DNA of 64,000 nucleotides from Siphonodentalium dalli (lineage: Eukaryota > Mollusca > Scaphopoda > Gadilida > Siphonodentaliidae). The DNA lies in NCBI GenBank assembly GCA_032622095.1, contig CP136066.1, positions 56,450,609 to 56,514,608 on the forward strand, given 5' to 3'. A program made the position numbers and the translations under genes. The notes beneath the pieces were generated by a model, which ran no database searches, was not told where the DNA came from, and saw only the letters and a list, made by a program, of their open reading frames with translations. How positions within the stretch are numbered: the stretch's first letter is position 1; every line of letters begins with the position of its first letter. Shown one piece after another: positions 1 to 64,000 of the stretch.

Positions 1-297
1 ATTTGCGGGCACTAAATTTCTGTTTCAAGAAAATTATTTTTCTTCCGCAGATAAGAAATTTCTGAAGTTTCACATTTATATTCATATACGTGAATAAGGT
101 ATGACTTCGTCGACACTAATTTAATTTTGGAGAATTTTTTTTCTTCATATTTTGGGAACAGCATTATCCAGCTTTAGTTTGGGGAAATTTAAAGCCCTGC
201 CTAATTTAACTTCTTTTCGTGTGTTCAAATCTGCCACACCCACATATTATGCTGAAACATGTTGAGCCTTTTACGACCCTGGCTTCTTGATATTTTT

Positions 298-434
298 ACG
301 AAAACCTTGTGCCAATGCATTCTCGCATACATCAGATAATACATTGGCCTAACAATATTTACATTGACCTTGAAAAACCAGTACATTATCATATTTACGC
401 GAGGCTCCTCAGATAAAGATAAATTTATGAATAC
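298..434. repeat. Fragment of the CCAATGCATT palindromic MITE family
   Basis: 'ttgtgccaatgcattctcgcatac' followed by the inverted 'atacattggcctaacaatattt' matches the subterminal palindrome of the TIR family seen at 31.2, 33.6 and 38.8 kb. It is decayed, with no intact ends. Confidence 0.5.
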
Positions 435-1085
435 ATGAGTTTGAATCGTGTGTGTTATACGGGTAATATGAGGGGTATGGCAGATGTGTACACAAACACA
501 TTATATGCGGGCTGGGCCGGATGTGTACACAAGTCACATTATATGTGGAGTAGGATAGATGTCTATATAAGGCTTAAGCACACCTATATAAGTTATATGA
601 AGCTGGGACGGAATCGTGAGATTTAACCCTCTGCTTATGTATCACTGGGAAAATCATGAACATATGAGTCTAAATACACGATGCTGAAACATGCGTGTTT
701 TACGGGTAATATGTGGGATGGGGTGGATGTTTACATAAGCACGCCTATAGAAGTTATATGAAACTGGGATGGAATCACGAGATTTAACCCTCTATATATG
801 TGATTATATGTGCCATGTTACCTAGGAAAATGAAAGATTCATGATTCTGAAACAAGATTTAAGGTAATATGTCACATTTTATATGGGGTGGGCGAGATGT
901 GTACACACGTCACATTATACGTGGGGTGGGCGAGGAGTTACATGAGACTGGGAAGGAATCAAGAGATTTAACCCTCCCTCTTGCAAACTGATTATACTGG
1001 CATATAATTATGTGTTATCGACATATGACTCACTGGGAAAATGAAACAATAAATAACATCATTGTTTAACCCTCTCTCTCTCAAA
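435..1085. repeat. About three degenerate ~200-bp tandem units
   Basis: The blocks 'gggtaatatg', 'gatgtgtacacaagtcacattatat', 'gaagctgggacggaatcg' and 'agatttaaccctct' recur in the same order at about 460-625, 700-795 and 860-975. A short open frame at 435-626 arises from the repeat and has no domain. Confidence 0.6.
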
Positions 1086-1339
1086 GTGTGGATAAACCTA
1101 TATTGAGTGTTATCAATAGTTTAAAACAACCATTTCATGACGGGAGCTGCGCTGGTGCAGCCTTAAATACTCCGTGCCAGTGCATTCTCTCATGTATGCG
1201 AGTCAGAATAAATTTCAGACGAGATATATTCAGTGACGAAAAACCATCGGGTAAAAACCAGATGCGAACCTATAGAAGGGCGAAAATAAAATACCCGATA
1301 GAACCATATTTGAACCTCGTTAAAATTTCTCCGTCATAT

Positions 1340-1590
1340 TATCTTTCACAAAGCTTCGGATCAGCAACCATACTTTGGAAATTGAGAAAGGCAGATACAA
1401 ACGAACTAAAGTAGCCGCTGATGAGAGAATTTGCAAAAAGTGTGGAATGGAGGTAGAAACCGGAGAACACTTTATTATGCGATGCCCCATTTATAAAAAT
1501 CTAAGAAAACGTTTATTTGCGGAATTAAGCTACAATATTCAGACCTTTAATAATATGGCTGATCAACAGAAATTATTAATCATCTTGAGA
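1340..1590 (+). pseudogene. C-terminal fragment of a LINE reverse transcriptase
   Basis: The frame through 1354-1590 reads 'LRISNHTLEIEKGRYKR', then 'ICKKCGMEVETGEHF' and 'MRCPIYKNLRKRLF'. This is the C-x2-C...H-x4-C knuckle plus 'CP.Y..lR' tail found at the C-terminus of CR1/Jockey-type LINEs. It is the same domain as at 26.2 kb but a different family by sequence. Traces upstream to about 1210 may belong to it. It ends where the 14-bp minisatellite begins. Confidence 0.72.
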
Positions 1591-2312
1591 GACTCATGTA
1601 TTCAGACTTACGTATTCAGACTCATGTATTCACGCTCATGTACTCAGACTCATGTATTCAGACTCATGTATTCAGACTCATGTATTCAGACTCATGTATT
1701 CACGCTCATGTACTCAGACTCATGTATTCAGATTCATGTATTCAGACTCATGTATTCAGACTCATGTATTCAGACTCATGTACTCAGACTCATGTATTCA
1801 GACTCATGTATTCAGACTCGTGTATTCAGACTCATGTATTCAGACTTACGTATTCAGACTCATGTATTCACGCTCATGTACTCAGACTCGTGTATTCAGA
1901 CTCGTGTATTCAGACTCGTGTATTCAGACTCGTGTATTCAGACTCGTGTATTCAGACTCATGTATTCAGACTCGTGTATTCAGACTCGTGTATTCAGACT
2001 CGTGTATTCAGACTCGTGTATTCAGACTCATGTATTCAGACTCGTGTATTCAGGCTCATGTATTCACGCCCATGTACTCAGACTCATGTATTCAGACTAA
2101 TGTATTCAGATTCATGTATTACGGCTCATGTATTCATACTCATGTATTCAGAATAATGTATTCAGAATCATGTATTCTGAATCATTATCTGTATCTGAAT
2201 CTGAATGGATACGCCCCGCCCCACATATTACCCGTATAACACATATGATTCAAACTCATGTATTAAGGCTCATGTATTCAGACCCATGTATTCAGACTCA
2301 CTCCATCCAACA
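1591..2312. repeat. 14-bp minisatellite, about 50 units
   Basis: Unit gactcatgtattca, with variants such as ctcgtg, cacgctcatg and aataatg. Because 14 is not a multiple of 3 and the unit lacks stops, all three forward frames stay open and give spurious repetitive 'proteins'. Divergence increases after about 2050. Confidence 0.95.
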
Positions 2313-4669
2313 CAGGCGGCGTATAGCCGGGTTGTTATTTTATCAACGGTGGACATCTCAATATTTCCGGTCACCAACCGCACATCTCTTTATTTACTAT
2401 GACGATTATATTTGATCTCCAACAAGACTGTGCCGATTTCATAAACCCACAGCGTCACTAAATTCGGCTTAATTCGCCCTCTGGGGACCTCAGTTTTTCG
2501 ATTCAGTGTCTGATCACAAGCAATTACTGACGCAGATATTCGAGCATTTTAAAAATACCTTTTAGCATAACGCATATAAATTGTTATGATGCTTTTAAAC
2601 AAGTTCCACTAATTGCACATGTATGTGGACGCTCGTTGTATACGGAATGCGGATTTATGAAACGTGTTAACCATAGCTTTGACGCTTGTTATAGAGGTAA
2701 GATTTTTCTCAGATTTACAGTGGTTTTCTACCTCCCAATATGTTTATATTCCCATTTCCCCCCTGCTTAAATACACACACTCATACTGTCATCGTGTTTC
2801 AATAAAATTTGTTTAAAGTAAAATTCGCTGTGGTACTTTATCGTTGAATTGAATTAATTATTCCTAGTGACCGCAGCAGCTGCTGGTGATCGAGCAAATC
2901 AGTCAGATGTATGGGGTGTACCTAAACAGATGTATGGGGTGTACCTAAACAGATGTATGGGTATGTACCTAAACAGATGTATGGGGTGTACCTAAATTGG
3001 TGATTCAGCCGCTGCTGCTCAAAAGGTTAAAACCTAAAATTCTGATCATAAGATTTCCCGATTTCAGTTCAACTCATTTATAACGAAGATAGTCGGTCGT
3101 AGGTTGTGAAAATGGCACGTGGTGTGTATATGATCAGATTGTTCTCCCGAATATCAGCTCGTTTTCGGCTTATAATAGATTTGTTTTAGTGTAAACATAT
3201 TTTTATTTCCAAACAGTTAACATAATATAGAGATGAAACAAATATGAAAAAATAGAAGAGATAGTGTATGGAAATGAGGATCAGACAACAAGCCCGATGG
3301 CTTATATGAAGTCTTCTCCTCTTTGGCGACATGCCCCTTCCCCATTAAGCGAGGAATGGGCATCGATCAAACGGGAAAGGATTGAGATAATGTTTTTTTT
3401 AGGAGAAATGGAGATATATAACTAAGTTTGAGTTAGGGGTAAAACAGGGGGAAGATAGTGTTAGGGATAGCAAGAGGCAGAGAGAGAGGGGGTGAGAAAG
3501 TAGAAGACATGAGGGGGGGGGGGGGGCAGATGAATCGTAAAATGATGACAGTGGTGTTGAGTTTACAATAATTGAGTTGTTGCGTGATAAAACTGATGCT
3601 CGTCTATAGCAATATGCATGCGTCAGGTACCATGGGAGGGGGTCAATCGCAATGGATTTCATTTAGGTTCATAATCGGCGTAGAATAACTACCTGAAAAG
3701 GAAAGCATTTAGTGCCATTATCGACTCATACTGACTTGTTACAAGTGCATTATGGGCGAACAATAACACGAATAAACCAACTCACGATTCACCAGATGTA
3801 CGCGCTTTAAAACGTGTTTTCATTGAGGCCGCGCCCTAAAAACGAATAACGAGTATATCATTTTAAGTCCACTGTCGGCTTATTTCAGAATCAAATAAAA
3901 ACCAATATGAACCCATGGGAATAGTACTGGTCGATTGTAAGCCAACTTGCGCGAGGATATGTTGATGTGTTATACACCAATACAGGAGGAAGGGGACATA
4001 TGTTAACATTCTTCTTATTTCATGAGTTTTTTCTGGAGTTAAACGGACATGGCTCATTCGAGCTTCCAAATTTTATCTTTGCAATTTGGAAGGAGGTATA
4101 ATATAGGTTGGTAAATATACGAAATATTGATATACCGGCTTCATATTCTCTGAAAAACCCACCAAACTCGGCTAATAACCCACTAAACTCGGCTGATATC
4201 AGTTTTACAGTTTTACATCCAACGTTACAGACATGCGGGGGCAAGATGCAAAACAGAGTTCAGTCCCATCGCTACGCGATGTCTGAACGCTGCCGGCATG
4301 TGTATTTTCTAAATTAAATCTAACATTTTTTATTAAAGTGTTTTGACAGTTACAAATCATTCTGGCCTGATCTATAAATTATCATCGGTTGTGCAATGGG
4401 CATTTATTCAGAATAACATATTAAAAAAAAAAAAATTCACCGCCCAAACATACTATTTTTCCTTTCGTCACTACCGGTATTCAAGTTTAGTCATTTTGGT
4501 GGATTTGCAACTCACTGATAGAGTTAGGACTACGTTTAGCTAGTCGTAGTTGTAAATTCATTTTTCGCGAAAAGCATTGCTTCCCAAATATAATGACGAT
4601 TATAATTAGTATATACAGCAAATCGTGCGCAGTGAGATTTATCACAATGCACAATCTACAGTGTTCTAT
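2313..4669. other. Mostly unique sequence, no gene recognised
   Basis: Apart from the 23-bp repeat at 2905-3002, a G-run at 3511-3527 and a short inverted-repeat remnant at about 4035-4100 that matches 25145-25215 in reverse, I see no structure. Open frames here are short, overlap on opposite strands and show no motifs. Confidence 0.5.
2905..3002. repeat. 23-bp tandem repeat, four units
   Basis: The unit agatgtatggggtgtaccta plus aac repeats four times; one unit carries an extra 'at', and the last is followed by a diverged tail. It is flanked by two copies of 'gcagc(t)gctg'. No coding potential. Confidence 0.85.
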
Positions 4670-4997
4670 TTTTAATTATTAATAACTCTCCAATGACATG
4701 ATTTCGCTTCACAAAACCATTGTTATGTAAACATTACTGTTACAGTCAGAGTTGCATTGCTGATCAATGTTTAATTTGCCCAATAAGATACTAAAGTTTG
4801 TAAAATATCTTGATATTAAATAATGGAAAAGGTCTAAACTATTGAAAAATATTCTAATAATATTTCGACTAAATATTCGAACTTATTTCATGATTGCAAT
4901 GTTTGTTGACAAATCACTGTAACAGTTTTGTTTACATGACAATCGTTTCATTGTGCGACATTTTTGTTATTGGAGAGCTTTCAATAATTAATTAGCA
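4670..4997. repeat. Small foldback element with ~75-bp arms
   Basis: The arm 4670-4755 ('ttaataactctccaatgaca...gtaaacattactgttacag') is the imperfect reverse complement of 4915-4995 ('ctgtaacagttttgtttaca...ttggagagctttcaataatt'). The AT-rich centre has no coding content, a non-autonomous palindromic element. Confidence 0.6.
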
Positions 4998-5034
4998 ACA
5001 CAGCTTATCCAGTTGGAGGTGTGGGATTTTAGCC

Positions 5035-5185
5035 CTTTCATGGCGGGAGCTGCGCTGGAGCAGCATTAAATCATTCTGTGCCAGTCCATTCTTTTATATA
5101 TGAGAGGCTCACATAGGAAGCCTCGCATGTATAAGAGAATGCACTGGCTTAAAAGGTCAAGGTAAATATTGTTAGACCAATGTAT
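5035..5185. repeat. CCAATGCATT-family MITE fragment
   Basis: 'catggcgggagctgcgctgg' here and 'catgacgggagctgcgctgg' at 1137-1156 start the same block. An inverted pair 'ttttatatatgagaggc...gcctcgcatgtataagagaa' and 'ttagaccaatgtatta' follow, linking it to the family at 31 and 38 kb. Confidence 0.55.
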
Positions 5186-5214
5186 TAGTTTATATTATAT
5201 ATAATAGTATCATA

Positions 5215-5465
5215 TGGGAAATCACCATTGCGTTTAAATGAACAGAACACATGCCTCAATTTTGTTTCATTTATGTGTTTTTGATAAACACTAGTGTGTT
5301 TTAATAAATGGAACACATGGTAAATCGCTAGTGTTTTAAAATAAACAGAACACATGCCTGAATACTGTTTCATTTAGGTGTTTTTGATAAACACTAGTGT
5401 TTTTTAATAAACGGAACACATGCCTGAATACTGTTTCATTTAGGCGTTTTTGTGTAACACATGTT
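5215..5465. repeat. Tandem ~67-bp repeat, about 3.5 units
   Basis: 'aacacatgcctgaatactgt' with 'ttcatttaggtgtttttgat' and 'aaacactagtgt' repeats head to tail; one unit is shortened. It is noncoding. Confidence 0.75.
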
Positions 5466-5718
5466 TTGCATAATAATTTTATACAGTGTAGACCATTTTC
5501 AAATGAATATGGACAGTTCAGTTTCTCAGAATAATGCAGAATGAATTGTAATTAGAACAATCTCAAATAAATAAATGCGACATTTCTTCACATTACGTGT
5601 AGGTGCGGGCAGCAGTAAGTCCTGCGCAGGGGACTGAACTCTGCATGGAGCTTGATTCGGGGGACGCAGTCACAGCGATGGGCCGATAAAACAACAAATT
5701 CATAATGGACTTGTTTAG

Positions 5719-6085
5719 TCATGGCGTTTCATGGAGTGTCAGAATGCTACATGTGCATGATCCCGACCCATGCAGCCGTGTACTTAGTGTCAGAATGCAA
5801 CTTGTGCATGATCTCGACCCATTCAGTCGTGTACTTAGTGTCAGAACGCAACGTGTGCATGATCCCGACCCATTCAGCCGTGTACTTAGTGTCAGAATGA
5901 AACTTATGCCTGCTCCCGACCCAAATGCACTTAGTGTCATAATGCAACTTGTGCATGCTCCCGACCCATGCAGTCGTGTACTTAGTGTCAGAATGGTCTT
6001 GTGTATGCTCCCGTCCCAGTCAGTCGTGTACTTAGTGTCAGATTGCAACTTGCCCATTCTCCCGACCCATGCAGCCGTAGACCAT
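5719..6085. repeat. 51-bp tandem repeat, about seven units
   Basis: The unit begins gtgtacttagtgtcagaatg and ends cccgacccatgcagcc. The period is 51 bp, with one contracted unit near 5920. Because 51 is divisible by 3, long frames persist on both strands (a 159-codon frame on + and 138 on -). They are repeat artefacts. One more unit occurs at 11850-11925 beside an inverted copy of the flank. Confidence 0.88.
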
Positions 6086-6380
6086 TTTACAGATAACCAT
6101 TTTGACTGTTGCATTGTGGGCCAGAAACTATCCAAACAAAGCCATGTGCTTTACGGCCCCATGCATTTACTATGGGGGATTTAGGGTGGGTCTATAAAAC
6201 TAATTATAACTTTGGTATCTGTCATAGTTTACGCGAGAAATTTTAAACATATATCAGGGACATGTACCCCTTCTAGAATGTTCAAAAACATTTCCAGTTG
6301 CTTGTCGTATTTTAATTGATTTTATGCGATGAAATAATGCGAAAATTCAGAAAATTGCACTATTAGCGAGTTTGCGATTT
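6060..6380. repeat. Dispersed repeat, inverted copy at 11565-11850
   Basis: Blocks such as 'gggccagaaactatccaaac', 'gatttagggtgggtctataa' and 'acatgtaccccttctagaat' recur as reverse complement at 11565-11850. Together with the shared 51-bp repeats this marks two copies of one mobile or foldback unit in opposite orientation. Confidence 0.75.
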
Positions 6381-6450
6381 CAAACGGGTACGGGTACCGG
6401 TACGGGTACTGGTAGCTACCCGTACCGGTACACGTTTTGAAATCGCAAAC
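6370..6450. repeat. 81-bp near-perfect palindrome
   Basis: GTTTGCGATTTCAAA is mirrored by TTTTGAAATCGCAAAC; between them, cgggtacgggtaccggtacg and tacccgtaccggtacacg form the inner stem. 'Acgggtacgggta' and 'atcgcaaactcgctaatttc' recur near 9204-9250, so this is the end of a repeat family. Confidence 0.8.
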
Positions 6451-7089
6451 TGTTTTACGGGTAGAATTAAGCATATCGACGGGTAGTGTATGGTGAGCCA
6501 ATTGCAGCACAATTTATATGATGTAGAGAAATTGTTATCCGCATTCGCTTTCTTGGCCGACGTTATACTTGTTGTTATGGTTATATGATGGACATCTGCG
6601 TGGATAATGGATTGCATTAACCAGGGACGAGGCGAAAGTGGAAGGGGTTGGCGTCTTTCTTTGACTCATTTTGGTAACATTTTCAATAATTAGCTTTCAT
6701 AAGTAATTTCCCAGACCGTTCGAGTGTCGTCTAGAACAGATGGAATTTTCTGACTGAGAAAATATGTTATGATAGCACAAATATATAATTACGCTAATTT
6801 AATAATCCAACAATTATTCGGTGTAAAATGTGTTGGTTTAGACCCAGGGTCCAAGAATGTCCTACATGCATGCACTTTTAGTCAGATATAAGACCGAAAT
6901 TGCCCCTTATATTAGTTGGGGAATATTTAGTCATATAACTGGTAATGGGTTGGAATCTTTCGAAGGGTCGGGCAAGGGAATATTCATCCCAAGAACTTGG
7001 ATATTTGTCTGGGTCTAAACCCGGATGTAGGTAGAACAAGAGCTACACTGGGCGTGCAAAATACCCCCTCTCTTGGGTCGGCGGAAACT

Positions 7090-7740
7090 GGTAAAAAAAG
7101 GGGCATAACTCTGGTAAAAATTGGCGGACGGAACTCAAATTTGAACTTGACCTGTGTTTTGGTGGGAGAAAAGTAATATACCAAATTATCATTGAATCCG
7201 ATAAGCTCTAGTAAAGTTATCATCCGGAAAACAAATTTCAGGGATTTTCTAAGTCAAATTACGTCAAATAAGGGGCATAACTCCGGTGAAAATTGGTGGA
7301 CGGAACCCAAATTCGAACTTGATCTGTCTTTTCTCCTAATAAACCCACATACCAAATTTGATTGAAATCGGTTCACTCTAACTAACTCTGCCAGAACCCA
7401 AGTTCGAACTTGACCTGTGTTTTGGTGGGAGAAAGTGATATACCAAATTTGGATTCATTCCGATAAACTATACTAAAGTTATCATCCGGACAACAAATTT
7501 CAAGGATTTTCTAAGTAAAAAAACGTCAAATAAGGGGCATAACTCCGGTGAAAATTGGCGGGCGGAACCCAAATTCGAACTTGAACTTACTTTTCGGCTA
7601 ATAAACCCACATACCAAATTTTATTGAATTTGGTTCACTCTAACTAAAAGTTATCATCCGGAAACCAGGTTAACGGGTCGACGCCCGGACGGACAGACCA
7701 ATACTATAATGCGGCCGTTTTTTTCAAACGGGCGTATAAA
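7090..7740. repeat. Dispersed repeat with three 'ggggcataact' blocks
   Basis: 'aggggcataactc(t/c)ggt', 'aaaattggcggacggaaccc' and 'ttcgaacttgacctgtgttt' recur at 7100, 7271 and 7534. A terminal 'cgcccggacggacagacc' follows. Repeats of this wording are, from memory, abundant in mollusc genomes, which supports but does not prove the taxon. Confidence 0.7.
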
Positions 7741-8189
7741 AATCAAACTTGTTAAATATAAAGGGTGTTTAATGGTACACTATTCATTATATGGTTCGAA
7801 TAAAGAGCGTTAGCTTCACGTCTATGCGAAACAAAGAAAACAGCTAAAAGTCGATCTGATGACGGTAAGATTGTGCCGACTATGAGGTGTGTATATCAGT
7901 ATTTGGTGTCACTCTCGGCCACTACAATATACAACAGTCTTGGGGTTCAAATGCGCCATGTCCGTTCAAAAGTCAAATATCTATATTAAAATGAGAAATC
8001 AGTCACCACCACATAAGGTACAATAACTGAACGGTTGTATTCAATCGTGTAACACATTCACGGTGTACTTATGCACAAAGGGTCGATAGGGGACGTATAT
8101 GTATATACCTAACACACCAAAACATACGTTGAAATTATTCTGTCAATCAGTTGGATTTCCAAAAATGTATTAGTGCGGATTTATTTTTA
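7740..8189. other. No gene recognised, one AAAGAGCGT box
   Basis: The box at 7802 is followed by 'cttcacgtctatgcgaa', nearly matching the sequence after the box at 25032 ('tttcacttctatgcgac'), so these flanks are homologous. Confidence 0.45.
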
Positions 8190-8774
8190 TAGTTTTTGAC
8201 CAACATTTGCAAATATTCCTACTTTTGGTAGAAAAACATTCGGGCTATATGGTCAACAGCAGGTTGGAAATATCCAACAAATGTAAAGCTTGAGGAAAGT
8301 CAATAATTTATCAATTTTCATGTTCAGATTTCAAAACGTTCTCACACCAGACCGAACCATGGTCGACCCGGTATGCCCTGGTCTAACCACATTCAGTGGC
8401 TCGTCAATACTGATCATTGATTTGTGAAAAACAAACCAGGGCGTGAATTTGCCTGGTGTTAGACCACTAGATGTTATGATTTTGCAATTTCCAGGTTCAT
8501 ATCTACAAAACTGTTCTCGTACTGCATGGTCGGCAAGGTGGACCCCCCCCCATCACAGGACTTCTGCAACAAGACTACTGATCCATTTAGAACAGTCCAC
8601 AATAATATTCAGGACAGTGAAGGATCAGTTGGGGGGAATTAGAGCCTAACGGCGTGCACAATTTGAATTACGCACAAACCTCTGTTTGGTGTGGTTTAAG
8701 GGGGTGTATAGTTGGGAATTTGAAGGTGGACACACCTTCTCAACGCGGAGACCCCCTATAATTACGTCCCTGTG
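8190..8774 (+). mobile_element. Decayed hAT-like copy related to 50163-51323
   Basis: It shares 'ggttggaaatatccaaca', 'caccagaccgaaccatggtc' and the end 'ggagaccccc...acgtccctg' with the complete element at 50.2-51.3 kb. The 5' TIR is lost. A short open frame at 8443-8649 lies inside and has no domain. Confidence 0.6.
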
Positions 8775-9203
8775 TCGAGACTGCGTATAGCACCGCCAAC
8801 TCACTCTAATAATCATAACATGTCGAGAATCCCGGGGTTAGCCCCCCCCAATCACATTCCCAAAAAATAACATGTCATTACTTGAGTGAAGACAGTTGTC
8901 AGTAAACAAATCGGCGTTCCATAGTTATCTTAGTGTTAGAAGCCGCCTCGATACTTTGAACATAAAACATGGCTTAAATGACAAATGTATCAATGAGATT
9001 TGGCAATTAAATCGTGCAATAAATAGATTAATGCATAGCTGACTGTTATTTCGTAGAACTAATGTACTTTTGAGTGAGAAAACTTTAGCGAAAGACTACC
9101 AGTCAATGGGATACATCTACCCGTTCCAAATCCCTATCGCTTTATGTGCTGCATTCAAAGTACGCAAATGACCGTGACGAATTTCACCGATCTACCTGGA
9201 TCT

Positions 9204-9355
9204 ACCGGTACCCGTACCCGTCCGACGGGTATCGCAAACTCGCTAATTTCTCAATATTTTGCGGTTTTAGTAAACGCCTGATAAAAGTCGTTCTATTGGG
9301 AATTTTTACACCAAATTTTCAGAGAATATAGAGTAAACACAGTACTATGCAATTA
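9204..9355 (-). repeat. Dispersed repeat R1, minus-strand copy
   Basis: 'atattttgcggttttagtaa', 'acgcctgataaaagtcgttc' and 'tattgggaatttttacacca' are the reverse complement of 10395-10500 and 11465-11570. It starts at a GGTACC-rich end like the 6370 palindrome. Confidence 0.75.
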
Positions 9356-10317
9356 TAAATTTAACTCCACATGATACAAATGAAGCCTCCTCTCGTAGAG
9401 CCAAGACAATAAACTGTTTGATGATTGGAGTTTTGTGTGAAATTATTAATTATTCTAGCAGTTCTTGGTACCCAAAGGAACAACAAAGAAAAAAATATAT
9501 TCAACCTCTCAAATGTATAAAAATCCTATGTTTTTGTTGTCTCTTAATAAATGCTCAGATTCTACATACAATGAAGATGATGATATGTGAAATTCAAGAT
9601 TTTTCGCCAGATAGATCGAAAGAAATACTTTGTTGAAATCTCTTGTCGTATTTTGCTGTATTTATGCAAAACGTGCATCTCCATCTTAACACATCGATGT
9701 AGATTGAAAACGACATATTTGCGGTCATGTAATGAGAACATAAACGCTCTTTATTGGTTCCGTTTTATATGGTATAAAATGACCTTCCGAGTATACTTCG
9801 AATATAACTCTAAACTTGAAATTTTTTTTGTAGAAAATCAATAAACTTATAGTGCATGTACGAATATTCATATCAAATATTAAATAATACTCACGTTTCT
9901 GGGTTACGTCGGTCATTATTGCAACCGAAAACTGCACAGCGATTTGAAGGCATTTTCAATTTATGATTTTGTAAGGGTAGTATAGATGGGCGCGAAGTCG
10001 CATATATAGCATACAGTGGCGGCATTTTCAGACAACTTTTGAAGAAACCCTAGCATATGGATTAGGTTCAACCTAATCATAGCAAGGGCTTCGTTTCATA
10101 CAGTTAAACAAACAAACGACGGCAAGACCTCCACTAGTGTGTTGATAACTGTTGTGAAAACAATACTAATTCGTCCTGATGTGCAACCGTCACAATAGAC
10201 ATGAAAGAGTATCACCTCGCCCTCTCACATGCTTCAGTTGTCAGTTAAAACACGAAGTTTTTCATAAAACAGTTTCATTTTCGTGAAACGCATGCGAAGC
10301 CAGATGTGCGAAGAGAG
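9356..10317. other. AT-rich, no gene recognised
   Basis: Short overlapping frames on both strands at 9418-9937 lack motifs and splice-supported context. One AAAGAGCGT box (reverse) lies near 9745. Nothing else is supportable. Confidence 0.45.
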
Positions 10318-10500
10318 AATTTATTGACGGCAGCTTCGGCAGCCTGAGGGTTAATTAATCCCAAATGCACGGAACTCATTTACGATATTCCGATAGTACT
10401 GTGTTTACTCAATATTCTCTGACAATTCGGTGTAAAAATTCCCAATAGAACGACTTTTATCAGGCGTTTACTAAAACCGCAAAATATTGAGAATATTAAA
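10318..10500 (+). repeat. Dispersed repeat R1, copy 2
   Basis: About 180 bp, from 'gaatttattgacggcagctt' to 'ccgcaaaatattgagaa', nearly identical to 11390-11572 in the same orientation. The copies are 1072 bp apart. Confidence 0.8.
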
Positions 10501-11389
10501 AACCTTCTTGCGCAAAAGCGCCGGTACACAATAAAGAGCGTTTTCATTTATAATCATTTTTACTCGTTTTTAAAACTGATGTATATTGTTTTGTGAATGC
10601 TCATTGGTCACGCTATTTAATTTACGTAGTTTTTTCTGTTGTATTTGAACATTTGTTACACAGGCTTCACGATTATTAACTTTAAAGACACGGTTGGCCT
10701 TGGCGGTGGGTATCCTGTGAAAATATCTCCACCCGTCAAAAACCGCCACAAACAGAAAGAACATCAAAATGTAGATAGACTTTGTCCGTATACAAATAAG
10801 AAATATCGCATAAACAGTATGTTATGGTCATATGTTTCACCATTGTTATGTAATCAAAGGCGTAAAAGGTTACTTTTCTGGTGTTTGTTTATATTATGAT
10901 GGTAAACATAAAGAGCGTTCTTTGTTGGTGAATACCTGATATGGAACTAATAAAGAGCGTTTATGCCATTTGTGTGTGATTAGCCAGTAGCATTGTGCTG
11001 TCTTCTGTAACACAATCAGGCTCTTGTTTAGGTAAAATATAGTAGGTCTGTATGATAACATGCTGTGTACGCGATGGTCATGGTATATATGAACGAAACT
11101 TTATGCGTTTTACTGTTTTTCTGTTTACGGTGTTTGGAACAAATATGAATATTTTCGACAATTAAGGCCGCACGTGCCTTTAACTGATAAGCGCCGACTT
11201 CTACGTATGCGCGCAACAGTTTGTCTCAAATAAATTGTTATAAAAACACAGGTTTATGGCCGCGGACATAAGCCGATTAAGTGTGATGTAATTTATCCAT
11301 GAACTTGACAAATGGAGATTCTATCACCATTCGACACGAAAATGGGACCTTTAAACAGACAAGTTTCATCCTCGTCGAACACGAAAAAG
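10501..11389. other. Intergenic or 5' intronic sequence with three AAAGAGCGT boxes
   Basis: Boxes lie at about 10533, 10910 and 10952; the last two are 42 bp apart. No coding feature is recognised. The region may contain the GT92-like gene's promoter or an upstream intron, since exon 1 begins at an acceptor. Confidence 0.4.
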
Positions 11390-11850
11390 CGAATTTATTG
11401 ACGGCAGCTTCGGCAGTCTGAGGGTTAATTAATCCTAAATGCACGGAACTCCTTTACGATATTCCGATAGTACTGTGTTTACTCTATATTCTCTGAACAT
11501 TTGGTGTAAAAATTCCCAATAGAACGACTTTTATCAGGCGTTTACTAAAACCGCAAAATATTGAGAAATTAGTGCAATTTTCTGAATTTTCGCATTATTT
11601 TATCGCATAAAATCAATTAAAATACGACAAGCAACTGGAAATGTTTTTGAACATTCTAGAAGGGGTACATGTCCCTGATATATGTTTAAAATTTCTCGCG
11701 TAAACTATGACAGATACCAAAGTTATAATTAGTTTTATAGACCCACCCTAAATCCCCCATAGCAAATGCATCGGGCCGTAAAGCACATGGCTTTGTTTGG
11801 ATAGTTTCTGGCCCACACTGCATCATTCTCGCTATCTGTAAAATGGTCTG
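11390..11850 (+). repeat. Dispersed repeat R1, copy 3, continuing into the inverted 6-kb block
   Basis: The first 180 bp match copy 2; the rest is the reverse complement of 6060-6380. Copies 1 to 3 and the 51-bp array therefore belong to one family, probably a TIR element of several kb now rearranged. Confidence 0.75.
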
Positions 11851-12069
11851 TGTACTTAGTGTCAGAACGCAATGCGTTCATGCTCCCGACCCATGCAGCC
11901 GTGTACTTATTGTCAGAACACTGTGTCATCCCTGCACGTGGCACAATGTGAGAGGAGCGGGGGTAATGAATTCATCCAGTACGATTTTCGATGTACATGT
12001 AGCAGCTTTTTATTAAATTATTATGTATTTTACTCAGTTTTACTAATTGTTTTCGTTCGTATGTTGCAG

Positions 12070-12095
12070 GATTATTCACAATCTGAACACTAAGT
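12070..12095 (+). other. 5'UTR part of the first coding exon, with 3' splice site
   Basis: A T-rich tract ending in 'tatgttgcag' places an acceptor AG at 12068-12069, followed by 26 nt of untranslated sequence and the ATG at 12096. An in-frame TGA lies at 12084-12086, so this ATG is the first possible start. The acceptor implies an upstream non-coding exon, which was not located. The promoter therefore lies further 5'. Confidence 0.5.
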
Positions 12096-12168
12096 ATGCA
12101 ATATCGGTGGACGATCTTCCTGGTTCCAGTCGGGATCCTAGCTGTCGTGGGCTTCTTTGTGTTAAGAC
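12096..12168 (+). CDS. Exon 1 of GT92-like gene: signal anchor
   Basis: Encodes 24 residues plus one nucleotide. MQYRW is followed by a hydrophobic run (TIFLVPVGILAVVGFFVL) and a basic residue, a type II signal anchor with N-in topology. The donor is a perfect 'C|gtaagt' at 12169, phase 1. It is too short to be found by ORF length; splice signals and hydrophobicity identify it. Confidence 0.7.
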
Positions 12169-15100
12169 GTAAGTAAACTCTGTCGTGAGCTGTCGATTAT
12201 GATCATAAATGTAATGAATGTATATACAGGGAGTGACTAAATTGTCATGTGTCAGGTGTATGAGTATACCTGGTGTTCCTGCTTGGTGACTCGTGGTGGT
12301 ATGGCCATGTGAAGGTTATGTGGGTATACACACGTGTTGCTATCTGGTCACGGGCGAGAGGTATGTGTATATAGCGAGTGGCTATATGGCCATGGATGAG
12401 GTGCTGCATATGCATACACGGAGAGACTATACCGATATGACTGGGTGTATTAGTAGTATATCTTGAGTGGCTATTCGGCTATGGTGTGACAAATAGGGAT
12501 ACAGGGAGAGACATGGCCAATGTTGAGGTGAATATGTATACAAGGATTGGGTATGGTCATGTATGAGTGTTTTGAATATGTACACACGGGGTGACTATAT
12601 GGCCATAGGTCATAGTGTATTCTATATATCCATAATGATAAACTGATGGATCTGGTTTTTCCTGTAAGACTTCCCAGTCTGTGAAGGGTGACTGATTCCG
12701 ACGAGCCAAGATAGAAAGTGCGCTATGGATACAAATTTTCAATCCGTTTATATAGTTTTGATCCATTTTCATTTCTCCATACTATATATATTTGGATTAG
12801 AGTACAAATTTATACCCACAGTATGTTGTAAAGCTGAAATTTACAAAATAGGTGTTATGCACAATCATGCTAAAATAGGCCGTTGTGGTATAAAATAATA
12901 TTGAGTCAGCTTCCATATCAATTTCATTTCAGATACGGATTATGATTATAAATTTACAAAAACATTTTGTCCACGAAGCAGCGACGTCAGTGGTGTCGAT
13001 AGTAACGTGGTACGTGCCATATTTATTATATATTTGAGGAAAAGTTTGTGTGTGTGTGTGTGTGTCCGCGATGGACTCGAAAACGGCTCAACCGATTTTG
13101 ACGAAACTTGGTACGGGTATGTAGTTTGACCCGATGAGTAACATGGGCCTATCCGTTTGCCCGTGAGGCGTGACATTTACCTTCAAAACTCATATCTCGG
13201 GATCCGCTGAGCCGCAGTGCTAAATTGCCTTATACAATAACGCTCTTTATATTTCCTATATTTGGGTTGGTTAACCGAATAACGCTCTTTATTCCCTTCG
13301 GCCTTTGTATAAGAGACTGGCGAAGCGTTTGTTTACAATCAACGCAACGCTTCTACACATCTGCCATTTAATTACTGTGACTGTTCATATTTGTTTTTTT
13401 TGTTCCCTTCGGCTTTTGTATATGAGGCTGGCGAAGCGTTTGTTTACAATCAACGCAACGCTTCACTGTGACTGTTCCGATTTGTTTTAGTATGCGCATT
13501 GTTTATAAACGGTCTATCGAAATGGTATTCTCGAGACATTGACATTCTTTTTGTGAGTTCAGACTGTTTTATAGTTTACAATGCTAAATTGCCTTAATAC
13601 TGTGACTGTTCAGATTTTATACTTTACAATGAGTCGCAGTGCTAAATTGCCTTATACAACAACGCTCTTTATATTTCCCATATTTGGGTTGGTGAACCGA
13701 ATAACGCTCTTTATTCCCTTCGGCTTTTGTATAGACAGTTTTCCCTTCCTCTTAACGATTGCCATTCATATTTTGAAATACTGCCTCTTTGTACATTTTC
13801 CTTCTGTCGTAAGTTGTTGAGATTATAATATACTTTTGTCAAATATTTACCCAACTTTGTTATGGGTTTCTTTTTGTTGGTTTTAAGTCTCGCATCGGAC
13901 AGATGCCACCCAAGAAATCGAATATCGGTAAAAGAAGCAGGGACGTTCGGCGCAAGCTGACATCTCGCGCTCGTGATGAAACGGATGGGCAACGTGATCG
14001 TCGACTCGAGTCTAATAGGCCGGATTCGTCATCTCAGGTTTAAACCTGGTCTACGTAAACCTCTAGGTTTAAACCGCCGTGAGTCAGCTAAATCCATGGT
14101 TTAAACCAGAGACCGTAGGTCTAAGTGACACATTCGTCATCTCTGGTTTAAACCTGGTCCAGCCAGCCCAGCGGTTTAGTAGTAGTGTCTCTGTATCGTC
14201 GAAATAATTAATCGTACTTTCCTAATGCGGACCGCCTCGTTTTATTGATTGCGAAAGTCAATAATAACGACAGCGAGCATATTTTGATTGGAAATTTATA
14301 TGCGAGAAGCACTCACACCTATACAGTGTGCGGGGATAAGTTTTTGTCAATTTCAATATTGTTTTTGTGTTTTATAAGCTTAAACCGGCAACTAAACCAT
14401 CTAATTCGGCGGTCCAGCTAAACCATCTGTACCGAGGCTAAACCTGAGATGACGAATCCGTCTTTTCTTCATCGCGGTTTAGAATTGTCAAACAATCAGT
14501 CAAATGGTGGAGCTGTAACTAATCTCGAGTGAGGGCGTATCTAAGTGGCGACTACAGTTTGGTGTTATCATGTCACAGTTGATTCATTCGCACGCGATAA
14601 TTGAGGACGTTTCAGTAAGCATTACATGAGCCTGCCTTTTGTTCCGCTTGGTAACAGGGTAGTTTGACTGCATGCTCATATCACCGACTGGAGTTGTGAA
14701 TCAGATGGCCACTAAACGACAAAAACGCCCACTTAGACCCGGTTTGGTTGGACCGCCAATGGGGGTTTAAACCAGGTTTAAACTCGGAGGTTTAAACCGG
14801 AGATGACGAATCGGGCAATAGAGTTCAAACACAAGCTTCTCGAGCGGTATAAACGGATGAGCAACGCGACCGTTGACTCGAGTCTAATTTTGTTCAAACA
14901 CAAGCTTCTCGAGCGGTAGAAACGGATGAGCAACGCGACCGTCGACTAGAGTCTAATAGAGTCCAAATACAAGCTTCTCGAGCGGTAGAAACAGACGAAC
15001 AACGCGAACGTCGAACAGAAACTGGCAATGGCACACGACTGGCGAGTCTAAACTTCCCATCTAAGGGTAAAAAACCACGGGAATGGTCGTCGCGGCGTTT

Positions 15101-18100
15101 TGGAGAAGCTCCGAGCACCCGTTCTTCACTCCCAGTCACAATGACAATGAGCGTATGCGTGTAATGTGATTCTTACGTCTGGGTCCACACGCCAGCGTAA
15201 CTATATCAAGACATGAGCGTGTTGTGTGATTCTTACGTACTTAGGGCTTCCTAGGAACGGGTGAGATTTTCATCGGGTCAGTTTTTCCGCCCGAGGTGAT
15301 CTTCACCTTGAAACGGGTACCCACAAATGATATATATGTGTGTGTCCTTTATAGACTCAAACCGATTGAGCTCAAACTTGCTACCTACGGGAAGTGTCAT
15401 GGACGGGTTAAATTGTGACACCGACCTGATCAATTCAAGGTCAAATCGGGTAAAATTGAAAAACAAAAAATTAAATTAACAAATTAAAAAGGCACATTGA
15501 AAAACACAAAATTAAATTAAAAATTAATTAAAAAAATTAATTGAAAAAGCCAGTAAATTAAAAAGGCACAATTAACTCATTGAAAAACACCAAATTAAAT
15601 TAATAAATTAATTAAAAACATTAATGTTTCTGTCGATTGCCGCCAGTGGCGGGCTAACCTGCTAGTCTATCTCATATATATTTTGAAGACCTCTGTTTGT
15701 TTGTTTGTTTGTCTGTCTGTCTGTCTGTCATTTATACAAATCTACGATTCTCGACCGATCGGGACGAAACTTGGTACGTGTGTGTAGTTTGACCAGGCGG
15801 TGAACGTTGTCGTATTGGCGAGCCCGTGCGGCGCCCGCTTCGCGCATGCGCAGACGAGATCTCGGAAACGGGCGGAGCTATCGACTTGAAATTTGCTATG
15901 TGAATGTATCTTGCCCCGGATACGAATTTTATCGGGTCGCCGAGCCCGTGCGACACCAGCTTCGCGCATGCGCAGACGAGATCTCGGAAACGGGTGGAGC
16001 TATCGACTTGAAATTTGGTTTTTGAATAGCCCGGACAACGTCGGGCTCATCGGCTAGTCTCTTCTATATATTTTGAGAACTCCTTGTATTCGAGAGATAG
16101 CCCACACCCTCCGGACCTCAATGATATGATCGTGAATGAGTATTGATATACCCCACTAAACTTTGACAAACACCAGTAATGGTGTGTAGATCATTTACAT
16201 ATCTCTCCTATATATTTTGATACAATCTATCTAATTTACATATCTCTCTTATATATTTATGTTTGTGTGTGTGTTGTACTTCATACAAATCTACGATTCT
16301 CGACCGATCGGGACGAAACTTGGTACGTGTGTGTAGTTTGACCAGGCGGTGGTCGTTGTCGTATTGGCGAGCCCGTGCGACGCCCGTGCAGCGCATGCGC
16401 AGACGAGATCTCGGAAACGGGTGGAGCTATCGACTTGAAATTTGCTATGTGAATGTATCTTGCGCCGGGTACAAATTTTATCGGGTCGCCGAGCCCGTGC
16501 GACGCCCGTGCAGCGCATGCGCAGACGAGATATCGGAAACGGGTGGAGCTATCGACTTGAAATTTGCTATGTGAATGTATCTTGCACCGGGTACAAATTT
16601 TATCGGGTCGCCGAGCCCGTGCGACGCCCGTGCAGCGCATGCGCAGACGAGATCTCGGAAACGGGTGGAGCTATCGACTTGAAATTTGGCATGTGAATGT
16701 ATCTTGCGCCGGGTACAATTTTTCATGCACAGACCAGATCTCGGAAACTGGTGGAGCTACCGGGTACAAATTTTTCTTATTGAAACGCGTGGAGCTAAAA
16801 ATGTTAAAAATATATATATAAATGTCATGTTTCGGACAAGCCGCCGGTGGCGGGCTAACCTGCTAGTACTATATATTTTGAGACTTCCGTATATACAAGT
16901 ATATATATATAAGTATATATGTACTTCATAGAATCGAAAACGGTTCGCTCGATTGAGTTCAAACTTCCCATCTAAATGTAAAAAACCACGGGAATCGTCG
17001 TCGCGGCGTTTTGGAGAAGCTCGGAGCACCGTTTCTCCCTTCCCAAATCACCGCAATCGGCACCGCGGTGGTTAATCAAGTCATAATTTAATGAGCGTTT
17101 GTTTTTGACGCATCGCTATAAAGAGCGTTTGTTTACCATTCAACGTTATTAGCATCTGCAGAGAGATTGTAGCCTGTCGCTCGAAATATTATGCAGAGAG
17201 ATTTTCACGACGGGAAGCGTTTGTTTTCAATTCAATGCAATTTTATCCCTCGAAATATTATGCAGAGAGATGATTTCACGACGGGAAGCGTTTGTTTTCA
17301 ATTCAATACAATGTTATCGTACTGAGCGTCTATATACACGACGAGTATAAATACGGCTCCATTGACCGTCTCAATGCGAAATTTCGTACTTAATTTCGTA
17401 CTTAGGAGTTCCAAGGAACGGGAAGATTTTCATCGGGTAAGTTTTTTCCGCCCGAGGTGATCTTCACCTTGAAACGGGTACCCACAAATGATATATATGT
17501 GTGTGTCCTTTATAGACTCGGACCGATTGAGCTCAAACTTGGTGTCTACGGGAAGTTTCATGGACGGGTTAAATTGTCACCCGACCTGACCTTGACCTTG
17601 CAAATGATCAATTCAAGGTCAAATCGGGTAAAAGAATTAATTAAAAAACGCCAGAAATAAAAAAAACATAAATTATATTTAAAAAACATTAAATTAAAAA
17701 AATAACAATATAAATAAAAACAAAATAATTTTAAAAATGTCATGTTTCGGACAAACGCCGCCGGGGGCGGGCTAACCTGCTAGTCTACTATATATTTTGA
17801 GAACTCCGTATACATATGTGTGTGTATGTGTGTATATATATACTTTATAGAATCGAAAACGGCTGGACCGATCGAGACCAAACTTCCCATCTAAGGGTAA
17901 AAACCCACGGGACGCGTCGTCCCGCCGTTTCTGAGAAGCTCCGAGCACCCCTTCTCCACTCCAAGTAACAAAAAACGGCACTGCGGGGGTTAATCGCGTT
18001 GATAGTTAAAGCGCGTTCGTATCCGCAGTGTCGTTGATAAAGAGCGTATGCGTGTAGTGTGATTCTTACGTCTGGGTCCAGACGTGAGCGTGACTGTATC

Positions 18101-21100
18101 CAGACGTGTGATTCTTACGCACTTAGGGGTTCCTAGGAACGGGGATCGGGTCAGTTTTTCCGCCCTAGGTGATCTTCACCTTGAAACGGGTACCCACAAA
18201 TTGTATATATTTGTGTGTCCTTTATAGACTCGAACCCATTGAGCTCAAACTTGCTACCTACGGGAAGTGTCATGGACGGTTTAAATTGTGACCCGACCTA
18301 ACCTTGACCTTGAAATCGATCAATTCAAGGTCAAATCAGGTAAATCGACGAAATTTTACACCTAGGTGCATCATACGTGTCTCGGAAACTGTTGTAATTG
18401 CTTTTTCGAACAAAGCCATGAGACGAACCACGCCAGTGGCGGGCTAACCTGCTAGTCTACTATATATTTTGAGAACTCCATATATATGTGTGTATATATA
18501 TATGTGTGTATGTGGGTACTTCATAAAACGGCTGGTCGGATCGAGCTCAAATTTCGTATATAAGGGTAAAAACCCACGGGGATCGTCAACGACAAGCTCT
18601 GAGCACTCATTCTCCACTCCCAATAATCAAAATTACCGCAAACGGCACTTCGGGGGTTAAGGCATTAACGATCTTTATATTGACCGTATTTGGAGTTGTT
18701 AACCGACCAACGCTCTTTATTGCCATCGACGTTGCTAAAGGTTACACATGCGTACGAAACTACGGACGCAAAACGCGAAATGCATTTATCTCGATTAAAA
18801 ATGCAGAATTAACGTGTTGTGTTATTCTTATGTCTGTCGTTCCTAGGAACGGGGGAAATTTTCAATCATACCTCTTTTAGGGACCGGTACTGCGTGTTGT
18901 GTGAAAACAAAAAATGCGTGTTGTGTGATTCTTATGTCTGTCGTTCCTAGGAACGGGGGGAAATTTTTATCGGGTCAGTTTTTCCACCCGATGTACCTTA
19001 AATCATACCTCTTTTAGAGACGGGTACTGCGTGTTGTCTGATTTTTATGTCTTCTTCACCTTAATCGGGTAAAATAAGGTCTAATCGGGTAAAATATTGA
19101 AAAACCAAAAATTAAATAAAAAAATTAATAAAACAAATTAATTAAAAAATCCAGTAAATTAAAAATGCACAATTAACTCATGTTATAAACACAAAATTTA
19201 TATTAACTCATTGAAAACAAAAATTAAATTCAAAAATTAATTAAAAAATTAATTAAAAAAATTAAAACTTGTCATGTTTCTGACGAACGCCGCAAGTGGC
19301 GGGCTTACCTGCTAGTCTACTATATATTTTGAGAACTACGTATACATATAAATATATAAATATATGTGTCCTTTATAGACTCGAAAACGGCTGGACCGTT
19401 TGGGCTCAAACTTCCGATCTAAGGGTAAAAACCAACGGAAATCGTCGTCGCGGCGTTTTGGAGAAGCTCAGAGCACACGTTCTCCACTCTCATTCACAAA
19501 AAATGGCACTTTGGGGGTAATAGCGTTGATAGTTAAAGAGCGTTCCTATCTGCAGTGTTGTTGATAAAGATCTTCCATATTTGGGTTCGTTAACCGGTTA
19601 ACGCTCTTTATTCCCTTCGGCTTTCGCATACGGCGTTTGTTTACGTTATCTGGAACTTGCTTCCTAGGAACGGGGACATTTTCATCGGATTTAATTCACA
19701 TTCACAACACCTAGCAGGGAAAAATATCTATTAGCCAGCATCAAGGCGAGTCTTGTGATGTATTAATTCATATGTTTCGATCAAACAATATTCTCTGTCG
19801 CACTCATATTTCGTCATCTCTAAGAACGCAACACATGGTACCAACATGGTACCAAAAATAAAAAATAAAATAAAAAAATTCATTACTGAAAAACAAAAAA
19901 TGAAATTAAAAAATTAATTAAGAACATTAAAAATTGTCATGTTTCTGACGATCGCCGCCAGTGGCGGGCTCACCTGCTAGTCTCATATATATTTTGAAGA
20001 CCTCTGTTTGTATGTTTGTATGTTTGTCATTTATACAAATCTACGATGCTCGACCGATCGGGACGAAACTTGGTACCTGTGTGTAGTTTGACCAGGCGGT
20101 GGACGTTGTCGTATTGGCGTGCCCGTGCAGCGCCCGTGCAGCGCATGCGCAGACGAGATCTCGGAAGCGGGTGGAGCTATCGACTTGAAATTTGGTATGT
20201 GAATGTATCTTGCTCCGGATACGAATTTTATCGGGTCGCCGAGCCCATGCGACGCCAGCTTCGCGCATGCGCAGACCGGATCTCGGAAACGGGTGGAGCT
20301 ATCGACTTGAAATTTGGTATGTGAATGTATCTTGCCCCGGATACGAATTTTATCGGGTCGCCGAGCCCGTGCGACGCCAGCTTCGCGCAAGCGCAGACCA
20401 GATCTCGAATACGGGTGGAGCTATCGACTTGAAATTTGGTTTTTGAATAGCCCGGACAACGTCGGGCTCATCGGCTAGTCTCATATATATTTTGAAGACC
20501 TCTGTCTGTATGTTTGTTTGTCTGTATGTTTGTTTGTCATTAATACAAATCTACGATTCTCGGCCGATCGGGACGAAACTTGGAACGTGCGTGTATTTTG
20601 ACCAGGCGGTCGACGTTGTCGTATTGGCGAGCCCGTGCGGCGCCCGGGCAGCGCATGCGCAGACGAGATCTCGGAAACGGGTGGAGCTATCGACTTGAAA
20701 TTTGGTTTTTGAATAGCCCGGACAACGTCGGGCTCATCGGCTAGTCTCATATATATTTTGAAGACCTCTGTCTGTATGTTTGTTTGTCTGTATGTTTGTT
20801 TGTCATTAATACAAATCTACGATTCTCGGCCGATCGGGACGAAACTTGGAACGTGCGTGTATTTTGACCAGGCGGTCGACGTTGTCGTATTGGCGAGCCC
20901 GTGAGGCGCCCGGGCAGCGCATGCGCAGACGAGATCTCCGAAACGGGTGGAGCTATCGACTTGAAATTTGCTATGTGAATGTATCTTGCCCCGGATACGA
21001 ATTTTATCGGGTCGTCGAGCCCGTGCGACGACAGCTTCGCGCATGCGCAGACGAGATCTCGGAAACGGGTGGAGCTATCGACTTGAAATTTGGTATGTGA

Positions 21101-24100
21101 ATGTATCTTGCCCCGGATACGAATTTTATCGGGTCGCCGAGCCCGTGCGACGCCAACTTCGCGCATGCGCAGACCAGATCTCGGAAACGGGTGGAGCTAT
21201 CGACTTGATATTTGGTTTTTGAATAGCCCGGACAACGTCGGGCTCATCGGCTAGTCTATTATATATTTTGGAAGATCTGTCTGTCTGTGTGTCTGTCTGT
21301 GTGTCTGTTTCCAATGGACTCGAAAACGGCCGAGCCGATTTCGATGAAACTTGGTATGTGGGGGTATTTTCGGCCGGGGAGTGACATGGGCCTTTTAATT
21401 TGCCCCGTGCGACGTGACCTTGGCCTTGAAATCGGGTCATTTCAATGTCAAACGCACGAATATCACGGGATTTCGATGAAACTTGATATGTGGGGGTATT
21501 TTCGGCCGGGCAGTATCATAGGCCTATTAATTTGCCCGTGCGACGTGACCTTGACCTTGAAATCGAGTCATTTCAAGGTCAAACGCCCGAATATCACGGG
21601 ATTTTTATGAAACTTGGTATGTGGGGGTACTTTCGTATGGGGAGCCTCATGATCATATTCATTTGCCCGTGCGACGTGACCTTGAAATCGGGTCAATTCA
21701 AGGTCAAATCGCGAATTTTGATGGGATTTCGACGAAATTTGATACGAAGGGTTACTTTTGTCCACTGAGTGTATTGGACGGGTCGAGTCTTGACCTAACC
21801 TTGACCTTCAAAATGATCAATTCGAGGTCAAATCGGGTAAAACCGGATGGATTTCGACGGGTACTTTTGTCGGGTACTTTTGTTCGGGCAGTGTTTTGGA
21901 CGGGTCAAATCGTGACCCCACCTGACCTTGGCCTTCAAAATGGACAATTCAAGGTCAAAGGTCTATTATATATTTTGGAAGATCTGTGTGTGTGTGTGTG
22001 TCTGTAATCGATGGACTCGAAAACGGCCGAGCCGATTTCGATGAAACTTGGTATGTGGGGTATTTTCGACCGGGGAGTGACATAGGCCTATTAATTTGCC
22101 CGTGCGACACGACCTTGACCTTGAAAGCGGGTAATTTCAAGGTCAAACGCCCGAATATCACGGGATTTCGATGAAACTTGGTATGTGGGGTTACTTTCGG
22201 TCGGGGAGTGGCATAGGCCTATTAATTTGCCCGTGCGACGTGACCTTGACCTTGCAATCGGGTCATTTCAAGGTCAAATGCAAGAATATCACGGGATTTC
22301 GATGAAAATTAGTGTCTAGGGATACTTTCGTATGGGGTGTCTCATAAGCCTATCCATTTGTCCGTGCGACGAGACCTTGACCTTGAAATCGGGTCAATTC
22401 AAGGTCAAATCGCGAATTTTGATAGGATTTCCACGAAATTTTATACATAGGGTTACTTGTGTCCACTGAGTGTTTTGGACGGGTGACCCCGAACTGACCT
22501 TGACCTTCAAAATGATCAATTCAAGGACAAATCGGGTAAAACCGCGTGGATTTCGACGGGTACTTTTGTCGGGAACTTTTGTTCGGGCAGTATTTTGGAC
22601 GGGTCGAATGGTGACCCCACCTGACCTTGGCCTTCAAAATGGACAATTCATGGTCAAAGCCCGGACGAAGTCGGGTCACCTTCTAGTATATATATATTTA
22701 TTATGTCAGAGCTATGGAGGCACGGACTCAGTATGAGTGTTCATTGCTTCATATTTGCGTGAACAAATTCTCATTTCTTATCGAAATGGCCATGTGTCGA
22801 TCGGAATGGTACATTGAGATGTTCATCGAACCATATCAAGCTTGAAAACCGGTCCCGATTTTCACCAATGCCGGGGTTCGAACCCGCGCCAACCTCGTCT
22901 AGCCCAGACTGTGATGATCTTATCCACGACCTAACCACCTCGGCTACGGGGACATCCTTTTAAAAAGGAAGCCCTTTCACCGAGAGTTAGGAAGCGTATC
23001 AGTCTGAACATGGGTTCGAACCCACTACCTTCGAAATTCTTGATATGCCATTCCGGAAACATATCAATGCACTTCCTCCGAAATTGCATCATTCTGTGAC
23101 CATACGATTACTGGTACTGGCGTATATATATTTATTATGTCAGAGCTATGGAGGCACGGACTCAAACTTGCTGTGTAAGGGTAAAAATCCACAGGCAGTG
23201 TATTCGGACCATTCGCGAGCCCGTGCGACCACTCTTTCACCCTTCATCTGCCACCGTAATGGGGATTGATGTGTTAATCGCGTGATAATTAATGAGCGTT
23301 TGTATATGAGGCGTCGCTATTAAAGTGCGTTTCGTATAAATTCGGCTGAATCGACCGTCTAGGAAACTCGGGATATCGAGACGAAATTTCGTACTTAGAG
23401 CTTCCAATGGACGGGGGAGATTTTCGTCGGGTCAGTTTGTCCGCATGATGTGACCTTGACCTTGAACCGGGTACCCACAAATGACCTTGGGCGATATCTC
23501 GGTGGTCAGGGTGACATCGACGTGAAATTTGTTATGTATGGTCAACTCGGGACGGGGAATATTTTTGTCGGGTTATATGATAGCATGCTGTTTGTGTGCC
23601 TGTACGGGGTTACCTTGAAAAACAAAAATTAATGAATCGACCAAAGCCATGGGACCAATCCCGCCAGTGGCGGGCTTATCTGCTAGTTGTAATATATAGA
23701 GAGTAATAAATTGGTTAGGAGAATTACGTGAAATAATTCACGAGTTTCTGACCCAGAAACGGGGTCCGTCCGTCCGTTCGTCCGTCCGTCCGTCGAGCCG
23801 GCCGTCCGTCCGTCACACTTTTAAGTACCTTCATGGTGTAATCATCTCCTTCTACAGATTTCATCCCAGAGATTTGAAACTTCAGAATATTGTTGCCCAT
23901 ATATTTAAGATGTGCAACATGTATATAGATGACGGAAAAATAGTTTTTGACGGAGTTATTAAGCCTTTTTGACTTAGAAAATTTCAACATTTTTTATAAT
24001 TTTCTGTGTGAGGGTACCTTCGTGGTGTAATCAACTGCTCCTACAGTAGATATTTGAAACTTCAGAGTATTGTTACCCACATATTGGCGATGTGCAGTAT

Positions 24101-25937
24101 GTATATATATGACGGAATTGTTTTTTTTACGGAGTTATTAACCCTTTTCAACATTTGTTTTTAATTTCTTCAACAAAGCGGCATCGACTTGCCACGTTTT
24201 CGGGGGACACTGTGGTCTGCTGACCTTTTATTTAACGTAATTCTCGGAACTAATTGATTTCTCTATTTATTACACTTAAATTTGGTTCGCCACATATGAA
24301 TAAAACACCCACAATCAATGCATGAAAGTCCAGATGCGGAGAAAGATCAACCATCGAAAATCCAGTCTAGATCGGTAAGCCACGTATCGTCAATGACGTC
24401 ACGAGGAAAGACATAATTCACTAGTAACATTACCATTTTTAATTAACGGCGTTTTCAATGGAAATCGTGTAATAATTTTTTATACTTTTTCACTCAGTTG
24501 AACTTCAATAAATATATAGACCTATATTCTTGATTTTTAAGCAATTAAAAATGAAGACACAGATAATTTAAAACACGATGAGCATTGCCCAAAAGTAACC
24601 GCCATGCATTGGTTGGTAATTAGTATTTCTCCAACGGGGATATTTGTAAAAATGTGTAAATTCAAAAATGCTTATAGGACCACCACCATTAAGCGTATGT
24701 GTATACACTCAAAAATTGGCCATGTATTCTGTTACAGGCAATTCGGTATAGAACGCTACAATGTGTCAGAAATCGAATGGAAATGCTTATAAATTACATT
24801 TGTATCACAGCTATTTACACGAGCAGTAAAAACTGTATATATATAGTTCTACTACATGTAGTAGCGAAGCTATCGAAATTTTGCTTGTAAATAGCATACA
24901 ATTATAACCTAATTATAACCTTATAATTAAAATTAATTAAAACCTAATAATTTTCGCAAACATAAAACCCCCAGATATTTTCACAGTAGAAAAGAGCGTT
25001 CCGTGTTAGTATATTCCTGATACGGTAAACTAAAGAGCGTTTGTTTCACTTCTATGCGACAAATTTAAAACAGCTGGGAAATGGCTGTGATCATGATAAG
25101 TATTTTGCAGAGCTTATATGAAGCCGGTACGTCAATATTTCGTGTATTTGTCAGCAAATCGTATTCCTCCTTCCAAATTACGTAGACAAAATTTGGAAAC
25201 TCGAATGAGCGATGTTCGTTTCAGCGAACTGTCTAACTGTAAACGACGACCAACCTTGAAAAACATTTCTTTATTCACAAGAAGGAGGTCTTTATTCAGA
25301 AGACGGGTCCTGATTTTATTTTAAAACTCTTGAGGCATACTATATATATAATACATTAAAACCCGACATTTGCCCTATCATACATGGGCTAATCTAAATC
25401 AACTGATTATTAAAAATATGATTCATGTTCACCGCACACCAATTTGTCTTTTTGCATCTACGTATGATGCAATGCAATGTTCGGTGTATTCCATCCACGC
25501 TATATTGTGTCATACATGTACGTGACGAGTTGAATGAATAAATCAAATTGATTGAATTGAATTGCTTTATTCTCTGATCCAATTAGATAACATGAATGGA
25601 TATTGAGAAAACGGAATTATATACATAAGATGGACAGAATAACGAAAAGTATTTATATACAAAATATACAGTGACCTCCCAAACGTCTTCAGCGTCACCT
25701 CTATCTTCATCTTCATCATCATCTTCATCATCATTATCATCGTCGTCGTCGTACTCGTCGTCGTTGTCGACTTCATCGTCGCCATTATCATTGGAACATC
25801 ATCATCATCATCATCGTCATCATCACAAGCTTTATCACCATCATCATCACCATCGTCGTCGTCGCCTTCTTGTTAACACTTATCATGTGGTCGCCATCAT
25901 AATCGTTTCATCGTCATCATCATCATCACCACCATTC

Positions 25938-25980
<43 letters not shown>

Positions 25981-28900
25981 CTAAAACAACAACAACCACA
26001 GCTATGTACTTTAATCACTGGCATCCAACTTAAGGTTAATCAGTCGGATAACAGAGCAGCGTCTATATACGTAAGGAAACTACGTCTTTCAAATTTAGTA
26101 TGTCGTCTAGAATATCAATAATCGCGTGTTCTATACTTGTAAATTTCTTAAGCATGGACCGATTTCTAGCCTCATCTAAACATTCACATTCCATCAAATA
26201 ATGCATTTCATCTCCAAGTTGATGTTTATGGCACAGGGGACACAGTCTACGAAGTACAGTTGTTTCGTTCCAACGTCCTTTCTCTATTGGCAGATGGTGG
26301 TTACTAGTTTGGAATTGACAGAGAGTTATTCTATTCTTTGTATCCAAACAGCTCAGGTATCTTTCGAAATGTATATCATGTTTAAAAATCTTATAAGTGT
26401 TACCTCTGCTAGAATTTTCTATATCAGATAACCAGATGGTTCGGAATTTACTATTTAAACTGCATTTGAAATATGATGTTAATTTTTCTGGACATGAAAT
26501 ATTCTCCATGTTCCACAGATGAATCTGTCCACAATATGTTAGGATGTTCTTTATTTTTTCTATCCACTGAAATTTCACTGACGAAGCATCGCATACTTTC
26601 AGGGATAGTAAATACAAAAGTTTGCAAAATCTGTTCTGGTTCATATTCTTAATTTTCATCCAATATTTCACAATACGCAAGTTGATTGTGTATTCAATAG
26701 GCAGCCTACCGCTCTCGCCATATAACATATAATTGGGGTAGACGACCTCAGATGGAGAACATGTCTTATAAATGTTCTGTGTATAACTTCAAACATATCA
26801 TTATTCCCTGATCCCATACCTCGCAACAATACAGCATGATTGGTAACACTTGTGCATCAAACAATTCAAAGTTATTTTTAATTGACAAGCAGTGTGTTCT
26901 CGATTTTGAAATAATGGAATACATTGCCTTATTTGCTATATTCAGCAAAGTCTTTTTTGCACCCGAGTACGACCCTGATTTTGTATGAATAATTCCAAGA
27001 TAGTTAAAGTTCTTGACTACTTCAATTTTCTGATCTTTGTATGTAAATGTCCTATTTTTAGGCAAGCTTCGTTTAGAAATCAACAGTATTTTGGTTTTCT
27101 CAATGTTGACATTTAACTTCCACTTCTCGCAATACCGTTTGAAGCTACTAAGTGCTTTCTGCAAATGTAACGGTGTTTCAGCCATAAGTACGGTGTCATC
27201 TGCGTATAAAATAATGAATAGTTTGACATATGTCTGCAAATGGGTTTCTATATCCCGTGACATTTTGGACCAACCTCGGAGACCGTCCGAGTTGAGAAAA
27301 TCCTCAAGATCATTTAGGTAAAGTGAAAAAAGCAGGGGTGATAGGTTTTACGCCTTGTCGTATGCCAGACAAACATGGGAAACAATCGGATGTTGTATTA
27401 CCCATACGAACTTTCGACTTAATGTTTGTGTACATGTTTCTAACAACCGCGAGTAGCTTTCCGTTTACGCCATTACTCAGGAGTTTGTGCCATAGCCCTT
27501 TCCTCCATACCTTATCAAATGCTTTCTCGAAATCAATGAATGCGCAATAAATATTCCTATTAAGTGCCTTTGTGATTTCCGTTAACATATGTAAAACAAA
27601 TATGTTATCTGTTGTTGAATAGCCTTTTCGAAAACCCGCCTGGTTCTCAAGGAGAACCTCATTTTCTTCAATATAAGAATACAATCTATTCGAAAGAATC
27701 TTCGTAAACAATTTGCCAAAGCAGCTCAAAAGAGTGATAGGTCTATAGTTTTTTGGATCTCCCTTGTTACCTTTCTTCTTATAGAGCGGAATGATAGTTC
27801 CAATTTCCCATATGTCTGGTACACAGCCTGATTCGAAAACTAAGTTAAATATTTTACAATATATGTCGATAAGGGTGTCAGAGGATGCCTTGATATATTC
27901 ATTTATAATTCCGTCTTCTCCAGGGGACTTATTGTTTTTTAAACTCTTGATAGCTAACATGATTTCTTCTTTGCTTATTGGTCGATTTAGTTGGTCGTTT
28001 GTGTTACTTGTCTCAATGTTCATACATGTATCTAAGTCATCTGTGGTTGATTCAGAATTAAGTAATCGGAAATGTTCTTCAAAATTGTCTATGTCAACTG
28101 AGTTATTTGATACTATATCTCGCTTATTAAGTTTAGACCAGAATTTTCTTGAATTTTCTATTTTTAGTTTTGATAATTCACGTGTGATATTCTCCCTATG
28201 TATTGCTATTGCATTGTCCATTTCTCGTTTGTATCCCCTACTCATTTCAAGCATCAGTTGTCTTGATCTATTGTTTTGCTTTCGCTTGTGATATCTCTTG
28301 GATTTACGGGAGACACTTAGCAGAACATTATATCTATATTGATCATATTTGGAGTCTAATCGACTTAAAATTCACGGATTTACAGGTGAAAAAGTAAAAA
28401 ACATCCTGCCATTTGCAGATGTGAGAAGATATGCCTAGTCCTTCAATGCAAGGATGGCATTGCTGTTAAAATAGCCACACCAGTTAAGACCTCCGTAAAC
28501 ACAAAGAATGTTAAACTATAGACATATTTTGTTCTTACACCAATCATAAATAGCATGTTATTGTCAAGATCGTACGCGGTGTCAGTAAGGGTACGTTCAC
28601 ACACTGGCAAGTTTGCACGGTATGGTTTGCATGAATTTTGTCGTAGATATGCAACGATATGGTGCCATAATATGAACGAAAACAAGCACATAACGTGCAT
28701 CTGTTCCACAGCTAACTACGTACGAAGTACACCATCTGTAGTTCCACTATTAACGATGCTCCCGGCATTTGCCTGTAAATATCATGCAATTATCTCGCAA
28801 GAATAAATCATGCAGGTATTTGAAGGCAAATTACAATAGCACTGTTACAAGTGGAATTAGATAAATGTTACTTCTAAAGTTCTCACGTCTGTCACTTTGG

Positions 28901-31900
28901 TAAAGATGTATGCTATGTGCACGTTCCGTTCATATTCTGGCACCATGTGGTTTTCTACGACGAAATGCCCGCAAAAAATTTACCGTGCAAACTTGCCAGC
29001 GTATGAACTAAGTTAGTAAAAAGCAGCCATATTATGACAAAGTACAGTGCGTAATTTGTGTACGATACGCAAAACACTCAATATCGGGTTGACACTTTGG
29101 TTAAAATTCATACATGTTGTTTAAAACATACCGATATATCGCTCGCTAATGCTCGACACGCAAGGTGTCGCCGTTGAATGGGTCACCGTGGATCACTCTC
29201 CTAAAAAAATCACCACTGTGCCGTATATAAACAAACACTCGGCCCACACAAATGTGTTTTGTGGATACTATCGCATTCATACTATCATTATACTATATAA
29301 TTTATACTATTAGTATTTTCTTGAGGAAATTTTCAAAAGGTTGTAACTTTTATAAAAGTAGCGCTTGGTCGTTGCCAATTTATGTTCGTCTCATCGATTC
29401 GGAGATCGTCCAACGGAAAATCATGTTTTGACAATTTATTTTCTGAGATCAATTAATAGTAGATAGTTGAAACTTACGTTGTATCGTTGTATTTATAAGC
29501 CAACAAGGTCGTTTTTCATTTATATTTGGGCGTATGAATAAGTAGACGAACAACATACTTACGGAATTACCCAGTATGTTGTTCGTCTACCGATACGCAT
29601 ATACGCTCAAATGTCAATCGAAAAACGATGTTGATGGCACGTTTAGATACAGGGTCACTGGAGCCGTGTCATTTGTTTTCGCAGATAGTCGGTTCGAATG
29701 GAACAATTCCAGGACAAAGAAAGGATTTCTCAACATTGGACAATTATTTTGTGAGGTACTTTAGAAAAATAAAAGGTCAAGATGCCTTGATGTACATGGC
29801 GACGCAAAAGATGAGAAATCTGGCTGCAAATAAAACGGAGATAGTGGTTGTTGTGTACGACGCTAACCGAGGAAAGAAGCCATACCAGTGCTGTGTAATC
29901 GACGAAGGCGGCCCTCGCATGAGCGGCAATTCCAAAAATATTGGTGTTTCTGGTATAGGATCAGCGAGGTAACTATGAATACTGAAGTACAGTAATGCCA
30001 TAAATAATCGACTCCTTAACCACAACATAATAATGGGTAATTTTTCAGGATTTAATCGGAGCTTTCCGATGAATGGCAACAAGCCATATTTCCGACTAAA
30101 TTCTGACTGGGGAACTTCAATATGATCCTAGGTCTCCCATAGCAGTTGAGTCCTAAGCAGAATGAGGTCTCAGATGGTGAATTTAGTGATGCTATCCCGC
30201 TGCAAAGTTACCCATAACTCTGCTATGGTTAAGGAGTCGATTATTTAGGGCATTACTGTAACATTAAAGACGTACATCCGAGTTGTCACCATGGAACTGC
30301 CTTTGATGTGCTTGCGTCATTACACACATACCTATGTTGTCATCTTTCTTGTGCTTACTCCAATTCAAAATGCGTGGTAATTTCACCAAAATTCACTAGA
30401 GCGATCCCGCGATAGATTGCATGATGTAAATGATGTCATGCATGATCACAGAGTAGGTACTGCCGTAATTCTACCCAATTTTGGAGTTGAGTATATTGCT
30501 GGAAACCAATCAGAAACAATTGTTTGAAACTAAAGAATAATGACTGCTGGTGTGTGATTAACACAGAACAGGCCCTGAGGAAAAATACCATATATACCAA
30601 TAGGTATTACATACCCACACCACAGGTCACCTGGTGAGACAACTACACCATGAGTATATACATTAATACGAGGGTTATAACTATCGGCCTATATTGTGCA
30701 TAGACTCACTTGTGATAAAAAAAAACATCAAAATCCTCGGTGTATGAGATACTACTATATACCCAGCTCGTTATACAATATTCGCACCTTTTGGTGTATC
30801 TCCGGCGCCGATACGTCGAAGATCACCAAAGATATATATGAATATGCACAAACACGGGTTCCCATAAAATATAGCATAGAACATATACATGCAAACCTTG
30901 TGGAGCACATGCAGCGAATGGTCTAAAATTAACGTTCATATTAAGTAAATATTCTTCACCATTTAACATAAATTGTTAACGCACGTGACAGGGGATAGGT
31001 ATTGTTTATTGTATCCTGCTCTGTCTATGTAACGTATATGTTGGATGAGAGATTAAATATTAACCTATCTACATGTAAAACACTCGTGAGCAATGCGCTC
31101 TCGTGTTTGTTAGAGTACCGTGATCCAGTGGTTAGCGCGTCGGACTTGCATACGTTGCCAAAACAGCTATTTATTGACACCATCGAAGGCGTAGCTACAT
31201 GTTCTAGACTAGCATATGTGACCCGCCATATCAAATCCAGTCATAAGTCGGTTTTACCCTGTGCCAATGCATTATCTTATATATGCGAGCTGACCATAGG
31301 TCGCCTCGCATATATAAGAGAATGCATTGGCCTAACAATTTTTTTTTACAATTTTAATAATTTTTTCTTGTATTCTTTAACAATTTTATAATTTCACCCA
31401 TACAGAGCCCCAGACAAACATGAGCAGACGACACTCTTCTATATGCTTCTATATATGTGTGGGGCTCCTTGCAGGGTAATGGATGTTTTTTATTTTATGT
31501 CCTAAAAATTGTAAGAAACATTTATTTTTTTAAAATGATAAAAAATTGTTAGGCCAATGCATTCTCTTATATATGCGAGGTGACCTATGGTCGACTCGCA
31601 TAAATAAGAGAATGCATTGGCACAGGGTAAAAACGTCGCTGGTTTAATGAGAGTTTCACACAGCAGTGGCTTGGTCGAATTGATCGACTTGCCATTGTCG
31701 GATTGTTCGCTGTTCATATTTCGCGCCAAGTTGTGACCCTTAAAGACATATCATGGACTTGTTCGGGTGCATTAAAGTGATAAGTTAGTACACAGGCGCT
31801 GTACCAACTGGGGGATGTGAATTTCTACTAACATCGCCGAAAATCTAAACGAAATCGACCACATCACTCCATAGAAAACATCGCCTGAACAACGCGCAAT

Positions 31901-34900
31901 TGTAAATATTTACATCTCGATTCGGGACGCAACAAACGGCGATAAACGAACGCAAATGATTTCGCCACCGAGAGTCATTGAATTTAATTGATATATAAGA
32001 ATGACGGTGTGTGTTGTAAATTTTGATTTATATTCGCAAAAATAACTACTTTGAACAAGATTATTCTACATTTCTATTTGGCCACCCTATATATCTAAGT
32101 GTTTCACATCACTTTAAGCAAGGTCGCTCGTACTGTTTCTGTTTCGCATCACCTATATGCGTTGATAAGGATATACATGATTATGAGCAGTGAAAGATAT
32201 TGTCAGTATCATGGCCACATAGTGGCTGTACCTTCCCCTGTCCTCGGGGAGCAGCATGCACATGTGCTTGTAACAATTTATATATATATATATAATATTA
32301 ACACTAAAGGTTGGTCACTGGGGGGGGGGGGTGATATTGAGTAGCCATTGTTGATGCGGCCGTTTAGGGGTTATAATGGGCACCGATTTTGTTCGGATAA
32401 ACGGCAAAATGTATGATGTCTTATACGATAACAAACAGATTAATATGCGAATTTTGCAACCGTGTGCCCTCTCTTCTTGAGTTTGACAATATTTGGTATT
32501 AATGACTGTTTTCAACGACAAAACATTGGAGATTGATCGGGAATCCATCCGCATTCCATCGCGATACCGCAGTGAATTTATTGATGTTCACCGATTGGCG
32601 GAGCTATTTGTGGATTATTTGCGAGAAATTTGAACTTACTTTCGGGTTACAACTTCGAGTTTGATGAAGTGCTCGCTGCCGCCGTTGATCCAAGGCGACA
32701 AACATCTCCCCCACTTGCGTTGAGGTCGTAATACCATTTGTTGAGGTAAGTGGATTTGCCTGTGCCCGCCTGTCCAGTGAGCAACACATTGCATTTTGTC
32801 ATAACGGTGGCATTCATTTTTGATAACATCATGCCGTCTTATTTATAAACAAAGTCAGGTGACATTCGGACAAAAACAAAGAAGTATTTTTGCAATTCGG
32901 CTAATCAGTTGACAGCTACAATTCACTGTTATCATTCCGGAAAAAATATTGTCTAGTCACTTATATAAAATCATCTAATGTATCAAATACAAACAATTTT
33001 TATTGGAATAAGGAAATAAGAAACATATGAAGTGATCACCGCATATTATTCTGTTTGTACACGTAAGTTATTGTACATTTAGCCGTTTACCCGAATTAAA
33101 TCGGTGCAGATTAACCCCCGTCGGCCAAGGCGCCAAACCAAATTTGAATATTGCCGACAGAGAGACCGACCTTCCATTTTATATAAAGTAATAAAATGTT
33201 TGTTACAGGTACCTGTGGGGAGCAGTATATACCTAATGAGTGATCGGGCTCATCAGCATGCATTGGAACGGTGTACCTTATAGAATACGTGTAATAAATG
33301 GATCGTTTACAATCGGTTATTATTATGGGACATGTTCAGATAATAAGTTCTACAAACGACAATTTATTTAACTTATTATCTAAACATTTCCCTCAATAAA
33401 TAGGACTCCTTCTGTATTTGTATTTATCGGTCATCTACTTATATTGCATGCATCCGTTCAAATCAATAATAGACCATTCCGATGTTCATATTTTAGCTGA
33501 CTGGGAGAATGCATCGTGTACATAAAGGGCTAATATCACTGGGGCAAACTCAACTGCATGTAGAAAAGCACATACCCCGCTAACTTCCTGAATTGTTGCG
33601 AAAACCCTGTGCCAATGCATTCTCTAATAACCATAGGTCGCCTCGCATATATAATAGAATGTATTGGCCTAACAAATTCTATATTATTTTTTATAATTGT
33701 TAAAGAATGTAAGAAAACATGAAAAACATGATAAAATATTGTTAAAGAATGTAAGAAAAAATGAAATATGTGATAAAAAATTGTTAAAGAATGTAAGAAC
33801 TAATGATAAAAAATTATAACAATTGTGGCACATTTGCCCTTTTTAATTCATGTTTTTTTACTATCATTATATCAAGGTATTATGCAGCGCAGTTCCTGTG
33901 TACCTTCAGTCGCAGTGTCCGTCCAAAGCTTATATCACTGACAGCAAATTCTTCGTGTTCATCCAATGTTAACGACTACCTTGTGGTGCAGTATCCCAAA
34001 CTTCAGCCCGAAAAAATCGCGACCTGCGTCCATGCCATACACAGTAAACCGAATGTTCGGATGGTGGCTGAATGGATCACATACCAGCAAATGATGGGGT
34101 TAGATAGGGTCTTCATATTCGTCCTCGATCCAACTCATCGGGTCATGGATCTTCTGGCTTATTTCCAGGGATTCGTCGAAATTATGATGCTCGAGTTACC
34201 TGGTACAGTTCAAGGTATGTTCACAACTATGGTTACAGTGCGCAAATAGTGTATGCAATAAGGGTGCGTTTAAATTGGTGTACTGAAATATGTGGAGTCT
34301 TGTGTCACGGATTTCTGTGAGTATGAATACAACATGATTACTGGTAGTGAACGCGGGCTTATCAGTACTCTGGTAAGCGGTAATTCAGCCAGAGTTCGCG
34401 CCAGTTTAGGCCAGGCAGACAGATGAATACACTATCACCAGCCAACGCCATTTGATCCGTGTCGCATCACGCAGCATCGTTGCTCATAGTCTCGGCTAGA
34501 AGCATGCAGGAGAATTTGGGGCGGGTAGAAATAATAGAAATGATAGAAAAACGCACGCATTTCCCCGATAATTATGTTGCGATTAGCAGAACGATACCTG
34601 ACACAGTACTCCACACTTAGAACATATGTGTATACATTCCATTTATAGCTTAGAAAGTGTTAACAAAAGGGGGTGGCACCCTCCACTGTGCCTATTTTGT
34701 TGCATGCATCATAAGTCGCTTTGAAATTTTCACTAATTCCAATAATGTATGAAGGTTTTTTTTTCACATTTTTATTCAGGTCACAACAATATATATATAC
34801 GGCTGTATGTGCCATATGTCGCACTAAAGTGTATTGTACATGTATAACTACAATAAGGAATTGGAACAATTTCTTCTTTTTGTTTTCATTTTTCATCTGA

Positions 34901-37900
34901 AATATGAGTTTGGATTTAAAGTATGGGAATTTTAAGTAACATAAAGGACGAGTATGCTCGTTACTAGACTAAGGTTCATAAAGTTGCCAATTTATTCCAT
35001 CGTTCTCTAAAAGAAATCTGTTTTATTTCGATTTGGAACCATATGGAAGGTAACTCTCGATATTTTTGTAGCGCTTGATTCTCTCAATTAGACCCTGTAG
35101 AGTGGGTGCAGAATTTCTCATTTTGCATGAGTAAATGAATTTAACGGTGAAAAAGTATGGAGGGTTATTAGGGTCACAATCATAACTTCACATTTTAATT
35201 CTAACTTAACATTTTAATTCTTATATTTTAATTCTAACTTAACATTTTAATTCCAACTTAACATTTTAATTCTTATATTTTAATTCTAACTTTACACTTT
35301 AATTCTAACTTTACATTTTAATTCTTATATTTACATTCTATTTACATTCTATTTACATTCTATTTACATTCTATGTACATTCTAACTTTACATTTTAGTT
35401 ATAACTTTACATTTTAATTCTTATATTTACATTCTATTTACATTCTATTTACATTCTATTTACATTCTATTTACATTCTATTTACATTCTATTTACATTC
35501 TATTTACATTCTCTGTACTCTAACTTAACATTTTAATTCTAACTTAAGATTTTAATTTCAACTTAGTATTTCAATTCTAACTTATTATTTCAACTCCAAC
35601 TTAATATTTTAATTCTAACTTAACATTTTTATTTTAATATTTTAATTTAATGATCTATAAAATAAGAAGCTAAACACAAATCATCGACTAAAAGTTGTAA
35701 TGTTTGAATTAAAATAGTATATTTAAAAAGTTGGAATTGAAATGAGCATAAAACGGATCTCAGAATTGAAAGGCAAAAATTAAAACAAACATAAAATGGA
35801 TTCTAGAAGTTGTAATTGTGACCCTAATAACACGCCTGCACTTCTGTAACAATTATAACGAAAGGCGTCGCTGCAATCGAACGGCCGGACATGACAATCT
35901 GCGGGATGGGATGGAATATGGAATAGAATGACAATCTGCGGAACAGAATTTCAAATTGCGTGGAACGGCCGATATCTCGAGGAATACAGTACGCAGAGGA
36001 CTACTTTTGGTGTCTAACGAAAGGCCCACATTCGCACTATTCACACATATTAACCCCGCCACTGACCGGACAGCAGAAGTTCCATTATTCGATCGACAAC
36101 TGACCCAACATAAAATTGTCGAACTCAAGGCCGTAGAACAGCTGTACTATGTATTTTTACAGCCATAACACTATGCCCACAAGCAGACTTGGTATTAAAA
36201 TGAAGTTTATCATCTATTGTACAGCAAGAGACAGATTAACCCACCCATGAGAAGGTGCCATGAAACACGAAAAACTGCGTTCGACGTCAATGTTTAGAAT
36301 TTAGATTTCTCGATGAATACGCTAGCAAACAACAAGTGTTAGGTACCAAATGACACAGTGGAATACTGCGCATTCGTGTTTAGTTACAATATGGCTGTTT
36401 TAGTACGAATAATGTAATGGCGAAATCGCAAACACGCGCCGATGAAAACAACTAAAAATAGACTCAATGCATGGTTACATTAACAGGATCGATTTCAGCT
36501 GATATATTCCATATAATGGGGCGTATAGTATATCAAAATGTAGACACAGGGAATGTAATTTTGTCCAAATGGGTCCAACACGCAGTGAAATTGTTGCAGA
36601 AATTCGCTCCAAGAAAGAGCGCTACTTTTTCTCGTACAAAATAGAATGGCCGACTGAAGCCGTTTTATCGTTCCAACTAAGCCTGTTCTTAGCAGCACTT
36701 CGTCAACAAAATACGAATATACACCATGTATCAGAAGACGTATCAAATGTGATTTTTTAATGGCTTTGCGCTCTTCATTTGTTATAATTCGCACTTATTT
36801 CAGTTGTGACTAAAAGCCCAGATGCCGGAAGCCGGTGTCCGGCGATTACAAGCCAAGTTACAAAATAGATTAACTGGGTTGAACGCACGAACATGTCAAT
36901 GGTGAGACTGTTTGAAAGAATATTCAAATCAAATAGTGTTTATAGACTTAAAAACTTATGTGTCCGCCGGTCATACGCGGTGGAGGTTCTCATATTATCT
37001 GCCGGTCATACGCGGGGGAGGTTCTCATATGAACATATTATCCGCCGGTCATACCCAGTGGAGGTTCATATTATCCGCCAGTCATACGCAAGGGATGTTC
37101 TCATATTATCCACCAGTCATACGCGGGGAAGGTTCTCATATGAGAACCTCACCCGTGTTTGACTGGCGTATAATATGAGAACCTCCCTCGAACGCAGTTT
37201 TTCGTGTTTCATGGCACCTTCACATGGGTGGGTTAATCGGTCTCTTGCTGTGCAATAGATGATAAACTTAATTTTAATACCAAGTCTGCTTGTGGGCATA
37301 GTGTTATCGCTGTAAAAATGCATTTCTACAGCTGTTCCACGTCCTTGATTTCGACAACTTTCATGTTAGGTCAGTTGTCGACCAAATAATACAACTTCTG
37401 GTGTCCGGTCAGTGGCGGGGTTACTATGTGTGGATAGGGCGAATGTGGGCCTTTCGTTAATCACAAAACGGAGCCCTCTATGTGTTGTATTCCTCGAGAT
37501 ATCGACCGTTACACGCAATTTGAAGTTCTGTTCCGCAGATTGTCGTTCTATTCCATATTCCATCCCATCCCGCAGATTGTCATGTCACGCCGTCCGATCG
37601 CAGCGACCCCTTTCGTTATAATTGTTACAGAAGTGCAGGCGCGTTATTAGGGTCACAATTACAACTTCTAGAATCCATTTTATGTTTGTTTTAATTTTTG
37701 CCTTTCAATTCTGAGATCCGTTTTATGCTCATTTCAATTTCAACAATTATAGAATTAAAATATAAGAATTAAAATGTAAAGTAAGAATTAAAATGTAAAG
37801 TTAGAATTAAAATATAAGAATTAAAATGTTAAGTTAGAATTAAAATATTAAGTAAGAATTAAAATATTAAGTTAGAGTTAATAGAATGTTTCTGGAATGT

Positions 37901-38578
37901 TTCTAGAATGTTTCTAGAATGTAAATAGAATGTAAATAGAATGTAAATAGAATGTAAATAGAATGTAAATATGATGTAAATAGAATTAAAATATAAGAAT
38001 TAAAATGTTAAGTTAGAATTGAAATGTTAAGTTAGAATTAAAATATAAGAATTAAAATGTTAAGTTAGAATTAAAATATTAAGTAAGAATTAAAATATTA
38101 AGTTAGAGTTAATAGAATGTTTCTGGAATGTTTCTAGAATGTAAATAGAATGTAAATAGAATGTAAATAGAATGTAAATAGAATGTAAATATGATGTAAA
38201 TATAATTAAAATATAAGAATTAAAATGTTAAGTTAGAATTGAAATGTTAAGTTAGAATTAAAATATAAGAATTAAAATGTTAAGTTGGAATTAAAATATT
38301 AAGTAAGAATTAAAATGTTAAGTTAGAATTAAAATGTGAAGTTAGGATTGTGACCCTAATAACCCTCCATAAAAAAGATGCGTTACTAAAATATTCATGA
38401 ACACACGGCAGTTGTAGCTCGCTCGCTCGCTCTCTCTCTTTCTCTCTCTCTCTTCATCTCTCTCACTCTTTCTCTCTCTCACTCTCTTTCTCTCCTCTCT
38501 CTCTCTCCTCTCTCTCTTTTCATCTCTCTCTCTTTTTTCATCTCTCTCACTATCTGTATCTCATTCTCTCTCTCTATC

Positions 38579-38623
<45 letters not shown>

Positions 38624-41600
38624 TTTCATCTCTCTCACTCACTCTGTATCTCATTCTCTCTCTGACTTCAGCATATACATCATTTTCTACGATTATTAAA
38701 TTCATCATTATCATGTTATACATATATATCCTATCATTCACATCCTATCCCCTTCAACTTGACCTCTTGCCCTCCGCTCCTCTTATATGTGACCCGCCAT
38801 ATCAAATCCAGTCGTAAGTCGGGATTTTTTTTACCTTGTGCCAATGCATTCTCTTAAATACGCGAGTCGACCATAGGCCGCCTCGCATATATAAGAGAAT
38901 GCATTGGTCTAACAATGTTTTATCATTTTTTTTAAATAAATGTTTCTTACAATTTTTAGGATATAAAATAAAAAACATCCATTACCCTGCAGGGAGCCCA
39001 ACACATATATAGAAGCATACAGAAGAGTGTCGTATGCTCATGTTTGTCTTGGGCTCTGTATGGGTGAAATTATAAAATTGTTAAAGAATACAAGGAAAAA
39101 TTATTAAAATTGTAAAAAATTGTTAGGCATATATAAGAGAATGCATTGGCACAGGGTAAAAAAAATCCCGACTTACGACTCGATTTGATATGGCGGGTCA
39201 CAAATCTCAAATTAATCTATGACCCGCTTGTTGTTAGATCCTCTTCACTCTCATAAATTCTAAATCATGTCATAAACAGATGTACACAATATTCAGTGGT
39301 CCGAATCGGTTTTATGCTAGACCAGGTTTTACTCCAATTTAAACTAGGTTAAATTTAGTAGAAGTAAAACTTGGTTTTACTGTAGTAAAACTAGGTTTTG
39401 CGGGAGTTAATCTAGGATTTAGTGAAGATAACCCCAGTTTTGTGATAAACTCAGTTTTAGTTTTTTGGAATTCGATCTCAATGAAAACTAGGTTTTATTG
39501 GCGTGATAAAGTTGTTATGATAATATCGCTAATAATTGTTTGATGTGAATTGGCGATATAATTATCAGGAGACAATGAGCTGTATCTGATAAAACCACCC
39601 TACCCCACTGCAAGTTTTACTAAACCCTATAGTTTGGTCGGTTTTATTATTCGCCCAGTATTTATGTTGTTTCTTCGCGTATATGGGAGAGATAGTTTTA
39701 ATTGGGGGAGGCATTTATGCTCGGGCGTTTGTCACTCGATATTCCTGTGCAGTGATGGGTGATTTCTTGCGATATCGCTTTTTTGAGATCCGCTCGTTTG
39801 GATGTCGCTTTGGCGACATAGAGCCTGGAGGGTTCGGACTGTTCCGTTCGACACGACGTTTGACACGAACTTATTCCCTATTCCTTATTCCGGTAGTCCG
39901 CCCATATACCCACTAGAAAAATCCCCAGCCCTCACCGCGGGGGGGGGGGGGTACCACTCTGAGGGTGGTGAAAATGGAGTATAAGAACGATAAGGAATTC
40001 GGCCAATTTGATGGCACGATCTGGTGATGGGTGGGTGGCCGCCCCAAATATCCACTAGAAACACACCACCCTTAACCCGGGGGACCACCCGGGAGGGGGT
40101 CAAAATGGGGTATGGACCAAATACCCTCCCCCAGAAACACTCCGCACCTCATCCCGGGGGTACCACCGATGGGGGTGATAATGGGGTATTTATCATTATG
40201 AGAACCGTAAGGATTTGGCCATTTTTACGGCATGTGTCGGTGGCCCGCCCCAAATGCCCACTAGAAACACTCCAATGCCTCACCCATATACCCATATACC
40301 CAATTTTACACACTCGGGATGATACCCCCGGGGTCAGGGGTGTGGTGGTGGTGTTTATATGGGATATTTGAGGGCGGGGCACTCACACATGACGTCATGA
40401 AAATAGGCCGAAATCCTTACCGTTCTCGATAATTGTCCATACCCCATTTCCACCACTCGAGTGGTACCCCGGTGAGGGTGTGGGTGTATCTATGGGGTAT
40501 TTGGAGCTGGCCACCCACTCCTGTCGTCAAATTAGCCTAAATCCCTGCCGTTCTCGAAAATAGTCAATTGCAGATTTCACCCCATCACCCTGGTGGTGGG
40601 GTGAGGGATGGGGTGTTTCCATGGCCATTTTCACCCCCCTCGGGGTTGTACCCCCAAGGGTGAAGGTGAGGAGTGGGGTGTTTCTAGGGGGTATTTGAGG
40701 TAAAAATCATGTTCGTCCGTGATATTAGATAACAACTAACCGGTACACAACAGTCCGTGAATTCGTCGTGATTTCACAAAGCGCAAGGTTATTCGCCTGA
40801 TTATGAGATAAGATAGCGACAACCGGGCGCGTGACCCAACAATGCACTGACAAGTAGCCATAGCAGACAGACAGACCACGCCTCCTATTCTTGCAGTTGA
40901 ATAATTGTGGCCCACGTGTAACGCAATCGACCAAATCCAGGTCGTCCCCGCGGTCGAGTAAAACTTGGTTTTACTACAATAAAACCCAGTTTAAACTGGT
41001 AGTTTAAACCAGGTGGAGATTCCGATTCCGACCTATATGTTCTCTGAGGGTAGATATAAATATTGTTTAAACCAAATGTATCTTTTGTCTGAAGGTTATG
41101 ACGATCGGACCTTGAACTACGACAAAAAGGATGTCCATTATGCGCAGTGGACCACCGATATCAAGCTAATGTCTGTCGTCTGCCAAGAAAAACTTGCGGT
41201 GTATTCGTATTCCGCTATATGTGACTTCGATGAACTACTTGTGCCGAAGGAAGGGCGTCGCTATAAGGATTTTCTAAAGGTATAAATAGATAATGCTACG
41301 AACCTCTACTCTGGCTACGCACATAGATATCATGTAAAAGACCTCCATTATGCATGTCTACAGACAGTTAAAATATAAATGAGTGAACAACCCACATGTT
41401 TGTTGTTTATATATGATTGTAATACGACCTTGCCTAAACCTACATACAAGGCTCGTCCTGATTGGTCAGTTTCATGTATTTCCATGGAGACACGACCGTA
41501 CTTTTGTGGTACAATTATACATATTCTGAATTGTACACAAAAAACATGTGGTATAATCAGTGAAATGCTGCCAACGCCTCAAACTTTCAGAAGTCAAACC

Positions 41601-44600
41601 ACGCGGGCATTGGTTAATGTCATGCTATACATGTAGACTGAAGAAAGAGACATATAATGACTACCTACTGTACCATACCGAATTTTATTTAAGATAGAAC
41701 AAAAATTAGCCTGAACTAAATTTGTTTGCCAAAAAGGCAATGAAAGGGGGTCGCCGTTCAATAGTGACGTCATGTTTGACATTACAGTTCTAAGAGAAGA
41801 ACTGTTTGGTGGAAAATCATACCACGCAGAGCTAGAAACTGGGTTATTATATAGCAGGTTGAACGTATGCCACTATAATTTTGACCAAAATATAAGAGTC
41901 GAAATACAAAGATATAAATACACTGCGTATCGGCGTGTATAGTATAATTTGACTTCGCGTCCTCCTACAATCAGTTTCTTTGTGGTCAAATTCTACTATA
42001 CAATCCGATGTGCAGTGTGTTTATTTCTTAGGTGTATTCCTTTGCAGTTTAAGACTTTATTTATGCATTCTATTTGTCGGAGGTGTTAATGATAAAATAG
42101 CCATACTTTAGCCAATGCACATACCCCCGTTGACGTCATAATCGACGTTGTTCTCAAGGTCTCATTGGACTATACACGTAGCTATTTCTTCGTATAACTA
42201 AGTATTAATTAGGCCGCAATAAGTAGAAAGCTGGCCGCATCATAAGTAAAAGCCGGCCAATAAGTGGAAAGGCGGCCAATAAGTCAACGGTGACGTAGAT
42301 GACTTGCAGCGATTTCACAGTACTCTGTTTCCACTGGGAATGATATTGATACGGATACATGTAGTTCATCCACTTATATTTACTCCCAATATCAGTAACA
42401 GTCCGTGCCGTAATGCATCCGAAAGCAACTGTAATCTATCTTCTGTCGACCCAATATTCTTTGCCGATCGAGCTAAATGCGTATTACGTCATTTACGTTA
42501 CCGTTGACTTATTGGCCGCCTTTCTAATTGGCCGACTGTTTCACTTATTGGCCGACTTTTGATACGTATGTGGGCAGCGTTCTACTGATTGCGGCCGATA
42601 ACCTATAGCTAATCAATAATAACATATTAATTAATACTAATATTTGTGCGCGTTTTCTATTGAAAACGACGTGACTAAAAATGGTAATGTCACTAGTGAA
42701 TTACGTCATTTCTATCGGGACTTTCATGCATTAATTATGGGTGATTTAATCATATTTGGCGAACCAAATCGATGCAGAAGTGTAATAAATAGAGTAATCA
42801 ATTATTTACGTTAAATAGTTCACTCGAGGCGAGAGACGTTTAGGTATGAAACTCGTGCGCTAGCGCGCAGGAGTTACTTACCGACGTCTCTCGCCTCTCG
42901 ATAATTAATTGGTTACTCTATTTATTACACTTCTGCATCGATAATACGATAGCAGGGCCAGTAAACTACGTCATAATTTTAAGTTTTACGCACGAAATTG
43001 GTGGCAAGATTCCCCACCTCAAAAAGTGTATTCATCATTTTATTCGCCTATACATAAATAGCCAATCAGATAGCGGATGAGACATATATCAGTTTTGACA
43101 AACTCATTGTGAATCTCGTTCCCGTTCAAACTGAACTGTCGGGAAGATATACATATAAGTGTTAAAGTGATTATACGGTCACCATTTTTCGAGGTTTGTG
43201 AAGGTTCAGCCTGTTCTCCCGAAAATCCACACATCTTATTATAATACAATTTGTTTAGGTACATAATCTGCTTAGAATCGTATGATCCACGTCCCTGTCC
43301 TGATTATATTGTTAATCAGCCTTGATAAAGGGGAGTAATGATTAGGTTTTTGAGGTTTCAATATTCTGCAACTGTGTACGGACCTGTGTGGAAGCATTCT
43401 GGTGACACATGTTCGTTCTTGAACTATTTGAAAGACCAAGACCGACGCACGTTTTCTTAAAGTGTCTACTATTAAAAGATGGATTTTGATCAAAAATATG
43501 TCTCTATTTTTAAAACAATCGGTTCCATATAAGACCACGTTCTATGTAGTTGTGACATGAACAATCCTTCAACTTTCACTTTCAATATCACAGTTTAAAT
43601 ATACATATGTAAATCATGACTCACAAGATAGATCTAATTTCTCGTGATTCAAGAAAATCAATAATTAATAGAATTTAGAAAGACTATCACTCATAAATAA
43701 TGTATTTGAGAGTTTTCGTGGCATGGTTGTTAGTTTATATATATTGTATTTATGACAAAGGGGAGTGGAGGACAAGTGCTAATTACTTAGAACATCCTCA
43801 TCTACCAGTTGTTGTTTAATATTTTATTTCACGTGACTATCTGAGCCTTATCCACGCGTGTGATTGGTTGTTTGACATTTACTAATATCTATAGTGTCCT
43901 CACGACACGATAGCGAGCCTCCTAATGTTAGCACACCCACTATCGCTTGGAAAATCCAGTAAACTATTTTTAGCATGCCCACTATTCCTGGGAGGTAATG
44001 AGAAAAAGTTCAACATTGTTATGTTCAACATTGTTATGTCCGAAATGTCTTTGTAATCGACAACTAGAGCACAATAAATGATCGTAAGAAAATTGTTTGT
44101 GTAATATGTGATGATTTTCAAAATTTTTGGTGACGATTAATCATGTTTTTCCTCGCCATTGTTCACAATATCGCTTCGAAATTTGTTGTCAATTTCCTAA
44201 GTTCCCACTGCAGTTTTTCTAACGAAATCTTCAGTTTGTTTTCGGTAAAAAAAAGTATTGTTTAACAACTACGATGTCTGCTTACCATTGCTTTCGAAAT
44301 AAGTCGAAATGGTAACAATAACTCATGAATAAGAAGATTTAAGATTTGCACAGTTAGAAGCAGGACAAATTTTACCATGCAGCAAAAACAAATAAAGGGA
44401 CAATAACACTTACACTGGAAATTCGAAAATCTTTCTACGATTAAAAGGACGTACATTAAATATGGGATCTGAGACAGCATGGAGAACTTTCGATAAAATA
44501 TAATATATATTGCACGCCTTGTCGGTGGCTATGCCAAAATAGTGGTCCTCTGTGGAGGAATAGTCCCCTCGCCTCCGGCTCGGTACTATTCCTACCGTCG

Positions 44601-46312
44601 GACCACTATTTGGGCATAGTCACCTCCAAGCCGTGCACTATTTATATTACATGGTTGTTGATCAATATGATATTCGACTGATATGAGATCTAGGTCACAG
44701 ACCCATAATAAAACTTCAGATTATTGCTCGTCCATTGGGGGACCAGTCTGCAAATGAATTGGGCCGAAGTATTTTGGCTCCTAGCTATATTGTTGCTTTC
44801 AATATATGTCAGAGAAAATACAATAACTTATTTGGTGGCTTGCTCGGCGCGTGTGAATTGTTTATTCTAGCAGTTATTACCACCTTAAAGATCACGAAAC
44901 ATAATATAATCTTTAGCCTCGTACTCTGAGATGTTCTAAAATTCATATCTCTGGTCTTCCCATAGTAACTTATCAGATGATTATGTATGCACTTCAGACA
45001 AATAAAATTCAATATTTGCCACTAAATGCTTCCAAAGAAATTCTGCATTTATTCAAAATGATTTATACAAAACGTGCGGCTATGGATTGGGGAGTCGCAA
45101 AACTCTCGGATAGAGTTTCGGCTACGGTTAGGGAACTACGTCATCAAATTATGTGCACTTTCTTGTCGAACTATACGCACGTTCTATGTATGTAGCTGCA
45201 TGTCCTACCCGTCACAATGGATTGGATATACAGGATCTCCAAAGAGTTACGTTGGAATATAAGATTTTATGAAACGAATCACCATGACCATCTTCATCCT
45301 ATTCATACTCCTTGTCGCCATCGTCATCATCATCTTCATAATGTTCACATTCCTTATCGTCACCATCGTGGTTTCGTTGCCTTTGTCGTCATCGTCGTCA
45401 TTTTATTTCTTTCAGCACCTTTCCACAACGTACCCAAAAGCGGGCTCATTCCTTTTCCGGATGGAGATGTTTCCGTTCGATTGGCCAGGAGTAGAGGTGA
45501 AATCGGAGAATCTACTCTTCCTCAGATACCAGACGCGGACTAGCGCCACTACGGAAGCCCACAAGTCTATACATATACCTAACCGGACAGCGATGTGTAA
45601 TGTTCACAATACGGAATCCCTTTCTGGATACAATAGGTACGAACATGTAGCTGGCATTGTTCTCAAAGCCATTCCATTCGGTAACTGGAAAATTTAGTGA
45701 ACCGCAGATACGAAACGCGGAAACTACACATCTCGAGAAATAAGAAGTTAAAAATAATTGATATCTGAAGAAAATAAATAGTAATTTAGTGGTGTTTAAT
45801 TGGATAATGCATCTTGAATGTATGCGTACATTTTGCTGCTGTGTTACCAAATATTTAATTTTCACCGGTACGAACAGTGATGGTGGTTGATGACGATAAG
45901 CCAAGTGTTCTACGGTAATGCCCTAAATAATCGATCCCTTAACCACAGCAGAATTATGGGTAATTTTTCAGGATTTAGTCGGAAATATGACTTGTTGCCA
46001 TTCATTGGAAAGCTTCTAGTGAGATATTTCTGATGAATGGCAACAAGCCATATTTACGACCAAAACCTGAAAATTACCCATAATTCTGCTGTGGTTAAGG
46101 AGTCGATTATTTAGGTAATGACTGTACTTCGGTTTCCTTACAGGGTTGAAGTACCTGAGAAATTAGCGACGTACCACCATCACCGGATATGCTTACACGA
46201 GAAGAGGTGCCAGAAACCAGAAAACCAGAAATACAAGGACACAAGTCTAATGAAGTATAAAACCGAGTGGACGGAACGAATGAACCGGATTCCAAAACAG
46301 CTGCTCCCTTGA
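12096..46312 (+). CDS. GT92 (DUF23)-like glycosyltransferase, seven coding exons
   Basis: Joining 12096-12168, 12933-13009, 29685-29968, 33910-34214, 41095-41279, 45416-45636 and 46144-46312 gives 1314 nt, 437 codons plus TGA. Every junction is GT-AG and the phases agree (1, 0, 2, 1, 0, 2). Residues 1-5 are a short cytoplasmic tail and about 6-23 a hydrophobic signal anchor, the layout of a Golgi type II enzyme. The lumenal part resembles GT92: an early 'YQCC' segment, a 'VRMVAEWITYQQMMGLDRV' stretch, 'DFDELLVP' (acidic metal/donor-binding type motif) and a C-terminal 'YHHHRICL'. Known GT92 members, such as C. elegans GALS-1, add hexoses to glycans; the substrate here is unknown. No frame break is visible. 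The family call is from motif memory, without a search; the phase agreement is the strongest support that the gene is real. Confidence 0.78.
12180..12610. repeat. Degenerate ~55-60 bp tandem repeat in intron 1
   Basis: Variants of 'gtgtatatg...acagggagtgactatatggccatg' recur about seven times between exon 1 and exon 2. Units are strongly diverged, so period and number are approximate. Confidence 0.6.
12933..13009 (+). CDS. Exon 2 of GT92-like gene: stem region
   Basis: The acceptor 'aatttcatttcag' ends at 12932 and the donor 'GTG|gtacgt' starts at 13010. The 77 nt read without a stop only in the phase left by exon 1 and give 26 residues (starting HTDYDYKF) rich in charged and polar residues, as in the stem of a Golgi enzyme. 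The exon ends in phase 0, matching exon 3. A Helitron-like fragment begins just after the donor. Confidence 0.68.
13022..13215 (+). mobile_element. Helitron-like head fragment
   Basis: The order 'atatatttgagg', a GT run, 'gatggactcgaaaacggctc', 'gacgaaacttggtacggg' and 'gcctatccgtttgcccgtg' matches the 5' half of units at 21255 and 21962. The 3' end is missing. Confidence 0.5.
13215..13750. repeat. Repeated block with paired CGCTCTTT boxes
   Basis: 'gctaaattgccttatacaa', box, 'atatttgggttggt(t/g)aaccg', box, 'attcccttcggcttttgtat' occurs at 13219-13310 and 13639-13735. 'gctggcgaagcgtttgttta...caacgcttc' occurs at about 13317-13352 and 13427-13465. The boxes are 42 bp apart in both copies. 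Function unknown. Confidence 0.7.
13965..15040. repeat. 75-bp tandem repeat split by a TIR element
   Basis: The unit 'caaacacaagcttctcgagcggtagaaacggatgagcaacgcgaccgtcgactcgagtctaatagagtt' is seen partly before 14019 and about three times at 14822-15010. It is interrupted by the 798-bp element at 14019-14816. Confidence 0.75.
14019..14816. mobile_element. 798-bp TIR element with GTTTAAAC motifs, 5-bp TSD AATAG
   Basis: Ends are GCCGGATTCGTCATCTCAGG and its near complement ...CCGGAGATGACGAATCGGGC. AATAG flanks both sides (14014-14018, 14817-14821). GGTTTAAACC repeats several times near each end, a subterminal-repeat layout used for transposase binding. No transposase frame is present, so it is non-autonomous. 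Its superfamily is unknown. Confidence 0.82.
15035..15665 (+). mobile_element. Helitron-like unit 1 (type A, 5'-truncated)
   Basis: The body has 'cttcccatctaagggtaaaa', 'TTCCTAGGAACGGG' and an A-rich tail. The 3' end is hairpin CCGCC-AGT-GGCGG, nine nucleotides, then CTAG at 15662-15665, followed by T. That is the classic Helitron 3' terminus. Confidence 0.7.
15670..16057 (+). mobile_element. Helitron-like unit 2 (type B) in an A|T target
   Basis: Starts TCTCATATATATTTTGAAGA and ends with hairpin AGCCCG...CGGGCT, CATCGG, CTAG. The flanking bases are A at 15669 and T at 16058, and removing it rejoins a Helitron head, so this one inserted by the canonical route. It contains two 122-bp subrepeats. 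Open frames on both strands are subrepeat artefacts. Confidence 0.75.
16058..16866 (+). mobile_element. Helitron-like unit 3 (type A tail, type B body, composite)
   Basis: The heads 'ctatatattttgag' (16063), 'ctatatattttgat' (16207) and 'ttatatatttatg' (16251) follow each other, then three to four 122-bp type-B subrepeats (16391, 16513, 16637), then type-A hairpin CCGCCGGTGGCGG and CTAG at 16863-16866. It looks like nested or recombined units. Confidence 0.6.
16867..17783 (+). mobile_element. Helitron-like unit 4 (type A)
   Basis: Head 'tactatatattttgagactt' (initial TC decayed), TA-rich microsatellite, 'caaacttcccatctaa', a doubled 'gacgggaagcgtttgttttc' block at 17210-17300 and an A-rich tail. 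The end is 'gccgccgggggcgggctaacctg' with CTAG at 17780-17783. One AAAGAGCGT box lies near 17120. Confidence 0.68.
17784..18455 (+). mobile_element. Helitron-like unit 5 (type A, 672 bp)
   Basis: The head TCTACTATATATTTTGAGAA follows directly on the previous CTAG. The body carries an AAAGAGCGT box at about 18039 and TTCCTAGGAACGGGG. The end hairpin is cGCCAGTGGCg with CTAG at 18452-18455. Confidence 0.78.
18456..19315 (+). mobile_element. Helitron-like unit 6 (type A, 860 bp)
   Basis: Same TCTACTATATATTTTGAGAA head. The block 'tcctaggaacggggg' with 'ctgcgtgttgt' is internally duplicated at 18840-18960. A CGATCTTT/CGCTCTTT box pair lies 42 bp apart (18669, 18711). CTAG at 19312-19315. Confidence 0.76.
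19316..19980 (+). mobile_element. Helitron-like unit 7 (type A, 665 bp)
   Basis: Complete head and tail: hairpin CCGCCAGTGGCGG and CTAG at 19977-19980. Boxes at about 19534 (direct) and 19602 (reverse). Confidence 0.78.
19981..20478 (+). mobile_element. Helitron-like unit 8 (type B, three subrepeats)
   Basis: Head TCTCATATATATTTTGAAGA follows immediately after CTAG. The 122-bp subrepeats have their GCGCATGCGC cores at 20141, 20263 and 20385 (the last mutated). The end is hairpin AGCCCG...CGGGCT with CTAG at 20475-20478. Confidence 0.78.
20479..20744 (+). mobile_element. Helitron-like unit 9 (type B, one subrepeat)
   Basis: At 266 bp it is the shortest complete unit: head, TGTT/TGTC microsatellite, 'ctacgattctcggccgatcg', one subrepeat, hairpin, CTAG. 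Its first ~160 bp are almost identical to unit 10, pointing to recent duplication. Confidence 0.78.
20745..21254 (+). mobile_element. Helitron-like unit 10 (type B, three subrepeats)
   Basis: Same head as unit 9, with subrepeat cores near 20917, 21039 and 21161. The CTAG at 21251-21254 is preceded by the AGCCCG/CGGGCT hairpin. Confidence 0.78.
21255..21961 (+). mobile_element. Helitron-like unit 11 (type C, tail missing)
   Basis: Head TCTATTATATATTTTGGAAG; the body repeats 'gatgaaacttggtatgtggg', 'cccgtgcgacgtgacctt' and 'aatttcaaggtcaaacgc' about three times. It stops at 'ttcaaggtcaaag' exactly where unit 12 continues with its hairpin, so the terminal ~27 bp were lost at the junction. Confidence 0.7.
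21962..22686 (+). mobile_element. Helitron-like unit 12 (type C)
   Basis: Same head and body as unit 11. It ends 'caaagcccggacgaagtcgg', 'gtcacctt' and CTAG at 22683-22686. The GCCCG/CGGG stem is a third variant of the terminal hairpin. Confidence 0.74.
22731..23122 (-). mobile_element. tRNA-derived SINE region between 42-bp direct repeats
   Basis: On the minus strand from 22953, GTCCCCGTAGCCGAGGTGGT has a pol III A-box, and GCGGGTTCGAACCCC (about 22883-22869) is a perfect B-box with a T-arm-like stem. A second GGTTCGAACCC lies near 23010. A 42-bp sequence ('atttattatgtcagagctat' at its core) occurs at 22688-22730 and again at 23123-23164, bracketing the segment. Too irregular for a functional tRNA. 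Confidence 0.6.
23123..23686 (+). mobile_element. Helitron-like unit 13 (type A tail)
   Basis: The body 'caaacttgctgtgtaagggt', 'gagcgtttgtatatgaggcg' and 'tgaccttgaaccgggtaccc' leads to hairpin CCGCCAGTGGCGG and CTAG at 23683-23686. The head is replaced by the 42-bp repeat. Confidence 0.65.
23700..24190. repeat. CCGT microsatellite and 189-bp tandem duplication
   Basis: (CCGT)n with interruptions lies at 23766-23814. Then 'gtaccttc(a/g)tggtgtaatca' through 'gacggagttattaa' occurs twice, at 23825 and 24014, 189 bp apart. Confidence 0.75.
24225..24480 (-). repeat. Copy of the 42.6-42.9 kb palindromic family
   Basis: 'tctctatttattacactt', 'tttggttcgccacatatga' and 'cactagtaacattaccattt' are reverse complements of segments at 42640-42800. 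The order is preserved, so it is an inverted family member. Confidence 0.65.
24480..25532. other. AT-rich intron sequence, no gene recognised
   Basis: Contains a box pair AAAGAGCGTT at 24991 and 25032 (41 bp apart) and a remnant at 25145-25215 related to 4035-4100. The 68-codon frame at 25118-25324 is Arg-rich, with no recognised domain. Confidence 0.45.
25533..26062 (-). repeat. Probable LINE 3' region with trinucleotide runs and AATAAA tail
   Basis: Downstream of the LINE stop (minus strand) come GTT/TTG runs (25939-25990), a mixed GAT/GAC/ATG trinucleotide block (25690-25935) and then AATAAAGCAATTCAATTCAA at about 25568-25549, a typical LINE end with a pentameric ATTCA tail. Open frames here (Ser/His/Thr-rich) are by-products of the trinucleotides. 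Whether the trinucleotide block belongs to the LINE or expanded later is unclear. Confidence 0.5.
26063..28372 (-). pseudogene. 5'-truncated CR1/Jockey-type LINE reverse transcriptase, frameshifted
   Basis: Minus-strand reading from 28372 down shows a pre-RT region, then RT blocks: 'KNNKSPGEDGI', 'IIPLYKKKG', 'NYRPITLLSC', 'ENQAGFRKGYSTTDNIF', 'FIDFEKAFDKVW' and 'LSGIRQG' in 28254-27310; the catalytic 'YADD' and 'FNYLG' in 27263-26766; and a C-terminal part with a zinc-knuckle-like C-x2-C...H-x4-C cluster (CPLCHKH...HYLMEC) in 26728-26063. Three single-base shifts break it: an extra A near 27350, a missing base near 26808 and another near 26735. The endonuclease domain is absent, as expected for 5' truncation during target-primed insertion. 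It is inactive and lies antisense in intron 2 of the GT92-like gene. Confidence 0.9.
28595..29008. repeat. 414-bp foldback element
   Basis: GTTCACACACTGGCAAGTTT at 28595 and its complement ...AAACTTGCCAGCGTATGAAC ending at 29008 form 28-bp terminal repeats. Matching inner segments (gcaacgatatggtgccataa versus attctggcaccatgtggtt) extend the arms. No coding content. Confidence 0.72.
29685..29968 (+). CDS. Exon 3 of GT92-like gene: start of the lumenal domain
   Basis: The acceptor 'catttgttttcgcag' ends at 29684; the donor 'GCGAG|gtaact' starts at 29969. The exon gives 94 codons plus 2 nt (phase 2). It reads through 'DNYFVRYFRKIKGQDALMY' and 'TEIVVVVYDANRGKKPYQCC', matching the pattern at the start of GT92 domains: a strand, a short basic turn, another strand, then a Cys pair. 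N-glycosylation sequons (NGT, NKT) fit a lumenal location. A TA-flanked MITE starts 21 nt after the donor. Confidence 0.75.
29990..30258. mobile_element. TA-flanked MITE (family CAGTAATGCC), copy 1
   Basis: TA-CAGTAATGCC at the left and GGCATTACTG-TA at the right; the next 25 bp ('aaataatcgactccttaacc') also mirror each other. A TA duplication and CAGT ends suit a Tc1/mariner-derived MITE. It carries an inner piece ('gaatttagtgatgctatccc') shared with 47.4 kb. It begins 21 nt after exon 3. Confidence 0.8.
31217..31633. mobile_element. TIR MITE, family TGTGACCCGCCATATCAAATC, copy 1 (right end lost)
   Basis: Begins TGTGACCCGCCATATCAAAT; contains two copies of a palindrome around CCAATGCATT...TATATATGCGAG, and an inner 'gagccccagacaaacatgag' and 'acatttattttttt' shared with the 38.8-kb copy in the opposite orientation. 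The right terminal repeat after 'gcacagggtaaaa' is missing. Confidence 0.8.
32502..32633 (+). CDS. 43-codon open frame, unknown, compact protein-like composition
   Basis: ATG at 32502 to TGA at 32631. The product (MTVFNDKTLEIDRESIRIPS, then a stretch with HRLAELFVDYLREI) has a charged, helix-prone composition unlike the AT-rich junk frames nearby. It lies tail to tail with a P-loop fragment on the other strand, 14 bp away. It could be the C-terminus of a decayed mobile-element or viral gene or a host exon. No homologue is recognised. Confidence 0.3.
   Translation: MTVFNDKTLEIDRESIRIPSRYRSEFIDVHRLAELFVDYLREI
32647..32832 (-). pseudogene. P-loop NTPase fragment (helicase-like?)
   Basis: The minus-strand frame begins MMLSKMNATVMTKCNVLLTG and continues 'QAGTGKSTYLNKWYYDL'. 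GQAGTGKS is a good Walker A motif after a hydrophobic strand, as in PIF1-like and other superfamily 1 helicases. The rest is too short to classify and no Walker B follows; the frame stops at 32647. A 'gtaagt' donor-like site follows. It may be a piece of a DNA transposon or virus-derived gene, or an exon. It sits antisense in intron 3. Confidence 0.4.
33604..33800. repeat. Third copy (fragment) of the TGTGACCCGCC MITE family
   Basis: 'ccctgtgccaatgcattctc', 'cataggtcgcctcgcatata' and 'tattggcctaacaaattcta' match the left part of copy 1. Then 'tgttaaagaatgtaag' repeats three times at 33700-33800. It ends about 110 bp before exon 4. Confidence 0.65.
33910..34214 (+). CDS. Exon 4 of GT92-like gene: core catalytic segment
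   Basis: The phase-2 acceptor 'cctgtgtaccttcag' ends at 33909; 'cgcag' ending at 33915 is a possible alternative in the same phase. The donor is 'CAAG|gtatgt' at 34215 (phase 1). The segment contains 'KIATCVHAIHSKPNVRMV', 'AEWITYQQMMGLDRVFIFV' and 'LLAYFQGFVEIMMLELPGTV', corresponding to the GT92 order of C-x-P/H loop, the 'eWi.y...lG.drv.iy' strand-helix and the 'yY...v' element. Confidence 0.78.
35156..38371. mobile_element. 3.2-kb foldback element with ~1.1-kb arms, 6-bp TSD AAAAAG
   Basis: Left end TATGGAGGGTTATTAGGGTC and right end ...GACCCTAATAACCCTCCATA are exact complements, flanked by AAAAAG (35150-35155 and 38372-38377). Each arm has about 650 bp of short ATTCTAAC/TTTACATTCTA tandem repeats and then about 470 bp of complex sequence; pairing reaches about 36288/37186. 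The centre has a ~35-bp repeat ('gccggtcatacgcggtggag') copied about five times at 36965-37140. No transposase frame. The A-rich duplication could be coincidental, so its length is provisional. Confidence 0.85.
35956..36168 (+). other. Short open frame mirrored in both foldback arms
   Basis: The left-arm frame has 'ISRNTVRRGLLLV', 'NERPTFALFTH' and 'NPATDRTAEVPLF'. The right arm encodes a similar peptide on the minus strand at 37366-37563. Shared reading may only reflect arm identity; it is recorded because differences between the arms leave the frame open. Confidence 0.3.
38400..38665. repeat. CT-rich microsatellite
   Basis: (TC)n with interruptions such as atct and cact over about 260 bp, between the foldback element and the next MITE. 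Confidence 0.9.
38788..39202. mobile_element. Complete TIR MITE, family TGTGACCCGCCATATCAAATC, copy 2
   Basis: TGTGACCCGCCATATCAAAT at the left and ATTTGATATGGCGGGTCACA at the right are exact complements; the match continues through 'cagtcgtaagtcgggatttt' and the CCAATGCATTCTCTTA palindrome. The centre matches copy 1 reversed. 415 bp, noncoding. No clear target duplication. Confidence 0.86.
39298..41033. mobile_element. TIR-like element with GTTTAAAC ends and G/C-rich tandem core
   Basis: GGTCCGAATCGG at 39298 is mirrored by CCGATTCCGACC ending at 41033, with 'accaggttttact'/'agtttaaaccaggt' just inside, similar to the ends of the 14.0-kb element. The core 39890-40700 is a degenerate tandem repeat of ~100-130 bp around 'ccactagaaacactcc', 'gggggtaccac' and 'aatggggtat'. 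No transposase, no obvious target duplication. It ends 61 bp before exon 5. Confidence 0.55.
41095..41279 (+). CDS. Exon 5 of GT92-like gene: DFDELLVP motif exon
   Basis: The acceptor 'atcttttgtctgaag' ends at 41094 in phase 1, so exon 4's G and this exon's GT make Gly. The donor is 'CTAAAG|gtataa' at 41280, phase 0. Key residues: 'HYAQWTTDIKLMSVVC', then 'ICDFDELLVPKEGRRYKDF'. The D-x-D/DE with the following 'LVP' is the most diagnostic GT92 feature. Open reading continues upstream of the acceptor, but there it runs back into a repeat element ending at 41033, and other acceptors are out of phase. Confidence 0.78.
41280..42640 (+). other. Start of intron 5, no further gene recognised
   Basis: AT-rich. 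Frames at 41379-41636 and 42304-42507 have no motif. The words 'ggccaataagt(gg/ca)aa' and 'tattggccg' recur around 42250-42290 and 42505-42560 as an inverted pair, probably the arms of another small foldback. Confidence 0.45.
42640..42945. repeat. Palindromic element (arms 42769-42815 and 42900-42942)
   Basis: TCGATGCAGAAGTGTAATAA at 42769 mirrors TTATTACACTTCTGCATCGA ending at 42942. An inner 'gaggcgagagacgt' mirrors 'acgtctctcgcctc'. The left flank 42640-42768 is shared, reversed, with 24225-24480. Confidence 0.75.
44513..44640. repeat. Imperfect ~125-bp palindrome
   Basis: 'gcacgccttgtcggtggcta', 'tgccaaaatagtggtcc' and 'ggaatagt' are mirrored by 'actattcc', 'ggaccactatttgggcatag' and 'aagccgtgc'. 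It lies in intron 5. It resembles a MITE end pair or a transcript hairpin. Confidence 0.7.
45416..45636 (+). CDS. Exon 6 of GT92-like gene
   Basis: A long pyrimidine tract 'tcattttatttctttcag' ends at 45415 (phase 0). The donor is 'AATAG|gtacga' at 45637 (phase 2). It encodes a polar, partly basic segment with 'TYPKAGSFLFRMEMFPFDWP' and 'EAHKSIHIPNRTAMCNVHN', the latter like the GT92 'K.i..p..v..vh.H' stretch. Without splicing, the frame would run to a stop ending at 45697 and truncate the protein. Confidence 0.75.
45913..46124. mobile_element. TA-flanked MITE (family CAGTAATGCC), copy 2
   Basis: TA-CGGTAATGCCCTAAATAATC at 45911 and 'gagtcgattatttagg...ACTG-TA' to 46126; 'aaccacagcagaattatggg' and 'aatttttcaggattt' are mirrored. 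It shares ends with copy 1 at 29990. It occupies 212 of the 507 bp of intron 6 and stops 19 nt before exon 7. Confidence 0.8.
46144..46312 (+). CDS. Exon 7 of GT92-like gene, terminal coding exon
   Basis: The acceptor 'cggtttccttacag' ends at 46143. AG from exon 6 plus G makes Arg, then 'VEVPEKLATYHHHRICLHEK' and a basic, hydrophilic tail end at TGA 46310-46312. The His-rich 'YHHHR' resembles the 'HYR' typical near GT92 C-termini. A MITE ends 19 nt before this exon. Confidence 0.75.
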
Positions 46313-47380
46313 TCATTGGTGGTCACATTTAGTGACTTAGGTATGTTCACGGACATGGCCAGTCTCTTTGAAAACCCGACGAAAATCATATATCGGATGT
46401 ACGTCTCTAGAACTCTCTATTAAAATTAGGTTCTATATTGAAGGGATTCTATCCATTGCATTGGAGAGTGGCGCAAACTGCGCGCGATTTCATTGGCTTA
46501 TGGCATAGTTGAGGTGAACGTACGTCATTTACGTCGGGTGACATCACCGGGACGCATATATGGAACACATGCATGGGGCATAACGATTTGTCAATATGGT
46601 GCAGCAGGAATACTAATTATACAAGCGTGTAATAAATATTGTGTACAACATGTGATAATATATGCGATAATCGGTGTTGAAATATTTAGCTGAATCAGCG
46701 AAAAACATTACGTTCGCGAATAACGAAATACGTCAAAGGGCAAACGTCAAACGATTTTCTGGCAACTTTTTACCATTTTCTATAGAACTGAAATAACTGT
46801 GTTTCAAATTAAAAGAAGAAAATGTTATATTGAAGAAACTATTAAGAAACCTAGACTGGTGAACATAACGGGAACTAATGGGATTTTAACTAACGCGAAA
46901 AATGCATAGAATATGGTTTGGTAGCATAAGGAAATTGGAAAACAAAAACATATTTTGCCCCAGATATTCATCTCGCAACAACCGGATCCTGAAATTATAA
47001 TAAGTACATGTGAGGTCGCTTAAATTATCCTTTATTGTGACACCTCGGGCATTGCGAGCCCATAATATTATGATCATCCACTAAATCACGCTAGATAGAC
47101 CACGATAAATTAACGGATCAATACGATTGTCGATTATAACAGATTTAAGTTACACATGTGAAGTAATTAAGTCAACAAACTCTTTTATTTCAGAAACTAA
47201 TGCGGGTTAGCCGTTGTGTCGAGCTGTTGCCATGGTACCAGGGAACGTCGCGTGAAGATTCGAGATCAGACAGTGCATATGAAAAAAAAACTTCACGGCA
47301 CAGTTTAGTCCCCTGCTACGCTAGCCTGACCACTACCATCACGGATATATCGACTATATGATGGTCATTTCTTGCAATAG
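46313..47380 (+). other. 3' flank of the GT92-like gene, no second gene recognised
   Basis: Contains the candidate AATAAA at 46631. Frames at 46493-46693 and 46886-47077 lack motifs. A short TIR remnant could not be confirmed. Confidence 0.45.
46631..46636 (+). other. Candidate polyadenylation signal
   Basis: AATAAA lies 319 nt after the stop codon of the GT92-like gene. It is the first canonical hexamer seen downstream, but in AT-rich DNA such hexamers are frequent, so this is only a candidate 3' end. Confidence 0.25.
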
Positions 47381-47384
47381 TGTG

Positions 47385-47770
47385 CCTGAAATTTGCAGCA
47401 TGAGGCCACAAGAGGGTGAATTTAGTGATGCTTTCCCGCAGGAAAGCGGGCTAGTTTCGCCAAATTCACCATCTGGGGACCTCATTCTCCTTATATCTCA
47501 TATTCTGGCAACCGTCTCAAACTAACATTGTTTTTAGTTACTTTTATTCCTTTCTGTTCAGTTTCTGTATCTTATAATTTTCAGCAAATAAATGCCATAA
47601 TCGAGGTTATCATCACAAACAGTGACAAACTACAACTGTGGAACTTCCATCTGAATCTAGGTCTCCCATGTAGCATTCCTATGGTGATAGCAGAGGCCTA
47701 AGCAGAATGAGGTTCCCAGATGGTGATTTTGGAGACGATAGTCCCTCCCTCTGCAAATATCAGACACAAT
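47385..47770. repeat. Two blocks of a palindromic repeat also found inside the 30.1-kb MITE
   Basis: 'gtgaatttagtgatgctttc' with the inverted 'ccaaattcaccatctgggg' lies at 47415-47490, and 'ctaggtctcccat...gcagaatgaggttcccagatgg' at 47656-47725. The same words occur at 30128-30210, so they form an independent short family. Confidence 0.6.
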
Positions 47771-48167
47771 ATTTCCAGGATTGACATCAGTGCTTTCATA
47801 TTGTTGGGGAGAGGAATGATTAGTAAGTTTGGTAACTTGTGTTCCGATCCCATGTAAATCCATAATCAGCTGTATTGTATGTATGCTGTATGCCTGTATG
47901 TTGTATATAATGGAACACAACACATCTGTTTAAATTTAATAGGATGAGCATGTGGAGTCTTCGTGGAGACTGTTGACTGACGTCAGTTATGGTATACATG
48001 TATACGCCGACAAATTTACATTGCAATCTGCAAATGCCAGTTGCAAACTTGCCAAAATGGATTAGTGTCTGCCAGCTGTCGACAGATCAGAGTTACTATA
48101 CAGTGATGAATCTACGCCAGCGGTTTTGTGTGATTGCTGATAAAAGTATAGCTGAGCTGTTTACAAT

Positions 48168-49125
48168 ATAATATGAATCTCACGTGACACGTAGTGGAGC
48201 AACCACACATGATGTGCCTCAAATTTGCCTTTTTTCGGCGACATAACGCTAAGATTAATTTATGTCACACCATGCAGTGGTCACGACGGAGACGATATGC
48301 CAACTTGACAAGACATGTCGTGGATTGTAAAATCTTGTCTCATGACTTCTTCATTTTTCGTTTTCATTAAGCGAACCAACGAAATTGGTCTAAATGAAAT
48401 TAATAGACCTAAATCACATGTGAATTCTTCGTAAGCTGTGAAGTAGTTACTTTCATTTTTATCGCGATGCTTCATTTCCAATTCCGCGTTTTTTGCAATC
48501 TCCACACGGTTGCTAACCGGAAGTCACGTGACAATTTCTCCAAAATCTATGCCCGCGATCTTGAAAACTCACTGATGGATATAGAAAACAATATATGACG
48601 TCATTCGCCTGCCTTAGGTATAAGCACACTTGGTGGTTGCTAATATGAATCGTACGTGGCACTTACTGGAACAACCACACATGATGTGCCTCAAATTTGC
48701 CTTTTTTTTCGGCGACATAACGCTAAGAATAATTTATGTAACATCATGCAGTGGTCACGACGGAGACGACGTGTCAAATTGACAAGGCGTGTCGTGGATT
48801 GTAAAATATTGTCTGGATTATCGTCATGACTTCTTCATGTTTCGTTTTCATTAATCTCACCAACGAAATTGGTCAAAATGAAATTAAAAGATTTAAATCA
48901 CATGTGAATTCTTAGTAAGTTGTGAAGAAGTTACTTTCATTTATATCGCGACGCTTCATTTCCAATTCCGCGGTTTTGCAATCTCCACACGGTTGCTAAC
49001 CGGAAGTCACGTGACAATTTCTCCAAAATCTATACCCGCGATCTTGAAAAATCACTGATGGATATAGAAAAACTACATGACGTCATTCGCCTGCCTTAGG
49101 TATAAGCACCCTTGGTGGTTGCTAT
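48168..49125. repeat. 472-bp tandem duplication
   Basis: From 'tatgaatc(t/g)' through 'aaccacacatgatgtgcctc', 'cggcgacataacgctaag', 'ttgctaaccggaagtcacgt' to 'ccttaggtataagcac', two copies run head to tail (period 472), with substitutions and a 15-bp indel ('ctggattatcg' only in the second). Confidence 0.88.
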
Positions 49126-49129
49126 TAAG

Positions 49130-49330
49130 AATGCTTTCTCGTCATTTCTTGGAAACAGGGTCATCCAAAACAAAAATAAAAAATGCAGAATTTGAAGCTC
49201 TTTTAGAACGATTGTGATACACCAGTATTTAATGTCCCACACACTGACTCCCGGTTTTATTTCGTCCAGCAAAAACCGAACGGCTCTCTCGCTCCACGTT
49301 TTGGAAGTGATCACCAACTACTAAATCAGT
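49130..49330 (-). repeat. Reverse fragment related to the 56.8-kb repeat
   Basis: 'gggtcatccaaaacaaaaat' and 'gcagaatttgaagctctttt' are reverse complements of 56820-56880 and, partly, of 54150-54200 and 55665-55720. A 73-codon minus frame here is probably incidental. Confidence 0.5.
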
Positions 49331-49624
49331 ACACATGGTAATCGACTAACTCATACATTCACAGTTACAGCTTTTCCTTCTTTTCTTTCCCTTTCATTTT
49401 TCACAATCTAGTCAACGATGGGGGAACTTTCTTTTGGTGTCGATGAACTCTCTGTGCTCATTTTACAAGGTGGCAGATTGGAGGAGGTATCCAAACTGTC
49501 TGTCTCCTTTTAAACGAATTTTTCAACACTAAAAATAGTAGAATATTGCCCCATTTGACTATCGATCCGAACCGCCCTGAATTGTTTTAAGCGTGGGCCA
49601 AGCTGAACCACTACACATCCTACA

Positions 49625-49960
49625 ATATGGATATACTACATATTCCCAACCCCTCCCTGTGGATTCACTATTTCTCATGTGGAATAATACTCTACATTCT
49701 GTCCCTGAAATCAAAAAATTAAACTTCATTAGAACCACGATAACACCAAGCCATAATTTCAATTGAAAGCGCACATACCCAACCCCAACCCACACCCTAC
49801 CCCACCCTCTCCCGATATTTCTCATGGAGCATTACTATAGATTTCCCCCTTTCGTTAACGAAAGAAACCTTATTAGGACCAACATAACACCACGCCACAA
49901 TTTCCATTGAGAGTGCACAGCGACTCCCACCCCCTCCCCAACCCGCGCATGATTCATGTA
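49625..49960. repeat. Degenerate ~185-bp tandem repeat, two units
   Basis: 'atttctcatg', 'aataacaccaagccataattt/acataacaccacgccacaattt' and 'ccattgagagtgcaca' occur in the same order in both units. Confidence 0.55.
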
Positions 49961-50162
49961 TTTTATGTATTATTTCGCGCTCCGCGTGTATAATGTTTCG
50001 CTGATTCTTGGTATACATGGGCCATGGGCGTTTTATTTATAGAAATGATAATTTTTTGGACGGATTAAAAGTCGAACTGCGACCCGGAGGCCGAGTCCGG
50101 TAAAAGGTGTATTTGGGAATTCTGGTGAGATGCATGAGAAATCTTCAGTGATTAGCCGTATA

Positions 50163-51323
50163 CAGGGATGTGGCTAGAGGGGGGGGGGGGTGTCTCACCC
50201 CCCCCCCCAGCAGAGAGCTATATTTTCAATAGTTGGAAATTTCATACCTGCCACAACGAAATTTCACACCAACAATAGGTTGAAAATGTTCTTGTAGTTT
50301 GATTATAAAACAATTTATTGGGGGAATTTATTGTTTTTCGACCAATATTTGCATATGTTCCTATTTTTGGTCAAAAATTTTGACAGAAATGGTCATCAGT
50401 TGGAAATTTTCCAACCTTAGGGGGGTGACAGGTTGGAAATTTCCAACACTTGGAAAGCTTGTGTCCTGGTCTCTCCCCCGTGGCCAGTCAAAAACTTCTA
50501 GTTAATTTAAGAAAACAATATTGTTATACAATTGGTCAACATTGTCATTGGAATTGTCATCAGTTGGAAAATTTCCAACCTAAGTGGGGGTGTAGGGTTT
50601 GTAATTTCCAACAGTAGGAAGGCTTGAGGCTAGTCTAGATGTTAGGATTTTCTTGTTCAGATTTCAAAATTTTCGCACACCGGGCCGAACCATGGTCGGC
50701 CCGGTGTGTCATTGCCCCATTCACATGGCCAATACAAAACTGCTAATTAGTTTAGCAAAACAATATTTTACTACATTTGGTCAAACTTGTAGACATAAAT
50801 GGTCATCAGTTGAAGAATTTTCCAACCTGAGGGGGAATATGAGGTTTGAAATTTCCAACACTAGGAAAGCTTCAGTTGAAGCCAGTCTTGATGCTAGGAT
50901 TTGCGATTTTCTTGTATAGTTTTCAAAATTTTCTCACACCGGGCTGAACAACCATGGTCGGCCCGGTGTTTCCTGGTCTGTTGTCGGTAGCTGTGTGCAT
51001 TTGTCTGGAATTAGATCACTAGTTGTTTTTTTGGGGGCAATTTTCAGGTTAAAATATCTTAATGTTCTCATACTGGAAAAATAGAAGCATGGCTTATGAA
51101 TATATAGGAAATTAGGCCTGAGCATGAGGTACAAGGGGGGGGGGTGCAAATGGAAATATGCATAAAGTTGTATTGGTACGATTCCGACTCAAGGGGGGGG
51201 GGTGCAAATGGAATTATGCAAAATGTTGTGTTGGTGTGATTGCGACTCAAGGGGGGGGTGCAGTTTGAAATTCCCAAGGTGGACACCCCCCCCCCCAGTG
51301 GAGACCCTCTAGCCACATCCCTG
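50163..51323. mobile_element. Non-autonomous hAT element, 8-bp TSD GCCGTATA
   Basis: Terminal repeats CAGGGATGTGGCTAGAGGGG and ...CCCTCTAGCCACATCCCTG; flanks GCCGTATA at 50155-50162 and 51324-51331. The 8-bp duplication and CAGGG ends are diagnostic of hAT. The inside is noncoding: about three repeats of 'ggttggaaatttccaaca' and 'caccgggc(c/t)gaac', G-runs beside both ends, and three 'aaggggggggtgcaaatgg' units at 51140-51270. Confidence 0.92.
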
Positions 51324-51534
51324 GCCGTATATAGTTGTAGTAATAATTTGAAGGATTAGTTCGTTTAACGGAATTATGAGTTGGTCATTCGTGAAACTAA
51401 TATATTTTATATTCTATAATTACAATCATGGGTATAAAATATATGATCTTGAGCGCGTTACCATATCTGACATTGGTTTTCTTGTCATGTTCTTTATTTT
51501 ATAGCTTCAACTGCATTACAATCAAGACAACATA

Positions 51535-52826
51535 AGGCCCGTTCCAAACGACGGATTTTTGTCGACTCGAATCTAATTGTATTAAATCCGTCGGTGATGC
51601 GTCTGCGGTCGATTTTGTTACAGACGGACGCATATTTGTCGCGTCGAATCTAATACATCGGTCGATTTATTTAAAGGTGGATTCCCGGTTACCGTCGCGA
51701 CTGCAGCGCGAATATATGTGCTCATGTATATGAGGATGTATATAGTACATGCAGGTATATAATATACTATAATAGGCGCTACAAATAAATGTTATATCGT
51801 GCAACCAATTGCAATCTATATATGTGTATACCATGCATGTAAATACCGGTATACAAGCATTGTTATAAATCAGAGACAACCACCCCCTACCACTTATAAT
51901 AAGGATTACCGGAATATATTAATTATTATAAATCATAGGCTACCACCCTATATCCTTTATAATAAGGAATACCGGTATATATGAATTATTATAATGCATA
52001 GGCTACTATCCATACCCCTCATAATAAGTAATACCGGTTTATGTGAATTATTATAAATCTGAGGCTACCACTCTGCCCCTTATACTAAGGAATACCGGAA
52101 TATATTAATTATTATAAATCATAGGCTACCACCCTATATTCTTTATAATAAGGAATACCGTTATATAAATCATAGGCTACTATCCCTACCCCTCATAATA
52201 AGTAATACCGGTATATATAAATTATTATAAAGCATAGGCTACCACACTGTCCCTTATAATAAGTAATACCGGAATATATGAATTATTATAAATAAGAGGT
52301 TACCACCCATATACCCCTCATAACAAGTAATGCCGGTATATATGAATTATTATTAATCAGTTGTGCCACCCCTACCCCTTATACTAAGTAATACCGGTAT
52401 ATATTAATTATTATACATCAGTTGCTACAACTCATATCCCTTATACCGGTATATATGAATTATTATAAATCATTGATAATATATCCATTATAAGATGTGA
52501 GTCAGTGACATGCCATGTTCGTTGAGAAATCATTATTATACAATTATCATATCATTATCATAGCATTTGCATTCGTTATTCGGAAACTTTCGGCTCTTCT
52601 CGTCACATGTATTAGATTCGAGTCGACAAAAATCCGTCGTTTGAAACCAAGACGGATTTCAGACGCATCACCGACGAAGATTCGTCTGAATTGGACGGAG
52701 ATTCGTCTGTGGTGCGTCTGACACGGATCTAAATGTTTCAATCGTCGCATTTTTGACGCATTTAATACAATTGTGGGTCTGGTATTAGATTCGAGTCGAC
52801 AAAAATCCGTCGTTTGGAACGGGCCT
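51535..52826 (+). mobile_element. TIR element AGGCCCGTTCC, copy 1, with 63-bp minisatellite
   Basis: AGGCCCGTTCCAAACGACGG begins at 51535 and its complement ends at 52826, TA on both sides. Subterminal 'gacgcatcaccgacg'-type words repeat near each end. The core 51890-52480 holds about nine to ten units of a 60-63-bp repeat ('taccggtatatatgaattat', 'tataaatcataggctaccac'). Noncoding. Confidence 0.87.
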
Positions 52827-53151
52827 TAGCTATAAATTGTACCTGTGTGAATTCTCATACTCATATGTCTCATATGTATACTATGTTTGATTTGCAAATG
52901 TTGGCAAATATTTGATGCGACATTGTCTTTTTTCATACACTTTTGATTAGTATTTCCTCAATATTTCTTTAAGTAATACACGTATTACTTAAATGATTAC
53001 CTCTCATGTGCAAAATATATATTTAGCTCTCTCTTCTTGCTCAATGGTTATTAACAGACTACTGTATATGACTATTCGATAGAAATCCGATATTCAATCC
53101 TACTTTTAATCAAGTAAATCTTTAAATGACAATAAAACACAATCCACCTAA

Positions 53152-54498
53152 GGGTGGATACACACATGCATGTAATCTCTGTAAATATCGTGTATTTGGC
53201 GTTTTACATGGATCATACACACCGTGTAATATGTGTCCGCTGACAACCCAATCATTGCGACTGTGACCACAGTGAGTTAAACTCTGAACCGCTGAAGAGC
53301 CGTTGACTGGGACGAAGTCGTCAGGCCGCTTAAAATAATTATTCGCGCGATAACTCAAATGGTCGACGTTCTGTTTAAATCATTGTCAATCTTCTATTGA
53401 TGTTAATACCAGTGATGGCCTCTTCCCCAACGCAGGGGGCTATGACCCACAACATGCACGGGGGGCTATATTATCCCAGAAGCTACCGAATTCACCATTG
53501 CATATGTTCTCGACGGGGGTGTGCATGCAGCACCCTGAGTCATGACACCCTGCTTTATAAATATCGTAGTCATGCCTGTCGTGTCTACGAGTGATTAATC
53601 TAATATGCAGCAATTTATGCTATTCATATAATTATGAACATATTATACAGCTTTAAATTTGAATGCATGGTGTTGCTGCTTCTCTTCATTCGGCGAAAGG
53701 GTTGCCTAGCTACGAGTTCCCAACTACGTCACCTTTCCTCTCTTGTGTTATACAGTTATACATGTGTACGCAAAATTTACAACTATGGAATATTTAAGTA
53801 AAACATTATATTGTAATTCTTGCCCAGATAATCCCGGCTGATACATTCAATTAACTCCCTTAGTTATTGGGAGCTTTCGAGAACCAGCCGCTCCCCCAAT
53901 CATAGATTATGGTCGAAAATGTTATAATTCAAGATTGTGACAGTTAGGAGCTTGTTCAACCCTTGGCTTGAGAAACATATATATAAATGGGGGGGGGGTG
54001 TCACTCTTTTTAATTTCAACGCCGTACCTGCATTATTTGTTGACGCTATAATGAATATATGCAATCCCAATTGAATTAATGTTATCACAAGAGCTCGCTC
54101 TCAAATATCAGAGAAATCTCAACAAGCCGGTATCATCCTAAAGAATAATTCTGCATATTATATTTTTGTTTTGGATGACCCTGTTTCCAAGAAATGACAG
54201 AAACAAATCAAGTATAAAATCGACCGGCTCTAATCCACTTTTCGAAATGAATTATAACTCGTGAAAAACAGCAACATATATCAGACAATAATTACTCATT
54301 TCGGCATCCATGAAAGAAGACATGTTTATGACTGGCCTGAAATTTCTTGATGGCAGTTTGTTTGAAAATGGCTTATAACTACTCACTGGTGAAATTGACC
54401 TCTCGCGCGCAGGTGATTATATTTGTCAATTATTGGTGTGGCCATGTAAAATACATGTATTTTACATACAGAAATTACATGCATGTGTGTATCCACCC
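53152..54498 (+). mobile_element. TAA-flanked TIR element, tandem copy A (1347 bp)
   Basis: Left end GGGTGGATACACACATGCAT; right end ATGCATGTGTGTATCCACCC; TAA at both borders. The 3-bp TWA-type duplication and GGG start are compatible with PIF/Harbinger, but this is a guess because no transposase is present. A G-run at 53990-53998 is shared by all copies. Confidence 0.78.
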
Positions 54499-54501
54499 TA
54501 A

Positions 54502-56009
54502 GGGTGGATACACACATGCATGTAATCTCTGTAAATATCGTGTATTTGGCGTTTTACATGGATCATACACACCGTGTAATATGTGTCCGCTGACAACCCA
54601 ATCATTGCGACTGTGTTTGACCACAGTGAGTTAAACTCTGAACCACCGAAGAGTCGTTGACTGGGACGAAGTCGTCAGGCCGCTTAAAATAATTATTCGC
54701 GCGATAACTCAAATGGTCAACGTTCTGTTTAAATCATTGTCAGTTTTCTATTGATGTTAATACCAGTGATGGCCTCTTCCCCAACGCAGGGGGCTATGAC
54801 CCCCAACATGCACGGGGAGCTACTAGTATATGATCCCAGAAGCTACCGTATTCACCATTGCATATTTCCTCGATGGGGGTGTGCATGCAGCACCCTGAGT
54901 CATGACACCCTGCTTTATAAATATCGTAGTAATGTCTGTCGTGTCTGTTTTCTACGAGTGGTTAATCTAATATGCAGCAATTTATGCTATTCATATAATT
55001 ATGAACATATTATACAGCTTTAAATTTGAATGCATGGTGTTGCTGTTTGTCTTCATTCGGCGAAACGGTTGCCTAGCTACGAGTTCCCAACTACGTCACC
55101 TTTCCTCTCTTGTGTTATACAGTTAGGATAGGATAGGATAATTTTATTTACAATACACACACATGGAAAGTACAATTACAAATAAATATAATATTAATAG
55201 ACTATACATGTATATTGCTAGGGGTGATATAGTCATGGCTGACTGTCTTCCTATCACCCCAATGTACATGTATACGCAAAATTTACAACTATGCAATATT
55301 TAAGTAAAACATTATATTGTAATTCTTGCCCAGATAATCCCGACTGATACATGTATTAACTCCCTTAGTCATTGGAAGCTTTCGGGAACCAGCCCCTCCC
55401 CCAATCATGGATTATGGTCGAAAATGTTATAATTCAAGCTTGTGACAGTTAGGAGCTTGTTCAACCTTTGGATTGAGAAACATATATATAAATGGGGGGG
55501 GGGGGGTGTCACTCTTTTTAATTTCAACGCTGTACCTGCATTATTTTTTGGCGCTATAATGAATATTTGCAATCCCAATTGAATTAATGTTATCACATGA
55601 GCTCGCCCTCAAATTATCAGAGAAATCTCAACAAGCCGGTATCATCCTATAAAAGAATTCTGCATATTTTATTTTTGTTTTGGATGACCCTGTTTCCAAG
55701 AAATGACAGAAACAAATCAGGTATAAAATCGACCGACGCTCTAATCCACTTTTCGAAATGAATTTTAACTCGTGAAAAACAGCAACATATATCAGACAAG
55801 AATTACTCATTTCGGCATCCATGAAAGAAGACATGTTTATGACTGGCCTGAAATTTCTTGATGGCAGTTTGTTTGATAATGGCTTATAACTACTCACTGG
55901 TGAAATTGACCTCTCGCACGCAGGTAATTAATTTTGTCAATTATTGGTGTGGCCATGTAAAATACATGTATTTTACATACAGACATTACATGCATGTGTG
56001 TATCCACCC
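54502..56009 (+). mobile_element. TAA-flanked TIR element, tandem copy B (1508 bp)
   Basis: Nearly identical to copy A along its length and shares the TAA with it. It is longer mainly because of a ~130-bp insertion at 55135-55264. Both ends are intact. Confidence 0.8.
55135..55264 (-). mobile_element. ~130-bp retroposon end inside copy B, (TATCC)n tail
   Basis: Absent from copy A at 'tacagtta|tacatg'. On the minus strand it has a hairpin ('ggggtgatag...tatcacccc'), AT-rich sequence, AAATAAAATTATCC and three TATCC units. This is how a 5'-truncated LINE or SINE ends. A related hairpin lies at 58438-58475. Confidence 0.65.
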
Positions 56010-56012
56010 TAA

Positions 56013-57034
56013 GGGTGGATACATACATGCATGTAATCTCTGTAAATGTCGTGTATTTGTCGTTTTACATGGATCATGCAGACCATGTAATATGTGTCCG
56101 CTTACAACACAATCATTGTGGCAAAGTTTGACCACAGTGAGCCAAGCTCTGAACGTGCAGAGCGCCGTTGACTGAACGAAGTCGTCAGGCCGCTTAAAAT
56201 AATTGTTCGCGCGATAACCCAAATGTTGGACTTCTGTTTAAATCATTGTCAGTCGTCTCTTGATTTTTATACCAGTGATGGCCCCAGGATTTCCTCAACG
56301 CAGGGGCTATGATGCCCAACATGTGGGATATATTATCCGGGAAGCTACCTGACTGACCATTGCATATTTCTTCGACTAGTAGGGTGGGGGCATGCAGCAC
56401 TCTGAGTCCTGACTCCCACCCATGAAGCCACGGAGCCACTCCTGACTTATACATATTGTAGTTGACAGTCATTTCTGTCGTGCCTGTTTGCTACGTGTGA
56501 TTAATCTGATATTCAGCATTTTATGCTATTCATATAATTATGAAAATAGTATTAAATTCTGGGTGAAAAATGGGGGGGGGGGGTGTGTCACTTTTTTTTA
56601 CTTTGAACGCTGTACCTGCATTATTTGTTTTGGCGCTGTAATGGATATTTGCATGGCAATCCCAATTGAATGTTATCACATGAGCTCGCTCTGAAACTAT
56701 ATGAGGAATCTCAACGAACCGGTATTGTCTGTCTTAATTTTCCAATGCCTGGTATTCAAGGCATGAGAGCACCATATCGGATTGTTTATGGGACATTAAA
56801 CACTCGTGTATCACAATCGCCCTAAAAGAGCTTCAAATTCTGCACATTTTATTTTTATTTTGGATGACCCTGAAATGACGAGAAACAAATCAAGTATAAA
56901 TTCGACCGACTCAAATCCACTTTTCCAAATGAATTAAAACTCTTGAAAAACGGCAAAAGATATCAGACATGATTTATTCATTTCGGCATCCATGAAAGAA
57001 TTTATGACTGGCCTGAAATTTCTTGATAGCAGTT
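56013..57034 (+). mobile_element. TAA-flanked TIR element, tandem copy C (3'-truncated)
   Basis: The left end and TAA are as in copies A and B. It diverges more and contains an extra segment (56730-56830, 'tgggacattaaacactcg') related to 49.2 kb. It is cut at 57034 by the AGGCCC element, losing its right end. Confidence 0.72.
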
Positions 57035-58813
57035 AGGCCCGTTCCAAACGACGGATTTTTGTCGACTCGAATCTAATACCAGACCCACAATTGTATTAAA
57101 TGCGTCAAAAATGCGACGATTGAAACATTTAGATCCGTGTCAGACGCACCACAGACGAATCTCCGTCCAATTCAGACGAATCTTCGTCGGTGATGCGTCT
57201 GAAATCCGTCTTGGTTTCAAACGACGGATTTTTGACGACTCGATCGTATCTAATACATGTGACGGGAAGAGCCGAAAGTTGTCGAAGAACGAATGCAAAT
57301 GATATGATAATGATATGATAATGGTATAGTAATGAGGGGGTTCCCCTTATCTGCGGAAGTACCCACATGACGTCATTTGTCGCACGCTCTCTTTGTTATA
57401 AAGAAAGATATATATCTATAAGCATTGCTCAGGTAACATTGTGCAAATTGTAATTATTTTGGTAGTTTGATTCCTCAACGAACATGGTATGTCACTGACT
57501 CACATCTTATAATGGATATAGTATCAATGATTTATAATAATCCATATATACCGGTATAAGGGGTAGGGGTTGTAGCAACTGATTTATAACAATTCATATC
57601 GACCGATATTCCTTATTGTAAGGAATAGGGGTGGTAGTCTCTGATGTATAATAATTAATATATACCGGTATTACTTATTATAAGGGCAGAAGTGGTACCA
57701 CTGATTTATAATAATTCATATATACCGGTATTATTTATAATGAGGGGTATAGGGGTGGTAATCTGTTATTTATAATAATTTATATTCAGGTATTACTTGT
57801 TATAAGGGGCAGAGTGGTAGCCTATGATTTATAATAATTTATATATACCGGTATTCATTATTATAAGGGGTAGGGTGGTAGCCTCAGATTTATAATAATT
57901 CATATCAACCGGTATTACTTATTATGAGGGTTAGGGATGATAGCCTATGATTTATAATAATTCATAGATACCGGTATTCCTTATTATAAAGGATATAGGT
58001 GGTAGCGTATGATTTATAATAATTAATATATTCCGTTATTCCTTATTATAAGGGGTAGGGGTGGTACTACTGTTCTTATTTATAATAATTCATATATACC
58101 GGCATTACTTATTACGAGGGGTATAGGGGTGGTAACCTCTTATTTGTAATAATTCATATATTCCGGTATTCCTTATTATAATGTAGGGGTGGTAGTCTCT
58201 GATTTATAATAATTCTTGTATACCTGTATTTACATTCATGGTATACACATATATGGCAATTGGTTGCACGATATAACATTTATTTGTAGCGCCATTTATA
58301 GTATATTATATAACTATATGTACTATATACATCCTCATAGAATATGTATATAAATGTATATTAATGTATATAATTAATGTAAACAAAATATTTTTTAACA
58401 TATAACAATATAGATTGCAGGCAGGTTGCATGACCATACGGTCGTCTTCCTGCTACCTCCCATGGAAATTATAAATTCTTTTCTGACTCTAGCTCCTTGA
58501 CCATACAATCTATTATATATTTGTTGGAGATATTTCATAATCTTATACTATATACTTATATATTTGTACATAATTTATACTGTATTTTAGTATATATATG
58601 TATAACATACCGGTATATATAGGCCTTTATATCTACGGGTGACCATTTTGTGACGGTAACGGGGAATCCACCTTTAAATAAATGGACCGATGTATTAGAT
58701 TCGACGCGACGAAGATGCGTCCGTCTGAAACAAAATTGACCGCAGTCGCAACACCGACGGATTTAATACAATTAAATTCGAGTCGACAAAAATCCGTCGT
58801 TTGGAACGGGCCT
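57035..58813 (-). mobile_element. TIR element AGGCCCGTTCC, copy 2, inverted and longer
   Basis: Both 40-bp-plus ends match copy 1 reversed, as do the unique block 'tttatttgtagcgcc' and about eleven 60-63-bp repeat units at 57510-58215. An extra ~300 bp at about 58330-58640 holds a hairpin ('gcaggcaggttgcat...gcctacctcc'-like). Flanks are GTT and AAC rather than a TA duplication, so the insertion site is uncertain. Confidence 0.85.
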
Positions 58814-59398
58814 AACCCTAAATTTAAATAATCCAATGACTTGTTACTATCAAATACTCCTACTATTTATCATGTATGTTCCAATAGGGTTTAGTCTGTA
58901 AATATAGGACCACCATGGAAACAAGAGAGTTCCCACATGGAATCTTCTTTCTGGTGTGATCCTAGACAATGAATAAAATTTGCAGAACAAAAAATATTTA
59001 ATAAATATAAATTGAAATTATCATCATCTATTTCAACCTTGCGCAGACTTGAAAACATTTGATGGCAGTTAGCCATCGTGTTACACATAGTTCCATCCAA
59101 TGTACAATTACTTGTGGTTATTATGCAATCAATTTTGTTACATTTGTATTTTATATTTATTGCCAATAAAAAAATCTAAATCAATCAATTTTTATAAATT
59201 TAATTAATTTTTGTTACAGTTTGATTTCATATAAATACATATATCTATAAATAATTTTAATGATAAACTGCCAATCCACATACAATTGTAAAACCACTGG
59301 CTGTCACACATTTAGCTGTTAAAGTTATTTCTCGATAACCTAAATTTCATGATTTTCATGATTACTTTCTCCGCTACAGAACAGACAGCAGCAGCAGA
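58814..59398. other. AT-rich, no gene recognised
   Basis: A 91-codon minus frame (58891-59166) has several cysteines but no recognisable domain or splice support. AATAAA and 'aaatcaatcaattttt' at 59165-59193 look like a LINE 3' tail on the + strand, without any coding remnant. Confidence 0.4.
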
Positions 59399-59484
59399 GT
59401 TATAACCGAAAAGTTTGAAGATAAATTTTCTATAACTGCGCTACGCGCGTTATAGAATTTATCCTCAAACTTTTCGGTTATAAC
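59399..59484. repeat. 86-bp near-perfect palindrome
   Basis: GTTATAACCGAAAAGTTTGA is mirrored by TCAAACTTTTCGGTTATAAC; the loop region is 'ctataactgcgctacgcgcg'. It would fold into a long hairpin. A MITE remnant is the simplest reading. Confidence 0.85.
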
Positions 59485-61330
59485 TGCATATCCTTAATCG
59501 AAATAATTTCTTAAAAATAATTTTATTGCTGAAATTAATTTGAATGCCCATGGGTTTGTGATTTGTTTTGTTTCTTTTGGAAGTGTTGTTTGAAGCCAGA
59601 TTCCCTATTAAATGCGGATCTGAACTCTCGTTGAATGACAGCTAATGGATTCATTTACAACTGAAATAAAACCAAATTGGCTTTGTGTGCCAACCTGCAA
59701 AGAGACTGGGTTCTCATATAGCCTACTGAAGTTCGGATATTTCCCTTTTTCAGTTTTATTAGGAAGATTCGTGATTTTCTTGTTAGTCAAATTCAATCAC
59801 CACCTCTCGTGCTTGTCCCAGGGGGTAGTCGAGTGGTTGGGATTGGTTTGATCATATTGCCAGCTAGGTTGACTGCTGGGTGATCACTGGAAGGACACTG
59901 TCCCACTTTTATGAATGAGTTATAAGATGAAGTATTCCATCTGATAACAAGTTTTTCGATATGATATTATTGCCTTATGAGCTGGATAGCTAGATCAATA
60001 TTCAGAGTAGAATTGTTACACCATGTAACATAGATGTATCTATCCACGAGTAACATTAAACTGTTCAAAGTTACTATATTGTTTCCTGCATTTACTCCAA
60101 GGAGAATTTCTTATGGTTTTAGTGGTAAATATAAACTACACGTTGACATCAAAATCGTTGATATAATGTAAACATATTTATTTCTTTAAATCATGCGCAT
60201 GAATTAACAAAATTTTATAATATATAAAGACAATTATTTTAGAGAATAGGATTTGGCAGAAAGTATAACGCTTATATTAGCCATTTCCCCATCATTCGCA
60301 TACACATTTGGTGTCTTTGTTGCTTTTTCATAATGTTCTTTTCCCAGTTATATTTTGTTTTTATGTTCATTTTTCTATCTTATTATCATTATCAGCCGTC
60401 TGGGGCATAGACTGTCAAACAGCAACCTATAATCATGAGCCACTGTTGCATCAGATGAACTGATTTTTTACTACCTGTTAGTTTGTGACATGACCCTTGA
60501 CCCCACTTTATCAGTTTCCAATAATAGTAGCGAAATTAACATTTCAAGATCAAAACGACAAGAGTGATGCATCTTATTAACGCCCTCGGGTGTACCACAA
60601 GCATCATTAACAGTAATATAACTGATATTCCAATAACACATATTGATAAGACTCATGCCAATGCTTTTGCTACATTGGCTGGTAGTGAATCTACACAAAC
60701 AGCTGGTGATGAACAAACAATAATTCCAAGATATCACGTCCAAATCCTAAGTACGTGTACTAATGTAGATATGAACAATCTGAACAAACAAATCCTATGA
60801 CAGACTTGGTTTTGTGTTGCTCCTCCTGAATCAAACAAACTATGTTTAGAGTTACACCTCTTCAATCAAACAAACTATGTTATTTGAGCAGTTTTCCTTT
60901 CCTGTTAATTACGTTTTTCATATAATTATGTATATAAAGAATCCAGAACAGCGTACCGGTACGTGATCCGACCCAACATTCATTCTATCTACCAAGTAGA
61001 CAAAGCCTGGTACTACATCAAAGCCTTGACAAGGAGTGAACCACGGTCCGTCATGATGTGGCCAAATTACACTAAATCTTTATAAAAGTCTGCTTCTTAA
61101 ATCAGAGTAACAAGTTGTCGGCCACCAGTAACACATGTGCGGTTCTGTGTTTATTGCACGCCTGACATGGTAGGTACCCATTGGCTCATTTCGGTAAGGT
61201 GCATAGCGCACTATGCCAACATAAACCGTTCGGCGATGGCAATGTTGGTTTGATCCCGATAAACCCAAATTTGTGATCAGCTGTGCAATTAAGATAATCT
61301 CATTCGCGTTTTCAGTTACTGTTAGTCTGT
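59485..61330. other. No gene recognised
   Basis: Frames at 59645-59851 and 60564-60800 are open. The latter ('HIDKTHANAFATLAGSES' within) looks less random and ends near a donor-like 'aagtacgt' at 60749, but no acceptor or family match supports an exon. Confidence 0.4.
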
Positions 61331-61334
61331 GGTC

Positions 61335-61640
61335 TGGAAGTGTGCTGGCCGAATGGTTGGCGTGTTCGACTTCTGGCCAGAGGCTTCGTTTTGGACCCCG
61401 GATCGATTCACTTCGATCGTCGATAACAACAGTCGGGAGCTCTGAGCTGGCCTGTATAACGTAACGTGTAAGCCTCGCGGGGGTGTCGTTAAGCGGTAAT
61501 CCTCTCCCGCCCGGTGTCATGTACAGTGATGCCACTGTGGTTTGATCACGCCGTCCCATCGGCGGAGACGTTAATGTCTGTCCCAAGTGTACAACCACGA
61601 CATGTGTGCATGTCAAAGAACCCTACTTTGTGCAACGATC
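61335..61640 (+). mobile_element. tRNA-derived SINE candidate
   Basis: GTGCTGGCCGAATGGTTGGC has a pol III A-box, and 'ggatcgattca' about 60 bp later a decayed B-box, resembling a Ser/Leu tRNA. The following 'ggcggagacgttaatgtctg', 'tcccaagtgtacaac' and 'gtcaaagaaccctac' look like a conserved SINE core domain. A 178-codon minus frame across it is not a gene. Confidence 0.55.
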
Positions 61641-62071
61641 CACAAGCTAATGGCAAAATTCCTGTCTAAATTCCCTCCTTCGGGGCGTAAGCTTCTGGTA
61701 CTTTGTAGATATGTAGATAGAGTTAGCTGCCTAACAGGGTATAGACATAACACATTTCAGGCCTGTCGAGTTGAGTCCCAGTATGGTTCGCAAGCGTGGT
61801 AAAATACTCTCCCAGGTATGTACATGTATATATGTAAAAGTACCAACAAGTCCTACCAAAAAAACACTGAAATACCCCTCCCTAGAATAACAATACTAAC
61901 AGAAAGTCTACACAACTGTGTGGGTGTGTATGCCAACGTCGGCCCATCGGCGGTTCTCTTGACATATAGGAGGTATTTACAATATAAGATAAGAAGACAT
62001 GGGCTTTACGTGACTTTTTACCAGAGTATTTCATTGTTTACCAGGGTGTTGGCAGACTATAATCTGTTATA

Positions 62072-62880
62072 CACTCTTAAAACAATAGGTACTCTATAGT
62101 ACCTACGTGTGTACTAAGCTTTGTCCCAGGGGGAGTACCAATTTGTTGGTACCTAATAAATATTTAGGTTCTCTGGAGTACCTATATATTTTGGTTCTCT
62201 TGAGTACCTATATATTTAGGTTCTCTGGATTACCTATATTTAGGTTATGTGGAGTACCTATATGTATGCTGGCTTTATGCATATAATAGCCACCCCGCAT
62301 TTATGTCACCGAAGCCATGACGCAAACGATATGAAGTGCCAAGAAATAGATGCTTTCTTGACACGCCCATTATATTATCTGAAGTATCAAAACATCAAGA
62401 CAGGTACTCTGAAGTATTTAGGTACTACGCATAGTTCCAGCAATTTGGTACTCCAGAGAACAAAACAGCCCAGATACCAAGCACTCGAAATTACGAAACA
62501 TGGCCGACGGCAAATTTAACAATGTGGCATGTTAGATTCCAAATGATTCTGCCGCGTTTAAACATCGAATTAAGTACAAAACCACATGGACTCCCTTGCA
62601 TAGTGCTAAATGAAATAATCCGATAGATCTATGACAGCGAGTCAACGAGCGGCCATCTTTTCACTTTAATTTGATCATTTGCACACGGCACTCGATATTG
62701 ACACACCCACGGTCTCACCCAATCAGCTTGGAGCCAACGATTGGCCCTCTGGGGAGTACCAACTCATCTGGGTTCTATAGCGCTAAACGGGCTCTAAAGG
62801 CTTATAGTACCAAACTGTTTGGCACTATCGCGGCTTTTGGTTCTATGGGGGACCTAAATCAATTGCTTTATTTGAGAGTG
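62072..62880. mobile_element. TA-flanked TIR element (CACTCT[T/C]AAA), 809 bp
   Basis: CACTCTTAAA and TTTGAGAGTG end repeats with TA on both sides (62070-62071, 62881-62882). Inside, 'taggttctctggagtaccta' repeats about four times at 62155-62265, and inverted 'ggtactccagag' words occur near 62450. Noncoding. Confidence 0.7.
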
Positions 62881-63420
62881 TAACACCAAGACTCCAACAA
62901 GAATTTACTATAGTGTAGGCATATGTTCTGATTTACATGGGTTCACGTGGGTTTTACCCATGTATGTCCTGTTTCACCAGCATTTTACGACCGCAAAGTT
63001 GGTTACACCAAATTGACATGCCTTTAATTGGAATTTACAGGGAATTTACATGGACCTTACATGGCTGTTACCAGAGTACGGTATATCATCATTGTTTACC
63101 GGACTTTACCATATTTTACTAGAATAGAGCCTATCTGATATACCATGGTTTACCGGGCTTTTATTATATGACTATGGATATTCTTCCCTAATTACCACTA
63201 TTGTTTGACGATCTAATCCAAATAATCGGATCACACTGAGTGAGATTTCCCCGATCAAATCAGATCATACGAAATTGTCGAGATGTGCCGATTAACGATG
63301 ACGGATTATTTATCCGTTGCCAATAAGAAAATTAAACTGCTGAAGTAAAAACAATCGGTAATTAAATCAGATTAAATGGTTATTATGGTTAAAACTGGGC
63401 GTCATATAATAAACCTTTTA

Positions 63421-63560
63421 TCACAGCATTGATTTGATCCGTGACATCGCATCACGTCTAGTTGAGGCGGGCAGATTGCCGGATCAAACTCTCTGCCTGC
63501 AGCAACTCTGCCCGCCTCAACTCGATGTGATACAACGACACGGATCAACACAATGTTGTG
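63421..63560. repeat. 140-bp palindrome
   Basis: TCACAGCATTGATTTGATCC mirrors GGATCAACACAATGTTGTGA, and GTTGAGGCGGGCAGA (63461) mirrors TCTGCCCGCCTCAAC. It is probably a small foldback MITE. Confidence 0.8.
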
Positions 63561-64000
63561 ATAATATGTATTTACCATAGTCTGGTTTTTTATATAAGGG
63601 AATCAACATGGTGGTGACAGTGTTATCAAAACCTCACTATATACGACCATGAATAACTGTGACAAACCATGAAGTGCGATACGCACAGTGCAGTGCGCTA
63701 TATGGCGATATAAATTTTCGTATAAATCCCATCAAAATATCTTTTGGGCTCTACCTTCTTCAATCCCCAACTGCCAACATAATCGACAGAACGCTCTTTA
63801 AATTTAATCATTTCGCGGTAATAAAAGTCATCAAACAAGAAATTTAAATTTAAAGGGTTATGTACACTCTCCCGTCAGATGACTTATTTTGAACATTGTA
63901 GTATGGGTGTTAAAACTTGAATATAATAAATATTGTGGAATTACTAAATAACACATATAATGAAGTGGAAGTCTATATTATGTTCATATAATTTTTAATT
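63561..64000. other. No gene recognised, one AAAGAGCGT box
   Basis: The reverse box 'acgctctttaaa' lies at 63791. The 62-codon frame at 63659-63847 has no motif. Confidence 0.4.

Follow-up and report, generated by a model that had tools for sequence, protein, structure and literature searches.

The window, a stretch of 64,000 nucleotides from the scaphopod Siphonodentalium dalli, carries at positions 15047-22686 twelve Helitron units of three subfamilies (A, B and C), arranged head-to-tail with mostly exact CTAG/TC junctions. We consider it likely that canonical Helitrons with an A^T target built this array as a stack, inserting serially and in the same orientation at, or just inside, the 5′ ends of resident units. 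Head-to-tail Helitrons are already known, and their origin and order are disputed.

Organization of the array

The array comprises the following features, assigned from sequence and alignment.

15047-15665, + strand: A-type unit without a 5′ end; 3′ end GGCGGGCTAACCTGCTAG
15666-15669, + strand: TCTA, the start of the 5′ leader belonging to the unit at 16867, severed by later insertions
15670-16057, + strand: B-type unit, located at A^T directly after that TCTA
16058-16866, + strand: composite unit A′ with several 5′-end-like motifs (16058, 16202), a B-like body and a single A-type 3′ end
16867-17783, + strand: A-type unit with split leader, beginning TAC rather than TCTATAC
17784-18455, + strand: A-type unit, CTAG/TC exact at both sides
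18456-19315, + strand: A-type unit
19316-19980, + strand: A-type unit, followed by B (A to B junction)
19981-20478, + strand: B-type unit with internal repeats of 122 bp
20479-20744, + strand: B-type unit, 266 bp
20745-21254, + strand: B-type unit, followed by C (B to C junction)
21255-21961, + strand: C-type unit, 3′ hairpin and CTAG both absent
21962-22686, + strand: C-type unit with both ends present, closing the array at the right; TATATATATA comes next

The initial annotation described a head-to-tail array of about twelve Helitron-like units with three hairpin variants defining three subfamilies, and on both points it is borne out. Its account of the unit ends holds for most units, which start with TCT and finish with a hairpin and CTAG; the exceptions are the unit at 16867, which starts TAC, the unit at 21255-21961, which has neither hairpin nor CTAG, and the first unit, which has no 5′ end. 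Hairpin and CTAG terminate 11 of the 12 units. Alignment to the other A units indicates that approximately the first 90 bp of 15047-15665 are absent, whilst 21255-21961 shares 88% identity with the next unit (21962-22686) and lacks about the last 27 bp. Several 5′ ends combined with a single 3′ end occur in the window only at 16058-16866 and 21255-22686, and end motifs resembling those of the composite A′ are also found in locus L077. The isolated TCTA at 15666-15669 is additional to the twelve units.

Nine junctions of the form CTAG(0-6 nt)TC..TATATATTTTG lie in the array segment, whereas 200 dinucleotide shuffles produced none, and TCT directly follows 9 of the 20 CTAG in this segment as opposed to 1 of 85 in the remaining window. 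A local assembly accident is unlikely because identical junction types occur thousands of times across the genome assembly. Scans of the window for tRNA and Rfam families gave no matches.

Judged by their sequence, the window units are canonical Helitrons (Helitron1). The termini, 5′ TCT... and 3′ CTAG, are present in the window and in the fetched loci, a hairpin is visible shortly 5′ of the 3′ terminus in A, B and C ends, and the cleaned host flanks indicate insertion between A and T without target duplication. The RepHel protein combines Rep (HUH) with a PIF1-like helicase. An 8,675 bp copy with B termini (L077) contains a 1,613-residue ORF with PF14214 and PF05970, a RepHel, and is a candidate for the autonomous partner sharing these ends that had been envisaged. 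In L079 a C 3′ end alone lies beside a 1,693-residue RepHel ORF, and no RepHel partner for A was seen in five fetched regions. Termini, hairpins, A/T flanks and RepHel support the original view of the units as Helitrons. Membership of Helentron/Helitron2 was considered and rejected, since the flanks read A/T and not TT and the two RepHel proteins gave no Pfam match to an endonuclease domain at E 0.001.

Split leaders and the target site

At the level of sequence, split leaders reveal that a copy entered the 5′ end of a resident, each split acting as a stand-in for an empty site inside an element. When TCTA at 15666-15669 is rejoined to the start at 16867 the product, TCTATACTATATATTTTGAGACTTCCGT, is identical to the intact leaders in L021 and L024. 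There are 253 exact B3′/TACTATATATTTTGAG sites in the genome. Twenty of these, from 100 listed of the 253, were read; 16 displayed the B start, and in four no B start lay within range. TCTA directly precedes the inserted B in 11 of the 16 readable loci, the figure among control flanks being 5 of 61 (Fisher p 2e-6). A split leader occurs without TCTA in L122, is preceded by a 3′ end without its G in L129 and L134, and has another unit intervening in L125 and L130. One of the 11 TCTA-positive loci lies in a host TCTA microsatellite.

The base before the insertion is A in 46 of 50 cleaned upstream host flanks and the base after it is T in 39 of 42 cleaned downstream flanks; solo copies with A/T flanks, anticipated if these are Helitrons, are present. 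The flank set omits ends with fewer than 60 letters between them and the locus edge, 3′ ends with a terminus other than CTAG and repeats with identical 16 flanking letters. Helitron sequence was removed as well: 10 of the 52 downstream flanks proved to be Helitron 5′ ends, and 11 of the 61 upstream flanks came after a Helitron 3′ end. TATATA starts within 12 nt of the insertion in 32 of 42 downstream but only 11 of 50 upstream flanks (Fisher p 2.6e-7), and in a matched control span at +41 it occurs in 2 of 42. The commonest offset from the insertion point is 4 (12 of 32). Read from the element sequences themselves, the A, B and C 5′ ends each have an offset of 6, and TCTA^TACTATATA has one of 4. 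Element 5′ ends (TCTNN-TATATA) have a shape in common with the host target, A^T with TATATA just downstream.

This suggests a simple rule for array formation, namely that the left end resembles the target. The RepHel transposase would prefer an A^T immediately followed by TATATA, and a host A together with the TCTNN-TATATA left end of an element would create a target-shaped site, A/TCTCATATATATTTTG. An incoming copy would enter between A and T, just upstream of the resident 5′ end or a few bases inside it; its CTAG would join the TC of the resident, and its own 5′ end would offer a fresh A/TCT..TATATA. Because each insertion would renew the 5′ target, arrays would grow at the 5′ edge with the youngest unit leftmost, and array order would be time order. 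We infer that a single kind of step gave rise to the canonical CTAG/TC junctions and to the split leaders, with recognition of the left-end motif by the transposase as the cause. The more general proposal, that Helitron transposase recognises a target by its own left-end feature (A^T and nearby TATATA) and that each insertion makes a preferred 5′-edge site, has about an even chance of being correct.

Serial insertion at the resident 3′ end, between CTAG and the host T, would make the rightmost unit the youngest. It is compatible with units in mixed order joined exactly head-to-tail. The host TATATA half-site would then remain to the right of the array, and part of the divergence dating discussed below leans in the direction of 3′ insertion. 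The B starts of L005, L103 and L112 follow a G-less 3′ end, giving A^T, but such an end also precedes a host-like TATATA (L051). Insertion there needs a G^T target, in conflict with the predominance of A in the host flanks, and is unable to produce the paired TCTA ... TAC split; we regard it as very unlikely.

Neighbouring units and genome-wide junctions

The initial annotation attributed the array to repeated rolling-circle events. A rolling-circle concatemer, in which one circle or terminator bypass leads to several copies inserted in a single event, is also the reading given in the literature to arrays of bat, Bombyx and plants. A Helitron circle closes at the same perfect CTAG/TC (PMC4778049), and two window units look bypass-like, 21255-21961 with no terminator and 16058-16866 with several 5′ ends. 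Near-identical neighbours, the mark of a rolling-circle array, are not however what B pairs display. The median distance is 0.091 for adjacent B pairs (n = 17) and 0.083 for B pairs from different loci (n = 3,290), and in 8,700 of 10,000 random sets the median was no higher than that of the adjacent pairs; non-adjacent B pairs within one locus have a median of 0.067 (n = 13). Distances under 0.04 occur in 3 of 17 adjacent pairs as opposed to 64 of 3,290 different-locus pairs, which favours the concatemer, but these three closest pairs differ by 142-272 bp in length. Length differences have a median of 132 bp in adjacent and 126 bp in random pairs; differences of 12 bp or less, again in favour of a concatemer, are found in 4 of 17 adjacent against 8.1% of random pairs. 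Adjacent A (n = 2) and C (n = 4) pairs are not significantly closer. Units with unlike ends, or no longer than 200 bp, are excluded from the divergence, distance, length and dating sets; the last three also leave out units of 3,000 bp or more, which are the two long B elements.

Searching the genome with the unit termini, as had been suggested, returned tandem junctions by the thousand besides solo copies. Exact head-to-tail junctions number 888 for A-A, 512 for A-B, 256 for B-A and 6,129 for B-B, the 512 and 256 being raw pattern counts with pattern bias left in. Like is favoured with like (odds ratio approximately 41), as a concatemer would have it. Mixed-subfamily junctions nevertheless amount to hundreds to thousands, and with the adjacent-B median and the split leaders they leave rolling-circle events unsupported as the main route; we judge that origin for the array unlikely. 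The thousands of junctions in this genome are better explained by serial 5′-end insertion.

A or B is followed by C 3,108 times and C by A or B 369 times, a preferred order that counts in favour of serial insertion; the latter count is partly lowered by its own search pattern, and allowing for this brings the ratio from 8.4 to 1 down to roughly 5 to 1. By reading, an exact C 3′ end was present in 9 of 20 loci picked for an exact C 5′ start, and an exact C 5′ start in 7 of 10 C units upstream of B with a visible start. A^T insertion in either orientation is rejected on the absence of head-to-head B-B exact junctions from the genome against 6,129 head-to-tail, the head-to-head search covering the B-B form only. 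Head-to-head junctions are perfect palindromes, and their loss after formation is possible.

Spread of one composite B-C element can also be dismissed, since B and C distances are uncorrelated over 13 B to C pairs (Mantel r -0.04, 700 of 2,000 permutations as large), three loci of which (L067-L069) were taken from the C to B sample. Nine C to B pairs gave r -0.28, with 1,757 of 2,000 permutations as large. Because of this lack of correlation the B to C pairs look like separate assemblies. If two units first came together by chance and were then multiplied by unequal crossing-over or segmental tandem duplication, this leaves the B to C pairs unexplained, as it does the split leaders and the dispersed short arrays with A/T flanks, and as the main route it would predict near-identical neighbours, which most pairs are not. 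There are places where it fits well: junctions at C1:63814202-63823566 recur every 3,927-3,928 bp, and one 90-kb cluster on C2 contains 17 sites of C followed by A or B, among 100 matches listed. Duplication is a secondary process, and extremely unlikely to account for the array; a minor share of rolling-circle or duplication origin is possible.

The order predicted by serial 5′-end insertion was compared with divergence and terminal branches for 82 B and 32 C units, the 17 A units being too diverse to date. In 17 B-B pairs the terminal branch of the upstream unit is shorter in 10 and longer in 7 (p 0.31), with divergence from consensus dividing 8 and 9 (p 0.78), whilst in four C-C pairs the upstream unit has the longer branch in all four and the larger divergence in three. 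Dating of B-B and C-C pairs thus does not confirm the insertion order. B units in C to B are less diverged than those in B to C (p 0.036; p 0.14 by branch length), a result at odds with growth at the 5′ end if divergence equals age; the corresponding contrast for C units is not significant (p 0.16 and 0.63). Should 5′-end insertion be correct, Helitron arrays would be time-ordered records of subfamily activity, and array order a relative clock for transposon bursts independent of divergence dating.

Comparison with other Helitron arrays

Tandem arrays in Myotis lucifugus and Bombyx mori were reportedly described by Pritham and Feschotte in 2007 and by Thomas et al. in 2010, and plant centromeric Helitrons are said by Xiong et al. 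in 2016 to be rolling-circle amplified.

A maize pair (PMC2267711, 2008) has, like the array here, a CTAG/TC junction with G/T replacing A/T, and consecutive insertion was deduced from its unlike neighbours; insertion at an A^T formed from a host A and the first T of the resident is one option named. That was a single pair with the order left open, and the text available from that source gives no split leader, target-motif link or genome-scale counts, all of which are presented here. Stacking at the 5′ end would answer the order question for one genome.

The arrays of M. lucifugus and B. mori, cited in PMC4067079, PMC5876387 and PMC2267711, are likewise head-to-tail, with exact junctions in the bat (PMC2267711), and distantly related Helitrons directly adjoin in bat and maize (PMC4067079). 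PMC5876387 counts head-to-tail arrays among the arguments for rolling-circle transposition, and those of bat and Bombyx are also interpreted as bypassed termination, whereas here most tested neighbours are no closer than random and the order is readable. If our explanation holds, tandem arrays elsewhere that have been attributed to rolling-circle concatemers may for the most part be serial stacks.

Helraiser/Helibat1 (PMC4778049) shares the TC/CTAG ends and the A^T target. It has an AT-rich preference, strongest at the 3′ flank, and an AT-rich left-end region near the cleavage site; in the text available from that source left end and target are not linked, the link being proposed here. Helraiser made 701 re-insertions in human cells without clustering around donor sites (PMC4778049), and this absence would count against 5′-end stacking.

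For three tandem Helitrons of Metarhizium acridum 5′-end insertion, as proposed here, is one possibility (PMC5148889); the fungal Helitrons are mostly grouped with Helitron2, and for that one locus the choice between 5′ insertion and rolling circle is undecided. Plant centromeric Helitrons amplified by rolling circle form tandem units like those here (PMC12628747). Many of those arrays are truncated with multiple 5′ ends and one 3′ end, whereas almost every unit in the window retains its own hairpin and CTAG.

The array and its units as Helitrons

The initial annotation had proposed about twelve head-to-tail Helitron-like units with three hairpin variants, and this is what the window contains: twelve units between 15047 and 22686, all in the same orientation, together with a four-base TCTA piece at 15666-15669. 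From left to right the order is A, B, composite A′, A, A, A, A, B, B, B, C, C. About 90 bp are missing from the 5′ end of the first unit, and about 27 bp from the 3′ end of the first C unit. The junction motif occurs nine times in the array segment and in none of 200 dinucleotide shuffles.

End types of the three subfamilies
A: 5′ TCTACTATATATTTTGA; 3′ GGCGGGCTAACCTGCTAG
B: 5′ TCTCATATATATTTTGA; 3′ GTCGGGCTCATCGGCTAG
C: 5′ TCTATTATATATTTTGG; 3′ GTCGGGTCACCTTCTAG

These units are Helitrons. Forty loci from the same assembly were extracted and parsed for Helitron ends, 20 of them chosen along contig C1 (1.0 to 9.75 Mb) from a subset of the B 5′ ends in that stretch. A solo unit with host DNA on both sides is present in eight of the 20 (L003, L004, L007, L009, L010, L012, L014 and L019), some being duplicated loci since L010 and L012 have both flanks in common and L003 and L004 the right flank. 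Once additional flanks had been included and cleaned, A stands immediately 5′ of the element in 46 of 50 and T immediately 3′ of it in 39 of 42. The initial annotation had suggested looking for such solo copies and for an autonomous Rep/helicase partner with the same ends, and a partner with the B ends also exists. Genome-wide, PF14214 (Helitron_like_N) has at least 151 matches, from the scoring of 150 of 457 candidates, and five regions were extracted (L077-L081). The element in L077 is 8,675 bp long and has B ends on both sides (one mismatch in the 3′ one); its 1,613-residue ORF carries Helitron_like_N and PIF1 domains. L079 encodes a Rep-helicase protein (RepHel) of 1,693 residues, and the end seen there is a C 3′ end. 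In L078 a B 5′ end is paired with a B-like 3′ end that has three mismatches, and the ORFs are 495, 537 and 331 residues long; the only end in L081 (ORF of 933 residues) is B-like, 3′, again with three mismatches. No A, B or C end was seen in the extracted region of L080 (1,603-residue ORF).

In the composite at 16058-16866, several Helitron 5′-end motifs and a B-like body share a single A-type 3′ end, and L077 offers a similar case. Such a unit is possibly an old stack made into one mobile element through bypass of inner 3′ ends.

Ends and junctions were counted in the 2.23 Gb genome (nine contigs, the window being on C6) as exact matches on both strands, which misses varied copies. The B 5′ end has 17,429 matches and the B 3′ end 17,881 (reversed-pattern controls 1 and 0). 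Head-to-tail junctions, upstream unit first, number 888 for A-A, 512 for A-B, 256 for B-A and 6,129 for B-B, with zero for the reversed-pattern control of each A/B/C junction search. Two local patterns were noted. Junctions at C1:63814202-63823566 are spaced by 3,927-3,928 bp three times; here a segment of several units has been amplified as one block. At C2:103714341-103803867, among the 100 matches listed, 17 junctions of C with a downstream A or B fall inside 90 kb and four of the 16 gaps are 1,830-1,831 bp; this is a local satellite composed of Helitron stacks, of which L069 is one piece read.

Probable separate insertions and split leaders

Units copied from a single rolling-circle product should closely resemble their neighbours. 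The median distance for 17 adjacent complete B pairs is 0.091, against 0.083 for 3,290 B pairs across different loci, and in 8,700 of 10,000 random draws of 17 pairs the median did not exceed the adjacent value. Repeated rolling-circle events, the origin first assigned to the array, are therefore not supported as the main route. Adjacent A (n = 2) and C (n = 4) pairs are not significantly closer. Length differences between B neighbours have a median of 132 bp (126 for random pairs). Three of the 17 pairs lie below 0.04, compared to 64 of the 3,290, and four of 17 agree in length within 12 bp, compared to 8.1% of random pairs, so that duplication or rolling-circle copying likely contributes a minor share; the three closest pairs differ in length by 142-272 bp. 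In 13 B-C pairs, C-to-C distances do not track B-to-B distances (Mantel r -0.04; a value as large arose in 700 of 2,000 permutations), hence the pairs look separately assembled.

Insertion order is recorded directly where a resident's 5′ leader, TCTATAC, has been cut. A unit entering TCTA^TAC (^ marks the insertion point) would leave TCTA at its left, with TAC appearing at its right. Longer leaders are TCTATACTATATATTTTG, intact after CTAG in L021, L024 and L091, and TCTATCTATAC..., in L061 and L094. The B 3′ end followed by TACTATATATTTTGAG has 253 exact sites genome-wide; 20 loci were extracted from 100 listed, skipping clustered ones. The inserted B starts inside the extracted range in 16 (all except L123, L127, L138 and L141) and TCTA immediately precedes it in 11 (L124, L126, L128, L131, L132, L133, L135, L136, L137, L139 and L140). 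That of L136 sits within a TCTA microsatellite, and L133 carries TCTATCTA, resembling the longer intact leader. Another unit precedes B in L125 and L130, a 3′ end without its G in L129 and L134 (that of L129 also spells TCTA and was left uncounted), and neither these nor TCTA in L122. Among control upstream flanks five of 61 end in TCTA (Fisher p 2e-6), two of which, the window and L077, are suspected remnants themselves.

In the window the unit at 16867 starts TACTATATATTTTG, and joining this to the TCTA at 15666-15669 gives TCTATACTATATATTTTGAGACTTCCGT, a leader that L021 and L024 carry intact with identical sequence. Most simply, therefore, A′ (16058-16866) and afterwards B (15670-16057) entered the front end of the 16867 resident. 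A TCTATCTTCTA piece lies on one side of the 8.7-kb autonomous B in L077, and a TCTCTTC leader on the other.

Some Helitron 3′ ends (L005, L103, L112, L129 and L134, and L051 ahead of TATATA) read CTA, not CTAG, with the next unit's TC or a T coming directly after. Perhaps 3′ cleavage is imprecise by one base.

Target shape, orientation and order

A reverse insertion at A^T ahead of a resident would give a head-to-head junction. Exact searches of the genome found no head-to-head B-B junctions against the 6,129 head-to-tail, which argues against random A^T insertion in either orientation. In host DNA, TATATA starts within 12 nt past the element in 32 of 42 cases, most commonly at position 4; on the upstream host side it occurs in 11 of 50, and in two of 42 for a matched span further out. 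The units' own 5′ ends, read off the sequences, follow the pattern T....TATATA, which places the motif at position 6. Since they carry TATATA as host targets do, a resident with the host A before it resembles a target, in one orientation only.

The Helraiser study describes the same skew of AT-rich preference to the 3′ flank and an AT-rich region close to the left-end cleavage site; its 701 re-insertions, though, did not cluster around donors (PMC4778049). From the target shape and these Helraiser facts we infer that a left end resembling the target may be the cause of arrays.

Growth at the 5′ edge, if it occurs, would make A, B, C from left to right correspond to C first and A last. The window mostly fits, the exceptions being one B and the composite A′ among the A units. 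Genome-wide, 3,108 exact junctions place A or B ahead of C and 369 the reverse, 8.4 to 1, or perhaps about 5 to 1 allowing for pattern bias; at 100 listed sites of the former the upstream 3′ end is B in 87, A in 12 and other in one. Divergence did not confirm the order: the shorter terminal branch is upstream in 10 B-B pairs and downstream in seven (p 0.31), and in zero versus four C-C pairs, and B units following C are less diverged than those preceding C (p 0.036). What supports reading order as time is the A^T rule together with the split leaders, not dating.

Known systems and other features of the window

Head-to-tail Helitrons are already known. Published cases are one pair in maize, with 5′ insertion among the possibilities and the order left open (PMC2267711), arrays in bats and silkworm interpreted as bypassed termination and unlike Helitrons adjoining each other in bat and maize (PMC4067079), and fungal examples of undecided origin (PMC5148889). 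In the literature searched, mostly outside subscription papers, no report of split leaders, or of a left end as its own target, was found. The serial-insertion mechanism is better supported here than before.

At 22687-23170, judged by eye, a stretch of approximately 40 bp (TATATATATTTATTATGTCAGAGCTATGGAGGCACGGACTCA) lies on either side of about 390 bp with a GGTTCGAACCC-like tRNA B box. ARAGORN and Rfam scans gave no match for this candidate, which is possibly a tRNA-derived SINE within an older A-like unit that ends at 23686. Two further features were noted, the second of which may be a host gene exon.

Other features of the window
26766-28254, (-) strand: ORF pieces from the reverse transcriptase (RVT_1) of a retroelement
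33803-34249, (+) strand: ORF weakly matching glycosyltransferase family 92
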